Source of the DNA: Sulfolobus islandicus Y.N.15.51
Lineage (GTDB): Archaea; Thermoproteota; Thermoprotei_A; Sulfolobales; Sulfolobaceae
Assembly (NCBI RefSeq): GCF_000022485.1
Contig: NC_012623.1
Span: 682,001 to 746,000 of the forward strand
Direction of reading: 5' to 3'
Length of the DNA stretch: 64,000 nt
In this document: positions 1 through 64,000 of the stretch, one piece after another
Numbering within the stretch: position 1 is the first letter of the stretch
Layout: each line of letters begins with the position of its first letter
The notes under the pieces: model-generated
What the model was told of the DNA's origin: nothing
Seen by the model: only the letters and a program-made list of their open reading frames with translations
Databases searched by the model: none
Program-made: the position numbers and the translations under genes

Positions 1-1454
1 TCTAATTTTCTAATATCTTGAATATTACTTAATTCTTCCAGAAATGTTTTATAAAGACTTGACGGTTCTCTCTTAAATTTGTAATTAGAGATTGTGGACA
101 CATAACAATCATCGCACTGCCCTTTGACTAGAGTATCTGGACCTATATTGAATTTCCTTATTACTGATAGATAAACTGATGATATATCAAGAACATAAGC
201 ATCGCTATAGATACCAATCTTTGGTTCAATAACGGTCTTCTTTATTTTTAAAGAACGATTAGGATTATCCATTCGAACTGGGATTAATTCCTCAGATTTT
301 GCAGCGGTCCTTATTAGTGAAGCCTCGATCCTATTTCCCCAACTAGCTACTGATAATTTATCTAAAGGTAGACCAGTTATCTTAACCAGTTCACTATAAG
401 GCGATAATAGAAAGTTGCCTAATAGATAAATGGATTTAGCATTTTCTAAACTATATTGTTTGACTAGATCTCTATTCTTCTCGTCATCCCAATATCTTGA
501 AATTTCATACCAATTTAAGGAGTCACGCCTAGGAGATATACCTAAATAATTCGCTACTTCAATCAAATCTACATGACCAGTTAATCTCTCATTCATTAGT
601 AGACCAACTAAATCTACGTTAAGTCTCCCTGAAATCGAGTAGTGCCCATAGGTACCTTGACTCACTTCAGAGCCTATCTTCCTTCCTATATCTATTTTCA
701 CTCCTAACGAATTGGCTCTTTCTGTAATATATTTCCAATGAAAGACGTCTACGTCAAAGACATATATTATATCGGGGTCATAATTCAATATGTAGTCAAC
801 GAATTTCCTTATAATTTTAAGATCATCCATGCTTTCGTCTAAACTAAACTGCATGCTACCTTCCTTGCTCCACAAGCTCAAAACAACTATTGGATCTTTT
901 CTAGGGTTCAAGGATCCATATTTACTATAGATCTGAAAATCGATCCCAATAGCCCTTAATTCTGGTATCTTACCCTCATAGTGCGAAAGAATTTTATCTA
1001 AAATATATACTTTTTTTGTGCGAAAACCCTCCAGCTTTACCTCACTTACTTCAGCCTTAAACCAAGTAAATGGTCTTAGATCGAAATCTATTGAATATCT
1101 CATAGTAAACCTTATGTCCGCATCGAAAATACTTTTTATACCATTTATCCTACTGATCTTTTCTCTGCACCTCTTAATTTGAGTAGGTGTGGAAGTTTGA
1201 ACAAGTAGAGCATCTACAACATTACCTAAGTATTTCCTTTTAACTTTAGTAATTAGGAGAACCTCACAATTCTTTCTTATGTTTTCAATTATTTCATCCC
1301 CATTACCCTCATATACGAGGTAAAAATATGGTTTAAAATTTCTCTCTACTACTACGCAACTGTTCCCTTCATCATCAATGCTCCAAATGTAAATTAGTGG
1401 AATGTTATCTTTGATTTCATAAGAGAAGTCTAATATAAAGAAATCCTTAATCAT
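1..1454 (-). CDS. polB3: Family-B DNA polymerase, PolB3/Dpo3 type (N-terminal part, runs off the left edge)
   Basis: About 484 residues from an ATG at 1454 are visible; the C-terminal part lies outside the window. An N-terminal domain is followed by a DEDDy-type exonuclease region and the start of the palm. Palm motif A is seen at D423 (DISSVYLS), where the usual SLYPS is changed to SVYLS. The exonuclease I site reads GIDFQ around D172, so the second acidic residue of the normal DxE is glutamine. A Cys pair (CDDC) follows motif A. An A-box-like AATAAATTAAAAAG lies about 30 nt upstream of the start. The family replicates or repairs DNA; the identity as PolB3 rather than PolB1 or PolB2 comes from recognition of the overall sequence and is probable. 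Confidence 0.85.
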   Translation of the reverse strand, partial: MIKDFFILDFSYEIKDNIPLIYIWSIDDEGNSCVVVERNFKPYFYLVYEGNGDEIIENIRKNCEVLLITKVKRKYLGNVVDALLVQTSTPTQIKRCREKISRINGIKSIFDADIRFTMRYSIDFDLRPFTWFKAEVSEVKLEGFRTKKVYILDKILSHYEGKIPELRAIGIDFQIYSKYGSLNPRKDPIVVLSLWSKEGSMQFSLDESMDDLKIIRKFVDYILNYDPDIIYVFDVDVFHWKYITERANSLGVKIDIGRKIGSEVSQGTYGHYSISGRLNVDLVGLLMNERLTGHVDLIEVANYLGISPRRDSLNWYEISRYWDDEKNRDLVKQYSLENAKSIYLLGNFLLSPYSELVKITGLPLDKLSVASWGNRIEASLIRTAAKSEELIPVRMDNPNRSLKIKKTVIEPKIGIYSDAYVLDISSVYLSVIRKFNIGPDTLVKGQCDDCYVSTISNYKFKREPSSLYKTFLEELSNIQDIRKL

Positions 1455-1505
1455 ATATTACTAACCAAATGACTGGCTTTTTAATTTATTCAAAGTTTCT
1501 AACAA

Positions 1506-1961
1506 TTAATCTAAAAATTTATAGTATAAATTCTTTATCATCACAAACGCGTGCTTACTTCTTCCATAATAATTCCTACGGATATACATTATAAGATAAC
1601 CGTTTTCTTGATAAAAGGAAATTGCTGGCAAGTTATTAATATTGACTTCTAAATATGAGTATTTCGCTCCATTCAACTTGAATCTTTCCTCAATCTCACT
1701 CAGAAGTTTGGTGCCAATACCCTTCTTTCTGTATGCGGGTTCTACAGCTATTGAAACGATGTGCCCTCTATAGCCATATTGAATTATGCCTATTATATAC
1801 CCTATTATTTTCTCTCCTTCTTTTGCAACCAAGTAAAGTTTATTCGCAAGAAACAAATATGTCCTTAATAACGAATAGGGATACGGATCGTCAAAGCTTT
1901 CCGTCTCTATCTGGAATATCTGACCTAAATCCGCCTCTGTTGCATCAGTTATAATTACCAT
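1506..1961 (-). CDS. RimI-like N-terminal acetyltransferase (GNAT)
   Basis: A 151-residue GNAT protein. The acetyl-CoA-binding motif A is clear at residues 73-84 (VEP, then RKKGIG at 78-83), and the C-terminal N-x-x-A-x-x-FY-x-x-x-G motif of RimI/Ard1 proteins follows (residues about 110-125). It probably transfers an acetyl group from acetyl-CoA to protein N termini in the cytoplasm; the substrate cannot be read from the sequence. It is divergent from pelota, with only 18 bp between the two start codons, so both messages must be leaderless or have promoters inside each other's coding sequence. Confidence 0.8.
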   Translation of the reverse strand: MVIITDATEADLGQIFQIETESFDDPYPYSLLRTYLFLANKLYLVAKEGEKIIGYIIGIIQYGYRGHIVSIAVEPAYRKKGIGTKLLSEIEERFKLNGAKYSYLEVNINNLPAISFYQENGYLIMYIRRNYYGRSKHAFVMIKNLYYKFLD

Positions 1962-1979
1962 GCTATGAAACTATAATTT

Positions 1980-3014
1980 GTGAGGATATTAGAATTTGAT
2001 GAGAAACGCCAAGCAGCCAAACTACATATAGAGTCAGAGGACGATTTATGGATTTTACATTTAATTCTAGAAAAAGGTGATAAAGTAGTAGCTAAAACTA
2101 CCCGAGATATAGGATTGGGAAAGGAGAGTAGAAGAATACCAATGACCATTGTCCTTAAAGTAGATTATACAGAGTTTCAAGAGTTCACAAATAGATTACG
2201 AATTCATGGAATAATAGAAGATGCTCCTGAAAGATTTGGAATAAGAGGAGCTCATCATACTATTAATTTAGATATAGGAGATGAGATTATTATTATAAAA
2301 CAACAATGGAATAAGTATGCGTTAGATAAACTTAAGAAGCAAGCTGATAAGAGAAGCAAGATAATAATTGCATTGGTAGATTTTGATGAGTATTTAATTG
2401 CAATACCATTTGAGCAAGGGATAAAGATACTCTCGGAGAAATCATTAAGATCATTAAATGAAGAAGAAGGAATAATAGAGCAAAATGCGTTGGAGGTTGC
2501 AACGGAGCTTGCAGAGTATGTGAAACAATACAATCCAGATGCTATACTACTAGCTGGGCCTGGATTCTTTAAAGAGGAAGTTGCTAAAAAAGTAAATAAT
2601 ATTTTAAAAAATAAGAAGGTTTATATTGATAGCGTATCATCGGCCACTAGGGCTGGTCTTCATGAGATATTGAAGAGAGATATAATAGACAAGATAATGT
2701 CAGATTATGAGATTGCAATAGGAGCTAAGAAAATGGAAAAGGCTATGGAACTTTTGGCGAAACAACCAGAACTAGTGACCTATGGCTTGGAACAAGTGAA
2801 GAATGCTGTCGAAATGGGTGCTGTAGAAACAGTTTTACTGATCGAAGACCTATTATCTTCAAACAATCAAGAAAGGCTAGCAATTGAAAGAATTCTTGAG
2901 GATATAGAAAATAAAAGGGGGGAGATAATATTAGTGCCTAAAGAATCGCCAATCTATTTTGAATTAAAGAATCTTACTGGTATATTAGCTATTCTTAGAT
3001 TTAGAATAAATTAG
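1980..3014 (+). CDS. pelA: Pelota/Dom34 ribosome rescue factor
   Basis: 344 residues, the normal archaeal Pelota length, starting at a GTG. The order is an N-terminal Sm-like domain (about 1-130), a central eRF1-like domain 2 (about 135-255) and a C-terminal eRF1-like domain 3 (about 260-344). It lacks the GGQ loop of release factors, as expected for Pelota. In archaea Pelota works with aEF1A and ABCE1 to split ribosomes stalled on mRNA. The 3' end overlaps the convergent radical-SAM gene by 30 bp. Confidence 0.93.
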
Positions 3015-4037
3015 CTTCTCTCCTACTCTTAATCTTCGTGAATCAGGGTGCTCCTCAACTATATAAATTTCGTCTATTAAATCAGTGTACTCATTTAATA
3101 GATCTTTGATAATACTTGGCGAAACAGAGTATTCATTTGAACCATTAAACTCACCAAAATTCTCCAATGAGGGAATCTTATGGTTGGTCTTAACTATAGC
3201 TCTTACAATTGTGGCCTCATTAGTATACTCCTCATAGGGTTTTGAATTATATTTGATTATTCTAAAAAATCTAGTTCTAGTTTCCACCAGATCTTTATAA
3301 ACAGAACTACAATAATGGACAGTAATCTTTTTGTCTTCTTCAAATTTTTTTAGAACATCTAAGGCAGTATCAAAACTACCTTCTACTCCCGTTATTCCAT
3401 GTTTAGCATGAAGACCTTTACTATTTAGATTCAAATAGTTCCTAGCATTTAGCTCTAGCTCATTTAAATTTACAAACTTAACATTATTTTCCTCAGCCCA
3501 TTTAACTAATCTGACAATTTTATACCCCTCGTTCGGAATAGCTGGTAATTCTAAACCTACATCAATATCGTACTTTAAAGCTATCTTTACTGCATTTAGA
3601 TATAGCTCTTTTACTGGGTGAAAACGTATCTCATCCAGCCCTGCACTAACCAGCTCCTTCATTACATCGTCATTAACATAACGTCCAGTAGTGTAAAGAT
3701 GAATATGAAAATCCGAACCGAATTCATTCTTTAGTTTGTCAATAATCTCAATTACTCTACCTATTTCAAGAATAGGATCACCACCAGTTATTCCCGCACC
3801 TAGAGCTTTCATCCTATATGCCTCATATATGACGTCCATAGCGTCTTTTACTTCAGTCTCATTTGCAAATATCCTATTTTTTCCAAATCTGTCATCACTT
3901 ACGGGACAATAATAGCAGTTGTCATCGCATTCGCCAGTGATAAAGAGGACTAATTTACCTCCTAACCTACAGAGTTCACATCCTTTAGGTAATTTTCCAG
4001 TGTATAGTCCTATCTCTGGATTTCCTATAATGGTCAA
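2985..4037 (-). CDS. Radical SAM protein of unknown substrate
   Basis: 350 residues. The radical-SAM [4Fe-4S] motif CxxxCxxC is C37, C41, C44, followed by a GITGGDP motif. An additional Cys pair (C20, C23) stands just before it. The fold should cleave S-adenosylmethionine reductively to make a 5'-deoxyadenosyl radical; the substrate is not evident. It is the last of three overlapping minus-strand genes: its start lies 53 bp inside the preceding DUF1122-like gene, and that gene overlaps the nucleotidyltransferase by 8 bp. That arrangement suggests translational coupling and a shared job. Confidence 0.8.
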
Positions 4038-4563
4038 TTAACTCATCTATCCTTTTAATGATATTCACGTTTTTAATTTCTTCTCTTATTACCTCTAGCT
4101 GTCTGACTCCCTCATAACCATTAAGGGGCTTATTTGACTGTAGCTTAGGAAAGCCCTCGTTACCACCCTCCGGAAAATACCAATCTTTAAACCAAGTGAA
4201 GCCTGCTAATAATAATGATAAACCTAGAGGAGTCTCAACAGGGTGAGTGCCCTTATATAGCATCTCACGGGTTTCATTATCCCTAATGTAGGTTACAAAT
4301 AGTTTTCCTCCTGGAGAGAGGAAGTTATATATAACCTTGAAAAAATTTTCCTCTAGATTTTCATTTCTTAGAATAGGATAGTAGTCTATCTCTAACCAAG
4401 GAGTATAGTAACCCCTGCCGCTAAAGTAATTACATTTACCTATTTGACTACCATCGTTTAATACAAGATTAAATGATACAAGTTCCTTTATATGAGTATT
4501 TTTCAAATCTCTTACTTCTAACTTATAATATAAACTAAGACTTACTCCATTAAGCTCAGACAT
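3985..4563 (-). CDS. DUF1122-like archaeal protein
   Basis: 192 residues; I recognise the general pattern of the archaeal DUF1122 family (for example HPVETPLG near the middle), but no function is known to me. There are no membrane segments or signal peptide. It is the middle gene of an overlapping operon with a MNT-type nucleotidyltransferase upstream and a radical-SAM enzyme downstream. Family assignment is by eye and should be treated as tentative. Confidence 0.6.
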   Translation of the reverse strand: MSELNGVSLSLYYKLEVRDLKNTHIKELVSFNLVLNDGSQIGKCNYFSGRGYYTPWLEIDYYPILRNENLEENFFKVIYNFLSPGGKLFVTYIRDNETREMLYKGTHPVETPLGLSLLLAGFTWFKDWYFPEGGNEGFPKLQSNKPLNGYEGVRQLEVIREEIKNVNIIKRIDELIDHYRKSRDRTIHWKIT

Positions 4564-5212
4564 CTACCATCCTCTTGAAAAATTTGTTGGACTTATACAT
4601 CTTGTTAAATGCGTCATAAATACTTTCGTTACCGCTTAAATCATATCTCAAAAAAATGCCAGTGTGTCCTCGCTCAATTCTCTTAGTCAATAACCTTTTT
4701 CTCTCCATTATAGTATCTAGTGAAATCTTAAGAAGTTTTGAAACGTAATCCTCATTTCCTTCCAATGGAATTTCCATATGACCGTTTTCAGTTGGGATTA
4801 TTAGCATTAGTTTCTTATTAACGCCAGGGACTCTTCTATTTTCTAGAAGATCCTTTAAATCTACTAGACCGCCAAATGAATAAAACTCAATCTCATTTCT
4901 CCTTAATCTGCCCAATGGAAAGGAAATAACTATAGTTTCTTCTTCATCTATTGATAAATATGCCTTAGGCGCGGAATTTGGTGTAGCTTGAACGATATAC
5001 TTATGATTTACATTAAGTGTATCCAATACGATTTGATTAGGGTTAAATACTATAACATCTACGTCGCTTTTCTCATTCACATCACCACGAGCAACAGAAC
5101 CATAAACATAGCCTTCCATCCCATATTGTTTCAAGAGTGAAAGTATTTCAATGGCTATCTTTCTCTTGCCATTTAAGATTTTCCAATGACGCTCCGTATA
5201 ATCTATTTGCAC
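4556..5212 (-). CDS. Predicted nucleotidyltransferase (pol-beta/MNT superfamily)
   Basis: 218 residues. The superfamily signature GSxARGDxxxxSDxD is complete, running from G38-S39 to D50 and D52, the two metal-binding aspartates. The N-terminal minimal nucleotidyltransferase domain (about 15-110) is followed by about 100 residues of unassigned sequence rich in basic residues. It probably transfers a nucleoside monophosphate to an unknown acceptor. It is the first gene of an operon with the DUF1122-like and radical-SAM genes. No HEPN partner is adjacent, so a toxin-antitoxin role is not supported here. Confidence 0.75.
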   Translation of the reverse strand: MQIDYTERHWKILNGKRKIAIEILSLLKQYGMEGYVYGSVARGDVNEKSDVDVIVFNPNQIVLDTLNVNHKYIVQATPNSAPKAYLSIDEEETIVISFPLGRLRRNEIEFYSFGGLVDLKDLLENRRVPGVNKKLMLIIPTENGHMEIPLEGNEDYVSKLLKISLDTIMERKRLLTKRIERGHTGIFLRYDLSGNESIYDAFNKMYKSNKFFKRMVDV

Positions 5213-5245
5213 ATCTTTTTAATTTCTAAATACATTATTAGATTT

Positions 5246-6340
5246 GTGGATCAAATATACCTAGCTGTAACGATATTCTTATCCTTTTGGCTAATTATCT
5301 ATGTTTTTAGAAGAAAACTAGAGAAATATAACCTAACAGTTTATCCATTTTTTATATTATGGAGGAAAAAAGCCAGGGAATATTGGTTTCCTAGATTTTC
5401 CAGATCAAAAGGTTATAAAGTTTATGAAAAAATTGCCCTACCTTTAGGTTTTTTACTTATGATAGCTGGAATTTCAACAATATTATATGTAATAATAGAA
5501 ATGCTGACCATCAAACCCAATCAAACTCCGACAATAGCGCTAAAACCAATAATTCCAGGTTTAACGATAAGTATTTCCCAGTTACCCTACATATTACTAG
5601 CTATAGGAGTTTCAGTAGCTATACACGAGATTTTTCATGCATTGTCCGCCACATCAAATAATGTAAAGGTAAAAAATGGAGGAGTTCTATTACTTGGAAT
5701 ATTTCCTGGAGCATTTGTAGAACCAGACGAAGATGATTTTAATAAATCCACAACTGATGCAAAACTTAAAATAATTGCTGCAGGAATAGTGATTAACTTG
5801 GTTTTAGCACTAATAGCACTTCCGTTTTCCTTTGAACTTCCATATTTACCTTCAGAACTATCTCAAGGAATAATGATAGAGGGAATAGTTAATAACTCTC
5901 CGGCTGCTAATGCATCAATTCATGCCGGTGATGTGATATGCTATATAAATGGTTATCGTGTAACAACATTATCCCAGCTTCATGAACTTCTTTATAAATA
6001 CAATACCGTCTTTATAACTCTTAAACATCCTAATGGTACTTTGAGTAATGTAACTGTTAACGTACTTGATCACCTTTTGGGAGTGTATGTAACGTATTAT
6101 ATTCCAGATTATTTGATTGCAATTTTAACGTTCTTTACATGGCTATTTATAGTGAATTTCAGCTTAGCTATATTTAATGCTGCACCCCTTATAATAACGG
6201 ATGGAGGAAAACTCTTCACTGAATTATTAAAGAGAGTACTGGGAGAAAGTAACGGCGAAAAAATTTCATATTATTTACAGTCACTATTCTTCTTGATCTT
6301 TATATTTGCAATATTTCTCTCTAATCGTCCTCTAGGATAA
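5246..6340 (+). CDS. Membrane site-2-type metalloprotease (M50) with PDZ domain
   Basis: The zinc motif HEIFH lies in a transmembrane helix and a second NxxP...TDGG motif lies near the C terminus, the two signatures of site-2 intramembrane proteases. A PDZ-like region of about 70 residues sits between them, and about five hydrophobic helices are visible. The open frame begins at 5186, but that would overlap the divergent nucleotidyltransferase start by 27 bp. The in-frame GTG at 5246, giving 364 residues, is a better start. The family cleaves membrane-bound substrates, often regulators; the target here is unknown. The 3' end overlaps lysS by 20 bp. Confidence 0.82.
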
Positions 6341-7805
6341 CCTTACTACTTATCATGGGGAAAGGAATAACTTCTTTGATGCTGTAATTATTTGTCACTA
6401 ACATAACTATTCTATCTATACCAATACCTAAACCTCCAGTAGGTGGCATTCCATAACTCAAGGCCCTTACAAAATCCTTATCGTAAGGATGAGCCTCCTC
6501 ATCTCCTCTTCTAAACATCTCTTGTTCTTCTCTAAATAGTTTATCTTGTAATATAGGATCATTCAGTTCCGTGTACGCATTTGCAATCTCCATGCCTGCT
6601 ATGAACATCTCGAATCTTTCTACTAGTCCAGGTTTATTCCTATGTGGTTTACAAAGGGGTGTAGTCTCTATTGGATAATCAGTTATAAAGGTTGGGTTGG
6701 TTAAAGTGGGTGTAACTAGTTTATCGAATAATTTCTCTATCATTAGACCTCTAACATACTGGTTTCCTCTAGGAATTAGATTATATTTTTTCATTAGCTC
6801 CTTAAGTTCATCATCACTCATATTTTCAACGTTCTTGCCTAAAATTTCAGATAAAGAATCATACATACTGATTCTCTTGAAGGGAGCTTCAAAGTCTATT
6901 TCATATTTTCCATATGCTACCTTAGTACTATTTGTAACCCTTTTGATCACACTTTTAAGTAGATCTTCAGTTAAATTCATTATATCATTGTAGTCAGCGT
7001 ATGCCCAATAGAGCTCTAAGAGAGTAAACTCAGGGTTATGAGTTACATCAATATCTTCGTTTCTAAAGACCTTTCCTATTTCGAAAACTTTGTTAAATCC
7101 GCCTATTATATACCTTTTTAAGTACAATTCTAATGCTATTCTTAAGTACCAATCTTCGTTTAAGTAATTTACATGTGTTTTAAACGGTTTTGCTAATGCC
7201 CCACCATATACTGGTTGAACAATAGGCGTTTCAACTTCAATAAAGCCTTTAGAATAGAGAAACTCTCTAATTTCTCTTATGATCATATATCTTATTTCCA
7301 TAGCCTTCCTAGCACTATCATTATAGAGGAAATCCACATATCTATGCGCATATCTAAATTCTGGGGAAAGTTTAGACCAATCTGGAGGTTCTATAAGGGC
7401 TTTCGATAATAATTGGTAATCCTTTACGAGTAGGCTTAATTCTCCCTTCATGGTATAAAATAAATCACCTCTTACACCTATTATATCCCCTCTACCAACG
7501 TATGTGAAGAATCTGTCATATTTCTCTTTAAGCTCATCAACCCTCATATATATTTGTAATTTCTCACCTTCATCAAATATATCTACAAATGATGCTTTTC
7601 CATGCCTTCTGATATTAGCTACACGCCCTGCTGTAGATATATTAAACATAAATGGCTCATGGGATTTGTTACCTTGTGATGATGCAAGAAGCTTAATATC
7701 TTTGATTAAATGTGTTATTTCGTATTTATGAGGATATGGCTCAATGCCATTTTTTCTTAATTCTTCAACGATTTTTATTCTCCTTTCGTCCCAGTTCATC
7801 AACAA
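6321..7805 (-). CDS. lysS: Lysyl-tRNA synthetase, class II
   Basis: 494 residues. It has an N-terminal OB-fold anticodon-binding domain (about 50-150) and a class II catalytic core with motif 2 (FRNEDID...HNPEFT) and motif 3 ([12 protein letters not shown]). The GGALAKPF stretch is typical of class II LysRS. It charges tRNA-Lys with lysine. The start is ATG; a second ATG lies two codons in. The gene is followed on the other side of the start by tRNA-Trp in the same orientation. Confidence 0.95.
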
Positions 7806-7856
7806 TTAGATAACTTGACAAAAATTAAAGTCTGTCTTCTTTTTCGTTTAGATGTA

Positions 7857-7995
7857 TGGGCCCGGCGGGACTCGAACCCGCGACCACTGGGTCTCTCCTC
7901 TCCAGATACACTTCATCCCCATAAAGGGTCTTTAGACCCAATGTCTAGCATTAATATCTGGAGCCCAGCACTCTACCTGGCTAAGCTACGGGCCC
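7857..7995 (-). tRNA. tRNA-Trp (CCA) with a 65-nt intron
   Basis: The acceptor stem is GGGCCCG/CGGGCCC with discriminator A at 7857; the T arm, D arm and a CTGGG/CCCAG anticodon stem are intact. The loop reads CTCCAGA with anticodon CCA. The intron follows loop position 37 or 38, occupying 7892-7956 (65 nt, with a one-base ambiguity), the usual archaeal bulge-helix-bulge position. The 65-nt length equals the intron I remember for S. solfataricus tRNA-Trp. The 3' CCA is not encoded. Inside the intron a GGATGAAG stretch faintly resembles a box C, but I cannot assign a guide RNA. Confidence 0.95.
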
Positions 7996-8058
7996 ATAAC
8001 TAATTATTAGATAGGACTAAAAACAAAATAAGTTTACTGGTAAAAAATATTGTTGGAT

Positions 8059-8442
8059 TTAACTTGAAGTTTTACCTTTAATTTCGTTTACTCTCTTAAC
8101 TATTTCGTCAACTAAATCCTTAGCCTCGCCAGGCTCTAAGATAGCAGCAGATGCTGTAGCCACTTGCAACCCACAAGCTTCACCTAAAGCTTTTTTAGAG
8201 GAAACGTACACATAAGGTATCTTTTTCTCATCGCATAGCAATGGTAAGTGTGCAACTATTTCCTCTGGTTGTACATCTTCAGCAATAACTACTAATTTAG
8301 CTTGTCCCCTTTCTACTGCTTTTGTTGTCTCATTTGTACCTTTCTTTATTTTTCCACTTTCCTTAGCTTTTCTTACTGCCTCCAATACCTTATCTGCTAG
8401 ATCTTGCGGTACTTCAAACTTAACATAACTAGCTTTTGACAT
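8059..8442 (-). CDS. rpl7ae: Ribosomal protein L7Ae (kink-turn-binding protein)
   Basis: A complete L7Ae/L30e-fold protein, with the RNA-contacting segment [12 protein letters not shown] and the [12 protein letters not shown] strand. It binds kink-turns in 23S rRNA, box C/D and H/ACA guide RNAs and RNase P. An upstream in-frame ATG at 8451 exists, but the Shine-Dalgarno GAGGAGG abuts it directly and lies 9 nt before the ATG at 8442. The 127-residue start is therefore preferred, which matches the usual family length. Confidence 0.95.
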
Positions 8443-8449
8443 CGCGTTC

Positions 8450-8458
8450 ATCCTCCTC
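8450..8458 (-). promoter_or_regulatory. Strong Shine-Dalgarno that decides the L7Ae start
   Basis: On the minus strand AGAGGAGG lies immediately before ATGAACGCG-ATG. It touches the first ATG, which is too close for initiation, and is correctly spaced for the second. This is one of the few strong ribosome-binding sites in a window where most first genes look leaderless. Confidence 0.6.
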
Positions 8459-8614
8459 TAGTTTCGTCACGCAACTCTTTAAAAGTATTAGCAAAAAATA
8501 AAGTTTACTATAGAATAAAGCAAAAGCTTAGCCCTTTTAGGTGGAGATAGGTGTCATCCAGGTTTTGGAGTCTATAAATATAAATTTCTATATTTATATT
8601 GAGAGTTTTTGTTC

Positions 8615-8759
8615 TATGTTCCGATAGTGTCGTCATTTGTATATAATTTCATTAATTGAGGCTAATCTCTGGGTCGAGAAGATACTAAGATAAAGTTATT
8701 ATATGCCTTATTTTAATATAGAAATATAAATAGCTTAATGATGACACTATCTATGTTCC
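8615..8759. mobile_element. 129-bp MITE with 15-bp terminal inverted repeats and 8-bp target duplication
   Basis: Terminal inverted repeats at 8623-8637 (GATAGTGTCGTCATT) and 8737-8751 match at 14 of 15 positions. The perfect 8-bp direct repeat TATGTTCC flanks them at 8615-8622 and 8752-8759. The 99-bp interior is AT-rich with no open frame. This is a small non-autonomous transposon that inserted recently enough to keep its duplication intact. The size resembles the SM3 class of S. solfataricus MITEs, which I name only as a likely match. It lies between rpl7ae and gltX, about 75 bp beyond the 3' end of gltX. Confidence 0.85.
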
Positions 8760-8833
8760 TCTCATGTGCCACTTAAATGATAGGTATAACGTTAAATCGA
8801 TAATAAAAATCTCCTTGGATTACATGGAGGAGA

Positions 8834-10564
8834 TTAATCGTGTGAAAAGATTACAGAGACCATATTACCGTCTTTCTTGTCCACTCTTACAAATCCAAAT
8901 CTATAAAATTGCACAATTTCATCTATCTCCAAATCCTTTACAATTCTTTCTGCATAACCATTTATTATTTTTATATCATCTCTTTCCGCTTTTTCTACTA
9001 TTACTGGAACTTTTTCGTCCGATTTTACCCATTGAACTATTCTTGCATTGACTTTCTTAGCCTCATCTAACGTCTTACTGTGAAAAACAAGCTTACGATT
9101 ACGCTTATCAACTCTGACATTACACAACTCCATTAACCTCAATACGCTACCATCCTCTGCATCGATAGATTCTATCAAAATTTTATCACCAGAATTAACA
9201 ATGATAGTTCTATCCACTTCCTCTTGTTTAGAAGGAATTAAGGGTATCTTAGCTTTCAACGTTTGAGGTAGCTCAATGGCAAACTCTTCCCCATCTTTTA
9301 TGAACATTATTCTTTTAGCTACTGGATCTAATTTTTTCCTATTAATCGCAGCAATGTTTTCGAAACTTATAGTAGCATCAGTTACCTTTACTCCAACATC
9401 AATTATCACATCTTTAATAGTATCTGGTAAGATTCCCCTTCTTCTGAGTCCAGCCAAAGTTGGTAGCCTAGGATCATCCCTATTGGCACCCTTCTCTAGC
9501 ATTCCTCTTATTTTCGACTTACTCATCATAAAACCCTCAAGTTTTAGTCTCCCAAACTGTAAGACTTCTGGAAATTCCCATCCCATATACTCAGAAATGT
9601 ACCTCTGTTTTTCCGTATTCGACATATGTTCTTTAGCTCTTAATATATGAGTAACACCAAGTTCATGATCATCTATTATAGAAGCGAAGTTATAGGTAGG
9701 CCATACATAATACTTACTCCCTACTCGTGGATGAGGATTTTTAGTAGTATCAATTATCCTAAGCATTACCCAGTCTATTTGAGAGGGATCCGGATCCATT
9801 AAATTGGTCTTTAACCTAACCACAGCTTCTCCCTCTTTGAACATTCCTTCTAGCATTTTTTCAAAAAGTTCTAGGTTACTCTCTGGTGAAGAGCTTCTAT
9901 GTAGACATTCTGGCTCCCTCATCTTGCCTCTACTGTCTCTAAACTTCTTGAAAGTACTAGAATCACATGTATCAACATAAGCATGTCCCTTTTCTATCAG
10001 ATAACGAGCATACTTGTAGTATACCTCAAGTCTCTCTGAAGCGTAAAGCTCTTGTTCCCATTTAATCCCCAACCATTTTAGATCCTCCTTAATCCAATCA
10101 TATGCGTCTAGAATTGGTCTTTTAACCTTAGGATCCGTATCATCAAACCTCAGTATGAATTTACCGTTATACATCTTGGCGTATTCGTAAGATAAGATAG
10201 CAGCTCTGGCATTTCCTAAATGAAGAGGACCGTCTGGATTAGGTGCGAATCTAGTTACCACTTGTCCTCTAACGTTAGGAAGGGGTGGTAATATTTTCTT
10301 TTTTTCTTCGTGCTTCTTCTCTTCTAATAACTCAGGATACTTAGTCTCAATTTCAGCTATTTGTTGCTCCAAGGTTAGTGAATTAACTTGATCTATAATC
10401 TCCTTGACAATTTTTACTATTTCTTTTGCATTAGATCTTAATTCCGGCCTCTCTGCTATGATCTTACTCATCACCGGGCCCGCTTCAGCTTTACCATCAT
10501 GCTTTACCGCGTTTTGAAGAGCGTATTTATATATAATTTCCCGTAGTTCACTTGATGACATCAA
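8834..10564 (-). CDS. gltX: Glutamyl-tRNA synthetase (archaeal)
   Basis: 576 residues. The class I signatures are PLHLGNARA (HIGH-type) and MSKSKI (KMSKS), after an archaeal N-terminal extension of about 100 residues. The C-terminal half is the GlnRS-like beta-barrel anticodon domain found in archaeal and eukaryotic GluRS. It makes Glu-tRNA-Glu, and in archaea also Glu-tRNA-Gln as the precursor for the amidotransferase. Its start overlaps the end of the upstream HAD phosphatase gene by 17 bp. Confidence 0.95.
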
Positions 10565-11234
10565 GCTCCCCTTTTAGTAATTTATCCACAAATTCCCTTA
10601 CACCTTTTCCGCTTTTATTACTTGTTATATAATCAGCTATATCTTTCAGTTCATCATCCGCATTTCCTACTGCTACTTTAAATCCTACTTGTTGAAACAA
10701 TTCTATATCAGTTGACGAATCACCAATAGCTGCTACATCTTCTTTCTTTAAACCTTGTAATTGAAGCAACTTTTCCACTCCTACACTTTTCCCTGCTGCA
10801 TTATATGCAATATGAACAGCATATCCGCTACTTTTAATATACAGATTCTTTTCTTTAGCCCAATTTATCATTTCATCAGTTAATTTTGCGGGGACGAAAC
10901 CAAAATCACATTCTCTATACTCATTTTGCCATGTATCCCTTAACTTAAATAGAGATTTAAATTCAATTACTAGACTCTTATCCATTTGTTTACATAACCT
11001 ATATTTTTCCTTGTAAAATACTATACATCCGTTTTCTGCGACAATTCCACCATCTAAATAAAGATATGTGTAAAGCCCTCTAAGGATTGGGTAAGAATTT
11101 CCGCTAACTAAACCTACTTTAATCCTTTTTTCCTGCAAGAGCCTTATTGCGTAAATTGCATCTAGGTCAATTCTCGTAGAATCCCTATCTTCGGTTAACG
11201 TTCCATCTAAATCCATTAAAACTAATTTTATCAT
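10548..11234 (-). CDS. HAD-family phosphatase, archaeal phosphoglycolate phosphatase type
   Basis: 228 residues. HAD motif I is DLDGT with the nucleophile D8 and acid D10. A capped Cof-type insert lies between motifs, and motif IV is [12 protein letters not shown] near residue 170. Length and motif pattern fit the archaeal phosphoglycolate phosphatase (TA0175) family, which hydrolyses 2-phosphoglycolate. It overlaps the HD-domain gene upstream by 4 bp and gltX downstream by 17 bp, so the three form one transcription unit. Confidence 0.82.
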
Positions 11235-12430
11235 GGAACGACATCTCTAGCTCTCTTGGCGTATTCATGATCTACATAAATTCTTCTAATAGTTAAAGTC
11301 TCTGGTATATGATTAATTAACGTGGATTTATACTTAATTATATTAATCTCATTATTCTTCGAAATTATATTTATTTTATCCTTACTGAGTATTTTTATTT
11401 TTTCCTCAATGGGATATATTGAAGTCCTAGGAATTTGATTTCTCTCTAATCGGTCAACTAGCTCCTTAATCTCAACATCTCCTCCTTTCATCTCGTTATT
11501 ATAAGAGACCTCTTCATAAACGACCTTAGGACCTCTTCTATCCAAGAAATTCCTTATTTTGTCTTTTAAATAAAGGGGAGAGTTAGAGGAATAGAGATAT
11601 GTGTAAAGGATCATGAAGACCCATTCATCATCCCAATAGGATATTGAGGAATCATATACAAGATCTCTTAAATTATCAACGCTTAAAATTGACGAATAGC
11701 AGCAATCATGAATAGTTCTAAAAATTTCTCTCAGCATTAACTCATAACCTATTATCGTCTTATGATAATATACAGCCTGATACATGTGAAGTCTGGATAT
11801 GAAAAAGTTCTCTAAACTGTATATGCCTTTATCTTGGACAATAATTTCGTTATTATTCCCATAGAAGATAGTATCTAGAAGTCTATACAAATCAATATTG
11901 CCTAATTGCACCCCTGTGTGTCTCGAATCTCTAACTAGATAATCCATCCTATCAACATCTACGTCACTGTTTATAATTGATGAAATCATAGAATTTCCAT
12001 TTAAAATATCTAGAATCTTATTGTAGTCAATTGACTCTTTATCAAAAAAATCCCTAAAGTAAGGGGACTTGGAAATTATCATATATCTTAAATCCTTATT
12101 TGATAATCCTTTTTCTAGATATAGAGGCTCGAGACTATGACTAAAAGGAAATTGACCTATATCGTGGAGTAATGCAGAGTACTTTAGATAGGTTGACTCT
12201 TCATCAGTTATTATTCCTAGTTGTTTGAATTTCTCACTTAAAATTGTAGTAAGATAAAAGGTGCCTAATGAGTGGCTAAATCTAGTGTGAGTAGCACCAG
12301 GATATACCAGGTACGCTAAACTTGTCTGTTTTATTCTCCTTAGGCGTTGAAACTCAGGCATGTCTATTATCTTGGCTTCTCTATCATCAAGTTTAATATA
12401 GGCATAAATCTCGTCATATACTTTCTTCAT
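11231..12430 (-). CDS. HD-domain phosphohydrolase (dGTPase/SAMHD1-like)
   Basis: 399 residues. Metal-binding motifs are H53 in [10 protein letters not shown]89-D90 in [13 protein letters not shown] and a later [11 protein letters not shown] segment, the order found in the COG1078/SAMHD1-like group. Related enzymes hydrolyse dNTPs or other nucleotide phosphates; the substrate is not visible. It is the first gene of the unit with the HAD phosphatase and gltX. A 5S rRNA gene lies 38 bp upstream in the same orientation. Confidence 0.8.
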
Positions 12431-12468
12431 TCAACTCAGACTAATCTTAAAATCAGAGAAATATAAAA

Positions 12469-12591
12469 GCCCATCCCAGCTTGGTGGGGCTGCGGATCCT
12501 CACGGTATCCACGGCCCCACCAACGTGAGTGGCTTAACTTCCGGGTTCGAAATGAGTCCGGGTGTTGCCCGCTCACTGTGGCCGGGTGGGC
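12469..12591 (-). rRNA. rrf: 5S ribosomal RNA
   Basis: The minus-strand RNA begins GCCCACCCGG and ends CTGGGATGGGC, giving the closing helix I. The conserved loop segments GAACCCGGAAGTTAAGCC and the helix IV/V GC-rich arm are present. The length of about 123 nt is normal. In Sulfolobus the 5S gene stands apart from the 16S-23S operon, as it does here. Ends are set by helix I and may be off by one or two bases. Confidence 0.95.
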
Positions 12592-12603
12592 AAGATTAAG
12601 TAC

Positions 12604-12622
12604 TCATAACATATATAAAAAA
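12604..12622 (-). promoter_or_regulatory. A-box promoter of the 5S rRNA gene
   Basis: The minus strand reads TTTTTTATATATG about 20-30 nt before the 5S 5' end, the expected place for an archaeal TATA box. No other coding sequence occupies this short gap. Confidence 0.55.
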
Positions 12623-12817
12623 TTAACTACCCTTCTTTTCCTCAGGCACCACTGCGTATATACCTACTATATATAAGTTACGTCCATCCTTTGGACAAGT
12701 GCCAACTACTTTAAGAACATAATCTCCATCTTGGAAAGGTCTCTCCGTTTCATAGTCCCCATTAACGCACTTAATCACAGTGTAAACGCTTACAGTTTGT
12801 TGTTGATTAGAGGACAT
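12623..12817 (-). CDS. Small conserved protein of unknown function (64 aa)
   Basis: 64 residues with two cysteines (around 17 and 40, in a VIKC...TCPKDGR pattern) and a predominantly beta composition. No known domain is recognised; a small metal-binding or OB-like fold is possible. Its ATG abuts the TAA stop of the upstream DUF1512-type gene, so the two are surely co-transcribed and probably translationally coupled. Confidence 0.65.
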   Translation of the reverse strand: MSSNQQQTVSVYTVIKCVNGDYETERPFQDGDYVLKVVGTCPKDGRNLYIVGIYAVVPEEKKGS

Positions 12818-13948
12818 TTATTGAGCCACCCCTGCAGTATTCCCTACTCCTACTACTACTACTATATCTCCAGGTTTAGTTCTTTCTAGAATTATCTTCT
12901 TTACTAATTCCAATGCCTTAGGTGCAGCTTGATAGATTTCCTTCCTCATTTCAGTAATTGCCTCCTCCATGCTCATCTTCACTATTACCGCATCTATCGG
13001 TATGTTGTACCTTACAGCAACTCTCTCTATGCTTATCTTTTCTGGGCCTGGATCACCCATTGCAACTCCAGTACCTTCAGCTATGGCCCCAGTATTTTCG
13101 CCTTCTAATTTCAACGCAGCATCTATAGTTATAATTCTTGTAACTTTACCTTTATACTCTTCTACAGCATTCTCTACTGCTTCCCCAGGCCTTCCTACTG
13201 TAGCCATAGGACCCTCAGCCTTTATTACGACCAATCTTCTACCTTCAAATTCCACCTCTCCTGCTACAGTATCTCTACTAGGATTCCATTTTTTATCAGC
13301 ATTCATAAATAGATAAGCCGCCACCAAGGGACCTAATGAATCCCCTACTGGTATTCCTCTTATGAAAGTACTCATTGCCTTTGAGTATGCTTCAGATATC
13401 TTGACAAGTTGTGGAACAACAAATTGTAATTGATAAAGAAGAACCACACTATTTAGCTTTTTAGCTAAGATTAAGTAATGCCTCACTACTTTGTATATTA
13501 GATTCAACGAATTTACTACTTCTGCAGAAACTTCCAATTTACTCCTATTAACGTTGTCTATATTTGGAACCATAAGGGTTATAAGATCTCTTATCTTATC
13601 CTCTCCACTTCTAAGCAATAGCTTCATTCTACTTATTATATCCGTTGGCTCTACGTTTACTGGATCTATTATAAACATTTCAGATACTCTTTCAATAAAT
13701 GGTTTTGGATCTTGAACACCTCTTTCTTTTAATAACTGCTCCATTTTACTCTTGGACTCATTCAAGTATCTTTCAATCATACTTAATTGACCCTCTATAC
13801 CTCTAGCTAACATCGATACAGTCAGCCTTGTATTAACACCAGGCAAATATAGCAGAAATAATAAAACAAAGAATAGTACATATGTTAGAATGTAGTAAAG
13901 AGAACTTGCTTGATTTAAAGATGTTTGTGCTAAAGTAATTAAACTCAT
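12818..13948 (-). CDS. DUF1512-type membrane-anchored archaeal protein
   Basis: 376 residues. One strong N-terminal transmembrane helix (about 17-39) precedes a soluble alpha/beta body with Gly-rich turns (for example [12 protein letters not shown]) and a C-terminal [13 protein letters not shown] strand that resembles a nucleotide- or substrate-binding loop. I recognise it as the crenarchaeal DUF1512 family, whose function is unknown to me. It is paired with the 64-residue gene immediately downstream. Confidence 0.7.
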
Positions 13949-13992
13949 TTTTATCGTTAACCTTTACTCATTCGAATTAATTAAACTTTTTT

Positions 13993-14898
13993 TCAAAGAG
14001 ACTTTGTAGACACTATAATTGAATTGCCCTTAACTATAACGGTATGCTCGAACTGGGAAACAACGCCTTTTTTAATCTCAAGTAGGATAGGATATCCTCT
14101 TAATACACCTTTTTTAATTAAATTTTTTATATTATTTCTTAATTCGTCGACATTGGTAGAAAATTCCTTAAGCCATCTCTCTGAAAATGGCAGATAATTA
14201 AAATGTGTATATATAAAATCTAGCAGTTCACTCTCTCTCGCAGAAAGACCTTTCACATTGGGATTTTTTAAGGAATATATTGTAACATCCTTCCCTTCTA
14301 CTACCTCACCACCCCCATCAGTAGCGAACGGCTCTATCGCGTAAACAGAATCAGATTGTATAGCGCCTAATCCCCTTTCATAAACATTGGGTATAAAGAC
14401 GCCAGCATGAAGTTCATAGCGCCTTATAAGATGACCTCCCAAGTTCCTTATCGGCTTATATCCTTGAGCTCTTATCATTTTTTCAATAACTCTACCTATC
14501 TCGCCTACGCTTAGTCCAGCCCTAAAATTAGCAATTGCAGCTTCAAGAGCGGTTTTAGAGGCATCTAACAACCTTTGATACTTAGCGTCTAAACTAATGG
14601 TAGTAGCGGTATCACTAATATAACCATCAATATGAGCTCCCAAATCTAACTTAACTACTGCACCTTCCGGAATTCTCTTTTCATCATTTATAACTGGACT
14701 ATAATGAGCTGCTTCTGAATTAATGGATATATTACATGGAAATGATGGAAATGCCTTATTTTCGAGTATTATACTCTCAACCTCTTCACAAATATCTAAA
14801 ACCTTGGCATTAGCCTTAACGTTTAAGGAAACTTCATCTCTAGCCTTAGCTGCAATTTTTCCTGCTAATAAGAGCTTGTTAAGTTCATCCTCAGTCAT
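13993..14898 (-). CDS. map: Methionine aminopeptidase, type II
   Basis: 301 residues. The pita-bread fold metal ligands are in place: D in [12 protein letters not shown] in YISDTATT, H in [12 protein letters not shown] in [12 protein letters not shown], and a final E in FEHTVIV. The helical insert between the last two blocks marks the type II (archaeal/eukaryotic) subclass. It removes initiator methionine co-translationally. It is divergent from the UPF0173 gene, 53 bp apart. Confidence 0.95.
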
Positions 14899-14951
14899 GA
14901 ATGTAGTTTTCGGGGTATAAGCTTTATTTTTTTCTCATAAAAATCTTTTGT

Positions 14952-15635
14952 ATGGCACAGTTAAGATGGTTAGGCCATGCAGCAACCTTGTTAATATTTG
15001 GAAATAAGAGTGTAATAATAGACCCGATGATAAAGGATAACCCATTAAGCCCGGTAAAAATAGACTATTTTAAAAATAACTTGGACATCATAATCGTAAC
15101 TCATGACCACTACGATCACTTAGGAGATACATTAGAATTACTAAAAATGAATCCTAAGGCAAAACTCTACGCAACTTACGATTTGGAAGCTTACTTGGCG
15201 GAGACCTATAAAATATCCGAGGAAAGTATTATCCCAGCTAATGTAGGGGGATTTGTAGAAGTGGATGGAATAAAGCTTGCATTGACCAAAGCTGTGCATT
15301 CAAGTACACATAGTGATCCAACTGGCGCAATAGTATCGGCTGAAGGAATTACGATATACCATGCAGGAGATACTGGATTATTTGAGGACATGAAATTAAT
15401 TGGAGAAGTATTTAAGCCTGATTACGCACTATTGCCAATAGGTGGAAGGTTTACAATGGACCCCTATCAAGCATCAATAAGCGTTGAGTTTATTAAGCCT
15501 AAAAAAGGCGCGATACCAATACACTACAATACTTGGGATCTAATAAAAGTTGACGTAAATGACTTTGTTAAACTAGTTAAAAACAAAGGATATAATCCCA
15601 TAGTGTTACAACCTGGTCAAACTATAACGTTGTGA
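14952..15635 (+). CDS. UPF0173 metallo-beta-lactamase-fold hydrolase
   Basis: 227 residues. The zinc signature HxHxDH is at H51, H53, D55 and H56; further ligands appear in [15 protein letters not shown] and PIHYNTW. The start is ATG with a TGTATGG context. It belongs to the UPF0173 (YtkL/UlaG-like) group of metal-dependent hydrolases with unknown substrate. It is followed after 5 bp by pheS on the same strand. Confidence 0.85.
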
Positions 15636-15640
15636 TATGA

Positions 15641-17038
15641 ATGTTAAGTGAGAACGAAGCTAAGATATTGTTTTTTTTAAAAGATCTTAAAAGAACAAAT
15701 TCTATAGAAATTTCAACAAAAATAGGTATTCCAGAAAGTTCGGTCCTAAGTTTAATTGAGTTATTAAGAGAAAAGGGTTATGTAAAAACGGAGATAATAT
15801 CTGAGAAATATTATGTATTAACTGAAGAGGGAAGGAAAAGAAAGGAAAACGGACTGCCCGAAGACATTTTAATAAATTCATTGAATGGACAAGAAAAAGA
15901 TCTAAACGAGATAAAAAATACTCTTGATGAGGACTTTAATATTGCAATTAGTTGGGCAAAGAGAAAGGGATTAATAGAGATAAAAGAAGGAAAAGTAATA
16001 CCTAAAGTAAAAACTTATACATCACCCGAATATCTTGCTCTATTAAATCTTGAAAAAGCTGATATTAATACAATAAATTTGCTTAAAAAAAGGGGGCTTA
16101 TAGAAGAAAAGGAAAGGAAAATTGTAAACGTGAAGTTAGTAAAAGAACCTAAAGAGTCAGAGATCGGGATTTCAAATCTTACTAGAGAAATGATAGTTAG
16201 TGGTGAATGGAAAAAGTATAAACTTAGAAAGTATAATGTAGAAGCATTTCCTCCCTATTATACTATTAGTAAAAAACATTATTTTAGAGAATTCCTAGAA
16301 AAAGTCAAGGATATTATGATTAGCTTAGGATTTAAAGAGATTAATACAGGGTATATTGAAATGGAATTTTATAATTTTGACCTTCTATTTCAACCTCAAG
16401 ATCATCCAGCCAGGGAAATTCACGATAGCTTTGCAGTAGAGGGTTTGGGAAATATAGAGGATAAAGAGTTGCTAAGTAATGTAAAGGAAATTCACGAGAA
16501 ATTCTGGAAGTACGAATGGAAACAAGATATTACGCTAAGGTTAATGTTAAGAAGCCAAACTACAGCTACAACTGCAAGAGTCCTAGCCTCAAGACCAAAG
16601 GCACCTCAAAAACTGTTCACTTTAGGTAAAGTCTTCAGACCAGACGCAATAGATGCAACTCATTTGATAGAATTTCACCAATTAGATGGTGTAATTATAG
16701 ATGATAATTTCACGTTTAGGGAGCTATTAGGTGTTCTAAAGGAAATATTTTATAGGTTAGGAATTAAAGAAATCAAATTTAAACCAGCATACTTCCCATT
16801 TACGGAACCTAGCGTAGAAGCCTATGGATATCTGGAAAAATTGGGTTGGGTGGAGATGTGTGGAGCTGGACTGTTAAGGCCAGAAATACTAAGTTCGGTT
16901 GGAATAGACAGCATAGCCGGAGCTTGGGGCATAGGAATTGAAAGGCTCGCTATGAGCTTTCTGAACATTAGCGATATTAGATTACTTTATTCGAATAATA
17001 TAGAATATATAAGGGATATGAAAGTGAAAATAGAGTGA
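15641..17038 (+). CDS. pheS: Phenylalanyl-tRNA synthetase alpha subunit
   Basis: 465 residues. Winged-helix domains occupy about the first 190 residues, as in archaeal and eukaryotic PheS. The class II core follows, with motif 2 (KVFRPDAIDATH...FHQLDG) and motif 3 (GAWGIGIERLAM). The TEPSVE and CGAG elements of the phenylalanine pocket are visible. It is paired 5 bp upstream of pheT and forms the alpha2beta2 enzyme that charges tRNA-Phe. Confidence 0.95.
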   Translation: MLSENEAKILFFLKDLKRTNSIEISTKIGIPESSVLSLIELLREKGYVKTEIISEKYYVLTEEGRKRKENGLPEDILINSLNGQEKDLNEIKNTLDEDFNIAISWAKRKGLIEIKEGKVIPKVKTYTSPEYLALLNLEKADINTINLLKKRGLIEEKERKIVNVKLVKEPKESEIGISNLTREMIVSGEWKKYKLRKYNVEAFPPYYTISKKHYFREFLEKVKDIMISLGFKEINTGYIEMEFYNFDLLFQPQDHPAREIHDSFAVEGLGNIEDKELLSNVKEIHEKFWKYEWKQDITLRLMLRSQTTATTARVLASRPKAPQKLFTLGKVFRPDAIDATHLIEFHQLDGVIIDDNFTFRELLGVLKEIFYRLGIKEIKFKPAYFPFTEPSVEAYGYLEKLGWVEMCGAGLLRPEILSSVGIDSIAGAWGIGIERLAMSFLNISDIRLLYSNNIEYIRDMKVKIE

Positions 17039-17043
17039 TATAA

Positions 17044-18681
17044 ATGGTAACTATAGTATTAAATAAATATAAATTACTAGATAAAATACATATTGGCCAG
17101 CAGAAACTAGAGGATCTATTGTTTAACTTAAAATCAGAAGTAAAACCAATCGATGAAAATAATATTGAAATTGAAATAAACGCTGACCGATTGGATCTGC
17201 TCTCCTCTGATGGGATAGCTAGAGCAATCAAGGGTTTATTAGAAAAAGAGTTGGGCGAAGCAAAATATAATGTTACAGATACAGAATATACTCTGATTGT
17301 TGATAATGTTAGAACTAGACCTTATGCATTAGCTGCTATAGTCTATAATGCTAAGATAGACCTTGAAGAATTGATACAGTTTCAAGAAAAACTTCATGGC
17401 ACTATAGGAAGAAAGAGAAAAAAGGTAGCAATAGGTATACATGATCTTAGGAAAGTAGATTCAAAGACGATAGAATATAAGGAAGTTCCTCTTTCCTATA
17501 AATTTGTCCCATTATATGGAAATAAAGAGCTCACAATCAGTGAGATTTTGGAGAAGACTGAGCAAGGAAAACTTTATGGAAATATCTCAATAGCTAATGG
17601 AGTATCACCAGCAATAGTTCAAGACGATGGAGAAGTATTAAGTATACCTCCAATAATTAACTCTAATAAAACCAGACTGGATGAAAACACAAAAGATTTC
17701 TTTATAGATGTTACAGGAACTTCGTTTGAAGCCGTTGCACAAACTCTAGATATAATAGTTTCAAATCTAGCAGAAGCTGGAGGGACTATAGGAAGAGTAA
17801 AAGTGCTAAAATCTGCTAATTCTTCACAATTATCTTCACCCTTGTTTTTACATAAGATTCAGAATGTTAGAGAGGAATATGTAAAAAAAATTTTAGGAAT
17901 TAAAACCAGTAAGGAAGAGATATGTAAACATGTAATGAGAATGAGAATGAATTGCGACATAGAAAACGGAGTCATAAGAGTAACGGTGCCTCAATATAGG
18001 GTAGATATTCTGAACGAAATTGACGTGGTAGAGGATATTGCGATGAGTATTGGTTATAATAACCTAGAACCTTCTAAGTATATTTCAACAAATTATGGTT
18101 CTTATGATTACATGACACTGCTTGAAAGGAAAATAAGAGAACTAGGCATCGGAGCAGGATATGTAGAAATATCTAACTTTGTGTTAATTAAAGATGAAAA
18201 ACTATTCAGTAATAAATATGTAAAAATTCTCAATCCTGTTACTGAGGAATATAATGCAGTAAGGGATTCACTAATTCCAGGATTATTAGATTTCCTATCT
18301 AAAAATCAGCATGCGAAATTTCCCATTAGAGTTTTTGAGACTGGAGATGTAGTAGTTTATGACTCTTCTACAGATACTGGATTCAGAAATGATAAAAGGG
18401 CTGCGTATGCAATAATGGATAATAAGGTGAGTTATGAGGACATACAAGCACCAATCCACTACATTCTAAAATCCTTAGGCTTGGAAGTAAATTATAAGGA
18501 AGAAAATAATAATATTTTCATTGAGGGGCGCTCAGCATCAATATTTTACGAAAACGAGAAAATGGGAGTAATAGGTGAAGTTAACCCTGACGTATTAATA
18601 AGATTCGGTATTGAATATCCTGCAGTAATTGCTGAATTATATATTTCGGAAATAGGTAAAAGACTTACAAATCAAAGATAA
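17044..18681 (+). CDS. pheT: Phenylalanyl-tRNA synthetase beta subunit
   Basis: 545 residues, the archaeal short form without the bacterial tRNA-binding EMAP and anticodon (FDX-ACB) ends. It has a B3/B4 editing region (about 80-260), a B5 domain (about 270-340) with VPQYRVDILNEIDVVEDIA, and a catalytic-like C-terminal domain. It completes the PheST pair and carries the Tyr-tRNA-Phe editing site. Confidence 0.95.
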   Translation: MVTIVLNKYKLLDKIHIGQQKLEDLLFNLKSEVKPIDENNIEIEINADRLDLLSSDGIARAIKGLLEKELGEAKYNVTDTEYTLIVDNVRTRPYALAAIVYNAKIDLEELIQFQEKLHGTIGRKRKKVAIGIHDLRKVDSKTIEYKEVPLSYKFVPLYGNKELTISEILEKTEQGKLYGNISIANGVSPAIVQDDGEVLSIPPIINSNKTRLDENTKDFFIDVTGTSFEAVAQTLDIIVSNLAEAGGTIGRVKVLKSANSSQLSSPLFLHKIQNVREEYVKKILGIKTSKEEICKHVMRMRMNCDIENGVIRVTVPQYRVDILNEIDVVEDIAMSIGYNNLEPSKYISTNYGSYDYMTLLERKIRELGIGAGYVEISNFVLIKDEKLFSNKYVKILNPVTEEYNAVRDSLIPGLLDFLSKNQHAKFPIRVFETGDVVVYDSSTDTGFRNDKRAAYAIMDNKVSYEDIQAPIHYILKSLGLEVNYKEENNNIFIEGRSASIFYENEKMGVIGEVNPDVLIRFGIEYPAVIAELYISEIGKRLTNQR

Positions 18682-18689
18682 TAGACGAG

Positions 18690-19460
18690 GTGATATTAAT
18701 CCCATTTATAATATCGAATGGTGTTCGTCTATATTATGAAGTAAGAGGAAATGGAAAACCGATTGTGCTAATCCACCATTTAGCAGGCAATTATAAGAGC
18801 TGGAAATTTGTAATTCCAAAGTTGACATTAGATAGCACTGTAGTTGTATATGATTTAAGAGGACATGGTAGATCTTCAACTCCCAATTCACCTTATAATA
18901 TCGAAGAGCATTCCAGTGATTTAAGAGGTTTATTAGTCCAACTAGGTATAGAAAAACCAATATTAGTTGGACACTCAATAGGTTCTTTAATTGCAATAGA
19001 TTACGCTTTAAAATATCCAGTAGAGAAATTAATATTAGTTGGAGCTCTGTACAAAGCGCCATCGCCAGAAGTTTATGAGAAGTATGTAAGAATAGCGGTG
19101 AATTTCGGATTAAGAGCCTTAGCGGAATACAGAAGATTACATAAAGAGTTTGCGGAGACATTAGTCAGTAACTATCACGCATGGAATTCTCTTCTAGAAG
19201 TATATGAGGAAACAACGCCAATAGGTTATAAAAACGCAGTAGAAGGGTTATTGAAAGCAAAAGATTATTCAGACGAACTCAGGGAAATAAACGTTAATAC
19301 CCTTTTAGTGTATGGGACTTATGACGGATTAATAACAAATATAAACGTATTTAAGAACAACATGAAAAATGTGGAAACAAAAACTATAGAAGGCTATGGT
19401 CACTTTCTTAATTTCGAGAATCCGTCATTATTGTCGGATATCATAAAGAATTTCTTATAA
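18690..19460 (+). CDS. Alpha/beta-hydrolase
   Basis: About 256 residues. The nucleophile elbow is GHSIGS with Ser96, and the fold's oxyanion segment is LIHHLAG. The acid is probably Asp in TYDGLI (about 213) and the base is the His in GYGHFLN (about 241). It could be an esterase or lactonase; the substrate is unknown. The start is uncertain: a perfect anti-16S Shine-Dalgarno GAGGTGAT at 18686-18693 overlaps the only nearby GTG, so initiation may be further in. The 3' end overlaps the convergent CinA-like gene by 20 bp. Confidence 0.8.
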
Positions 19461-20256
19461 TTCCATTTAATTTCTTTATGGCATCTAGTAATTCATTCTT
19501 AACTTTTTCTATTTTTACTTTAATTTCCTCCTCTCTTCCGCTCCCCGCTATTTGTATTTCTAATATAGGGCGTAACAACTCATAACTTTTTGGATGTGTT
19601 TTTATATAAATATCATACTTTTTCACCAGTTCCTTAACATATGGTGCCAAAGCCGATTCCATCACGTTCTCAACGTATATGAAGTCCTCTAGATATTTCA
19701 AATTGGGCTTGTTTCTTAGCATTTTGTTTATAAAATTCTCTAATACGTTTTCCATTTCTCTAGGTACGCCCGGTGTTGCTAATATATCAATGTTATTATG
19801 ATAAATATATATCCCAGGTGCTATTCCCTCATTATTTTCGACGGCCATAGCACCATACGGCAAATAAGCCATTTTCTTTCTCTCTTCAGTGAGGGGAATA
19901 TTTCTTTTGGTATACTTTTCTAGAATCATATCAAAGGCTGTTTTATTTAACTCCAAATTAACCCCTAACGCTTTTGCTAACCCTTCTGCTGTCTTATCAT
20001 CCCACGTAGGCCCAAGACCACCAGAAGATACTATGACTTTCGGCTTTCTATCTATTGCCTCTCTAAAAGCTGATACAATTTCATCTATATCATCCATAAC
20101 TACAGTTATTCTTCTCACAGTGAATCCCAATGATGTAAGTCTACGGCCGATATGTGAAGCATTAGTATTTACAGTCTTTCCACTTAATACTTCATTACCT
20201 ATAGTTACAATTTCCGCGAACCAATAATCCATAAAAATATTAACTATCGGAACCAA
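19441..20256 (-). CDS. CinA/MoaB-fold molybdopterin-binding-domain protein
   Basis: 271 residues. The N-terminal 170 residues form a MoCF_biosynth (MogA/MoaB/CinA) domain with the signature [13 protein letters not shown]. The C-terminal 100 residues match the archaeal stand-alone CinA-type tail and lack the pncC amidase domain. The family includes nucleotide-cleaving enzymes such as the ADP-ribose/NMN CinA proteins; the exact reaction is not evident. It is divergent from the aminotransferase gene. Confidence 0.75.
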
Positions 20257-20272
20257 TTAAAACTTGAGCTTC

Positions 20273-21478
20273 ATGTTTGAGAGATTTTTATCCAACGAAA
20301 CTAAGTATTTACGCACCTCAGAAATAAGAGATTTACTAAAGTTAACCGAAGGTAGAAATGTAATTAGCTTTGCAGGCGGTTTACCTGATCCTCAGACTTT
20401 TCCGGTAGAGGAGATTAAAAAAATAGTTGATGATGTTTTATTGAATAATGCAGACAAGGCATTACAATATACGGCAACTGCTGGAATATCTGAATTTAGG
20501 AAAGAACTAGTGAACTTATCTAGGTTAAGGGGAATTAGTGGAATAGATGAAAGAAATGTCTTTGTTACAGTAGGAAGCCAAGAAGCACTTTTCATGCTAT
20601 TTAATATATTACTAGACCCAGGAGACAATGTAATAGTCGAGGCGCCAACTTATTTAGCAGCTTTAAATGTCATGAGAACCAGAAAGCCAAATTTCATATC
20701 AATCACCGTAACGGAAAGAGGGCCAAATCTAGATGAATTAGAAAGAAAAATAAGGAATACTCATAACGATGGGAAAAAGATCAAGTTAATGTACGTAATA
20801 CCAACAGCCCAGAATCCAGCGGGTACGACAATGAGTACAGAAGATAGGAAAAGACTCTTGGAAATTGCATCAAAATATGATTTCTTAATTTTTGAAGACG
20901 ATGCTTACGGGTTTTTAGTGTTCGAAGGAGAGAGCCCCCCACCGATTAAGGCCTTTGATAAAGAAGGAAGGGTAATTTATACTAGCACATTTAGTAAAAT
21001 ACTTGCACCAGGTTTAAGATTAGGATGGGTAATTGCTCATGAAGATTTCATTAAGGAGATGGAATTATACAAACAAAATGTTGATTTACATACACCTTCA
21101 TTTTCACAATATATTGCAATGGAGGCTATAAGGAGAGGTGTAATTCAAAATAATTTACCTAAGATAAGGAGAGTGTATAAGGAAAAGAGAGACGTAATTC
21201 TAGAGGCAATAGAAACTTATTTCCCTAAGGATGCTAGGTGGACTAGACCAGTTGGTGGAATGTTCGTTTTTGCTTGGTTACCAGAAAAAATAGATACCAC
21301 TAAGATGCTAGAAAAGGCTTTGCAAAGAGGCGTAGCTTATGTGCCCGGTTCTAGCTTTTATGCTGACTATAGTGGAAAGAATACCATGAGGATAAACTTC
21401 AGCTTTCCTAAGAAAGAAGAGCTAGTAGAGGGAATTAGGAGACTAGGAGATACCATAAAACAAGAGCTCTCTACTTAA
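20273..21478 (+). CDS. PLP-dependent aminotransferase, class I (LysN/aromatic type)
   Basis: About 401 residues from the ATG at 20273 (an in-frame TTG lies 9 bp upstream). Fold type I motifs are seen: the Asp and Tyr that bind PLP in FEDDAYGF, and the Schiff-base lysine in [15 protein letters not shown]. The sequence is close to 2-aminoadipate (LysN), kynurenine and aromatic aminotransferases. Because the lys operon 34 kb away lacks a LysN, this gene is a candidate for the missing 2-oxoadipate transamination step, but substrate range cannot be settled by reading. Confidence 0.85.
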
Positions 21479-22334
21479 AAACCTCTTCAGTATTTATTAC
21501 TACCCCAGCCCTCGGTGATGGAAAAGAAGTCAAAAGGTCATTGGAAAATGATACCAACTCATTAAATAGTTTATCGGTAATTTTTTTGTCTATAAATTCA
21601 AGAACACCATCAACTTCTCTAGGAGGAATAAATATCGCTTTAGTAGATGAAACTACTGGCCATGTGTTCATTAACTTGGGCATTATTATCTTAGTATTTG
21701 ATTTAGAAATATGGTCTACAAAAGCTCTGATCCATGACCTAAATGTTGTAATTACTATATTGTCCCACTCCTGTGAAAGGTGTCGAATCTCCTCAACTCC
21801 AACTATTTTCGGATTAATTCCGTCTTCCCTATATACAGCAACTTTACTGACTACGTCTCTTAAATAAAGTGCTGAGGTTATTCCGTAGAGCCCACTACCT
21901 ATTATTAAGGTATTGCCGCTGCTAATATATTTAGGTAATTGTAATGCAAAACTCACGTAAGGATAAAGTATATATTTTTCATTGAAATTAGATTGAGGAA
22001 GAATTACTATACTGTCCAGAGGTAAAGTAGCCTTTTCTGCCAAAATACCATCTATCTCAGTTCCAATCCCACCATATGTCTGAGAATATGGTAAGACGAG
22101 AACTAGTTTTCCTTCTAAACTCTTGTCAATATCTAATCCAACGTTTTCAATTCTACCTATTCCAGTTGAACCGAGTATTCTAGTTGGTTCTACCCATAAT
22201 AAACCCACATATATAGAGTTTTCTAACCCATTTACTAACACTCTTTTTGGCTTTAATAATACATAATCTCTATTAACTTGTTTTTCTGGCACATCGTTTA
22301 TTGTAATACCTAAATTGAATACCAAAGCTTTCAT
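21471..22334 (-). CDS. Divergent medium-chain dehydrogenase-like protein lacking zinc ligands
   Basis: 287 residues, shorter than the usual 340-350. A GroES-like N-terminal half is followed by a Rossmann segment [15 protein letters not shown] at about residues 146-160. The usual catalytic Cys and GHE motif are absent (GST in place of GHE) and there are no cysteines at all, so classical zinc alcohol dehydrogenase activity is unlikely. A quinone-oxidoreductase-like or non-enzymatic role is possible. It overlaps the convergent aminotransferase by 8 bp. Confidence 0.65.
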
Positions 22335-22389
22335 TTGAGGGACATAACTCCTACTGCTTATTAAATTTTATAATTAAATTCATTCTACA

Positions 22390-22758
22390 ATGGAAAAGGC
22401 AATTCATAATCTAGGGAAAGACGCTAGACTGCACATTATACACATTCTCTTACAAAACAGAAGTAAAAAGGAACTTGCTGATGAGCTGGGTATAACTCCA
22501 GCAGCGATTACTAAGTACTTGAAGGGAATTACACACCCAAGTGATGAAATAATTGAAAAATGTATTGAAGTTGCTAAAGAAGATGAGTATTATGAGATAA
22601 TTAAAATAATAATTAGTGATATAACAGAGGCTTTAATAGAACTATCTAGGGAAATAGATATAGAAAAAATAATGGAAAACGAGAATGTACAGAAACTTAA
22701 AAAACTACTTGATAAAGCATTTGATAAAATGTTATCAACTTCTCCTAGCTTCGTATAG
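22390..22758 (+). CDS. Helix-turn-helix (XRE/Cro-type) DNA-binding protein
   Basis: 122 residues. An N-terminal Cro-type HTH is clear at about residues 28-62 (KKELADELGITPAAITKYLKG), followed by a helical C-terminal dimerisation region of about 55 residues. It is probably a transcription factor with unknown targets. It is divergent from the dehydrogenase-like gene (55 bp gap containing an A-box-like TTTTATAATT about 20-25 nt before the ATG), which is a plausible target. Confidence 0.75.
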   Translation: MEKAIHNLGKDARLHIIHILLQNRSKKELADELGITPAAITKYLKGITHPSDEIIEKCIEVAKEDEYYEIIKIIISDITEALIELSREIDIEKIMENENVQKLKKLLDKAFDKMLSTSPSFV

Positions 22759-23127
22759 TGGACATACAATGCATATTTCTGAAAATTTGGAAACAACAAC
22801 TCTTTTAGTACCATCATCATTTATTACTATTACATCACTAGGAATTCCGAGCTTACTTTCATCGCTTATATTCCACGCTTGGCATACAAAGTTTATTGCA
22901 TGTTTGCAAGTTTTTGATTTCCATACACCTTGAGATTTTGCTATATTAATCCAGTTTAAAGTTCTTGTTATATTGTCAACCATAGCATAGATTTTTTTAT
23001 GCTCTTCATTATTATTATCTTTTATGTTCTTTAGTTCCTCTGTTAGTTGCCTTATTTCTTGCTCTAGATCAGAAGTTGAAAGAAGTACAATATTTGGTTT
23101 TAAATTATCCTCTGTAACTGAACTCAT
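22735..23127 (-). CDS. Coiled-coil protein with C-terminal cysteines, unknown function
   Basis: 130 residues. A helical, charged coiled-coil segment covers about residues 18-55. The C-terminal half carries four cysteines (about 73, 81, 117 and 120; the last two in an ICIVCPLYE motif) that could bind a metal. No domain is recognised. It overlaps the convergent HTH gene by 24 bp and is divergent from the DUF2192-like gene. Confidence 0.6.
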   Translation of the reverse strand: MSSVTEDNLKPNIVLLSTSDLEQEIRQLTEELKNIKDNNNEEHKKIYAMVDNITRTLNWINIAKSQGVWKSKTCKHAINFVCQAWNISDESKLGIPSDVIVINDDGTKRVVVSKFSEICIVCPLYEARRS

Positions 23128-23194
23128 GATAAACTACTTAATATAGTATACCTTATAAAGAAATGTGCACATAAACTTAACGAGGTAGTTAGGA

Positions 23195-23890
23195 ATGGTA
23201 AAGGAAATCTACAGAGAAAGGATAAAAGTACTTACTGACATATGGAGTTTATTGATGGAAAGCTGGGAATCATTAAGTCGGGAAGATGTTATTGAAATCG
23301 TTAAAAATGCTTATACAAAGAAAAATATTAAGCCATTTAGAGGGTTTAATGCAGATGGATTATATGAGAAGGAGCTAGTAAGCTTGTTTGTAGTAGGAAA
23401 ATATGGGTTAGGTCTCTTTGAAGATAATAAAGAAATATTTGACAAATTACTATCTAAGGAGGAAGACTACGATGAAATCTCAAAGTTAATCATAGATGGA
23501 AATGTTAATGAAGCCTTTGAAAAGTCTGGTAATAGCAAAGAGGTATTAGCTAGAGCATTAAGAACAACATTTACTAAAATAATATTTTCTTTTGAATCAG
23601 AAGACAAAATGTATAAATCGCTAAAAAATCTAAATATTTCAGAAAAAGACGAAATAAAGCATACTTCAAGAAGTTTTTCAAGATTCTATACCGCATTTAA
23701 ACTTGCAGAAAGTATGGCTGAGGGAATAGTGAGGGATAGGCTAACTTATATTGCTACTAAAAAGGCTATCGCAATATCAATAGGTATTAAATATCCTTTA
23801 CCAAAAGCTGATTACGTAGCGTTAATAGCCAAAGAGGTGTTTAACGTAAATAAGAAGATATTGAATAAGATTTTGGGTATAAAGGTATAA
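23195..23890 (+). CDS. DUF2192-like crenarchaeal protein
   Basis: 231 residues, almost entirely helical, with no cysteines or membrane segments. I recognise it as the DUF2192 type found in Sulfolobales; no function is known to me. It starts at ATG and stands 41 bp before the CBS-domain regulator on the same strand. Confidence 0.6.
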
Positions 23891-23931
23891 GCATAGATAT
23901 TTTAAACTACTAAATAAATTATAATTGAGTT

Positions 23932-24834
23932 ATGCAGAATCTCTCGCCTACACAAAGGGAAATATTATTAGCACTTACAGATCTTTATAATAGGCAAAAA
24001 AGAATGATAAAAAGTAAGGAAGTGGCTGACATTATAGGGAAAGATGAGGGGACAGTAAGAAACATTATACTAAGCTTAAAGGTATTAGGTCTAGTTGAAT
24101 CGAAACCGGGACCTAATGGAGGCTACATGCCAACACTAAAGGCATATGAAATTATCAATAATCCTACATTAACTCCAATACTGGATAAACTAAATCTCTA
24201 TAAAGGAATGATAGAAACTGATATAAAAGTAGAGAATATTGAAATAATTGATATTACTAATCCTTCGGCAAATAGGGTTCTCCTAAAGGTAGAGGGGGAT
24301 CTAAGGAAATTAAAAGTAGGAGATGCCGTACGATTGGGTCCTACACCCTATAGTAGGCTAGTTATAGAAGGATTAGTATTACACTTAGATGAGAACAGTA
24401 AAGAAATCGTAGTAGATGTAAAGAGAATGATAAGTATTCCAAAGGAAAAAGTTAAAAATCTTATCTCCAAGAAACTTATAGCGTTAAAGCCAGAAACTAG
24501 CTTAAGAGAGGCCTCCATGATATTCTACAAGGAAGCAATAAGAGGTGCGCCTGTTATCAATCAAGACGAAAAAGTTGTAGGGATTCTAACTACAGCAGAT
24601 ATAATTAAAGCCTTTTTCGAAGGAAACTATACCGCTAAAGTGTCAGAGTATATGAAGACCAATGTAATAAGTATAAATGAAAATGAAGATTTGCTAGATG
24701 CAATTAGAAAAATGATAATTTACAATGTTGGTAGATTGCTAGTGTTAGATAGTAATAATAAAGCCGTAGGTATTGTAACCAGAACAGATATTTTAAGATC
24801 CATTGCAGGCCTAGAAGGCTTGTGGACATCTTGA
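23932..24834 (+). CDS. Transcriptional regulator with winged helix and two CBS domains
   Basis: 300 residues. A winged HTH (about 1-65, SPTQREILLAL...EVADIIGKDEGTVRN) is followed by a beta-rich linker of about 100 residues and two CBS motifs (about 180-235 and 240-295, each with an ...GILTTADI or GIVTRTDI end). CBS pairs sense adenosine nucleotides in many proteins. It probably regulates transcription in response to energy status; its targets are unknown. The next gene starts 13 bp inside its 3' end. Confidence 0.75.
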   Translation: MQNLSPTQREILLALTDLYNRQKRMIKSKEVADIIGKDEGTVRNIILSLKVLGLVESKPGPNGGYMPTLKAYEIINNPTLTPILDKLNLYKGMIETDIKVENIEIIDITNPSANRVLLKVEGDLRKLKVGDAVRLGPTPYSRLVIEGLVLHLDENSKEIVVDVKRMISIPKEKVKNLISKKLIALKPETSLREASMIFYKEAIRGAPVINQDEKVVGILTTADIIKAFFEGNYTAKVSEYMKTNVISINENEDLLDAIRKMIIYNVGRLLVLDSNNKAVGIVTRTDILRSIAGLEGLWTS

Positions 24835-25172
24835 AAGAGAAATGCGGAATCATCTGCAATAGCGCTTTTTATGAGCTAAAAAATATAAGTTATCTAGAAC
24901 ACGAATTTCTTTGCGATCCTTCTGATTTTTATACAATTGTACAAAGTAAATGTAATGGTAAAATAAAAGCAATAGTTCACACTCATGAAGAAAGTTGTGA
25001 ACCTAGTTACAAAGATATCATATCAATGAAAATATGGAACATACCTTGGATTATTATATCTAAAAATTGTATAAAAGGTATACTATATTCAAACGGAAGT
25101 ATACTCGAGCTCGATATTAACTCCCTTCTGTCTCAAGAACTCTATAACTCTATCATGAAGCTTCTTCATTAG
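24822..25172 (+). CDS. JAMM/MPN-type putative metalloprotease (short)
   Basis: 116 residues from GTG. The zinc motif of JAB1/MPN/Mov34 metalloproteases appears as H53-T-H55, S62 and D65 (HTH-x6-S-x2-D), close to the stand-alone JAMM proteins of archaea, with an upstream acidic residue available for catalysis. Such enzymes remove small ubiquitin-like proteins or process sulfur-carrier proteins. No such modifier is adjacent. It is coupled to the CBS regulator (13-bp overlap) and its last 84 bp are antisense to the end of the Lhr-type helicase gene. Confidence 0.6.
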   Translation: MDILKEKCGIICNSAFYELKNISYLEHEFLCDPSDFYTIVQSKCNGKIKAIVHTHEESCEPSYKDIISMKIWNIPWIIISKNCIKGILYSNGSILELDINSLLSQELYNSIMKLLH

Positions 25173-27716
25173 TTCCCTTCTATCTTCCGCTAATACTACA
25201 TCTGAATGCCCTTTAAGTATTATACTATGGGAAAATGGACTGGGAATGCTAGTGGGTCCAAATACATCAATTGTTATTTCGTGATCAGCAACTTTTCTGA
25301 GAATCTCCTTAGCTCTCATTATATCCATATGATCTTCCAAAATCTCTCTGATAGTCTCCTTAATCACTGGAAAATTTTCAATTTCTCTTACAGCTTTTAG
25401 CAATATCTCTGAATTTAATTCTCTTCTCTCTAGATTAGTCTCCCTTCCTTTGTATTTTCGCAATATCATAAATGATCTCTCTGCGCAGTGTCTAAATCTT
25501 CTCTTTAGCATTTCTGTCCTCATAATAGCATTTGTAACTATTTCATAAACGTTATCTGGATTAACCTTTTCAAATAGGTTCTTAATATCATAATCCAAGG
25601 AAATGTCTCTTTTCACACTAAGCACAAATCCATTGTCAGTAACAGAAACTTTAACATCTATATTTAACTCTTCACTAAGCACATATGCAAAAGCTCTAGA
25701 AAGAGCATCTAATGCTCTTCTTCCATATAATGCGTGAAAAATATAATTCCTAATTCCTTCTTCATCATCATAAATTTCTATTAAAATCAAGTTATCAGAA
25801 GGAACTTTTCCATTCGTGAAAAGGTATTGCTCTAAAATATAGGTATATATTGACATGGAAGAGTGTTTATCAATATCATATTGCTTAGAAATATTTTGTA
25901 TTATCTCGGTATGCGTTACTCCTTTCTTAATCATCTCAGCTATTTCTCTTCTAAACTTACCAACCTCTAGCGCTGATTCATAGGCTAATGGAAGCATTTC
26001 AGAAAACCAGCTTGGAACTGTTGGCCTTTGACCTATGGCTTCTTTTACAATTACCTTTGAACCTTTGCTCCCAATAAATTCATAGGTCCTACCACTTAAT
26101 ACGAAGATATCTCCGGGTGATAGTATTTCAACAAATTCTTCTTCTAAATTACCAACATATCTATTATTCTCAGTAACTACGCTTATCATAGCCTCATCTG
26201 GAATTGTACCACTATTAGTGTAAAATATCAGTCTACTACCTTTTTTTGGATAAATAATCTTTTCCTCTTTTAGTCGTATTTTAGCATAAACGTTTTTTAA
26301 CTCAACTCCAAAGAAATCTCCACTAAGATATCTTAATACTAAAGAGTACTCAGATTCATTAAGGTCTGAGAAATTATATGACCGCTTTAGAATATTATAC
26401 AACTCTTCCCTATCTATCGGAGAAATTAAACTAGCAGATACTATTATCTGCGACAAGACATCTAATGGATTTTTAGGAATATGAATGTTATCAATTTTCC
26501 TATCTCTAGCCAACTTAGCTAATACAGAACACTCAACTAAATCATCTCTGTCAACAACAATCACTCTTCCTTTACTAATACTCCTTATATGATGACCAGC
26601 TCTCCCTATTCTTTGTAATAATCTACTTACACTCTTAGGACTACTTAGTAAAACAACTAAATCTATGTAGCCTATGTCTATTCCTAATTCAAGGCTAGTT
26701 GATGATACAACAACTTTTAAGATCCCCTTTTTAAGCTTATCTTCAACATCTAGCCTCACATCTCTACTAAGACTACTATGATGAGCTTCTATCGCATCAA
26801 CATCAAAGACCTTTTCATTTTCAGCTAACTTTCTCAACTTATATGCTACTCTCTCTGTAGCATGTCTTGTATTTGTAAAGATAAGAGTAGCTCTATGCTT
26901 TTTTACTTCATTCAAGATTGTCTTATATATTCCCTTATCTACCTCACTTTCAGAAGAATGAACTAGATCTTTAACTGGAGAAATCACCTTAATATCAATA
27001 GGTTTTACAAATCTAGCGTCAACAATTCTATACTCTCTCCCTTTGCCCACAAGAAATTGAGCTACGTCTTCAAGTGGTGATACAGTCGCACTTAGCCCTA
27101 TTCTTACAAATTCTTTCTTAGCAAGTAGGCTTCTAAATAGTTCTAACATTGCAGAAAGATAAGCTCCCCTCTTACTGTTAGCTAGTTCATGAATTTCATC
27201 GACTATAACCCATTTCACATCAGTTAATTTCTGGCTGAACTTCGGTGAAGTTATGGATATTCCGAAGGATTCTGGTGTTGTTATTAAAATATGTGGAGGT
27301 TTCTTTAACATTTTCTGCTTTTCATAGGGTGTAGTGTCACTGGTTCTAATTCCAACCCTAATATCTGGTAACCTTGGATTTATCTGCTTTAACTCATTAA
27401 GAGGTTCTAATAGGTTTCTTTGCATATCATTGTTAAGCGCCCTTAACGGTGAAATATAAACCGCGTAAACCTTATCTTCCAACTCGTTGTTATCGCCTAA
27501 TTCAAATAACGAATCTAAAATTCCTAGAAACGCAGCTAAAGTTTTCCCACTTCCCGTAGGGCTTGATACTAAGACATTATAGTTTTGCTTTATTAAGGGT
27601 ATCGCTGCTCTCTGAGGAGGAGTGAACGTGGTATATTTCTCCTTAAACCATTTGACAACATATGGTCTAAGTAAGTTATATATTTCTTCATCGGAGTAAA
27701 AGTAGGTACTACTCAA
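25089..27716 (-). CDS. hel112: Superfamily 2 Lhr-like DNA helicase (Hel112)
   Basis: 875 residues. Helicase motif I is SPTGSGKT near residue 55, motif II is DEIH, motif III is SAT, and motif VI is QRIGRAGHH, followed by the winged-helix and C-terminal Lhr-core domains. I recognise it as S. solfataricus Hel112 (SSO0112). Its S. acidocaldarius homologue, downstream of the ups genes, is reported to unwind recombination intermediates such as Holliday junctions and to matter for UV survival. Here too it lies downstream of the ups operon with nth, a ParB-like gene and a glycosyltransferase. Confidence 0.88.
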   Translation of the reverse strand: MSSTYFYSDEEIYNLLRPYVVKWFKEKYTTFTPPQRAAIPLIKQNYNVLVSSPTGSGKTLAAFLGILDSLFELGDNNELEDKVYAVYISPLRALNNDMQRNLLEPLNELKQINPRLPDIRVGIRTSDTTPYEKQKMLKKPPHILITTPESFGISITSPKFSQKLTDVKWVIVDEIHELANSKRGAYLSAMLELFRSLLAKKEFVRIGLSATVSPLEDVAQFLVGKGREYRIVDARFVKPIDIKVISPVKDLVHSSESEVDKGIYKTILNEVKKHRATLIFTNTRHATERVAYKLRKLAENEKVFDVDAIEAHHSSLSRDVRLDVEDKLKKGILKVVVSSTSLELGIDIGYIDLVVLLSSPKSVSRLLQRIGRAGHHIRSISKGRVIVVDRDDLVECSVLAKLARDRKIDNIHIPKNPLDVLSQIIVSASLISPIDREELYNILKRSYNFSDLNESEYSLVLRYLSGDFFGVELKNVYAKIRLKEEKIIYPKKGSRLIFYTNSGTIPDEAMISVVTENNRYVGNLEEEFVEILSPGDIFVLSGRTYEFIGSKGSKVIVKEAIGQRPTVPSWFSEMLPLAYESALEVGKFRREIAEMIKKGVTHTEIIQNISKQYDIDKHSSMSIYTYILEQYLFTNGKVPSDNLILIEIYDDEEGIRNYIFHALYGRRALDALSRAFAYVLSEELNIDVKVSVTDNGFVLSVKRDISLDYDIKNLFEKVNPDNVYEIVTNAIMRTEMLKRRFRHCAERSFMILRKYKGRETNLERRELNSEILLKAVREIENFPVIKETIREILEDHMDIMRAKEILRKVADHEITIDVFGPTSIPSPFSHSIILKGHSDVVLAEDRRELMKKLHDRVIEFLRQKGVNIELEYTSV

Positions 27717-27757
27717 CTTGTAGTCCCTTTAAGAATATGATTTAAAAAATACTTCTT

Positions 27758-29131
27758 TCATAATCCTTTAATATATGCTATAAAAGTATAAAGGAAAGCT
27801 ATTGAATAGTAAGCTAGCCAAATAAAGGTTAGAAAGTCGCCTCTAAACATATAAAGGAAAGCCGATAAAAGGAAGAATATTCCAAAGGCTAAAATTGGAT
27901 ATCCTATGTTACTCTTAGCCTTCTTACCTTTTGGAGTAACAATATATGTTCTAGTCTTCTTAAATGCGTTAAGAATACCAACAAGTAAAAATGGCGAAAT
28001 TCCAACGGTATAAGCAGATAATCTTCCCAGCGCGTTTATTGCTGTTATAGTATCTAACCCTGACCTCTTTGAACTATTTACAAAAATAATAGCATAAACT
28101 GATAATGTTATAGCCCATATGACAAACATTGACAAACTCATACTAAGCCTAATACCTAGAAAACCAGCTATTCCAAAAACAGTAGCACTTATAAAAGTTA
28201 GTATAATTGGAATGTACTGAGAAAGATAAGCTATAATCTCTATTTTTTGCCAAATTTTTATATTACTACTTACGATATATTTGAACCTCCTAGAAAGAAC
28301 CTCCATCGTCCCCATCGCCCACCTAGTCTGCTGTACGTAAAATGCTATTAGATTGTCTGGAACTTCCACATAAACTGGGGATGAAGATGCGCAAATCCTA
28401 AATCCTCTATTTATAAGTCTGGTTCCAAGTTCATAATCATCTTGAACCATAGTATAGTCCCATCCGTTTACCGCCTCTAATGCATTACGCTTAAAGATCG
28501 TTCCACATCCTATTGGCAATACTTTTAATCCTAATTTGTCTCTTCCTCTCAGTATAGATCTACTAGTAAGTACTGTTGATACCATTAACGCTCTTGCTAG
28601 AGATGTGCTAATGTTAGAGTAACCATGCCATTCCATAGTAACTGCATCACAGCCTAAATTCACCATATGATTGTAAGCTCTTATTAACGAATCTTTTTCA
28701 ATCCTAGCGTCAACATCTAATGTTAGAATTAAATCACCAGTACTTTTCTGCAAGCCAAATGCTAATGCACCACTTTTATAGCCAAGTCTCTTTTCTCTTC
28801 TGAATATCTTTACATCTAACCCTGGAGGAATAATTAATGTTGATAATAATTTATCAAAATATGCTTGATCATCATCAGATACGATTATTATCTCTAGCTT
28901 GTTTTTATCCCATCTAGCCTCATATATATTATTAATTAGCCCTTGAATCACATCTATTCGTTCACCTTTCGTCGGTACTATAATTGATAGTTTAGGTAAA
29001 TTAATCCCGTTATCGTGTAGAATTAAATTAACTGCATTGTAATTCTTACCATAGATATAGAAAATTATCTGATTCCAAACCACTAGAGAAGGTACTATAA
29101 ATATAGCCAGATTAAGTAATAAGTTAAGCAT
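27758..29131 (-). CDS. Family 2 membrane glycosyltransferase
   Basis: 457 residues. An N-terminal membrane segment precedes a GT2 catalytic domain with DVDAR (DxD), QDDYELG (the ED/DD motif) and QTRWAMG (QxxRW, processive-type). About six C-terminal hydrophobic helices follow. This is the layout of cellulose-synthase-like or ceramide-glucosyltransferase-like enzymes that act on a lipid or polysaccharide at the cytoplasmic membrane. The product is unknown. It overlaps the ParB-like gene by 8 bp. Because its neighbours are in the UV-exchange cluster, it might modify surface glycans needed for cell-cell contact; this is inference. Confidence 0.8.
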   Translation of the reverse strand: MLNLLLNLAIFIVPSLVVWNQIIFYIYGKNYNAVNLILHDNGINLPKLSIIVPTKGERIDVIQGLINNIYEARWDKNKLEIIIVSDDDQAYFDKLLSTLIIPPGLDVKIFRREKRLGYKSGALAFGLQKSTGDLILTLDVDARIEKDSLIRAYNHMVNLGCDAVTMEWHGYSNISTSLARALMVSTVLTSRSILRGRDKLGLKVLPIGCGTIFKRNALEAVNGWDYTMVQDDYELGTRLINRGFRICASSSPVYVEVPDNLIAFYVQQTRWAMGTMEVLSRRFKYIVSSNIKIWQKIEIIAYLSQYIPIILTFISATVFGIAGFLGIRLSMSLSMFVIWAITLSVYAIIFVNSSKRSGLDTITAINALGRLSAYTVGISPFLLVGILNAFKKTRTYIVTPKGKKAKSNIGYPILAFGIFFLLSAFLYMFRGDFLTFIWLAYYSIAFLYTFIAYIKGL

Positions 29132-29705
29132 CTATTAATATTGCCTTTTGGGGAATAATAAATTCATATACGTGTCTTGTTGTCTTAGGTGGAAATCTTA
29201 AGCCCCTATTAGCAATACTTATAACATCTTCCTTATATATTGAAGGTGGTTCTAAATGACCAACCATATCCTTTTCGACATGTATCCCTATCGAATTTAG
29301 AAAACTTTCTACTTTTTCTAGTTTCCAATAAAGTTTATACAAGCTATCATCACAAATGCGGATAGAATCGAATCGGGCGCATATTCCACCACTAGAGTAA
29401 ATTGATGATAATATGCTCTTTACAATATGAGGCTTTGAGAATCTTCTATGCCATATACTCACGCTAATAGAAGTAGAATTATAGTTTACGTAAATCACTG
29501 GTATTCTTGGTAGCGAAAGACGTAAAGCAGCAGTAAATCTATGATGACCATCTAAGATAACATGTGTATTTTCATCCACTATAATAGGTTTTATAGCCCT
29601 TATTTTCTGCACTTCTAAAGAGATATTGACAACTTTGTCGATTAATATGTCCTCATGAGGTATTAGATTTCCGGGCTTCTCCATCTCTATGCGAATAGTA
29701 CTCAC
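29124..29705 (-). CDS. ParB/SerK-fold protein
   Basis: 193 residues. The ParB/Srx-fold catalytic segment ILDGHHRFTAAL covers residues 50-61, with a preceding PHEDI containing Glu18. The C-terminal FPPKTTRH motif (about residue 170) is also typical of the free serine kinase SerK. The fold serves both ParB-type CTPases and the ADP/ATP-dependent serine kinases of hyperthermophilic archaea, whose DGHHR motif it shares. In S. acidocaldarius the homologue beside the ups genes was reported to influence DNA transfer. The gene begins 53 bp inside nth (an alternative ATG lies at 29684) and overlaps the glycosyltransferase start by 8 bp. Confidence 0.75.
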   Translation of the reverse strand: MSTIRIEMEKPGNLIPHEDILIDKVVNISLEVQKIRAIKPIIVDENTHVILDGHHRFTAALRLSLPRIPVIYVNYNSTSISVSIWHRRFSKPHIVKSILSSIYSSGGICARFDSIRICDDSLYKLYWKLEKVESFLNSIGIHVEKDMVGHLEPPSIYKEDVISIANRGLRFPPKTTRHVYEFIIPQKAILIDA

Positions 29706-30354
29706 AACATTCTTTAATTATACATGAATTACATAAAGGTTTTCTAGCCTTGCAAATTTGTCTTCCATGTGCAATTAACAAGTGATGAAGTTGAAGAAGA
29801 TCATAAGCCGAGAAAAGTTCTTTTAAAGTAGATGATATCAATTCATATTTAGCGTTCATAGGAACTATCCCTAACCTTTTACTAACTCTAGTTATGTGAG
29901 TGTCAATCGGGAAAACTTCGTATCCCCTACAAGTTAATAATACAACATCTGCAGTTTTCTCTCCTATTCCCTCGAATTTTAATAGTTCCTCTCTGGGATT
30001 ACTACTATTTAGCAGATTATCTATCAATCCATTATATTTCTCCAGAATTATTTTTGAAATTATTTTTAGCCTTTTGGCCTTAGTTTTGTAAAGGCCAGAT
30101 ATTTTTAGCGCATTTTCTATATCACTCAAATCCGCATCTGATAGTTTTTCTGGAGTAACGCCAACTTTCTTTTCTAGCTCTAAATAGGCTTTAAGCGCTG
30201 ATTTATCTGTAGAATTTTGAGATAAGATAGTGGCTACAAGTACTTTAAAACAATTTCTAGTCTTAAGCCAGACATAATATGCAATGTAATCCTCCTCTTT
30301 TATAGTATAGATAGCGGAAAGTTTATGATAAACTATTTCGGGGGCACACTTCAC
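29653..30354 (-). CDS. nth: Endonuclease III
   Basis: 233 residues from a GTG. The helix-hairpin-helix carries the catalytic Lys (EGIGEKTADVV) and the catalytic Asp is in PIDTHITRV. The [4Fe-4S] loop is C-x6-C-x2-C-x5-C (CKARKPLC, NSC, IIKECC) near the C terminus. It excises oxidised pyrimidines and nicks abasic sites. In S. acidocaldarius the gene at this position has been reported to nick UV-damaged DNA. It is the first gene of the downstream DNA-processing unit and divergent from the small winged-helix gene. Confidence 0.9.
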   Translation of the reverse strand: MKCAPEIVYHKLSAIYTIKEEDYIAYYVWLKTRNCFKVLVATILSQNSTDKSALKAYLELEKKVGVTPEKLSDADLSDIENALKISGLYKTKAKRLKIISKIILEKYNGLIDNLLNSSNPREELLKFEGIGEKTADVVLLTCRGYEVFPIDTHITRVSKRLGIVPMNAKYELISSTLKELFSAYDLLQLHHLLIAHGRQICKARKPLCNSCIIKECCEYYSHRDGEARKSNTS

Positions 30355-30373
30355 GAATTTGAATATGCAGTTC

Positions 30374-30396
30374 AGCTTATAAGGAATTCTTAAGCT
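30374..30396. promoter_or_regulatory. Palindromic operator-like site in the nth/winged-helix divergent promoter
   Basis: AGCTTA at 30374 and TAAGCT ending at 30396 form outer arms of a 23-bp imperfect palindrome that also contains the A-box core TTATAAGG. It lies 19 bp upstream of the nth start and 13 bp upstream of the winged-helix ATG at 30410, so a protein bound here could control both. The winged-helix product itself is the obvious candidate; this is inference. Confidence 0.5.
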
Positions 30397-30409
30397 AACT
30401 TATTATTTG

Positions 30410-30673
30410 ATGTACGAAATAGAGATGGTTCTTGATGCCATAAAGGAAGGTGCTGTAAATCCAGGGGATGCAGTAATCAAAACTGGACTACCTAGATACG
30501 AAGTCTTAGCGCTGTTCCACATTTTAGAGGAATTGGGCTTAATAGAGCCAGTATACTCTAAGGGATCACATAAGGCATTTCGTCTTACTAAAAAAGGAGA
30601 GGAAATACTTGAGGGATTAAAAAAGGGATATGAATTACATGTATTCGTAAAACCTAATCTGATCCAAGGTTAA
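30410..30673 (+). CDS. Small winged-helix DNA-binding protein
   Basis: 87 residues from the ATG at 30410 (a TTG precedes it by one codon). A winged HTH covers almost the whole protein: helices at 4-50, then the wing KAFRLTKKGEEILEGLKKG at about 63-82. It is likely a transcription factor. It sits between nth (divergent) and the ups operon end (convergent, 20-bp overlap with upsB), so it may regulate the UV cluster. No ligand domain is seen. Confidence 0.75.
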   Translation: MYEIEMVLDAIKEGAVNPGDAVIKTGLPRYEVLALFHILEELGLIEPVYSKGSHKAFRLTKKGEEILEGLKKGYELHVFVKPNLIQG

Positions 30674-31067
30674 AATAGTAGTAGTTTCCATTAATCTGCA
30701 AAATTATTGTAGAGTTTTCCTTAACAGGTATGTTGCTATTTATTATTGAGCTCAGTGGAACTAAGCTACCAGTTAATATTTCATATTTTACGTTATATGA
30801 CACGTTATTGACTATAACTTTATCTATTATAATAGGAACACTACCATAATTATATACAAAAGTAGTATTAGCTGAATTTCCTAAATATATCACACTTATT
30901 TTAACATTAATATCGGTTAGATAATTATTGTATGCACTATTTGCTTGGATAGAACTATTTGTATAACTTTGTGCGAAAAATAAGTATAATGGAACAATTA
31001 GTGAGAGCGTAATCATAACCACGATCAATGTCGAAAAAATAGATGAAATAGCTTTCAAATAAACCAC
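30654..31067 (-). CDS. upsB: Ups pilin UpsB
   Basis: 137 residues. A class III signal peptide starts MVYLKA followed by ISSIFSTLIVVMITLSLIV; PibD should cleave after A6. The rest is rich in Asn, Ser, Thr and Tyr with several Asn-x-Ser/Thr sites for the extensive glycosylation of archaeal pilins. UpsA and UpsB co-assemble into UV-inducible type IV pili that drive species-specific cell aggregation in Sulfolobus. It lies 5 bp after upsA. Confidence 0.9.
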   Translation of the reverse strand: MVYLKAISSIFSTLIVVMITLSLIVPLYLFFAQSYTNSSIQANSAYNNYLTDINVKISVIYLGNSANTTFVYNYGSVPIIIDKVIVNNVSYNVKYEILTGSLVPLSSIINSNIPVKENSTIILQINGNYYYFNLGSD

Positions 31068-31072
31068 CTAAT

Positions 31073-31522
31073 TTACGCTATTGAAGCTAGCACGTTCTGA
31101 ACAACACTATACGGTTTTCCATTAGGTAAATTACCAACAATTTCAACAGTGTAGTATTGGCCAGCAGTTATTTTACCATTAATTGATGTTATATTTTGAA
31201 TTGATTGGCCAGGTTGTAAGAGGTCGTTATTAAGTGATATTACAATATTCTTAGTCCCATTTAGAATCACAATGCTGTTTAGATATATCTGTGTGTTCCC
31301 TGTATTTGAAATGTAATATTGTAGATATGCTTGTCCGGTATTAGGATTGACATAGATACTTAATTGAGTCTGGAGACTTGTATTTTGTGTTAATGAACTA
31401 AATAAACCGTTTGAGTAGGCATAAAGTAGACCACCTAGCACTAGAGTTATGGCTAATACTATTACTGTACCTAAAATCGATGAAAGTCCTTTTCTCTTTT
31501 TTAATTTATACACTCCTTTCAT
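31073..31522 (-). CDS. upsA: Ups pilin UpsA
   Basis: 149 residues. A positively charged N terminus (KKRKG) precedes a long hydrophobic helix; PibD should cut after G12, before LSSILG. The mature part is Asn/Ser/Thr/Tyr-rich with many sequons. It is the major or co-major subunit of Ups pili. A 56-bp gap separates it from upsF, so it may have its own promoter and be made in excess over the assembly proteins. Confidence 0.92.
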   Translation of the reverse strand: MKGVYKLKKRKGLSSILGTVIVLAITLVLGGLLYAYSNGLFSSLTQNTSLQTQLSIYVNPNTGQAYLQYYISNTGNTQIYLNSIVILNGTKNIVISLNNDLLQPGQSIQNITSINGKITAGQYYTVEIVGNLPNGKPYSVVQNVLASIA

Positions 31523-31561
31523 CTCTCACTATATCAAAATTTATCTTACTCAGAGAACATC

Positions 31562-31567
31562 GAAAAT
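31562..31567 (-). promoter_or_regulatory. Possible UV-responsive B-motif of upsA
   Basis: The minus strand reads ATTTTC, matching the reported ANTTTC element of UV-inducible Sulfolobales promoters, about 40 nt before the upsA ATG and upstream of an A-box-like AAGATAAATTTTG. A 6-mer with one free position is common in AT-rich DNA, so the match is only suggestive. Confidence 0.35.
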
Positions 31568-31578
31568 AATTTACCTTT

Positions 31579-33099
31579 TTAGATTAAGTTAAAGATAACG
31601 TTTCCGAAAAATAGTATCAGTATCAAGTTTACCAGAACTAAAACAAGTAATGGGAAATTAAAAATAGTAAAGCGAGATATTTTAGCATACATTATACTAA
31701 GCGCTATCGAATATAGAACAATAATCAAATCTAAGTTACCCACTGCCTTAATCTTAGTCATTACCCCTAGTGCAAAATAGAATATAATCGGAGTTATGAT
31801 GGCTAGAATATTGAACATACGAAGATTCTGCAATACTTTCTTTCGTAACAAAATATAATTGTTAAGAACCAAGGACAAATCTTTGAAAGTGTAAGTGTCA
31901 GCGAAACCTTTTTTGTCAATATTTTCTATAAGTTCTAAAATAGCATTTACAATCCAGATATTTGTTTTTACATTAGACATTGCTTCATTTTTCTTAATCT
32001 TTGTAACAAGTTCCCCCAAAAACTTCTTAAATTCTGTACTATCTACATTAAGTTTCAGTATTGCACTTTTTATACTATAACCTATTCTCAAATAATCTGC
32101 AATATCTGATAATATATATGGCAAATTGTTCAGAACAGCATCAGCGACCGATATCTTACGATAGACAATAAAGGAGAACACTATAAATATTGAATAAAAT
32201 AGTAGTATCTCGTATTCTAAATTAAGATGGAAGAGGAACGTAAATATAAAAGGAATAGGTAGTATATATAATGATTTTTTAATCTCATTTATATTAATTT
32301 TTATATCGTATCCTATATTTGGCTGTATTAGTGAAACATAAAAGAAAATAATAGGAAAGAGTAAAAGAGGAAATATAAGCTCGAACATATTTATTGTTGA
32401 CGAAATATACTGAAAGGCCAGTAAAATCATTGGAGTGACTAAAAACAGCATAAATAGAATCTCAACTAATTCATTCACTTTTTCAACGTAACTTCCAAAA
32501 TTCAAATTTAAATTATCAATTGTCTCATTTAAAAGATCCTTTATTCTTTCGGGCATGGAAATTCCTATTGACTCGCCACTTGTATATGTTGTATAAATCT
32601 TGCCTAGAAAGTCCCCCCTATGAACTTTTGCTCTACTTTCCATTGCGGAGAAAGAAGATTTTCCTAAAACTTCCACCTCTTTAACCAGTAACATAGCCTC
32701 TCTTCTTAAACCTTTAAATACCTTAGAATTCCTTATTTCCTCAAAAGTTTTATATAAATTTTTACCTAAAAGACTATTAACATATGCAAATAGTAAGAAA
32801 ATGGGTATCTCGTTTTCTATAATTTTTCTTTGCTCATCCTTTCTAATTTGAGTAATCAATAAAGGATAGAAATAGATGAAAAAATTCATTATATCTAATA
32901 ATAAAAAATATTTACTAAATTTTAAATAAAAGATAACAGAGATAATGGAGATAACAGGTATTAAAAATGATATCCTAGTATACTCTTTACGGAGTCTTTC
33001 TATGTCATCACCATAATATTTAATATTATCATTTATTCTCGTAGCAATCAAGTTAAATAAATTAATTTTTTCAAATAGCCTTTGTCTCAACTTGACCAC
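31579..33099 (-). CDS. upsF: Ups pilus membrane platform protein UpsF
   Basis: 506 residues. Around eight or nine hydrophobic helices are arranged in two clusters separated by soluble regions, the TadC/FlaJ-type inner-membrane platform of type IV pili. It should anchor the UpsE ATPase. It overlaps upsE by 29 bp. Confidence 0.88.
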   Translation of the reverse strand: MVKLRQRLFEKINLFNLIATRINDNIKYYGDDIERLRKEYTRISFLIPVISIISVIFYLKFSKYFLLLDIMNFFIYFYPLLITQIRKDEQRKIIENEIPIFLLFAYVNSLLGKNLYKTFEEIRNSKVFKGLRREAMLLVKEVEVLGKSSFSAMESRAKVHRGDFLGKIYTTYTSGESIGISMPERIKDLLNETIDNLNLNFGSYVEKVNELVEILFMLFLVTPMILLAFQYISSTINMFELIFPLLLFPIIFFYVSLIQPNIGYDIKININEIKKSLYILPIPFIFTFLFHLNLEYEILLFYSIFIVFSFIVYRKISVADAVLNNLPYILSDIADYLRIGYSIKSAILKLNVDSTEFKKFLGELVTKIKKNEAMSNVKTNIWIVNAILELIENIDKKGFADTYTFKDLSLVLNNYILLRKKVLQNLRMFNILAIITPIIFYFALGVMTKIKAVGNLDLIIVLYSIALSIMYAKISRFTIFNFPLLVLVLVNLILILFFGNVIFNLI

Positions 33100-34492
33100 C
33101 TTGGGTTATTTTCTTTAGATAAATACTAAAATCTTCAAGATCTAAGACCTCATTATTTACTAACTTATCAAGGATTTTAACTCTATTACTAATCTCCTCT
33201 GTTATTTCTGAAATTGGTATTTCATATGTCTTTGATATATAATTGATCCTATAGGACTTTTTAACTAAATCATTAACACTGTTAGGTAAAAATGTGTTAG
33301 AGGAGAAAGACCATTTTAACACTGGTTTGAATCTTAGTTTACCTTTAACGTAAACTATTTCATAAATCGACCTTATAATGCGCCTTATATTCCCATTACG
33401 ATCTCTTAATGTTCCTAAAACTATAATCCCCCATAGATTTTGTAAAAACAATTTAGCAACATCCTTATTTAAAAGACTAATTAATCTGGTTAGGGCCTCA
33501 TGTGGATTGCCTGCATGAAATGTGGCTAACGAACCATGGCCAGAAGCTGAGGCATGAACCAATGCCTCTATCTCCTTGCCTCGAATCTCACCTATAACTA
33601 AGTAATCCGGCCTATATCTTAATGATAGTCTAGCTAAATCCATCAACGATACTTCAAATTGGGAAGAGATTGATTGTCTGGCAAAAAACCTTATCCAGTT
33701 ATCATGAACTATGTTTATTTCTGGAGTATCCTCAATCGTAATTACCTTAAAGAAAGGGTTAACCATACTGAGTATCGAGTTAAGTAAGGTAGTCTTTCCA
33801 GATCCGGTAGAACCTATGACTAAAAAGAACGGTTTATAATCCAATAAAAACCAAATATAAGCTAACATTAGCGAACTTATCGATACGTTTTTAATCAATA
33901 ATATAGGACTTATTGGCTTTAAAGGAAATTTCCTTATATCAAATGTAGAACCAGGTAATGAAACCTCACGAGATACCGTAGCAGCAACTCTATGGCCCTC
34001 AGGTAGGGAAAATTCAAGGTATGGCTTGGCAATACTGACTGGCTTATCCGCCTTGTTTGCAAGCTTTTCAATAACCTTTAGAACATGATCCTCTTGCTCA
34101 AAGACTATATTGGTATACAATCTTGGGAATCTCGTAACAATTCTATGAACTACAGTTACAGGATATGAGAATCCTTTGCATTCTACTTCTTCAACATAAG
34201 GATCTGCTAAGGGAACAGTTAGCTCATCATAACCTAACCTTTTTCTCAAATAATAGATCATTTTTTCAATAATACCTTGATCAGTAATACCTTTATTCTT
34301 AAGTATCTTGACTACTGTCTCTTCTATATTAGATATACTAGGAGTTGAATAGGTATACTCTAATATAGAATTAAGTAGTTCAATTTCCTTCTGATCTAGG
34401 CTAGGTTCGCTTACTTTATAATAGCCAATTCCATTATCCTCATATATAATGACTTTAGCATTTAGAACAGAATACTCTTGAAGAATATTCAT
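33071..34492 (-). CDS. upsE: Ups pilus assembly ATPase UpsE
   Basis: 473 residues. It has an N-terminal domain (about 1-180), Walker A GSTGSGKT near residue 226, an Asp box, Walker B LVIGEIRG near 297, and the His box HASASGHGS. This is the GspE/FlaI family of secretion ATPases. It powers extrusion of UpsA/UpsB; deletion in S. solfataricus abolishes pili and aggregation. It sits between upsX and upsF. Confidence 0.92.
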   Translation of the reverse strand: MNILQEYSVLNAKVIIYEDNGIGYYKVSEPSLDQKEIELLNSILEYTYSTPSISNIEETVVKILKNKGITDQGIIEKMIYYLRKRLGYDELTVPLADPYVEEVECKGFSYPVTVVHRIVTRFPRLYTNIVFEQEDHVLKVIEKLANKADKPVSIAKPYLEFSLPEGHRVAATVSREVSLPGSTFDIRKFPLKPISPILLIKNVSISSLMLAYIWFLLDYKPFFLVIGSTGSGKTTLLNSILSMVNPFFKVITIEDTPEINIVHDNWIRFFARQSISSQFEVSLMDLARLSLRYRPDYLVIGEIRGKEIEALVHASASGHGSLATFHAGNPHEALTRLISLLNKDVAKLFLQNLWGIIVLGTLRDRNGNIRRIIRSIYEIVYVKGKLRFKPVLKWSFSSNTFLPNSVNDLVKKSYRINYISKTYEIPISEITEEISNRVKILDKLVNNEVLDLEDFSIYLKKITQGGQVETKAI

Positions 34493-34519
34493 AATACTGA
34501 GTATTCAGAAAAAATATAC

Positions 34520-36592
34520 TCACGCAATACCGAAATTACTTAAAACTTCCTTTATAGCCATTGCTTCACTTAAAGCCATAGAGATTGATAACTTTATAAT
34601 ATTGACTAAGTCATATTGTGACTCCCACGTAAAACCCTGCGTATAGGCTCTGATTTTTATTGAATTATATACAGGCTCTATCGGGAAAATGATGTGATTT
34701 CCTTCTTTAGATATGCCTCTAAATGAATGAGGCCCATAAAATATTTCGAAAGGAATATTAGGTTCCATATCTAATTTTATTATCAGTTGATCACCTTTTA
34801 ACTCAGCATTGATTGACTTAATGGGGTTTTTAATGCTAATTAATAAGTATTCTCTGATATAATTCCCATTATCTTTGACAATCTTGACCAAATCATATCC
34901 ATCTCTTACAATTATCTTTTCACCGTCAACTTCTATTTTTTCACCTACTTTTCCAAATAATATTCCTTTGTATTCTAAAGGATATTCAAATAACTCTTTC
35001 CATTCGAAAATCTCGTTTTTTACTATGGCAACTTCTTTCTCAACACTATTATTTATAATTATGATTTTATTTCTATTTAAATTAGCTTTCTTTCTAACTA
35101 TTTCCATAGGTGCTAAAAATTCTAATGACGCAACTAATCGATCATCTACATGAGCGTAAACATTGACTTGAACGTCTGAAAGCTTTAAATTATTAATGGT
35201 TAGTGGTATTTTAAGTGATTTCTTACCATAATTTTCCATAGTAGTAAGCTTATATATTTGACTTAGAGCTTCTATTGTAAATGTTATTTGAGATCTAGTT
35301 GGAATGGAATACTTTATATTAAACATTAATAACGCGTTCTTGTCTGGATTACCAATTAACGCTCCACCTTCATCTGCTGCAAGTATCTTTGCATTTGAGA
35401 ATTCAATTTTTGGGAGTTGAGAAGTATAAGGAATAGTGTACATAAAAGAGAAGAACGTATTTCCAGCAGAGATTTCGAGGGAATCTTTACTATATTCAAA
35501 AGGCTCTATTAGTACGATTTTCTTTTTATCTTCAACAACCTTAATATCTAGCATCTTGCCGTTTTTTATATTAAAACTGTGGGAATAATTTTCGTCAACT
35601 TGCAGAATAATTGGATTCTGAATACTATTGTTTCTATTTATAACTTTGATCGGCTTATAGTTGTCTTCCAATGTAGCTATTCCAACAGTTCCGTCATTAG
35701 AAACCAGATAAATCCTTTTAAAGTTAAAATTGAATGAAGTAACATTATCAAAAATAAATAACTTGTTAAAATTATTGTCAAAAATGTAAAGTTTTCCGTT
35801 TTTTAGAATTCCAAACAAGTTTCTATTTGAGTTAACAAAGAACTCCGAATCTATAGTTCTCTCGATCTCCCTCCAACCAGTATTATAGTACTGCTTTAAG
35901 CTTTCACCACATAGAATTAGTAATCCTCCAGAAAACTCTCCTATTAAGTATGCATCATCAATACATATTCCAATATTTCCCTTTTTAGAAGAGACTATTA
36001 TTCCCTCACTTGATCTATATATATTACCATAGGATTGAATAAAACCTAGATAATCTCCCTTAAAATTAAAATATGACGCAATACCTTTATTATTAATAAC
36101 TTTAGTAACATTATCATATATTATAGAAATAGAGTGTCTTGAAACGTAAACTCTGTCTCCACGATCAACGTCCAAGTGTTTATTTCCTAATATTATAGTT
36201 AGCTTACTTTTTCCTATCAAAATTTTTTTATCTAAATAAGACAGATACTTCTCATACTCCTCTCCATTCAAAATATATTTTCTTCCTTTTAGATAAATTG
36301 GATAAATTTCATTATTATTATACATAATATAATCTACTACATATTCATTTTCATCTTTCCTAATTATCGTTTCCTTATCGTCCTCAATCATAACAACAAA
36401 ATTGCCCTTTCTGAAAATCCACTTATTATCACTCATTCTTATCCCAAATTCATTAATATCAACTGAGGGTTGACGCAAAACGTTACATACTAACTGTACA
36501 GAATCTTCATCCTTCAACTTAAGCCAGCAATTGAATTTAGTGATAAAATTTAAATCTAATTTCTGGTAAAGTATAAAATCAGGAATCACCAT
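34520..36592 (-). CDS. upsX: UpsX, first protein of the ups operon, function unknown
   Basis: 690 residues with no signal peptide and no transmembrane helix. The first 350 residues show a repeating beta-strand pattern with DG/NG turns (for example KNGKLYIFDNN, SNDGTVGIATLED), which suggests a beta-propeller. The remainder is also beta-rich and contains Ig-like segments. No catalytic motif is visible. The gene is at the 5' end of the operon, behind a TTTTTATAAAG A-box 24-34 nt upstream of the ATG and an AGAGG Shine-Dalgarno. Function is unknown; a structural or adhesive role is inference. Confidence 0.8.
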   Translation of the reverse strand: MVIPDFILYQKLDLNFITKFNCWLKLKDEDSVQLVCNVLRQPSVDINEFGIRMSDNKWIFRKGNFVVMIEDDKETIIRKDENEYVVDYIMYNNNEIYPIYLKGRKYILNGEEYEKYLSYLDKKILIGKSKLTIILGNKHLDVDRGDRVYVSRHSISIIYDNVTKVINNKGIASYFNFKGDYLGFIQSYGNIYRSSEGIIVSSKKGNIGICIDDAYLIGEFSGGLLILCGESLKQYYNTGWREIERTIDSEFFVNSNRNLFGILKNGKLYIFDNNFNKLFIFDNVTSFNFNFKRIYLVSNDGTVGIATLEDNYKPIKVINRNNSIQNPIILQVDENYSHSFNIKNGKMLDIKVVEDKKKIVLIEPFEYSKDSLEISAGNTFFSFMYTIPYTSQLPKIEFSNAKILAADEGGALIGNPDKNALLMFNIKYSIPTRSQITFTIEALSQIYKLTTMENYGKKSLKIPLTINNLKLSDVQVNVYAHVDDRLVASLEFLAPMEIVRKKANLNRNKIIIINNSVEKEVAIVKNEIFEWKELFEYPLEYKGILFGKVGEKIEVDGEKIIVRDGYDLVKIVKDNGNYIREYLLISIKNPIKSINAELKGDQLIIKLDMEPNIPFEIFYGPHSFRGISKEGNHIIFPIEPVYNSIKIRAYTQGFTWESQYDLVNIIKLSISMALSEAMAIKEVLSNFGIA

Positions 36593-36639
36593 ATATCCTC
36601 TTTTTAATCCTTTATAAAAAGACGGAGTGTAATGTGAAT

Positions 36640-37746
36640 TTATAATTTAGTTAAATTCAAGACTGATATAAAGAACCCTTCAGTAGAATCGATATGAGGG
36701 AAAGTCCTATTGGATCTCTTTCCTACCTTGTATAAAGAATAACCAGATTGATAATTAGAAAATGGCATTTCAGCTATATCATAATAGTCTTCTATTACCC
36801 TTTCACCCTCTTCTGGAAATAATGAACATACTGCATAAACGAGTTTATTGGCCCTAATCTTTAAGGACTCATTTAGTAAAGATTTCTGCAATTTAGCGAA
36901 CTTTTTTATTTTTTCATTATCACTTAATTTCAATAAAATAGAAGGATCATTATTTATCATTCCGGAGGAGGAACATGGAGCATCTAATAATATCTTATCT
37001 GATTTTATTACACTATTTTTTGTGGAATCTTGATATATTATATGAATCTTACGTAAATCTACTCCACACCTTTTTAACAAATTATATTCCCTCGATAACC
37101 TCTTAAAATCGACGTCGGCTAGGAAAGTTTCCGCTCTATTTTCTGTTAGCATCATGTATAAAGAAGCCTTAATCCCGGGAGCTGAAGACAGATCGACTAG
37201 TTTTTCACCTATCTCTGGCTTAAGTGCTTCTACCACTAAGGAACTAGCTTTATCGTGAATTACTAATTTACAGTCTTTTACTATGCTCAAAGAAGATAAT
37301 CTTACTGGTGACTTCTTGATCTTTATCATATAATAAAAATTCTTATCCACTTCAAATTCTATATTTTGACTCTCTAACTCCCTATAAATTTTATCGATAC
37401 CAGTCTTGAGGATATTTACACGAGCCCACATCCATCTTTCTGATAGTTTTCTTTTTAGAGCATTAATATCTAATAATGTGGATAGTTTTTCTTCCATCCA
37501 GTTAGGAAACTTAATCTCAATACTTTCCTTATTTTCAAGCCAATATCTTACCTTAAATGACCTTTTGCTTTGAGGTAATGCATAATAAGATAATAGCATC
37601 CTTTTACTATATTCGTATAAGAGGTTAGACTCTATCTTCCTTGGTTTGTTGTGCAGATACGCTCGTTTAAACGCTACCGCCAAGGGATAATTCTTCTTTT
37701 CCACGTAATATAGCACAGTAGTCAAAAACTTTACTATATCCTTCAA
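36640..37746 (-). CDS. NOL1/NOP2/Sun-type RNA cytosine-5 methyltransferase
   Basis: 368 residues. SAM-binding motif I is LSSAPGIKASLY. The catalytic motif DAPCSSSG holds the TC-type cysteine, and the second cysteine that releases product is in YAVCSLFPEEGE, so both family cysteines are present. An N-terminal domain of about 130 residues precedes the core. It should make 5-methylcytosine in tRNA or rRNA; the target is unknown. It lies 47 bp upstream of upsX on the same strand, but nothing links it functionally to the pili. Confidence 0.85.
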   Translation of the reverse strand: MKDIVKFLTTVLYYVEKKNYPLAVAFKRAYLHNKPRKIESNLLYEYSKRMLLSYYALPQSKRSFKVRYWLENKESIEIKFPNWMEEKLSTLLDINALKRKLSERWMWARVNILKTGIDKIYRELESQNIEFEVDKNFYYMIKIKKSPVRLSSLSIVKDCKLVIHDKASSLVVEALKPEIGEKLVDLSSAPGIKASLYMMLTENRAETFLADVDFKRLSREYNLLKRCGVDLRKIHIIYQDSTKNSVIKSDKILLDAPCSSSGMINNDPSILLKLSDNEKIKKFAKLQKSLLNESLKIRANKLVYAVCSLFPEEGERVIEDYYDIAEMPFSNYQSGYSLYKVGKRSNRTFPHIDSTEGFFISVLNLTKL

Positions 37747-37858
37747 CTTAAGTGTAATTCAAATTTTAACGTTTAATATTCTTATCGTCATCTAGGCATA
37801 AGGTAATATTAGGACTTACATAAGATTACTCTATATTAGATTACACGAATAACTAAAT

Positions 37859-38029
37859 ATGAAAGCTACATTACTCATCTATGTAACATTGGTCTTATTA
37901 ACAATTTCGGTTTTATCAACTAAAATTAATAATGAGGCACTTCAATACGCATTAACTATTAACTCAATTTTCATAGCAGCGGCAATGTTTATATTAACTA
38001 GAAAAACTAAGAACCTTCATAGAATCTGA
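37859..38029 (+). CDS. Small two-helix membrane protein (56 aa)
   Basis: Reading from the ATG at 37859 gives 56 residues with two hydrophobic helices (about 3-20 and 29-47) separated by a short polar loop and ending in a basic tail. Its stop overlaps the convergent MqnA-like gene by 13 bp, the same 3' overlap seen at most convergent pairs here. No homologue is recognised. It could be a real small gene or chance; the membrane topology and the overlap pattern favour a gene. Confidence 0.5.
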   Translation: MKATLLIYVTLVLLTISVLSTKINNEALQYALTINSIFIAAAMFILTRKTKNLHRI

Positions 38030-38679
38030 GGAGAAATCGTACTCCTACATAAACCCTTTTTTAAACAGAGTTGGAAGAAACATTCCACTGCTTGCCTCCC
38101 TTTAAGACCTAATTCTTTACTATACTGTGAGACTTTCTTCCTAGACTCTTGTAAAGATGCTGCTTCTCTGATAATTACTTTAACTTTAGATAGAGTTTGT
38201 TCATCTAGACGTAAAGAACCAATTAAGCTTATAACTATAGGAAGATCACCGCAATTCTTTCTCCAGAGTTCATCTAAAGAGATATGGTAATCCTCATAAC
38301 TTATTAGTACGTCAGTATCGGTACATGATTCACTTCTGACTACCTCTATTGGGTTTTTATAATTTGTAAGTATTTTAAACAAATAATACTCTGTTGAATT
38401 GGAACTACTAATACATAATCTAGCAAATCTATTATTTATAACCTTTAATCCAATTTTAGTAGTCACAAATGCACCATTACTTATAAATCTTATGTTTTCA
38501 TAAAAAAGTGTTAAAGGTAAGGGTATAAAAGCTAGGTCTAATTCTTTAAGTTTGAACTTCAATTCGTCTTCCTTAACACGTATAGGCTCTAATTCAACAT
38601 TTCTATTGATTTCATTGCTTAATAGGGGTTCTATAACCTCTAACTCTTTTTCACTCACGTATCCTAGACGTAGCCTCAC
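38017..38679 (-). CDS. MqnA/MqnD-like periplasmic-binding-fold protein
   Basis: 220 residues. The LDLAFIPLPLTLFYENI segment and the SLDELWRKNCGDLPIVISL segment parallel the MqnA/MqnD (futalosine menaquinone pathway) enzymes. The N-terminal GYV and central SNGAFVTTKIGL fit that fold. There is no signal peptide. Sulfolobus makes caldariellaquinone rather than menaquinone, so the reaction is unknown. It is divergent from an NDH-2-like flavoprotein. Family placement is by eye and only moderately secure. Confidence 0.5.
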   Translation of the reverse strand: MRLRLGYVSEKELEVIEPLLSNEINRNVELEPIRVKEDELKFKLKELDLAFIPLPLTLFYENIRFISNGAFVTTKIGLKVINNRFARLCISSSNSTEYYLFKILTNYKNPIEVVRSESCTDTDVLISYEDYHISLDELWRKNCGDLPIVISLIGSLRLDEQTLSKVKVIIREAASLQESRKKVSQYSKELGLKGRQAVECFFQLCLKKGLCRSTISPQIL

Positions 38680-38752
38680 ATAGTAGAACTTTTTCTGAAC
38701 CTTTATTTTAACTTATCTTTTAAAAGGAAACATTAGATTACTAATAACCGAA

Positions 38753-39655
38753 ATGGAAACAGAGAAAGTTGTAATCGTGGGTGCGGGGTACTCGGGACTT
38801 AACGCTTATTATGAATTAGGGAATCATGTAGTTAAAACACTAATAGCTGATAAAGCTCAACTTGTATTTTATACTGCATATCTCCAAAAACTCATGTTTA
38901 ATAAAAATATTAAATATACAGCTAACATAAAACCAACCATAACGAGCAAGGTAAAGGAAATCGATTTAGAAAGAAAAACAGTGAAAATTGAAAATGGTAC
39001 AGAGATTCAAGGTCATAAACTAATCCTTGCTATGGGATGTAAAAGAGAACGCCAATTAGATATTATAGGAAGGATAATAGGAAAGGATAGAGTTAGCATA
39101 AGTGTAGAAAATCATCTAGATGAGTATCTTGGTATTCAACTGGCTTTTTATTTGAGAAAGCTAAACAAGGAAGTCTCTTACTACGGCCCAGTCCTAAAAT
39201 GGTTAGGGGAAAAAGTAAGTACTAAAGTTCTTGAATTATTAGAAAAGAATGGAATACGATTATCTGAAAAATCTGATGATATAATTCCTGCTTGTGACCC
39301 TAATGAGATAATTGGGGATTTCTTACCTATAAATGATAAATTGGAATATAAGAACGATGTGTTTGTAATTGGAGATATGATAAAGAATTACCCCAAATTG
39401 GGAGAGTTGGCAATGAGAGAGGGTATATATGTGGGCAGGTTAATATCTAGAAAAATTAATGAAAGCTTTAAACCGATTTTCATTAACATTATCGATACTG
39501 GTAAAGGAGAGGCTATACATATAAGGTCTAATGTTCCATGGAATGGGAATTTCGAAAGTGTAAGGGTATCAAAACTAAGGGCAATAATGAAGAGATTTAT
39601 CGAAAGGTATTACATTATCAGAAAGGGAAAAATGGGCATACTTTACAACTTATAA
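38753..39655 (+). CDS. FAD-dependent NAD(P)H/sulfide:quinone oxidoreductase-like protein
   Basis: 300 residues, shorter than NDH-2 or SQR (about 380-400). The N-terminal dinucleotide motif VGAGYSG, a mid-protein LILAMGC and the FAD-binding VIGDMI close to residue 205 place it with two-dinucleotide-binding flavoproteins. The missing length lies in the NAD-binding part, so electron donor use is unclear. It is divergent from the MqnA-like gene and followed by a strong inverted repeat. Confidence 0.7.
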   Translation: METEKVVIVGAGYSGLNAYYELGNHVVKTLIADKAQLVFYTAYLQKLMFNKNIKYTANIKPTITSKVKEIDLERKTVKIENGTEIQGHKLILAMGCKRERQLDIIGRIIGKDRVSISVENHLDEYLGIQLAFYLRKLNKEVSYYGPVLKWLGEKVSTKVLELLEKNGIRLSEKSDDIIPACDPNEIIGDFLPINDKLEYKNDVFVIGDMIKNYPKLGELAMREGIYVGRLISRKINESFKPIFINIIDTGKGEAIHIRSNVPWNGNFESVRVSKLRAIMKRFIERYYIIRKGKMGILYNL

Positions 39656-39723
39656 GATATCCAGGGACCCTGGGGGGAAATATCAAGGGGCTCCTCTCAT
39701 CTATCCTAAGGTCCCTGGATATC
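39656..39723. repeat. Perfect 14-bp inverted repeat between convergent genes
   Basis: GATATCCAGGGACC near 39656-39670 is mirrored by GGTCCCTGGATATC ending near 39723. As RNA it would form a 14-bp stem around a 40-nt loop. It begins at the stop of the flavoprotein gene and lies just before the UbiA-type gene end. It could be a two-way terminator, a structured RNA, or the ends of a tiny mobile element. No target duplication is evident. Confidence 0.6.
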
Positions 39724-39771
39724 TCTACTTTATTTTTTGTATTAGGGGGTTTTAACTTTTTCCTATTTTTC

Positions 39772-40680
39772 CTAAAATGGAATGCCTAGCACAACATCTA
39801 TATCAGCACCTAATCCTAACACAATAGATGAATATATATTGTAATAAAATGCTCTGCCGAAATCATTTTTCTGCGATGCTAAATAGTACGCATATGCCAT
39901 TATAAGACCGTGAAGAATAGTTGCAAATATAGCTATTGGACCTAATCCATAATACAAATCACCTAGAAGATCGAGTACTACAGAGAATAGTTGATTGAGT
40001 CCAGCAAATGTTAGAGCCCATCTCCCTAGTACCACAGCGAAACTATGTAAACCCATCTCTTTGTCGAATTCGGCATCAGGTATATGATTATAAAGATCGA
40101 ACCCCGCAGCCCATAAAATTGTTCCAATTACGAAAAACCATGGGACTTTCAAAAGAATCTGAACTAGGGAATTATAGTACAAACCCAATACAGCCACGGC
40201 ACCACTAAATACTGCCAATCCTTGGATTGATGCCAGATGATAGTTAGCGAATGCAGTATATCTTTTCATATAAGGGTATGACATTACTATTATCGCTACA
40301 ATAGGAGATAAGATAAATGCCCAGATATTGACAAAATATGACGTAATAAAGAATAAAATCAGAGAAGTAGTAATCATAGCCTTTGCTTCACTTATTTTTA
40401 TTGCACCAGTTACTAAAGGTCTATTTTTGGTTCTAGGATTCTTCGCATCTATCTCGACATCTGCTAAGTTATCGTTAGTCATTCCAGCAGTTCTTAAAAA
40501 GAATAAAGCCAAAAAAATCAATATTAATGTTGAAATTGGAGAAATTCCTTTAATTGCAACGAAAGCTCCTAAATAGGCCATAGGTAAACTAAAGAAAGTC
40601 TGCTCTATCCTTAAGAATCGCAAAATTACGTAAAATTTACTTCTAGTATTCTTGTTTAATCCGCCAGGATCCCAGCTCAC
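39772..40680 (-). CDS. UbiA-family prenyltransferase
   Basis: 302 residues from a GTG, with eight or nine hydrophobic helices. The first Asp-rich motif NDNLADVEID and the second motif DLYNHIPDAEFD are both present, as in 4-hydroxybenzoate polyprenyltransferase relatives. These enzymes attach an isoprenoid tail to an aromatic ring. In Sulfolobus, candidate products are caldariellaquinone or another prenyl lipid; the acceptor is unknown. The GTG overlaps the stop of cimA by 4 bp, so the two are coupled. Confidence 0.85.
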   Translation of the reverse strand: MSWDPGGLNKNTRSKFYVILRFLRIEQTFFSLPMAYLGAFVAIKGISPISTLILIFLALFFLRTAGMTNDNLADVEIDAKNPRTKNRPLVTGAIKISEAKAMITTSLILFFITSYFVNIWAFILSPIVAIIVMSYPYMKRYTAFANYHLASIQGLAVFSGAVAVLGLYYNSLVQILLKVPWFFVIGTILWAAGFDLYNHIPDAEFDKEMGLHSFAVVLGRWALTFAGLNQLFSVVLDLLGDLYYGLGPIAIFATILHGLIMAYAYYLASQKNDFGRAFYYNIYSSIVLGLGADIDVVLGIPF

Positions 40681-42257
40681 ACAATATAATTATCTGCACT
40701 TGTTTTTAATGTCTTCTTTAATTGTAGGTAATAATCAAGCCCATCTACTAATGCCATGACTGAAGCTTCCACAACGCTTTTAGATACTCCTTCTGTTCTC
40801 CAGTTCATTTTATTATCTGTAAATTCTATGGTAACCCTAACGACACTCTCAGTGTTCTTAACTTCACTAGGCAATATAACCCTATAATCTATTAACTTAA
40901 CTTCACTTATTTCTGGATATACCCGCTGAAGTGCCATTCTTAGCGCTCTATCTATTGCGTTTACTGGACCTACCCCTTCAGCAACTTCGAGCTGAGAATT
41001 AACTTTAACGATCCCTATTGAAAGACCATTATTCTCGTTTATTACTTTCCAGTATTCTAAATTTATATAATTCGTATACATGTTTAGCTCCTTTAGTGTT
41101 ATCAAAATTGCGGAAGCTGGACCAACATCAAAACTATATCCTTTAGTCTCAAGTTCCTTAATCTTATTTAAAGCTTTTTTAAGCCTTTCGTCTTTCTTGT
41201 CAACAACTATTCCTATGCCTTGTAAATATGAGACTAGATTTGCAGTTCCAGACAATTCTGAAATTACAAACTTTCTGTCATTACCTACCAATAAAGGATC
41301 AACATGTTCATACGCTCTGGGTACCTTCATTACAGCATCAACATGAACACCAGCTTTGTGTGCGAAGGCGTTATCACCAACATAAGGTTGATAGGGATTA
41401 GGAGGTAATCCTAGTATTTCATATACTATTCTTGAAACCTCCCTCAATTTCCTTAAACTATCTCTACCTTTTAATACATTAAATCCCATTTTTAACACTA
41501 ATGTGGGTATTATCTGTATTAGATCAGCATTACCAGTTCTCTCGCCAATTCCATTTATTGTTCCTTGGACATGCCTAGCTCCTGCTTTTATAGCCATTAA
41601 AGAGTTGGCAACTGCACATCCTATATCATTATGGGCATGAATACCTAGTTTAACATGTAATACTTCTCTAACTTTCTTTGTTATCTCATAAACCTCAAAT
41701 GGTGGTGTACCACCATTAGTATCTGCTAAAGCAATTACATCTGCCCCCGCAGATTCTGCAGTTTTCACTACTTCGAGTGCATATTTTGGATCTTCTTTAA
41801 AGCCTTGATAGAAGTGCTCTGCATCAAATATCACCTTAAGACCATGTGATCTCAAATAATTAATGCTGTCATATATTATATCTAAATTATCTTGCTTAGT
41901 TACCTTTAGGACTTCAGTAGCATGTAGTGACCATGACTTACCAAATATTACAGCAAAATCAACATCTGCTTTTATTATACTATTTAGACTAATATCTTCC
42001 TTTACGCTAACATCTTTTCTTTTGGTACTTCCAAAGGCAGCTATTCTAGCTTTAGATAGTTTATATTTCTTTATCTCTTTAAAGAACTCCTCATCCTTAG
42101 GATTAGATCCTGGCCATCCTCCTTCAATATATTCTACTCCAAGCTCATCTAAGAGTAATGCTATCTTAATTTTATCATTTAGAGTAAAAGATATATTCGC
42201 GCCCTGCGATCCATCTCTTAATGTTGTATCTAGAACCTCAACAGATTTCTTGGACAC
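40677..42257 (-). CDS. cimA: (R)-citramalate synthase
   Basis: The LeuA-superfamily signatures LDTTLRDGSQG, DTNGGTPP and HAHNDIGCAVANS are present, and a C-terminal LeuA dimer/regulatory domain completes the protein. The family combines pyruvate and acetyl-CoA into citramalate for isoleucine synthesis. The open frame starts at 42338, but that overlaps the divergent gene. The GTG at 42257 (526 residues) sits right before the KSVEVLDTTLRDGS block and has a TTTTAAATC A-box about 30 nt upstream, so it is preferred. Confidence 0.85.
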   Translation of the reverse strand: MSKKSVEVLDTTLRDGSQGANISFTLNDKIKIALLLDELGVEYIEGGWPGSNPKDEEFFKEIKKYKLSKARIAAFGSTKRKDVSVKEDISLNSIIKADVDFAVIFGKSWSLHATEVLKVTKQDNLDIIYDSINYLRSHGLKVIFDAEHFYQGFKEDPKYALEVVKTAESAGADVIALADTNGGTPPFEVYEITKKVREVLHVKLGIHAHNDIGCAVANSLMAIKAGARHVQGTINGIGERTGNADLIQIIPTLVLKMGFNVLKGRDSLRKLREVSRIVYEILGLPPNPYQPYVGDNAFAHKAGVHVDAVMKVPRAYEHVDPLLVGNDRKFVISELSGTANLVSYLQGIGIVVDKKDERLKKALNKIKELETKGYSFDVGPASAILITLKELNMYTNYINLEYWKVINENNGLSIGIVKVNSQLEVAEGVGPVNAIDRALRMALQRVYPEISEVKLIDYRVILPSEVKNTESVVRVTIEFTDNKMNWRTEGVSKSVVEASVMALVDGLDYYLQLKKTLKTSADNYIV

Positions 42258-42276
42258 CGAACATAGGTGAAAAATA

Positions 42277-42855
42277 ATGGGAAGATTTAAAAGCTTTAAT
42301 GATAATGGGAAAAAATCATATTTCATTTTTAGCACCATAATGCTAATAATCTTTTTAATAACATTTGCGCTTTTCTTAGAAATCCCAAACTATTTTCCCA
42401 ATTATAAATATATTAGCCTTGTTTACAAAAGCAATCTCAAAAACGTTGAGATATCACCTAATTTAGGTATAAATATTGCAAACATTACTATTAACGATTT
42501 CAATAATACGCTAATCGCATTTACTTCAAACACTTCTACGATCAATATTTCAGTCATAAATGAAATTGGTAAGACTATTATTAATCAGCAAGGATATATA
42601 GGAGTGAAATTGATAAACGGAACCTACAGAATATTCTTGATAAATACTGGACAGCAGACTGCGTATTTAACCTTTGATTATGGTGTGTTCAACTATAATC
42701 TAATCTCTTCATTTTATTCATCTTTAGCGTTACTTAAAGTGATTTATGAAGTGATCATGGCAGGAAGCATAATATTGGGTTTGTATTCAATAATCCGAGG
42801 ATTAGCTAAAGGAAGTAGGATAACTAGGAAGCTAAGGTTAAGAAAAAACAACTGA
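42277..42855 (+). CDS. Membrane-anchored extracellular protein, unknown function
   Basis: 192 residues. One N-terminal helix (about 15-36) and one C-terminal helix (about 155-173) flank a 110-residue outer domain dense in Asn-x-Ser/Thr sites (for example NITI, NTST, NISV, NGTY). A basic C-terminal tail (KLRLRKNN) should stay inside. The pattern is that of a cell-surface glycoprotein; function is unknown. It overlaps the convergent BtuF-like gene by 18 bp. Confidence 0.65.
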   Translation: MGRFKSFNDNGKKSYFIFSTIMLIIFLITFALFLEIPNYFPNYKYISLVYKSNLKNVEISPNLGINIANITINDFNNTLIAFTSNTSTINISVINEIGKTIINQQGYIGVKLINGTYRIFLINTGQQTAYLTFDYGVFNYNLISSFYSSLALLKVIYEVIMAGSIILGLYSIIRGLAKGSRITRKLRLRKNN

Positions 42856-43653
42856 TTTAAGCCAAATCAGTGCATCAGTTATGAAACTAGGTCCCATATG
42901 AGCTAAATAATCACCCTTGGTGAAGATTATACGCTTACTTAACAGCTGAAATAATCCTCTTTGTTGTAAAATTGAATAAAATCTCTCCTTTTCGTAATCT
43001 GTAAGCTTTTTCGGCTCGTAAATTAGAATGTCTGGATTTCTTTTCAAGATTTCGTCATCATTGGGTGTGAAATAGGCTTCAGAAACGTCATCGAAAATAT
43101 TAATACTTCCTAATAGTGATATTCCGTCACTGATATGAGTTGGAAAACCTACTGTTATAGGTCCGCCTAGGTCCAGTTCCACATAGACCTTTAGCTTATT
43201 CTTAAACCTCCCAACTTTAAGCTCATTTATAATAGTGTAAAGATTATAATATAATTCTCTGGCGTTTTGGTAGGCTCCTAAAACATTTCCAATAAGTAAA
43301 ACGTTATTCAAAATCCCTGCGATGTTAGTTGGAACTGGTAAGGGATATACGTTAAAACCTAAACCAATTAATTTTCTTGTTAGCTCCTTTTGTGCTCCTG
43401 CAGTAGTAAATATTATATCCGGATTAATTTGCTCTAAGATATCCATATTAACGTGAGTATAACTACCTGCCTTTAATGTTCTTCTCGCCTCTTCTGGTCT
43501 ATAACTAAAGGCGTCTGTGGCTTTAACCTTATCTCCTAAGCCTAAAAGAAATATTATCTCTGTAGAAGCTGGATCTAGACTAACTATTTTAGTAATTGGC
43601 TTCGGAATTCTTATATAATCATCTTGTAATGGATTATAAACTCTTATGCTCAT
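42838..43653 (-). CDS. BtuF/FepB-like substrate-binding-fold protein without a signal peptide
   Basis: 271 residues. The ABC-type cobalamin/iron-siderophore binding fold shows KIVSLDPASTEIIFLLGLGDKV at residues 22-43, and NPDIIFTTAG and KRNPDILIYEP repeats. No signal peptide, lipobox or membrane anchor is seen, unlike transported-solute receptors, so it may act in the cytoplasm or be exported another way. The adjacent CbiG-like gene makes cobalamin the likeliest ligand. It is probably co-transcribed with that gene (about 31 bp gap). Confidence 0.7.
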   Translation of the reverse strand: MSIRVYNPLQDDYIRIPKPITKIVSLDPASTEIIFLLGLGDKVKATDAFSYRPEEARRTLKAGSYTHVNMDILEQINPDIIFTTAGAQKELTRKLIGLGFNVYPLPVPTNIAGILNNVLLIGNVLGAYQNARELYYNLYTIINELKVGRFKNKLKVYVELDLGGPITVGFPTHISDGISLLGSINIFDDVSEAYFTPNDDEILKRNPDILIYEPKKLTDYEKERFYSILQQRGLFQLLSKRIIFTKGDYLAHMGPSFITDALIWLKSVVFS

Positions 43654-43684
43654 TTATTAAAATTAACAGAATACATCTTTATAT

Positions 43685-44563
43685 TTATTTAACTCCAAGG
43701 CAAGTTATAACTCCAAACGCTCTTCTCACATCCCTTAACAAAACCTTAACTTGTAATTCTTTAAGCAATGTTTCACAAGAACACAACTCATCCACGTCAG
43801 AAATATATATAATATTAGAGTAATAGTATTTCGAAAGTTGATTTAATTTCTTATCATCTTTGAATGAAGAAGATACTACTATATAATCTATTCTATCATT
43901 TAGAATATAAAGAGATTTTAAGGTCATCTTTAAGGAATACACAAGAACATCTAGGGGGGTAGATTCAAGATACTTTATACCAACATAGATGCCAGCAGGC
44001 ATTAAATATAGCTTATCACTACTTTCTTCTACATTATCAACATGTCTAGAAATTACCAGATCAGCAGTTGCCTTATGATCGACTACTGAGTATCCGTCAT
44101 ATAGTATATAATTACCTTCATAAGAGTCTAAGTATACACTAACCTTTCCTTCAGTTACTAGCTTTTTATTAAGAGAATTCACAATTTTGTGATCATAATT
44201 ATGAATTGAAAAACCATTAAGCCAGCTAAACTCTTCTACACTATATAGTCCCTTAACTCCAGTGGACGTTGTTAGGACTAAATTTGCACCTAAGGAGTCA
44301 GCCAAAAAACTTGATATTAAGGAACCACCCAAATGTTCTTTTGTTAGAGGAATTACTGAACTGCCATCTTGTACAACATTTATTATAATCTTATTGTGAA
44401 ATTTTAGGAAATATTTCCTTATAGTATTATTAATGGAGTTGACAGAAATTATAATGTCAGGATCGTTATCGACAATCGAATATCCAAGTTCATTGAACAA
44501 TCCCTTTATTTGCTTTACCAGATCCTTATTAATGCCGTTTACTAGAATCCTTGATACATACAA
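43685..44563 (-). CDS. CbiG-like cobalamin-biosynthesis protein
   Basis: The CbiG N-terminal signature is clear: VIPLTKEHLGGS...LADSLGANLVLTTSTG. CbiG opens the delta-lactone of cobalt-precorrin-5A and expels acetaldehyde in the anaerobic B12 pathway. The open frame extends to 44686, but the extra 41 residues overlap pibD by 82 bp. A TTG at 44563, preceded by a TTTTTAAAAATATTA A-box-like stretch, is the better start (292 residues). No other cbi genes are visible in the window. Confidence 0.7.
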   Translation of the reverse strand: MYVSRILVNGINKDLVKQIKGLFNELGYSIVDNDPDIIISVNSINNTIRKYFLKFHNKIIINVVQDGSSVIPLTKEHLGGSLISSFLADSLGANLVLTTSTGVKGLYSVEEFSWLNGFSIHNYDHKIVNSLNKKLVTEGKVSVYLDSYEGNYILYDGYSVVDHKATADLVISRHVDNVEESSDKLYLMPAGIYVGIKYLESTPLDVLVYSLKMTLKSLYILNDRIDYIVVSSSFKDDKKLNQLSKYYYSNIIYISDVDELCSCETLLKELQVKVLLRDVRRAFGVITCLGVK

Positions 44564-44604
44564 CGCGTATAATATTTTTAAAAACACCTTTTTAATCTTA
44601 ATTA

Positions 44605-45315
44605 TTAAATTGGGAAGCCTATAATAAGCGATATTATATATCCTATCAACATAAAAGGAATTACTGGGATGCCCCAAGCAACCCATATATACATATCTGC
44701 TGAAATTTTACCTTCATTAACTAATTTTGAATAAAGCTCTCGCCAATATTTGTCATCTTCCTCTACTGAAAAATACTCCCTCAAAGTTATTGAACCGTCT
44801 TCCTTTATCTCAGTCAAAGGAAATAAAAACTTCGAGTTAATGAAATCTCTTATCTTGATTCTCTTAGCGGATAATGCCAAAAGAACTCTTTTGGAGAAGG
44901 GGAGATTTCTAACATATCTATAGTACTTTATAAAATTTATTAGACTAAATATAAAAATTGCTATTGACGAATATAATACTATAATTAGAGGCTCTAGACC
45001 TATAATCGAGAAACGACTCGGAACTAGGGAAGTAACTGAGGAGTTTGCGAGACTGAGTATTACGTTTAAAAATAAATCGGCCCCACCTAATAAAGAAAGT
45101 TTGTACAAAACTAAAAATAGGAGATTAGTGATTATAAACGAGTACAAATAAATAGGAATGAATAAATTGTGAAAATTAAAAATAATGAATAAGCATAGAG
45201 GAGAGTAATAAATCCATACTTTTGGATCAACTTCTCTATATTTAAGATCAAGGACTGAAGTGTGAACCAGCATTAAAATGGAAAGGAAAACTTGAATATA
45301 ATATATAATGGTCAC
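44605..45315 (-). CDS. pibD: Prepilin/preflagellin peptidase PibD
   Basis: 236 residues from a GTG. This is the aspartic protease of type IV pilins: the catalytic pair is D23 (VLDLKYREVD) and D80 (LLGGAD, the GxGD motif). The several N- and C-terminal hydrophobic helices enclose a soluble loop of about 90 residues. I recognise it as S. solfataricus PibD (SSO0131). It cuts class III signal peptides of UpsA, UpsB, archaellin and sugar-binding proteins, directly linking this gene to the ups operon 8 kb away. Confidence 0.93.
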   Translation of the reverse strand: MTIIYYIQVFLSILMLVHTSVLDLKYREVDPKVWIYYSPLCLFIIFNFHNLFIPIYLYSFIITNLLFLVLYKLSLLGGADLFLNVILSLANSSVTSLVPSRFSIIGLEPLIIVLYSSIAIFIFSLINFIKYYRYVRNLPFSKRVLLALSAKRIKIRDFINSKFLFPLTEIKEDGSITLREYFSVEEDDKYWRELYSKLVNEGKISADMYIWVAWGIPVIPFMLIGYIISLIIGFPI

Positions 45316-45322
45316 GGCAGGA

Positions 45323-45366
45323 AGTCCCTCTCATGCAATACCCTTCTTCGGGGCTGTCAAGGGACT
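45323..45366. repeat. Hairpin upstream of pibD
   Basis: AGTCCCT at 45323-45329 pairs with AGGGACT at 45360-45366, and an inner CCC-TTCTTC-GGG hairpin lies within. It sits 8-51 nt before the pibD GTG. A TTTTAAAT A-box lies a further 10-20 nt upstream, so the hairpin would be in the 5' leader of the pibD message. It may influence pibD translation; this is inference. Confidence 0.45.
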
Positions 45367-45598
45367 AGATACCCCATGATTTAAAATAATCATAACACAT
45401 AATAAATCTTGTGTAATATGCAGTTTCAAGTTCACCATTACAATCAACATTGATATGCAGTCTATAAAATTTCTGACTCTCCTTATCTGAAGATCAAAGT
45501 TTATCTTTAAGTTACAATTGGTTACTTTATTAATACCTTAACATAAACGTTACGAGATAATCCATATTCTGCAGAAACCTTTAAAAAGCCATAACCGG

Positions 45599-45795
45599 AA
45601 GCCTTGCCCTTTAGGGTAGGATGTGAAATGCTTATTAATGGGAGAACAGTAATATGCATAGTGTGGGGATCTCTAACCCTCTCGTCTGCCCCTCGGATGA
45701 GAGATGTAGACCCTAATCGATGAGGAGAACCTATGAACCACCAAGAAGGATTCCTTATCCTTTAGGGTGGGGAGGCCAGAGAGAATTCAAATTTG
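45599..45795 (+). mobile_element. Relic of an IS200/IS605 right end (TnpB 3' end / omegaRNA-like)
   Basis: Two copies of a GCCCTTTAGGGT/ATCCTTTAGGGTGGGGAGG right-end motif occur, at about 45610-45630 and 45760-45778. Between them the sequence translates to a decayed TnpB C terminus (DVDPNR, stop, GEPMN, then QEG) with stop codons. In intact elements this stretch is the 3' end of tnpB and encodes the omegaRNA that guides TnpB. An A-box CTTTAAAAAG at 45583 precedes it. It is a fragment with no transposase. Confidence 0.55.
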
Positions 45796-45804
45796 CTAGC
45801 TAAA

Positions 45805-46144
<340 letters not shown>

Positions 46145-46270
46145 ACGTATGTAGTTAATTGAGATTTGGTTAATTAATTTTTCTTCGGTTTTTTACGTCC
46201 GCATCCATTATACTTCACGTGGCAAATATAGGCTAATTTTATTTATATCGATGCAAATGTTAACGCTGAC

Positions 46271-47506
46271 ATGCTAGTTAGCGCGCTAATAGTGATGATG
46301 ATAACCTATGGCCTTATAATTTCTAGAGGTATTACGAAAATACCACCTTGGGCTTCAATGTTTTTTGGTGGCATCCTTATGGTTATTCTAGGTGTAATAT
46401 CTCCAGAAGAAGCTCTACAATCAATAAATTTAGATGTGATATTATTTCTTATTACCCTTTTTACATTTGCATCAGCATTAGAAGTTTCAGGGTTTTTAAA
46501 ATTTCTTGCATATGAAATTATAGAAAAGTACAAAGAACCTAAGAAAGTTCTCTTCTATATTCTTTTATATTCTGGTTTGTTGTCTAATTTAGTTACCAAT
46601 GATGGGATATCAGCAAGTTGGACTCCAGTTATCCTAGAGTTAAGTAGAATGATAGGCGTTTCTGAAGTTCCCTTTCTTTATGCACTAGCAGTTGGTGTTA
46701 CAGTTGGGAGCGTTATAATGCCTACCGGAAATCCTCAAAATTTGCTGATAGCTTTAGAATCTGGAATTAGGAACCCTTTTATTGTATTCACAATATATTT
46801 GACTTTACCATCAATAATTAGTCTAGTAATTGCTTATTTTATACTCTTTCGACTATTTAGAAAATCACTGTCTTTACCAAATGGACTTAATATGAAAAAA
46901 GAGGAAGGAAAAATAGATTTCGATAGAAGACTTGGATATCTTACATTAGCCTTATTGGCAGTCACTGTAATATTATTTTTTTCCTTAAGTTTCTTTAAAA
47001 TAGATATTTTACTAGGCTCATTAGTTACATCATCGCTCTTACTTCTTATAACGGAAAATAGAAGGGATATTGTAAGAAGAATGGATTGGCCAACTATATT
47101 ATTTTTTATTGGATTATTTATATTTACTGAGGGAGTATTGAAATCTGGAATTATACAATATTTAGCTAATTTTCTTCCACCTCCAGATAACGTGGCTAGC
47201 ATAATGATCGTGAGTATTTTGTTGAGTCAAGTATTGAGCAATGTGCCATTGGTTGCAATTTACATTCCGATCATGATCTCTCATGGTAATATTACAGTAG
47301 TTGACTGGTTGGCATTAGCCGCTGGTAGTACTATAGCGGGTAACTTTACCATATTAGGCGCAGCAAGTAACGTGATAATTTCCGAAGCTTCTGAGAGTAG
47401 AGGTGGAAAAGGATTTAATTTCGTAGAATTTATGAAGTATACTATACCTATTTTAATACCAAATGCAATTATCATTTATTTATTTTTGATATTATTCGTC
47501 AGATAA
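46271..47506 (+). CDS. Anion/arsenite-type transporter (ArsB/NhaD superfamily)
   Basis: 411 residues with about ten hydrophobic helices and two inverted half-repeats. Paired re-entrant-like motifs near the middle (LVTNDGISASWTPV and MPTGNPQNLLIA) and the matching C-terminal LSNVPLVAIYIP/NFTILGAASNVI fit the ArsB/NhaD/SLC13 ion transporter superfamily. Substrate (arsenite, phosphate, dicarboxylate or Na+) cannot be decided by reading. The start is ATG 128 bp after tRNA-Lys; it overlaps the convergent small gene by 15 bp. Confidence 0.8.
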   Translation: MLVSALIVMMITYGLIISRGITKIPPWASMFFGGILMVILGVISPEEALQSINLDVILFLITLFTFASALEVSGFLKFLAYEIIEKYKEPKKVLFYILLYSGLLSNLVTNDGISASWTPVILELSRMIGVSEVPFLYALAVGVTVGSVIMPTGNPQNLLIALESGIRNPFIVFTIYLTLPSIISLVIAYFILFRLFRKSLSLPNGLNMKKEEGKIDFDRRLGYLTLALLAVTVILFFSLSFFKIDILLGSLVTSSLLLLITENRRDIVRRMDWPTILFFIGLFIFTEGVLKSGIIQYLANFLPPPDNVASIMIVSILLSQVLSNVPLVAIYIPIMISHGNITVVDWLALAAGSTIAGNFTILGAASNVIISEASESRGGKGFNFVEFMKYTIPILIPNAIIIYLFLILFVR

Positions 47507-47752
47507 TGGTGTTTCTGGTACTTTTACAACAACTACATAGCCTTCTTTATATTGTCCCATATCGGGGTCCAGATCTATGAGTTCCATTCTATCTTCGATA
47601 TTAGATAAATTAAGAATTTTCACCTTTAATCCCTTGTATACCCTCTTGGCTTCTTGCATTGCTTTTTCAATTTCTTTATAATCCTTACTATAATCGTACA
47701 CCGCTGCTTCTTGTAGAGCAACTAGGGTACCTAAAAACGAACGCATAACCAC
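47492..47752 (-). CDS. Small conserved Sulfolobales protein (86 aa)
   Basis: 86 residues, mixed alpha/beta with an acidic C-terminal half and no cysteines or membrane segment. No domain is recognised. The protein ends in ETPLSDE, and its coding sequence overlaps the transporter by 15 bp. Its ATG (an in-frame second ATG lies 2 codons in) is divergent from the next gene. Confidence 0.55.
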   Translation of the reverse strand: MVMRSFLGTLVALQEAAVYDYSKDYKEIEKAMQEAKRVYKGLKVKILNLSNIEDRMELIDLDPDMGQYKEGYVVVVKVPETPLSDE

Positions 47753-47809
47753 GTATTATTTATCCCTATCTGTTATAAAACTTAGCCTTATAGAGCCAGT
47801 ATAGTAGAA

Positions 47810-48127
47810 ATGATGCACATAAAATTAATTTTTGGACCCAATGGTGATATGGGGCTAGCAAAGACTATTTACAATTTAAAGATGTCATATCCTAACGTGA
47901 ATGCTGAAGCAGAATTTAGCTTATTATGTTCTACGCCAATGTTACAAATAGGAAATAAGACTATAAGTGTTATAGAGTATACTGATGATGAGATAATAGA
48001 CCTTATAGTAAGCGCAGTAACCAGTCACGGAAAGATTGATCAGCTAAGAGAAAGCGGAGGGGATATTTATCAAAATGAGTTCAAGGATTTTCCGCCGGGT
48101 CCCAATTTTTCAGAAGTTTTAATTTGA
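47810..48127 (+). CDS. Small protein of unknown function (105 aa)
   Basis: 105 residues. The N-terminal FGPNGDMGLAKTIYNLKMSYP and a QIGNKTISVIEY strand suggest a compact alpha/beta fold. No domain is recognised. It is followed after 22 bp by the FAD-binding protein on the same strand, so the two may form a unit. Confidence 0.55.
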   Translation: MMHIKLIFGPNGDMGLAKTIYNLKMSYPNVNAEAEFSLLCSTPMLQIGNKTISVIEYTDDEIIDLIVSAVTSHGKIDQLRESGGDIYQNEFKDFPPGPNFSEVLI

Positions 48128-48149
48128 TTTTGTTATATGGTATAAGTTA

Positions 48150-49043
48150 ATGATTATCATAATAGGTGCAGGAATAGCTGGATTGTTGCTAAGTAAGAGA
48201 GTAAACGCTGATTTAATACTGGAAGAGCAGCCTGTCATTGGTGGTGTTTTCGCTTCTGATAATGTGTTTGGAGTAGATTTGCCTTATGTGTTGCCGATAA
48301 TAAATAATCCTATGAAACTGACAAACATAGGACTTAACTATATTGAGTATGATTTAAAAATATTGTACAGAAAATATGACTATTTTAAAGATAAAATTTG
48401 CAAATTTTGCGATAAGTTACCTACATGGTTGAATTTTGATTTAATGAGAAAATTATACGTCGTACGGAATATCCCGGATTTTATAGCTACTTTATCTAAA
48501 AATGTGAGAATAGTTAAGGAATATCCTATAAGGATAGATGATAAGAAAATTATAACTAATAAGGGAAATGTGTATAAATACACCAAGACATATAACACTG
48601 GATCTTTGAAAAAAATGAGCAAATTATTAGGATTGGATAACTCAAATCTAAAGCATAAATCAGTGCTGACTTTAATGATATTAGCAAGGAAAGAATATGA
48701 GAGAGATTGGAATGTGCACTTGAGCGGAGATACAGCAGATTCTTTCTCAGTAATAATTAGGCTAGATAATATCATTAAAGATCTCGACTTATATTATGTT
48801 TACTCCTTCATTGATACGAATCAAAAGAACATTGATATAGATAGAATAATACTAGATCTAAAAAGAAGACAAATAATATCCCTCAATGAGATAGTAGCCT
48901 TTAGAAGTAAATTGATATCAGAAGCTCTTCTATTTGGCGAAATAAATGATAAAATGCTACCAAATGTAATAAACTGTGGTAGATTAGGTGAGTGGAAAAA
49001 TTACGACATTATCGAAACTATATCAAGAATTCAGAATTGCTAA
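48150..49043 (+). CDS. FAD/NAD(P)-binding oxidoreductase-like protein
   Basis: 297 residues. The Rossmann dinucleotide motif IIIIGAGIAGLLLS opens the protein. The rest is divergent and lacks an obvious second motif; a Cys pair (CKFCDKL, about residue 77-80) is present. It may be an amine-oxidase or phytoene-desaturase-like flavoprotein, uncertain. It overlaps the convergent PfkB-type gene by 26 bp. Confidence 0.6.
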   Translation: MIIIIGAGIAGLLLSKRVNADLILEEQPVIGGVFASDNVFGVDLPYVLPIINNPMKLTNIGLNYIEYDLKILYRKYDYFKDKICKFCDKLPTWLNFDLMRKLYVVRNIPDFIATLSKNVRIVKEYPIRIDDKKIITNKGNVYKYTKTYNTGSLKKMSKLLGLDNSNLKHKSVLTLMILARKEYERDWNVHLSGDTADSFSVIIRLDNIIKDLDLYYVYSFIDTNQKNIDIDRIILDLKRRQIISLNEIVAFRSKLISEALLFGEINDKMLPNVINCGRLGEWKNYDIIETISRIQNC

Positions 49044-49806
49044 ATTCCTCTGTAAGTTTACCTGCAATAGTAGCTGCTTCAATAATCTCCAGTCCACTTA
49101 ACCTTAACGCAAAATATGCTCCTAACAAGAAGTCACCCGTTCCTACTTCGTTTCTGCCTGTTCTACTAGGTCTGTAAGTATATTTTGCTAGCGTATACGT
49201 ATAAACGTTGAACCCATTATGTCCATCTGAAATTATGATTTCCTTAAAACCTGATTTAAATAGATCGCTTAATTCTAGTTTAGAAGATTCAAATTCCTCC
49301 ATATTGCCATGTAGTACCATGTAATTACTATTAAATGGAAAACTTAAACCCCTTTCATATTTAATTTCTTCTGACTCTACACAATTCCTAATAAAACCTT
49401 GAATATCTACTGCTATGGGAGCAGAGCTTTGAATATTAATATTGTCAATTTCCTTACACACTGGATTTACCAGAATTCCATCAACTGTGTTATCATCGAT
49501 CACTCTTATCTTACTTTTAGGCTTTTTAAGTAAGATTAATCTTCTCCCACTATTCGTTAAATCAATTTTAAACCTAATTGTATATTTGTCATATATCAGT
49601 TGCTTCTCTAAATCAGATATAAAATCTATCTCAAAATTAAAATCCTCTCCTATTACTCCATACAGTTTTGGTATACCACCACCTCTCATTACGCCAAGTG
49701 ATGAATATATTAAAGGTCCACCCGGTCTTATCTTCCCTTGTATCTCGTCTATTGTAAATCCTCCTACTATTAATATCTTATTCCTCTTCAATTTCTTCTT
49801 CACCAA
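49018..49806 (-). CDS. PfkB-family sugar/nucleoside kinase
   Basis: 262 residues, slightly short for the family. The N-terminal PGGPLIYSSLG and the C-terminal signature NEVGTGDFLLGAYFA, carrying the catalytic Asp, identify it as a ribokinase/PfkB-like enzyme. Substrate is unknown; candidates include sugars, nucleosides and inositol. It overlaps the zinc-finger gene by 29 bp at its 5' end. Confidence 0.8.
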   Translation of the reverse strand: MVKKKLKRNKILIVGGFTIDEIQGKIRPGGPLIYSSLGVMRGGGIPKLYGVIGEDFNFEIDFISDLEKQLIYDKYTIRFKIDLTNSGRRLILLKKPKSKIRVIDDNTVDGILVNPVCKEIDNINIQSSAPIAVDIQGFIRNCVESEEIKYERGLSFPFNSNYMVLHGNMEEFESSKLELSDLFKSGFKEIIISDGHNGFNVYTYTLAKYTYRPSRTGRNEVGTGDFLLGAYFALRLSGLEIIEAATIAGKLTEEFSNSEFLI

Positions 49807-50071
49807 CTGATAGCTTAGGTTCCTCTTCCTCTTCTTCAGTTCTTATCTTTTTCTGTAACCATAACCCATGTTTATGTGCATCTAAATGCCTTTTTAAATC
49901 TTCTAAATCAAAAAAATATGTACTATAGTCAGTTGACACACCTTTAGCACAATTTGGTGAGCATATAGGACAAACGTAAAGCTTAGTAGTTTCATCATAG
50001 CAAATTGTAACCTTTTTATTATTATGATCAATCTCTATTGCTTTCCACTTAGGTGACCATCTCGTTGACAT
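49778..50071 (-). CDS. Small C2H2-type zinc-finger protein with acidic tail
   Basis: About 97 residues from the ATG at 50071 (a TTG start at 50095 is also in frame). The putative zinc ligands are C42 and C45 (CPIC) and H70 and H74 (RHLDAH, numbering from the TTG form), with an unusually long 24-residue loop between the pairs. A run of glutamates (EEEEEE) and more acidic residues end the protein. It may bind nucleic acid or a partner protein. No family is recognised. Confidence 0.55.
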   Translation of the reverse strand: MSTRWSPKWKAIEIDHNNKKVTICYDETTKLYVCPICSPNCAKGVSTDYSTYFFDLEDLKRHLDAHKHGLWLQKKIRTEEEEEEPKLSVGEEEIEEE

Positions 50072-50095
50072 TGGTAATATAATTGTGGAGGCCAA

Positions 50096-50439
50096 ATATA
50101 TAATATTAAGTACTCATTTCTTCCAAATTATTATTAGGACATGTCGTATACATTAAACAATATTGTTGAGAGACTGTCTCGAATGCAAATAATTGAATAA
50201 CAATAGCAAGAGAGAATATAGTATTATGGATTATAAGGAATGAAATGCAATCATATCTTTCAATATAACGTAAGATTAAACTTATATTGTGGGGAAAATA
50301 ACCAAATATAGAGAAAATTCAAAATTTCTCAATAACTTATCTCTATTTTTGAATAATTATCTGTAAACTTGTACATAGATTTATTGAATTATTTGCGCTT
50401 GGGATGCTCTCTTGAAGCCCGAATAAAACATAAGGGTGA
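50096..50439. other. AT-rich region left of the IS110 remnant
   Basis: About 340 bp with no credible gene. It contains an imperfect inverted patch (AAATTTCTCAATAA...) but no clear terminal repeat. The last 40 bases (from about 50399) probably are the left end of the IS110 element. Confidence 0.4.
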
Positions 50440-51355
50440 GAAAAGTGGAGGCCCCCAGTTGCAGGAATAGATGTATCAAAAGATAAATTAATATGTATTT
50501 TCAAGGCAAACTTTACGAGTTTGCTAATGATAGGCAAGGGTTTGAGGAGATAAGGAAGATCTTACCTAAGGGTTGCAAGATAGGTATAGAAAGTACTGGA
50601 GTTTACCACGTTAACCTAGCAAAGTACTTGATGGGCGAGTATGATGTTAGGATCATTAATCCCTTCATACTTAAGAAGTTCAAGGATTTTAGGGGTAAGA
50701 AGAGTGATAAATGATGCTTGCGGAATTAGTTGTAAATATGGGGGATAAGTTGAAGTAAGTGATGCTAGGGAGTTAACGAGCCAATGGGATTTTGTTACTA
50801 GGAGCATTACTAGGGTTAAGGTTGAGGAGGGATTTGGTACTTCTAGGCTATAGTGATAGCTTGTCCAAGAAGAACTTGGAGGAGGTTTTGAGGGGCGAGG
50901 ATAGTATAGTGTTGTCTGAGGTTTCTTTTGGAGGAGTTGGAGAGGCTTGAGGCTAGGAAGATTGAGGATAGGCTTAGAGAGTTAGTCCCCAAGGATAGTT
51001 TGATTTTTACTATTCCGGGTATTGGTAGGACGCTGGGTTGTATTATCTTGGCTAGGGTTGGTGATGTTAAGCGTTTTGGTGATAAGAAGAGGTTTGTTGC
51101 TTATTGTGGTCTTGTTGTTGAGTCTAGTGGTAAGAGTGTTGTTTCAAGGAGTATTTCTAAGACGGGTGATGCTGTTTTGAGGAGGGCTTTCTATCTTCCA
51201 GCTCTAGTCACTATTAGAGTTAACCCGGTAATTAAGCGTTTTTATGAGGAGCACAAGGGTAGGTTTAGGGGTAAGAAGCTGATTGTTGCATGTACTAGGC
51301 TGTTATTACTTGGGCTGTGCTGTATTATAATAAATCATTTGACGCTAGTGAGTAA
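50440..51355 (+). pseudogene. IS110-family transposase, wrecked by several frameshifts
   Basis: The pieces are in order but in several frames: VAGIDVSKDKL at 50458, then YFQGKLYEFAND... GIESTGVYH from 50493, KKSDK then DA at about 50705-50720, a LRRDLVLLGYSD piece at about 50823, and the Transposase_20 domain (TIPGIGRTLG... VAYCGL... GKSVVSRSISKTGDAVLRRAF) from 50928. The C-terminal TWAVLYYNKSFD is in a further frame. Two codons (Asp-Pro) are missing after GL. IS110 elements have a DEDD nuclease and no terminal inverted repeats. Confidence 0.85.
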
Positions 51356-51637
51356 AGCAGGTTTCATCACTTGCATAAGTAGTGTGGCTATGCTCGATTT
51401 TTCATGGAAAAGTTTTTATACGGAAGCTCCCCAAATGGTCCAAGCTCGATTCTTTGTAGTGTTGAAATGAGAAAGTAATATTGATGACAGGACCCATAAT
51501 TACGTATTAGACAAGTATAGATGTAAAAAGAGAAAAATGGACTTAGCTTTAGTATAAATAATATAAGTGCAGTGATATAGCAGAAAGAGCAATACTTATA
51601 TAATGAATAAAGTAAGATAATAATTGGCGGTCCGAAT
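51356..51637. other. Spacer after the IS110 remnant; promoter of phosphohexuloisomerase
   Basis: 282 bp, AT-rich, no gene. Near 51592-51603 the sequence CTTATATAAT is a good A-box about 35-45 nt before the hxlB TTG. Near 51391 and 51447 two GCTCGATT stretches repeat in direct orientation, of unknown significance. Confidence 0.5.
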
Positions 51638-52267
51638 TTGTCATCTTCTCTCGACGACTATCCTCTTTCTTTAAAGACAATGTACGATATAGCTGAATTT
51701 ATACTTAGGGCAGCCAAAGCAATAAAACCAGAACAAACAAGTAAAATGATAAGTGAATTGGAAAATTTCTATAAAAATAACCGCAATGGAAAAGTATTAG
51801 TAATGGGAGCAGGTAGAAGTGGATTAGTAGGAAGAGCTTTTGCTATGAGATTGCTTCATTTAGGTTTTAACTCCTATGTTTTAGGGGAAACCATCGTACC
51901 CGCTATTGGGAAGAACGATATAGTAGTTGCTATTTCCGGTTCTGGTAGAACCAAATTAATATTGACAGCCGCAGAGGCGGCGAAAGAAGCTGGAGCTAAA
52001 TTGATATCGATAACAAGTTACTTCGATAGTCCCCTAGCAAAAATATCCGATGTAGTAATTGAAATCCCGGGTAGAACAAAGTATTCGAAAAATGAAGACT
52101 ACTTCGCGAGACAAATTCTTGGAATAACTGAACCGTTAGCACCATTAGGTACATTATTTGAAGATACAACACAAATATTCTTAGATGGAATTGTAGCTGA
52201 GCTAATGATAAGGTTAAAGAAGACTGAAGAAGATTTAAGGTTAGTTCACGCTAATATTGAACTATAG
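51638..52267 (+). CDS. hxlB: 6-phospho-3-hexuloisomerase
   Basis: 209 residues from a TTG. A single SIS domain: [20 protein letters not shown] and [13 protein letters not shown] are the sugar-phosphate loops, and [14 protein letters not shown] ends the fold. It converts D-arabino-3-hexulose 6-phosphate to fructose 6-phosphate; in archaea without the pentose phosphate pathway it makes ribose from fructose 6-phosphate together with hexulose-phosphate synthase, which is not in this window. Its 3' end is close to the cedB start. Confidence 0.88.
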
Positions 52268-52300
52268 TTTCTCTTCAGTCACTCGCAATTTTTTAATAAT
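52266..52300 (+). promoter_or_regulatory. UV-type B-motif and A-box before cedB
   Basis: AGTTTC at 52266-52271 matches the ANTTTC element reported for UV-inducible Sulfolobales genes, followed by the T-rich A-box TTTTTTAATA near 52290-52299. The ATG at 52308 is close, so the message is nearly leaderless. The match overlaps the hxlB stop. Confidence 0.45.
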
Positions 52301-52307
52301 AGTGAAT

Positions 52308-54110
52308 ATGGACGTAAAAGACTTCAACTCAAGAATCATTGGATTATTAATAATATCAATATTTATAACAATTATGTTTTTATATAAATTAATATACTTA
52401 ATACCACTTATTTTTATAGCAGTACTTATGTTTCAGAGTAATAAGAAGATTTTTAGTTATATATCAAGACATACAAGACAAATCCAAATGTATAATATCG
52501 AAGATGGAGTATTCTATAGTGAAAAGAAAGCTAGTGCAGTTTTAATAATAGATGATATACAAATGGATTACAAAGATTTTACAAACTCGAATCTGAAATC
52601 ATATATATCGTCATTCTATAAAATTTTGGACATAGCAAAGGATATCAACATAGTATTAAAGAAAGAGAGCTTCGATAAAAACTCATACGTAGAATCGCTT
52701 TCACAGAAAATGCAAGCGCTCCGGATAATGATCGATAGTGATCCTTCAAATGAGAAAGCTAAAAGAAAGCTCGAACTAATGGAAACTATAATATCAAGAA
52801 TCGAATCTGGTGAGAATCCATTTAAATATGAAATGTACATAATTGTTAACTCTAAAGATAAAAACTCAGCGCTAGCTACCGCATCCATGATTAGGCAAGG
52901 ATTAGAAGGTCTTGGTATAAAAACCAGAATAGCTACACTAAATGAAATACGAGAATTATTAAAAGATTTTTTTCGTTCAAAATTAAATTTTAACAAAATT
53001 GTATTACCTACCCAAATTCCATATTTAACACCAATTTCTATAGAGAAAAAGCCTAATAATGGTATTATAATTGATGGAATATTGTTAGGAAAGGATCCTA
53101 ATAATAATAGCCTAGTATTTTGGAATATAACCAAAAGTCAGAACACTCATCTATTAATTGTTGGGCCTACTGGTTCAGGTAAAACCGAGTTTTTAATCTG
53201 GCTATCCACGCTGCTAAATGTGATCTATGGAGGTACAATAATCCTATTTGATATAAAGGGTGATATAAAACATAGACTTTCTAAATATAAAGTGCCATTT
53301 CAATTGATAAATCCGTTATTTTATAGACTAGGACTTCTTGATGAATATGAAATTCCTATAAAGATTAAGTTGCTTCAGATAGAGAAAATACTTCTCAATT
53401 CATTCAGATTAAGCAAGTTTAGCTCATCTATTTTATACACTTATCTAAATAGACTAATAGACACTGGCTACTTAAAATATAGAATTATGTGGAAAGATTT
53501 AGAAAAATATTTAGACGAATTAAACGATTTTCAGTTAAAGTATTATCTCGGCAAGTTAATAAACATATTATCCTCAATGGAGGATTCGGAATTGCCACCC
53601 TTGCTACATGGAATTAGCGAAAATGAGATAAATGTAATAGATCTCACTCTGATTAAAAGTGAAGAAGTAAAAAGACTTATAATATATTCCGTTCTGCAAG
53701 AGATATATAATAAATTTTCATTAGAAAAAATATATGATATGTCTAGAGTATTCTTAGTATTGGATGAAGCATGGACTATTTTAAAAAATGAATCCGAAGA
53801 TTATCCCATTGTTGTAGATCTAGTAAAAAGAGGAAGAGGGCATGGAATTTCCATCATTATGGCAACGCAAAACTTAGAAGATCTAGGTGACCTAGTTAAT
53901 ATATATCTAGATAATATAGGAGTAGTGGTATTTATGAATAATGGAGATAAAAAATTCTGGGAGGAGGTAAGAAGGTTTGTTAATGTTGATAACGATACAT
54001 TATCTAACAATTTAATGTTCATGGGTAGAGGAGAAGCTCTCGTGAGATTTTTAGGAGATCCTAGGCCAATAGTTATAAGATTAGGCAACTTAGCCAGTAG
54101 CACGCTCTAA
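52308..54110 (+). CDS. cedB: CedB, HerA/VirB4-type ATPase for DNA import
   Basis: 600 residues from the ATG at 52308 (the frame is open from 52257, but that overlaps hxlB). Two N-terminal transmembrane helices precede a P-loop ATPase: Walker A GPTGSGKTEF near residue 285 and Walker B VFLVLDEAW near 485, then an ATQN sensor. This matches CedB, which powers import of DNA through CedA/A1/A2 after UV damage in Sulfolobales. The cedA genes are not in this window. It overlaps the convergent downstream gene by 21 bp. Confidence 0.85.
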   Translation: MDVKDFNSRIIGLLIISIFITIMFLYKLIYLIPLIFIAVLMFQSNKKIFSYISRHTRQIQMYNIEDGVFYSEKKASAVLIIDDIQMDYKDFTNSNLKSYISSFYKILDIAKDINIVLKKESFDKNSYVESLSQKMQALRIMIDSDPSNEKAKRKLELMETIISRIESGENPFKYEMYIIVNSKDKNSALATASMIRQGLEGLGIKTRIATLNEIRELLKDFFRSKLNFNKIVLPTQIPYLTPISIEKKPNNGIIIDGILLGKDPNNNSLVFWNITKSQNTHLLIVGPTGSGKTEFLIWLSTLLNVIYGGTIILFDIKGDIKHRLSKYKVPFQLINPLFYRLGLLDEYEIPIKIKLLQIEKILLNSFRLSKFSSSILYTYLNRLIDTGYLKYRIMWKDLEKYLDELNDFQLKYYLGKLINILSSMEDSELPPLLHGISENEINVIDLTLIKSEEVKRLIIYSVLQEIYNKFSLEKIYDMSRVFLVLDEAWTILKNESEDYPIVVDLVKRGRGHGISIIMATQNLEDLGDLVNIYLDNIGVVVFMNNGDKKFWEEVRRFVNVDNDTLSNNLMFMGRGEALVRFLGDPRPIVIRLGNLASSTL

Positions 54111-54518
54111 AATAGCTTGTATACCCGTTTTTATCTTATTATAGATTATTTCGCTATTTATATTTTTTAAAATTATCTCTCTTAGATCATTTTTATCCAT
54201 TTCGATAGTATAATCTATTTTATTCAACTCCTTCTCTGATTCTAGAATTTTACTTAATGCGGAAAAATATGACTTGGTTAATGTGATCTTGTTTTTTATA
54301 ACAAATTTTGCAACGGGAGGTGTAAAATAGATCTCGGCTAAAATTTCACCTCTTTTATTCTTTATATACTCTATACTACCTTTATTACCCTTTATAGTAG
54401 GTAAATAGCCGGATTCTATAATACTCAATAAAAACTCATAAAATTCAAGTTCTTTTCTCAGGCTTGCAATCTTGTTCTCAAGGAATTTTTTTAGCTCATC
54501 AGTGTTAACACTCATCAC
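54090..54518 (-). CDS. Small coiled-coil protein, unknown function
   Basis: 142 residues. A coiled-coil region covers about residues 5-35, followed by an alpha/beta middle (GNKGSIEYIKNKRGEILAEIYFTP) and helical end. No domain recognised. It overlaps the 3' end of cedB by 21 bp and is divergent from lysY, 53 bp apart. Confidence 0.6.
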   Translation of the reverse strand: MMSVNTDELKKFLENKIASLRKELEFYEFLLSIIESGYLPTIKGNKGSIEYIKNKRGEILAEIYFTPPVAKFVIKNKITLTKSYFSALSKILESEKELNKIDYTIEMDKNDLREIILKNINSEIIYNKIKTGIQAILERATG

Positions 54519-54571
54519 AAATATCTATATACATTAAACTATATATAACCTAAACTGCAATAGTTAGTTTA

Positions 54572-55630
54572 ATGAAAGATAGAGTTAGAGTTGCCGTAGT
54601 GGGAGGTTCAGGATACACGGGTGGAGAGTTACTAAGAATACTAGTTACACATCCGAAGACAGAAATATCAGCCATAACTTCTAGAGAATATGCAGGAAAA
54701 CCGGTATCATTGGTACATCCGAATTTAAGAGGGCTATTATCGCTTAATTTCACAAATTTCTCGATAGATAAAATCTCAGACAAAGCCGACGCAATTTTTC
54801 TTGCTCTACCACATGGAGTATCGCTAAATTACGTACCCAAATTACTGGATTTAGGATTAACGGTAGTGGATTTGAGTGCAGATTTTAGACTCAAGAATCC
54901 CGAACTTTATAAAATATGGTATAACTATGAACATCCTTACCCAGATCTATTAGACAAAGCAGTATATGGACTACCAGAGTTGCATTTCGAGGAATTAAGA
55001 AATGCTAAACTTATAGCTTCCCCAGGATGCAATGCCACAGCAACAATACTAGCACTAGCCCCAGTTGTAGCATCAAAAATAACTGATGAGAAAAAGTTTA
55101 TCAGTGATGTAAAGGTAGGCAGTAGTGAAGGGGGAGCTAAACCTTCAGAAGGAAGTCATCATCCGGAGAGACAAAATGCAATTAGACCTTATGAAGCCGA
55201 AGGACACAGACATGCAGCAGAAGCTGAACAAGAACTGTCCAGAATAGCTAAAGTGAATATAAGCGTAAGTATTGTCCCTCATGCTGTGAGCAGCATCAGA
55301 GGGGCTTTAGCATCTGCACATACATGGTTATCTAATGAGATAGAAGAGATTGAAATATGGAAAAAAATAGCCGAATTTTATAGAGGCAAGAGATTCATCA
55401 GAATAGTTAGAGGTAATATACACCCATATCCTGATCCAAAATTCGTTATCGGAAGCAACTTCGGTGACATAGGATTTGCTGTAGAAAAAAGAATTTCAAG
55501 ACTAACAGCATTCTCAGCTATAGATAACTTGATGAAGGGTGCGGCTGGCCAGGCTGTCCAAGCCTTTAATATCTCTATGGGATTTAACGAAGATGATGGA
55601 TTAAAACTAGTACCCTTGAGGCCTGCCTAA
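54572..55630 (+). CDS. lysY: [LysW]-aminoadipate/glutamate phosphate reductase
   Basis: 352 residues. The N-terminal VVGGSGYTGGELLRIL NADP loop and the catalytic Cys in ASPGCNATAT are the ArgC signatures; the SEGGAKPSEGSHHPER block is typical of LysY. It reduces the LysW-bound acyl phosphate to the semialdehyde in lysine synthesis, and probably acts on glutamate for arginine as well. One base separates it from lysZ. Confidence 0.93.
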   Translation: MKDRVRVAVVGGSGYTGGELLRILVTHPKTEISAITSREYAGKPVSLVHPNLRGLLSLNFTNFSIDKISDKADAIFLALPHGVSLNYVPKLLDLGLTVVDLSADFRLKNPELYKIWYNYEHPYPDLLDKAVYGLPELHFEELRNAKLIASPGCNATATILALAPVVASKITDEKKFISDVKVGSSEGGAKPSEGSHHPERQNAIRPYEAEGHRHAAEAEQELSRIAKVNISVSIVPHAVSSIRGALASAHTWLSNEIEEIEIWKKIAEFYRGKRFIRIVRGNIHPYPDPKFVIGSNFGDIGFAVEKRISRLTAFSAIDNLMKGAAGQAVQAFNISMGFNEDDGLKLVPLRPA

Positions 55631-55631
55631 A

Positions 55632-56426
55632 ATGATAGTGGTTAAAATAGGTGGAAGAGTAGTAAAAAACTCGTTAGATAAGGTAATCTTAGATATAGCA
55701 AATATAAACGATAAGGTAATTTTAGTGCATGGCGGAGGAGATATTGTAACCGATTATACTAAAAGATTGGGAATTGAACCAGTTTTCGTAACATCACCTG
55801 AAGGTATAAGAAGCAGATACACCACAAAGGAAGAATTAGAAGTTTACATTATGGCAATGAGCCTTATAAATAAAATGATAACTTCAAAATTATGCAGCTT
55901 AGGTAAAAACGCGATAGGTATTACAGGTGCTGATGGAGGCTTACTGCTTGCAGAAAGAAAGAAAAGAATAATTGTAATTGACGAAAGAGGAAAGAAAAGA
56001 ATAATTGAGGGTGGTTATACAGGTAAGGTAAAAGAAGTAAGGAGTGAAGTTATTAATCATTTAATGAAATTATTTGACATAATAGTAGTATCACCTTTAG
56101 CCCTAGATGTTGAAGAGAGCACACCACTAAACATTGATGGAGATCAAGCAGCATTTGCAATAAGTAAAGCTGTTAAAGTAAACGTGTTAGTGATTCTTTC
56201 AGATGTGGAAGGAGTATTAGTGGAAGGAAAAGTAGTTGATAGACTTACTCCGGAAGAGGCAAAAGAGCTTTCTAAAAAAATAGGCCCTGGAATGAACAGA
56301 AAGTTATTAATGGCTGCTGAAAGTGTTGAAAATGGTGTAAATAAAGTAATAATAGGGTCTGGAGTTAAAGATAGACCAGTTAGTAGTGCTTTAGAACTCA
56401 ATGGGACGGTGATAGTGAATGGGTAA
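55632..56426 (+). CDS. lysZ: [LysW]-aminoadipate/glutamate kinase
   Basis: 264 residues, amino-acid-kinase fold: MIVVKIGGRVV, LVHGGGDIVTDY, GGYTGKV and the NIDGDQAAFAIS motif. It phosphorylates the side-chain carboxyl of LysW-carried aminoadipate or glutamate. It overlaps lysM by 8 bp. Confidence 0.93.
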   Translation: MIVVKIGGRVVKNSLDKVILDIANINDKVILVHGGGDIVTDYTKRLGIEPVFVTSPEGIRSRYTTKEELEVYIMAMSLINKMITSKLCSLGKNAIGITGADGGLLLAERKKRIIVIDERGKKRIIEGGYTGKVKEVRSEVINHLMKLFDIIVVSPLALDVEESTPLNIDGDQAAFAISKAVKVNVLVILSDVEGVLVEGKVVDRLTPEEAKELSKKIGPGMNRKLLMAAESVENGVNKVIIGSGVKDRPVSSALELNGTVIVNG

Positions 56427-56847
56427 TGCAAATGTTGATGAGAGTGATCTAAAAATATTGGAGATTTTAAAAAAGAACGCGAGGACACCTTATACATTGA
56501 TAGCCAAGGATCTTAAAGTAAGTGAGGCTGCGATACGAAAGAGAATAGAGAAATTAATACGCCAAGGTATAATTAAGAGATTCACTATAGAATATGAGCT
56601 AGAAAATGAGATTAGAGCAATAGTTATGGTTCAATCTACACCGCAAATACCAACACCGGAAATCTCTAAAAAGATAGCAAAAATTCCAGGGGTTGAAGTA
56701 GTATATGAGACTACAGGAGATTATGATATTCTAGTAATAGTAAGGGGAACAAACATAACATCAATCAATAGAACAATAGATGAGATTAGAAGTATTCAAG
56801 GTGTTATCGGAACAAATAGTACTATTATCCTTAGAACTTGGTTCTAA
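56419..56847 (+). CDS. lysM: Lrp/AsnC-type lysine regulator LysM
   Basis: 142 residues. An AsnC-type HTH (about 10-50, with TLIAKDLKVSEAAIRKRIEKL) precedes an AsnC/RAM effector domain (about 65-140). In S. solfataricus LysM has been shown to bind the lysW promoter and activate it when lysine is absent. It overlaps lysZ by 8 bp, so it belongs to the lysYZM unit. Confidence 0.92.
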   Translation: MGNANVDESDLKILEILKKNARTPYTLIAKDLKVSEAAIRKRIEKLIRQGIIKRFTIEYELENEIRAIVMVQSTPQIPTPEISKKIAKIPGVEVVYETTGDYDILVIVRGTNITSINRTIDEIRSIQGVIGTNSTIILRTWF

Positions 56848-56913
56848 AATCGTACCACTTATTACTAAAAACTTTTTCTACACAAAACTAAGTTAATATC
56901 TAACTGACCTTCA
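56848..56913 (+). promoter_or_regulatory. LysM-controlled promoter of lysWXJK
   Basis: 66 bp between lysM and lysW, AT-rich. LysM from S. solfataricus is known to bind upstream of lysW; the exact operator cannot be set from reading alone. The region is long enough for an A-box and an Lrp site. Confidence 0.5.
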
Positions 56914-57084
56914 ATGGTAAATCTAAAATGCCCTATTTGTGGTGGAGAATTAACCGTAGAAGACGATGCGTTACCAGGAGAACTTGTTGAACACGAATGC
57001 GGAGCTCAATTAGAAGTTGTAAAACAAAACGGAAAATTGTCACTCAGATTAGCAGAGCAGATAGGTGAGGATTGGGGAGAGTGA
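56914..57084 (+). CDS. lysW: Amino-group carrier protein LysW
   Basis: 56 residues. A zinc ribbon with CPIC (C6, C9), and H27/C29, and the required C-terminal EDWGE, whose terminal Glu carries the aminoadipate/glutamate amino group, are all present. It shuttles intermediates between LysX, LysZ, LysY, LysJ and LysK. Its stop TGA overlaps the GTG start of lysX. The gene is below 60 codons and easy to miss. Confidence 0.95.
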
Positions 57085-57932
57085 AAATAGGAATTCTATA
57101 TGATATGCCTAGATGGGAGGAAAAAAACCTAATTGAAGAGGGAAAAAAATTAGGCTATCAGGTTACTACCATATATAGTAAAGATTTTGTTCTTTTTTCA
57201 AATGAGTTTAATATAGAGAATGATGTAAATCTTTTTATCCAAAGAAACATATCACATAACAGAGCACTTATTACATCGTTTCTAGTAGAGCAGCTTGGCT
57301 ATCCCGTAATAAATGACCATATGACTCTAATTAGATGTGAAAACAAAATTTTTACAACATATATTTTAGCCAAACATAATATACCAACTCCTAAAACTTT
57401 CATAGCATTTGATAAAACTAACGCAATGGAATATTCAAAAAAACTAGGATATCCGGTAGTTATAAAACCGGTTGAAGGAAGCTGGGGGAGAATGGTAGCT
57501 AAAGCTGATAATCTAGACATACTATATAGTTATTTAGAGTATCAAGAATTTAGTACACAAAAATACAAAGATATATACTACATACAAGAATTTGTTAACA
57601 AGCCAAATAGGGATATAAGAATATTTGTGATAGGAGACGAAACTCCGGTTGGAATTTACAGAGTTAATGAAAATAATTGGAGAACTAATACTGCATTAGG
57701 TGCAAAAGCATATCCTCTTAAAATAGATGAGGAACTTAAAGAGTTGGCATTGAAAGTAAAGGACATAATAGGGGGTTTCTTTTTAGGAATAGATATATTT
57801 GAGGATAAGGATCGGGGATATCTCGTAGATGAAGTAAATGGAGTGCCAGAATATAAAAATACTGTAAGAGTAAATAATTTTAATATATCAAAATTCCTTT
57901 TGGAAAAAGCAGTAGAGTGGGTGAAAAAATGA
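57081..57932 (+). CDS. lysX: [LysW]-aminoadipate/glutamate ligase LysX
   Basis: 283 residues from a GTG at 57081 that overlaps the lysW stop. It has an ATP-grasp fold ([36 protein letters not shown]) of the RimK type. It attaches 2-aminoadipate, and probably also glutamate, to the C-terminal Glu of LysW. The stop overlaps lysJ's ATG. Confidence 0.94.
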
Positions 57933-59095
57933 TAAAGTTATTAAAATTCTATCAAGATAGAGGCATTAAAATTGTTAGAGGAGAAGGTCAATATGTATGG
58001 GATGAAAGGAATAACAAATATTTAGATTTACACGCTGGACATGGAGTAGCGTTTCTTGGTCATGGAAATAAAATTGTTATAGACTATTTGAAAAAGCAAA
58101 TGGAGGAAATCTCTACTCTCTCTTTAGCTTTTGATACACCAATACGAGAGGAGATGATAAAAGAACTAGATGAACTGAAACCGGAAAACCTAGATAATTT
58201 ATTCCTCTTAAATAGTGGATCCGAAGCAGTAGAACTAGCATTAAAAATTGCAAGAAAAATTACGAAAAGGAGAAAAGTTGTTGCATTCAAAAATTCATTC
58301 CATGGAAGAAGTATGGGTGCTTTGTCAGTAACCTGGAATAAAAAATATAGGGAACCTTTCGAGCCATTAGTTGGCCCAGTAGAATTTTTAGAATATAATA
58401 ATATAGATTCCCTAAGGAGTATTACGGAAGATACAGCAGCAGTAATAGTAGAACCAGTACAAGGTGAAGGAGGCGTAATACCGGCTAAAAAAGAGTTTAT
58501 GAAGAACTTAAGAGAAGTTACGGAAAAGGTTAACGCTATATTAATAATGGATGAAGTGCAAACGGGATTTGGCAGAACAGGTAAGATATGGGCACATCAA
58601 CACTTTGATATAAAACCAGATATAGTAACAGCAGGTAAAGCAATTGGTGGAGGTTTTCCAGTAAGTGCAGTATTTCTACCAGATTGGATAGGTGAGAAAA
58701 TAGAAGAAGGTGATCATGGTTCGACCTATGGAGGAAATCCATTAGCTGCTGCCGCAGTTACTGCTGCTTGTAAGGTTGCTAAATCTGAAAAAATTGCAGA
58801 ACAAGCTCAAAAGAAAGGAGAATTATTTATGAGAATTCTAAAAGAGAAATTGGAAGATTACAAAATAGTCAGGGAAATAAGAGGGCTTGGCTTAATGATA
58901 GGAATAGACTTAAAGGTTAATCCCTCGATGGCTATAAAAATCTTACAAGACGAAAAGGTATTATCATTAAAAGCAGGGCTTACAACAATAAGATTCTTAC
59001 CCCCATATCTAATAGCACAATCAGATATGGAGTGGGCTTCAGATGCAGCAAGAAAAGGAATTAGTGAAACAGAAAGCAAAAGAGTTGCTTCTTGA
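57929..59095 (+). CDS. lysJ: [LysW]-aminoadipate semialdehyde/glutamate semialdehyde aminotransferase
   Basis: 388 residues from the ATG at 57929, overlapping lysX by 4 bp (ATGA). Fold type I class III aminotransferase with [16 protein letters not shown], the SFHGRSMG loop, [11 protein letters not shown] and the Schiff-base lysine in [11 protein letters not shown]. It aminates the LysW-semialdehyde. Its 3' end overlaps lysK by 53 bp. Confidence 0.93.
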
Positions 59096-60083
59096 TCTTT
59101 TATCAATATATACACCATCAAAGAACGAAACAAATGCTACCAAATTTTTTGAAAAAATTTCTAATGAGTTTAATCTTAAACTTGAGATCCTACCAGACTC
59201 AAATTCGTTTATACTCGGAGAAGGAGAAATATTATTAGCATCTCACGTAGATACCGTTCCGGGATATATTGAACCAAAGATAGAAAACGAAGTAATCTAT
59301 GGAAGAGGCGCAGTGGATGCAAAAGGCCCATTAATAAGTATGATAATAGCTGCATGGTTACTTAATGAGAAAGGAATAAAAGTTATGGTAAGTGGATTAG
59401 CAGATGAGGAAAGTACTAGCATAGGAGCTAAAGAACTTACATTGAAAAATTTCAATTTTAAACATATAATTGTGGGAGAACCGTCAAATGGTACAGATAT
59501 AGTTGTAGAGTACAGAGGATCAATACAATTAGATATAATGTGCGAAAGTACTCCAGAACACTCTTCATCAGCTAAGAGCAATCTGATCGTAGATATTTCT
59601 AAAAAGATAATTGAAGTTTATAAACAGCCTGAAAATTATGATAAGCCATCAATAGTACCAACAATAATTCGCGCAGGAGAGTCCTATAATGTGACGCCTG
59701 CTAAATTATACCTACATTTCGATGTAAGATATGCAATAAATAATAAGAGAGACGATTTAATCAATGAGATTAAAGATAAATTCCAAGAATGTGGTCTTAA
59801 AATAGTTGACGAAACACAACCGGTGAAAGTTAGTATAAATAATCCAGTAGTAAAGTCCTTAACTAGAGCGTTATTAAAACAAAATATAAAACCGAGGTTA
59901 GTAAGAAAAGCAGGAACAAGTGATATGAACATATTACAGAAGATAACAACGAGTATAGCAACCTACGGTCCTGGTAATTCCATGCTAGAACATACTAATC
60001 AAGAAAAAATTACCTTGGATGAAATATATATAGGAGTAAAAACGTATATGTTAGCAATAGAAGAGTTATGGCAAAAGAGCTGA
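59043..60083 (+). CDS. lysK: [LysW]-lysine/ornithine hydrolase
   Basis: 346 residues. M20-family metallopeptidase: [11 protein letters not shown] and [14 protein letters not shown] and DEESTSIGA are its zinc- and catalytic-site motifs. It frees lysine or ornithine from LysW, the last step. The ATG at 59043 is used; an in-frame GTG at 59064 is an alternative. It overlaps uppS by 16 bp. Confidence 0.92.
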
Positions 60084-60856
60084 CTAGAAACTTTCTCTTT
60101 AAACCTATTTACAAACTGTATGAGATCTTATTATGGAATCAGATTCGTAATGGTCCATTACCAGATCACGTGGGTATTATACCAGATGGGAATAGAAGAT
60201 GGGCTAGAAATAATAATCTTTCTCTTAACGATGCTTATTTCTATGGTTATAAAAAATTGAAAGAGGTCTTAATATGGTTATTGGAACTTGGTGTAAAAAA
60301 TATAACAGTTTTTGCACTCTCTACGGAAAATTGTGAAAAGAGAAAACAGAGTGAACTATCAATAGTAACAACATATATTAAAAGAGGTCTACAAGAATTA
60401 TTAGAAGATCCCATCGTAGACAGATATGAGGTTAAAGTAAGTGCAATTGGAAAACTAGATAAATTACCCAAAGATCTTACTGATTATCTTAATAAAGTAA
60501 TAGAGAAAACCTCTAACTACGATAAGAGAAAACTTACGTTAGCTATTTGTTATGGGGGGAGACAAGAAATACTAGATGCGGTCGTTAGGCTTCTAGATGA
60601 TTATAGAAATGGAAAAATTAGTAAAAACGAGATAAATGAGGAAACATTCAGAAAATACTTTTATGATAGTGAGTTGCATGATATTGACTTGGTAATCAGA
60701 ACTTCGGGTGAAGTGAGAATTAGTAACTTTTTACTTTGGCATGTAGCATACTCTGAATTGTTCTTCTGTGAAGCTTACTGGCCAGAATTCAGAAAAATAG
60801 ACCTATGGAGAGCAATAAGGTCATTTCAAAAAAGAAAACGTAACTTTGGAGCCTAA
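60068..60856 (+). CDS. uppS: cis-Prenyltransferase (undecaprenyl/polyprenyl diphosphate synthase)
   Basis: 262 residues. The signature [17 protein letters not shown], with the conserved Asp, and the later [14 protein letters not shown] and YSELFFC blocks are complete. It elongates isoprenoids to the lipid carrier used for protein glycosylation and surface polysaccharides in Sulfolobus. It is probably co-transcribed with lysK (16-bp overlap). Confidence 0.92.
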
Positions 60857-60899
60857 GTTTTTTAATCCTTTATTACACACTTTTAAAGTGGCGTAAGTT

Positions 60900-61301
60900 A
60901 TGGGATTTTACCAAGGCCCAGATAATAGGAAAATTACTGGTGGTTTAAAAGGAAAACACAGAGATAAGAGAAAATATGAAATTGGAAATCCATCTACGCT
61001 TACAACACTGTCTGCAGAAGATATAAGGATAAAAGATAGAACGCTCGGTGGGAACTTTAAAGTTAGATTAAAGTATACTACAACTGCTAATGTCTTAGAC
61101 CCAGCAACAAATACTGCAAAAAAAGTCAAGATTCTTGAAGTCTTAGAAACACCAGCAAACAAAGAACTAGCGAGAAGAGGAATAATAATAAGAGGAGCTA
61201 AAATTAGGACAGAGGCAGGGTTAGCTGTAGTCACGTCGAGACCAGGACAAGACGGAGTAATCAATGCGGTGCTCTTAAAGAATGAGTCTCAGGGATCTTA
61301 A
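60900..61301 (+). CDS. rps8e: Ribosomal protein S8e
   Basis: 133 residues with the archaeal S8e N terminus MGFYQGPDNRKITGG and the lysine/arginine-rich segment that follows. It is a small-subunit protein absent from bacteria. It overlaps srp19 by 20 bp, so the two translation genes are coupled. Confidence 0.93.
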   Translation: MGFYQGPDNRKITGGLKGKHRDKRKYEIGNPSTLTTLSAEDIRIKDRTLGGNFKVRLKYTTTANVLDPATNTAKKVKILEVLETPANKELARRGIIIRGAKIRTEAGLAVVTSRPGQDGVINAVLLKNESQGS

Positions 61302-61590
61302 AGAAGAAAATAGAATAGTTATTTGGCCTTCATATTTTTTCTCACCAACTAGATCTAAAGGAAGACGGTTAGCTAGGATGCAATATAAAATAAAAACCGA
61401 AGAATTAGTCTCAACACTAAAAGAACTTGGTCTAGATCCAGTAATTATAGAAAATAAAAAATATCCTAGAGATAGAAAGATTAATTTTTTAATAGCAGTG
61501 AAGAAAATTAAGAGCAAAAATTATACGTTAAAAATAATATACAACGCACTTACGAGGACAAAACAAGCTAGCTCTAATAAGGAGAATTAA
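61282..61590 (+). CDS. srp19: Signal recognition particle protein SRP19
   Basis: 102 residues. The N-terminal IVIWPSYFFSPTRSKGRRL is the RNA-contact face of SRP19 and the C-terminal tail is basic. It binds SRP RNA and helps load SRP54 during co-translational protein targeting. The SRP RNA gene is not in this window. Confidence 0.92.
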   Translation: MSLRDLKEENRIVIWPSYFFSPTRSKGRRLARMQYKIKTEELVSTLKELGLDPVIIENKKYPRDRKINFLIAVKKIKSKNYTLKIIYNALTRTKQASSNKEN

Positions 61591-61635
61591 GAACATCAAG
61601 TTTAATAAAGATCAAGGATCCTATTCTCATTATAT

Positions 61636-62574
61636 ATGTATATAGTTACTGGCGGTGCTGGGTACATTGGTGGACATCTGGTAGATTATTTAGTTTCAAA
61701 AAATTTAGAAGTGATAGTTATTGATGATTTGACCTATGGTAGATACAGAAACGAGAAGGCTAAATTTATAATGTTTGACTTACGTCAAGGCAGTATAGTA
61801 GAGCTTACAGAGAAGTTAGAAAAAAAACCGATAATTTATCATCTAGCTGCAAATCCCGACGTAAGAACATCAATGATAAATATCGAGGAACATTTCGAAA
61901 GGGATGTCAAAGTTACGTTAAATGTAATGGAGTTGGCAAGAAAAGTAGATGCAGAAAAAGTAATCTTTGCTTCTTCATCTACCGTGTATGGAGAGACAAA
62001 GAAAATTCCAACTCCGGAATCAGAAGAACTTAAGCCAATTTCTAATTATGGATTATTTAAACTATTGTGTGAAAATGTGGTAAAGTATTACGCAGAACAA
62101 TATGGCATAAAAAGCATAAGCGCAAGGCTGGCAAACATAACTGGAGGTAGGGTAAGTCATGGGGTAGTAGTTGATTTTGTCAAAAAACTCAGAAATAATC
62201 CAAACTTGTTAGAAATCTTAGGAAATGGAAAACAAAGAAAAAGTTATCTGTATATTAATGATTTAATAGAGGCATTTATGATGTTAGAGGAAAAAGTAAA
62301 CAAAATTTATGATGTTTTTAACATAGGTAATACTGACTGGATCTCTGTAGACGAGATTGCTAAAATCGTTATAGATGAAATGAGATTAAGCCCCAGAATC
62401 ATTTATAAAGATTTGACAGCTGAGGGGAGGGGATGGCCGGGGGACGTGAGAGTAATGTTATTAGACATCTCAAAAATCTCAAAGGAAATAGGTTGGTCAC
62501 CTAAAATGGGTTCTAGAGAAGTGATTAGGCAAGCCGTAAGAGACTTGTTATATGGATACAAGTCAGTCTATTAA
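61636..62574 (+). CDS. NAD-dependent sugar epimerase/dehydratase (GalE-like)
   Basis: 312 residues, short-chain dehydrogenase fold. The N-terminal [15 protein letters not shown] is the NAD loop, SSSTVYG and the YxxxK pair (YGLFK) form the active site, and the NIGN motif is in the C-terminal half. It is probably a UDP-glucose 4-epimerase or a related sugar-nucleotide enzyme feeding glycosylation; product uncertain. The IS fragments begin shortly after its stop. Confidence 0.85.
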
Positions 62575-62749
62575 TAAAATGTTTCATATAATTAAACAGA
62601 GTAAGGCACTTTCATATAAGAGCTATCTCTAAACTTCCTTGATAGATTATCAATGTCAGTTTATTATCTAATTATATTGACGCGACCACACAATCTTGCT
62701 GCTTTTTTAATATTGCTCATTTTTACTGATCTCATACAAACCTATATAG
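62575..62749. other. AT-rich spacer before the IS fragments
   Basis: 175 bp after the epimerase. No gene, clear promoter or repeat is seen. Confidence 0.4.
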
Positions 62750-62858
62750 GTTGGTGATGTTAAGCGTTTTGGTGATAAGAAGAGGTTTGTTGCTTATTGT
62801 GGTCTCGATCCTCTTGTTGAGTCTAGTGGTAAGAGTGTTGTATCGAGAGGCGTTCAGT
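62750..62858 (+). pseudogene. IS110 transposase fragment
   Basis: About 108 bp nearly identical to 51056-51160 of the IS110 remnant (GDVKRFGDKKRFVAYCGL), but it keeps the Asp-Pro codons that the first copy has lost (GLDPLVESSGKSVVSRG). It is a short orphan piece of the same element family. Confidence 0.75.
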
Positions 62859-62952
62859 AATAAACCTTTCGGTCAAACTTCAAGCATAGTGTCAACTAAG
62901 GTTGCCACGTGAGTCCTTTCAACCCACATGGCGATTCGAGGGAGGGATTCAC

Positions 62953-63320
62953 CTATTTAGGCTCATAAGGCCTATTATTATACCATACACTCCATATAAT
63001 CCTTGCCAACTTCCTAGCCAAAGCAGTGTACAACTTCTTACCTTTTAACCTATCCCTATGAGACTCATAAAACTTCAACAATGTTGGGTTCCTAGAATAA
63101 TTCCTCACTGCCAAAAAGTAGAACAAGCTACGCAAGTACTTATTACCCCTCTTGGAAATCCCCCTACTTATTACAGCTCTTCCACTCCTTTCCACAACTG
63201 GGTCTAGACCACAATAGGCAACAAATGATTCTGGCTTGGGAAAACGCCTAACATCACCAACAACACCAATAATAACCCCAGCTGCAAGCCTCCCAACACC
63301 CGGTATCGTCAATAGGACGT
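62953..63320 (-). pseudogene. IS110-family transposase, C-terminal remnant
   Basis: The reading frame 63312-62953 (119 residues) is the Transposase_20 domain (TIPGVGRLAAG..., VAYCGLDPVVERSGRAVISRG). It lacks the DEDD half, so it is inactive. Its amino-acid sequence differs clearly from the 50.4 kb copy, so it belongs to a different IS110 subtype. Confidence 0.8.
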
Positions 63321-63415
63321 GAGAATGTCCGAAATGTAATTATCTGAATGAATATATAAATGAATGATAAATATTAATATTATCAGAAGTATAAAACCTG
63401 GTTAATCTGGAAAAA

Positions 63416-63441
63416 CTTGATCATGGAAAAATATCAAGTTA
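63416..63441. repeat. Small hairpin beside a transposase end
   Basis: AACTTGAT and ATCAAGTT form a perfect 8-bp stem with an 11-nt loop. It lies 50 nt beyond the minus-strand transposase stop and may be part of the element's end or a terminator. Confidence 0.4.
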
Positions 63442-63492
63442 AGAAGATTTATTTATCATGCATGGTGATGCTTGAGTGCGTGATGACGTTTC

Positions 63493-64000
63493 TTAGAGTT
63501 GAACTATTCGACGTCCTGGAGGGGTTCTTCGTTGGACGGCTAGGAACATCCTGATGTTGTAGAAGACTCCCAGGACGTGGAGGAAGGCTTCGTTCCTCCA
63601 CACCGTGGTCCCATAGGGCCTCCAGAACTTGTACAGGAAGGTACCGAAGAACTCCACGTGAGCCCTCAGAGTCGTGAAAGGTTTCTCCATAGCTATGAGC
63701 TGGGTTGGGGAGGGCGAGAAACCCCTGTCAGCTATCTTAATCCCCTTGAGCGGGGACTTAAATCTCGGGGCTACTGGGTAGGCACTTCTCCTCAAACTTG
63801 AAGGAAATTTCCAGCAACTTCTTCCTCACTTCGTATACTCTTCCCACGAAATCGTGTAACGTGCTCTTGCCCACTTTCCTCCCAACGAACCACGCCACAA
63901 CGACGTTCACGTTGACCATCTTTACTGCGTCTCTATAGGAACAAGAGTAGAGTACCATGACGATTAGTAACTTCAGGTAAACCAGAGTGCCTTCTCCTAG
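63493..64000 (-). pseudogene. Frameshifted transposase, family uncertain (runs off the right edge)
   Basis: Two overlapping frames join into one protein: 64000-63758 carries KLLIVMVLYSCSYRD..., and 63795-63493 continues with ADRGFSPSPT...FGTFLYKFWRPYGTTVW...YNIRMFLAV. The junction near 63790 needs a frameshift. The residues (DRG and a later FxxxF-W cluster) fit a DDE-type transposase of the IS4/IS5 kind, but I cannot name the IS. The 5' part is outside the window. Confidence 0.7.

Follow-up and report, generated by a model that had tools for sequence, protein, structure and literature searches.

A 129-bp MITE of IS1-family type between gltX and the ribosomal protein L7Ae gene of Sulfolobus islandicus Y.N.15.51

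Between two housekeeping genes of Sulfolobus (Saccharolobus) islandicus Y.N.15.51 lies a short stretch of DNA in which inverted repeats are enclosed by direct repeats, raising the question of what kind of element this is, what could have moved it and where it came from. The initial annotation read it as an intact MITE whose clean ends imply recent movement by a transposase acting from elsewhere in the genome, and proposed that this reading be checked against further copies in the same and related genomes, an IS with matching terminal repeats, and strains with an empty site. The genome consists of a main contig of 2,812,165 bp and a smaller one of 42,245 bp; the window, i.e., the whole stretch of 64,000 nucleotides that was analysed, covers positions 682001-746000 of the former. 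The element is intergenic, located between gltX and the L7Ae gene (Table 1), both of which read leftwards; 74 bp lie between the right-hand TATGTTCC and the stop codon of gltX (8834), and 163 bp between the left-hand one and the start codon of the L7Ae gene (8451).

Table 1. Features of the 129-bp element and its neighbouring genes, in window positions.
Feature	Position	Strand	Evidence
Ribosomal protein L7Ae gene (flanking, outside the element)	8059..8451	-	TIGR03677, 187 bits (cutoff 134.6)
Left target-site duplication TATGTTCC	8615..8622	+	Single copy at the equivalent place in S. shibatae B12
MITE body, 129 bp	8623..8751	.	Full-length relatives in G029, G012 and others
Left terminal inverted repeat GATAGTGTCGTCATT	8623..8637	+	Identical to ends of some own-genome IS1-family copies
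35 bp matching IS1-family left end, including TATA-like TTTATATTT	8717..8751	-	Up to 97% identity over 34-35 bp
Right terminal inverted repeat GATAGTGTCATCATT	8737..8751	-	One mismatch relative to the left repeat
Right target-site duplication TATGTTCC	8752..8759	+	Sequence and repeat reading
Glutamate--tRNA ligase gene gltX (flanking, outside the element)	8834..10564	-	NF003169, 830 bits (cutoff 516)

Other features of the window were recorded alongside. Rfam reported two long tRNA genes on the minus strand, at 7857-7995 (139 nt) and 46046-46142 (97 nt), possibly with introns, neither of which was reported by ARAGORN in its bacterial setting, and a 5S ribosomal RNA gene at 12471-12589 (-), which stands isolated from other rRNA in the window.

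Reading of the sequence and its repeats bore out the anatomy given in the initial annotation, with its one-mismatch ends and perfect 8-bp duplication: the element is bracketed by two direct repeats of TATGTTCC, and its inverted arms of 15 nt, separated by 99 nt, match at 14 of 15 positions (93% complementary). The right arm ends in TC, so that the direct repeat can also be drawn as 10 bp (TCTATGTTCC, 8613-8622 and 8750-8759); its length is fixed at 8 bp by the inverted ends and by the duplications of 8-9 bp seen at related elements. No frame of at least 60 amino acids was found within the 129 bp, which carry no transposase gene. When the window was scanned for pairs of 15-bp inverted ends, mismatched at no more than one position, roughly 60-600 bp apart and immediately enclosed by a perfect 8-bp direct repeat, this structure was the only one of its kind. 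The element combines inverted ends, a target duplication with an empty site, shortness and a multi-copy family across genomes, and is a genuine MITE of IS1-family type; its initial reading as a MITE was right in kind, given its IS1-family ends, its duplication length and the empty site.

Eleven matches to the 129 bp were found in the same genome, of which one is full length, and the other ten cover only the last 28-40 bp and are ends of IS1-family elements. A second full-length copy was not found in this genome and no local amplification was seen, which counts against the explanation preferred below. The IS with matching ends is present as a 796-bp type of IS1-family element, presumably ISC796-like, with 15 copies at 99% identity or more; the transposase frame is open in 12 of the 13 copies examined (the remaining one, L169, is broken), and exact 8-9 bp duplications occur at 11 of the 15. 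Its transposase scored 107.2 bits against the NCBIfam IS1 model (NF033558, cutoff 100), and the IS1 Pfam domain scores were slightly below their gathering cutoffs (23.1 vs 24.1). The MITE and this IS share their 15-bp ends and their duplication length, and the last 35 bp of the MITE match the first 34-35 bp of IS left ends, whereas the IS differs from the MITE by its length of 796 bp and its transposase gene. The right 35 bp of the MITE are clearly IS-like and its left end is clearly so only over the 15-bp inverted repeat, beyond which it resembles IS right ends weakly, a further point against the preferred explanation. The end sequence of the 15 near-identical copies is GTCGTCGTT, not GTCGTCATT; the MITE-like GTCGTCATT was found in IS copies of G012 (a congeneric species) and in an older open-frame copy of the same genome (G000:C1:1189143), which has a MITE-like left end and a decayed right end. 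Because the near-identical copies end in GTCGTCGTT and the right end of the older copy has decayed, the IS partner of the MITE is proposed at family level only.

Target duplications of 8-9 bp are characteristic of the IS1 family. Exact duplications of this length were found at 16 of 55 MITE-sized elements (a set that includes a few of a second, ~130-bp MITE type) compared to 16 of 2970 mismatched flank pairs, and at 20 of 33 IS-sized elements compared to 27 of 1056 mismatched pairs; both size classes together, 36 of 88 related elements carry an 8 or 9 bp duplication. The absence of an exact duplication at 39 of the 55 MITE-sized elements again speaks against the preferred explanation.

As GAGTGTGGA flanks many element ends, the possibility that the true ends lie 9 bp further out, at GAGTGTGGA, was tested on the 88 elements. 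An 8-bp repeat outside this extension was found at L146 only, the other duplications lying at the 15-bp ends or at most one base away, and the extension was rejected for the window MITE, whose flanks do not contain GAGTGTGGA. L146 itself (G012:C1:1960980-1961775) is an IS copy with inverted GAGTGTGGA on both sides and, further out, TATTATTA as a direct repeat of 8 bp, an arrangement that perhaps arose from recombination of two nested insertions.

An empty site, with one TATGTTCC, is found in Saccharolobus shibatae B12 (G013), where both flanks (96.9% and 96.4% identity) join exactly at that single copy. In the congeneric G014, G016 and G017 there is no room for the MITE between the flank matches, the intergenic DNA being too diverged for an exact junction to be read, and in G012 and G015 the flank matches are too short or absent for the comparison. 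The empty site in S. shibatae B12 sets the upper age of the insertion, and it is in this sense, as movement after the split from that strain, that the movement can be called recent. The perfect duplication alone is no proof of recency, because at a flank divergence of ~3.5% about three quarters of insertions that old would keep identical 8-bp copies (0.9825^16), so that intact copies are expected even at the age of the S. shibatae split.

Among 31 Sulfolobaceae genomes, 15 contained a match to the 129 bp, many of them to the IS end only. The further copies anticipated in the initial annotation are located outside the host genome: at least 28 full-length relatives at 86-93% identity are present in G029, which belongs to another genus (28 of the 28 scored, of 122 candidates), and one at 92% in G012. 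Subfamilies at ~70-79% were identified in G012, G013, G019, G026, G028 and G030; we take G030 to be Sulfurisphaera tokodaii strain 7, which would make G028-G030 members of the genus Sulfurisphaera. Identity of gltX to the window gene is 99% in G013, 87% in G014, 74% in G012 and 68% in G029, and a MITE that is non-coding and 92-93% identical in the latter two genomes is therefore out of line with vertical descent. A tree of 54 of the 55 rows (L125 left out) placed the window copy without support, its nearest rows by path being one G029 copy and the G012 copy, and the argument for horizontal arrival is built on the identity contrasts between MITE and gltX, not on this tree. Most likely the MITE came horizontally and inserted once after the S. 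shibatae split, and another species is its most likely source because the subfamily has been amplified in another genus. Plasmid and phage collections, which may omit near records of the host genome, gave no match to the MITE at E 1e-5, and a degenerate pattern of 28 bases derived from it matched nothing exactly among viral contigs, where near records may likewise be omitted.

We consider it very probable that the element is an IS1-family-type MITE, mobilised in trans, which most likely entered from another species and, once the lineage had separated from S. shibatae B12, was inserted a single time between gltX and the L7Ae gene. From the ends and the duplication length that it has in common with the IS, we infer that an autonomous element moved it: the ends common to MITE and IS would be bound in trans by a DDE transposase of IS1 type, which would join the MITE ends to staggered cuts 8 bp apart, after which gap repair at the staggered target would produce the TATGTTCC duplication. 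A transposase acting from elsewhere in the same genome, as initially suggested, would be consistent with the intact IS copies found there; since horizontal arrival is likely, this source can only be inferred, and the donor transposase may have been that of another cell.

Two other readings of the locus concern its reality and its ancestry. Short repeats are common in AT-rich DNA, as is generally known, and the structure could in principle be a chance combination of an inverted and a direct repeat; however, no such structure occurred in 200 simulated windows of the same composition (first-order Markov), and full-length relatives as well as an exact empty site exist, so that this reading was rejected as having a negligible probability. 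Vertical descent would make the MITE native to Saccharolobus, its cross-genus identity being due to independent retention of an active sequence and its other local copies having been lost. The 92% copy in G012, within the same genus, the more distant subfamilies (74-79%) in G012 and G013, and a tree that gives no resolution around the window copy are in agreement with such a history, but we regard it as unlikely, since non-coding DNA is 93% identical to that of G029 although gltX is only 68% identical, and the host genome lacks a second full-length copy.

Another reading considered is domestication: the MITE would act as a regulatory or RNA element and, by its insertion, alter the expression of the L7Ae gene or gltX, with a TATA-like box retained from the IS transposase promoter and pointing towards the L7Ae gene. 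The TTTATATTT of the IS left end is indeed retained on the minus strand of the right arm, and the single strand folds better than shuffled sequences (z -4.5 and -3.7). Against this, the fold can be explained by the 15-bp inverted ends, which are present in any MITE, no pairs were predicted in a consensus fold of 32 copies (one row, L125, being misoriented in the alignment), and S. shibatae, which lacks the MITE, has the stretch that precedes the L7Ae gene between 8440 and the insertion site. Rfam gave no match over the element, and an RNA gene or structured RNA was rejected on this ground and on that of the consensus fold; the regulatory reading as a whole appears quite improbable. In IS1-family elements TTTATATTT precedes the transposase start, and judged from its sequence it may be a promoter element. 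That a subfamily of MITEs, after amplification in one genus of Sulfolobaceae, crossed to another and came to lie next to the L7Ae gene, to which its retained transposase promoter now supplies an extra promoter, is a scenario to which we give similarly little credence.

Sulfolobus MITEs have been described before. In S. solfataricus P2 four MITE families, SM1-SM4, have been reported (PMC10969869), and the available part of a study of ten S. islandicus genomes mentions only two MITE classes, SMN1 (320 bp), whose partner is ISC1733, and SM3A (164 bp), whose partner is ISC1058 (PMC3718332). As far as the accessible text of that study describes them, SM1-SM4, SM3A and SMN1 resemble the window MITE in being short, non-coding, provided with inverted ends and moved by the transposase of a resident IS (PMC3718332). 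The window MITE, with its 129 bp and IS1-family ends, agrees with neither SM3A nor SMN1 in published length or IS partner, a distinction made by description and not by sequence. The literature searched, to which the core subscription literature on Sulfolobus MITEs did not belong, contained no description of the 129-bp element, and a related family may already have been named, the comparison with the SM families being one of published length and partner only.

The MITE is real but of an ordinary kind, and its closest copies in another genus hint at a jump between species. What the locus offers is a MITE family common to several Sulfolobaceae genera and tied to an IS1-family element of which the same cell carries intact copies, together with an insertion dated by a clean empty site. 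In these archaea, which are amenable to genetics, trans-mobilisation and movement between genera can thereby be put to the test. It is otherwise an ordinary mobile-element insertion, of which the cross-genus distribution is modestly interesting.

A second MITE type, of 130-131 bp, is present in the same genome at G000:C1:229852-229981 (L019), 2116324-2116454 (L040) and 2030156-2030286 (L044). It is similar in size to the window MITE and has near-identical inverted ends (GATAGTGTCGTTATT), but differs in its core, and none of these three copies has an exact duplication.

The targets of these elements also show recurrent sequences. IS1-type elements and MITEs frequently share the target AGTGTGGA (e.g., L032, L130, L143 and L155), which, with at most one mismatch, lies within 12 bases of 39 of 200 element ends and resembles the outermost part of a different repeat, GAGTGTGGACAACAATTT. 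Several element ends abut a stretch ending in CCTATATAGGA, including L106, L100 and L116 (G029) and L006 and L038 (own genome). This stretch is probably the end of another IS, and in some ends a recurring hairpin-like sequence (GGAGAGTATTACTCTCC or a near variant) comes before it.

Follow-up and report, generated by a model that had tools for sequence, protein, structure and literature searches.

The window, a 64,000-nt stretch of Sulfolobus islandicus Y.N.15.51 DNA, contains a hairpin between two convergent genes that we best explain, with a probability of roughly 0.6 on the evidence of comparative sequence analysis, as a standalone minus-strand gene for a small non-coding RNA. Judged separately, it is almost certain from its conservation that the element is a structured RNA, and very likely that it is an independent minus-strand gene; that the RNA functions in trans through its loop is a tentative proposal. 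The family defined by this hairpin is family-wide in Sulfolobaceae, covarying, promoter-bearing and absent from Rfam, and appears to be new. Its parts in the window are as follows.

39655..39724, minus strand: predicted structured non-coding RNA hairpin of 70 nt, 5'-AGATATCCAGGGACC...GGTCCCTGGATATCT-3' (fold z = −6.6; covariance-model match in 27/31 family genomes; covariation)
39710..39724, minus strand: 5' strand of the stem P1, with the nearly invariant core CAGGGACC
39655..39669, minus strand: 3' strand of P1, with the nearly invariant core GGTCCCTG
39683..39699, minus strand: inner hairpin region UGA-GAGG-AGCC-CCUU-GA, k-turn-like in the window genus only
39687..39690, minus strand: first conserved loop C-run, CCCC (invariant alignment columns)
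39672..39677, minus strand: second conserved loop C-run, CCCCCC, predicted mostly unpaired (columns partly invariant)
39750..39763, minus strand: BRE/TATA-like putative promoter GGAAAAAG-TTAAAA of the minus-strand RNA, an arrangement upstream of P1 that nearly all homologues share
39745..39749, minus strand: conserved CCCC(C) immediately after the TATA-like box
38753..39655, plus strand: NDH-like Pyr_redox_2 gene whose stop codon abuts P1 (convergent neighbor in 26/27 genomes)
39772..40680, minus strand: UbiA-type prenyltransferase gene, a neighbor in some genera only, replaced elsewhere by XerA or other genes

The inverted repeat and its neighboring genes

The preliminary description reported a perfect 14-bp inverted repeat enclosing about 40 nt, which we found as described: GATATCCAGGGACC lies at 39656–39669, and 40 nt separate it from its exact complement at 39710–39723. 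The perfect arms in fact reach 15 bp (39655–39669 and 39710–39724), and 20 nt at 90%. RNA folding of the hairpin gave −41.1 kcal/mol (z = −6.6) for the minus strand and −36.0 kcal/mol (z = −3.7) for the plus strand. A perfect 14-bp repeat with a spacer of up to 80 occurred in 21 of 200 64-kb sequences simulated under an order-2 Markov model. By repeat statistics alone, the window repeat is notable and only suggestive, not decisive; the reality of the element was decided by conservation. Two other long inverted repeats were seen in the window, one at 24252–24381 (24 nt at 79%, 82 nt between arms) and one at 48670–48780 (19 nt at 89%, 73 nt between arms), the latter within a predicted ORF.

Among convergent pairs of ORFs of at least 100 aa in the window, nine overlap by 8–84 nt, and the NDH-like and UbiA genes are separated by a gap of 116 nt. 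The earlier statement that theirs is the only convergent junction with a gap was thus nearly right; it overlooked one other gap, at a 119-aa ORF of uncertain reality (62953–63312). The names given to the two genes hold: the NDH-2-like gene matches PF07992 (Pyr_redox_2), and the UbiA-type gene matches PF01040 and TIGR01475. The NDH-like protein (38753–39655) is only ~300 aa long, and its match to Pyr_redox_2 falls mainly in the N-terminal part; its gene is single-copy and conserved across Sulfolobaceae, beside a 220-aa protein without a Pfam match above cut-off.

Distribution and copy number

A DNA search of relatives located the element beside the NDH-like gene, both within the genus and in further Sulfolobaceae genera. 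A first covariance model of the stem (R1) matched 27/31 Sulfolobaceae genomes at E values of about 1e-9 or better, and a second model (R2, 24 sequences) recovered the same 27 at E values from 1e-24 to 1.2e-16, with one locus in each; the genomes without the hairpin were G011, G013, G021, and G024 (a draft, 71% complete). In the remainder of a 197-genome sample of the order, R2 found no convincing member outside Sulfolobaceae, though it returned a match in G344 at an E value of 9e-5, and a 250-genome sample of the phylum yielded only chance-like covariance-model matches outside the family. Candidates rejected as distant homologues included the phylum match L068 (6.5e-8), which by eye looks like a ribosomal-protein coding sequence, and L069 and L070, which have neither C-runs nor promoter. 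Second matches in G014 and G028 resemble coding sequence and have neither the C-rich loop nor the promoter, weak matches in G013 and G021 lack a promoter, and pattern matches in Streptomyces, Thermus and Chloroflexi were chance-like, without a TATA-like promoter. No Rfam 15 family reached its gathering score for four homologous loci, the window matches being sub-threshold and chance-like.

The hairpin is single-copy in its own genome and in every genome that carries it. The suggested search for further copies revealed no dispersed copies, only the one locus per genome, and viral contigs contained no match to the element. A mobile element or MITE is ruled out by these observations together with synteny, and the idea of a small mobile relic is refuted for an element that is single-copy, syntenic and vertically inherited.

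Covariation, strand and promoter

The covariation proposed as a check across relatives was found in the stem. Over 24 distinct sequences, 96.4% of cells in the 16 pairs of P1 were paired and 9/16 pairs showed double changes; 0/500 shuffled controls reached either the paired fraction or the double-change count of P1, and slid controls were at most 55.3% paired. The compensatory changes that mark a structured non-coding RNA gene are thus present beyond controls. The stem core CAGGGACC/GGTCCCTG hardly varies among homologues. Inside the stem, two C-runs flanking a UGA, AGA or GGA triplet are conserved, and the inner hairpin takes a different form by genus (GGC/GCC, GGUUA/UAACC, GGAAA/UUUCC, GGAC/GUCC), with modest support for an inner helix in the other genera (p = 0.03). 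In the sequences searched, the only exact complement to the C-rich loop was at the element itself, and no long complementary target was found.

When the stem was read on the minus strand, G–U outnumbered A–C combinations by 20:3 in 16 distinct stems, a ratio that the plus strand inverts; the nominal p value of 0.0005 is indicative only, as the sequences are related. Because of this asymmetry, the minus strand most likely gives the functional transcript. In 26/27 genomes, a TATA-like box followed by CCC(C) lies 21–27 nt upstream of the minus-strand hairpin, preceded by A-rich sequence; in the window this promoter-like motif is GGAAAAAG-TTAAAA-CCCCC (39763–39745, minus strand). A conserved promoter of the element's own is thus present, as a sequence motif only, and its TATA-like box spacing agrees with the published layout of S. 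acidocaldarius sRNA promoters, in which TATA lies 24–30 bp upstream of the start (PMC12817955). The CCCC after the TATA-like box (39745–39749) is kept in nearly all homologues though it lies outside the predicted RNA, and it may be a regulator site. Among the options first put forward, a structured RNA is strongly supported by the family-wide conservation, the covariation and the conserved promoter-like motif.

Genomic context and alternative explanations

Upstream of the hairpin lies UbiA in g1, g3, g5 and most g10 genomes; its place is taken in g4, g7 and g11 by a XerA-like recombinase of the integrase family, and in g9 by other genes. The UbiA neighbor is incidental. In the genome G020, which we take to be S. 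acidocaldarius DSM 639, the element lies at 1268330–1268393 on the plus strand, beside a XerA-like gene. The xerA gene of S. acidocaldarius is named Saci_1490 (PMC2958812).

The tight adjacency of the hairpin to NDH makes cis control of the NDH-like gene the main rival: an antisense RNA, or a hairpin in the 3' end of the NDH mRNA, would set mRNA stability or termination. The NDH-like gene is convergent with and adjacent to the hairpin in 26/27 genomes, with another gene, of 220 aa, beyond it, and its stop codon usually lies no more than a few nt from P1. Against this, in G007 (a draft, 79% complete) the hairpin and promoter adjoin a peptidase-A24 gene (L064:733–1575) and NDH is on another contig, NDH is kept with no detectable hairpin in G011, G013 and G021, and both the wobble asymmetry and the promoter indicate the other strand. 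Given the relocation in G007 and the NDH genes that lack a hairpin, the hairpin and promoter behave as a single unit that can separate from NDH, and their joint occurrence away from the usual neighbor gives the element the look of an independent RNA gene; we consider cis control unlikely. In S. acidocaldarius, a peptidase A24 gene with a k-turn RNA upstream has been described (PMC10663502), and the peptidase A24 neighbor in G007 is probably a coincidence. A narrower form of the standalone-RNA explanation, in which a k-turn RNA would be bound by L7Ae as a C/D-like RNP scaffold, seems from the sequences comparably improbable. The window loop GAU-GA-GAGG-AGCC-CCUU-GA resembles a k-turn in layout, exact RUGAUGA and CUGA boxes occur in g4, and L7Ae RIP-seq in S. 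acidocaldarius gave 6 unknown sRNAs (PMC5539422), but neither the box motifs nor an immediately adjoining helix is retained from genus to genus. The k-turn features (3-nt bulge, tandem G–A pairs, adjacent helices) can be drawn in the window genus, not clearly in others, and a universal k-turn is not supported outside that genus.

Somewhat less probable again is that the element is RrrR(+) of S. acidocaldarius or an sRNA already catalogued by some other name. RrrR is a known non-coding RNA of this species that regulates Saci_0301 (PMC10127717), the catalogues comprise 21 sRNAs of unknown function (PMC5539422) and 102 intergenic sRNAs (PMC12817955), and the locus may be listed there; a weak point on the other side is that no main text searched names it. 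A literature text search for CCAGGGACC with Sulfolobus returned no match. We regard the remaining two readings as very improbable. A bidirectional transcription terminator or insulator, one of the possibilities raised at the outset, would fit the position between convergent genes and the T-rich stretch that lies downstream of NDH in the window genus; it is disfavored by a conserved loop and stem sequence, by a promoter conserved on one side, and by the nine other convergent pairs in the window, which overlap and have no such hairpin. Archaeal terminators are generally U-tracts, not hairpins. A site acting at the DNA level (a protein-binding dyad, or a recombination or dif-like site) would account for nearly invariant palindromic arms and for the XerA-like gene adjoining in g4, g7 and g11, but not for strand-asymmetric G–U pairs, and XerA is not adjacent in most genera. 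Searches for Xer dif sites have used arms of 11–15 bp and spacers of 4–10 bp (PMC2958812), and the hairpin spacer of about 30–45 nt lies outside these limits.

Discussion

The sequences themselves show the structure, its conservation, the single copy, the promoter-like motif and the strand preference; from these we infer transcription of the standalone RNA gene and the exact ends of its product. The putative promoter just after the UbiA stop codon (GGAAAAAG-TTAAAA) would start minus-strand transcription at, or close to, the 5' end of the 15–16-bp hairpin; in S. acidocaldarius, the start site should then fall within a few nt of GGGTATCC. The product would be an RNA of ~70 nt plus a 3' tail of undefined end, running antisense into the last NDH-like codons. 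Its long stem, with the nearly invariant core CAGGGACC/GGUCCCUG, would present a C-rich loop composed of C4–5, a UGA-like triplet and C5–6, with a small inner hairpin, and the RNA might act in trans through this loop, which would offer a protein or RNA partner either a scaffold or a surface for pairing. Two observations count against parts of this proposal: for an RNA acting purely in trans, the NDH adjacency seen in 26/27 genomes is tighter than expected, and the near-invariant conservation of the stem core is stronger than the stem of a mere scaffold needs. One further reading, to which we give somewhat less than even odds, is a hitherto unrecognized family-wide Sulfolobaceae core RNA, a hairpin RNP scaffold whose nearly invariant stem and C-rich loop would bind a dedicated partner in a lineage-specific housekeeping or regulatory role, unlike the roles of C/D, H/ACA, SRP, RNase P and antisense RNAs.

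To our knowledge, few family-wide structured archaeal small RNAs are known beyond the universal classes and guide RNAs. S. acidocaldarius is genetically tractable and apparently carries the element, single-copy and at a defined position, so that deletion, partners and expression are directly testable, and a covariance model for the hairpin RNA would allow genomes to be annotated at once.

Like archaeal box C/D sRNAs, which form L7Ae k-turn RNPs, the hairpin RNA is a small RNA closed by a terminal stem, with UGAUGA and CUGA in some genera and a k-turn-like loop in the window genus. It differs from them in a far longer stem than usual and in having no conserved boxes, no guide regions with D'/C' and no Rfam match. 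Judged by the box C/D definition (C box RUGAUGA, D box CUGA, internal D'/C'), it falls outside the class, with exact boxes only in g4 and none in g1, g3 or g10, and too little sequence separates the box-like motifs to accommodate a usual C/D guide. Bacterial sRNAs with C-rich loops pair with G-rich ribosome binding sites. By analogy, they share with the hairpin RNA conserved C-runs on a stable stem; they belong to another domain, there is no homology, and the hairpin RNA has no Hfq-type terminator. With archaeal intergenic sRNAs that stand alone, among them RrrR of S. acidocaldarius and s479 of Haloferax, the hairpin RNA would share a short intergenic unit, its own promoter and a probable action in trans; unlike them, it is kept in nearly the whole family, with a covarying stem and a conserved C-rich loop.
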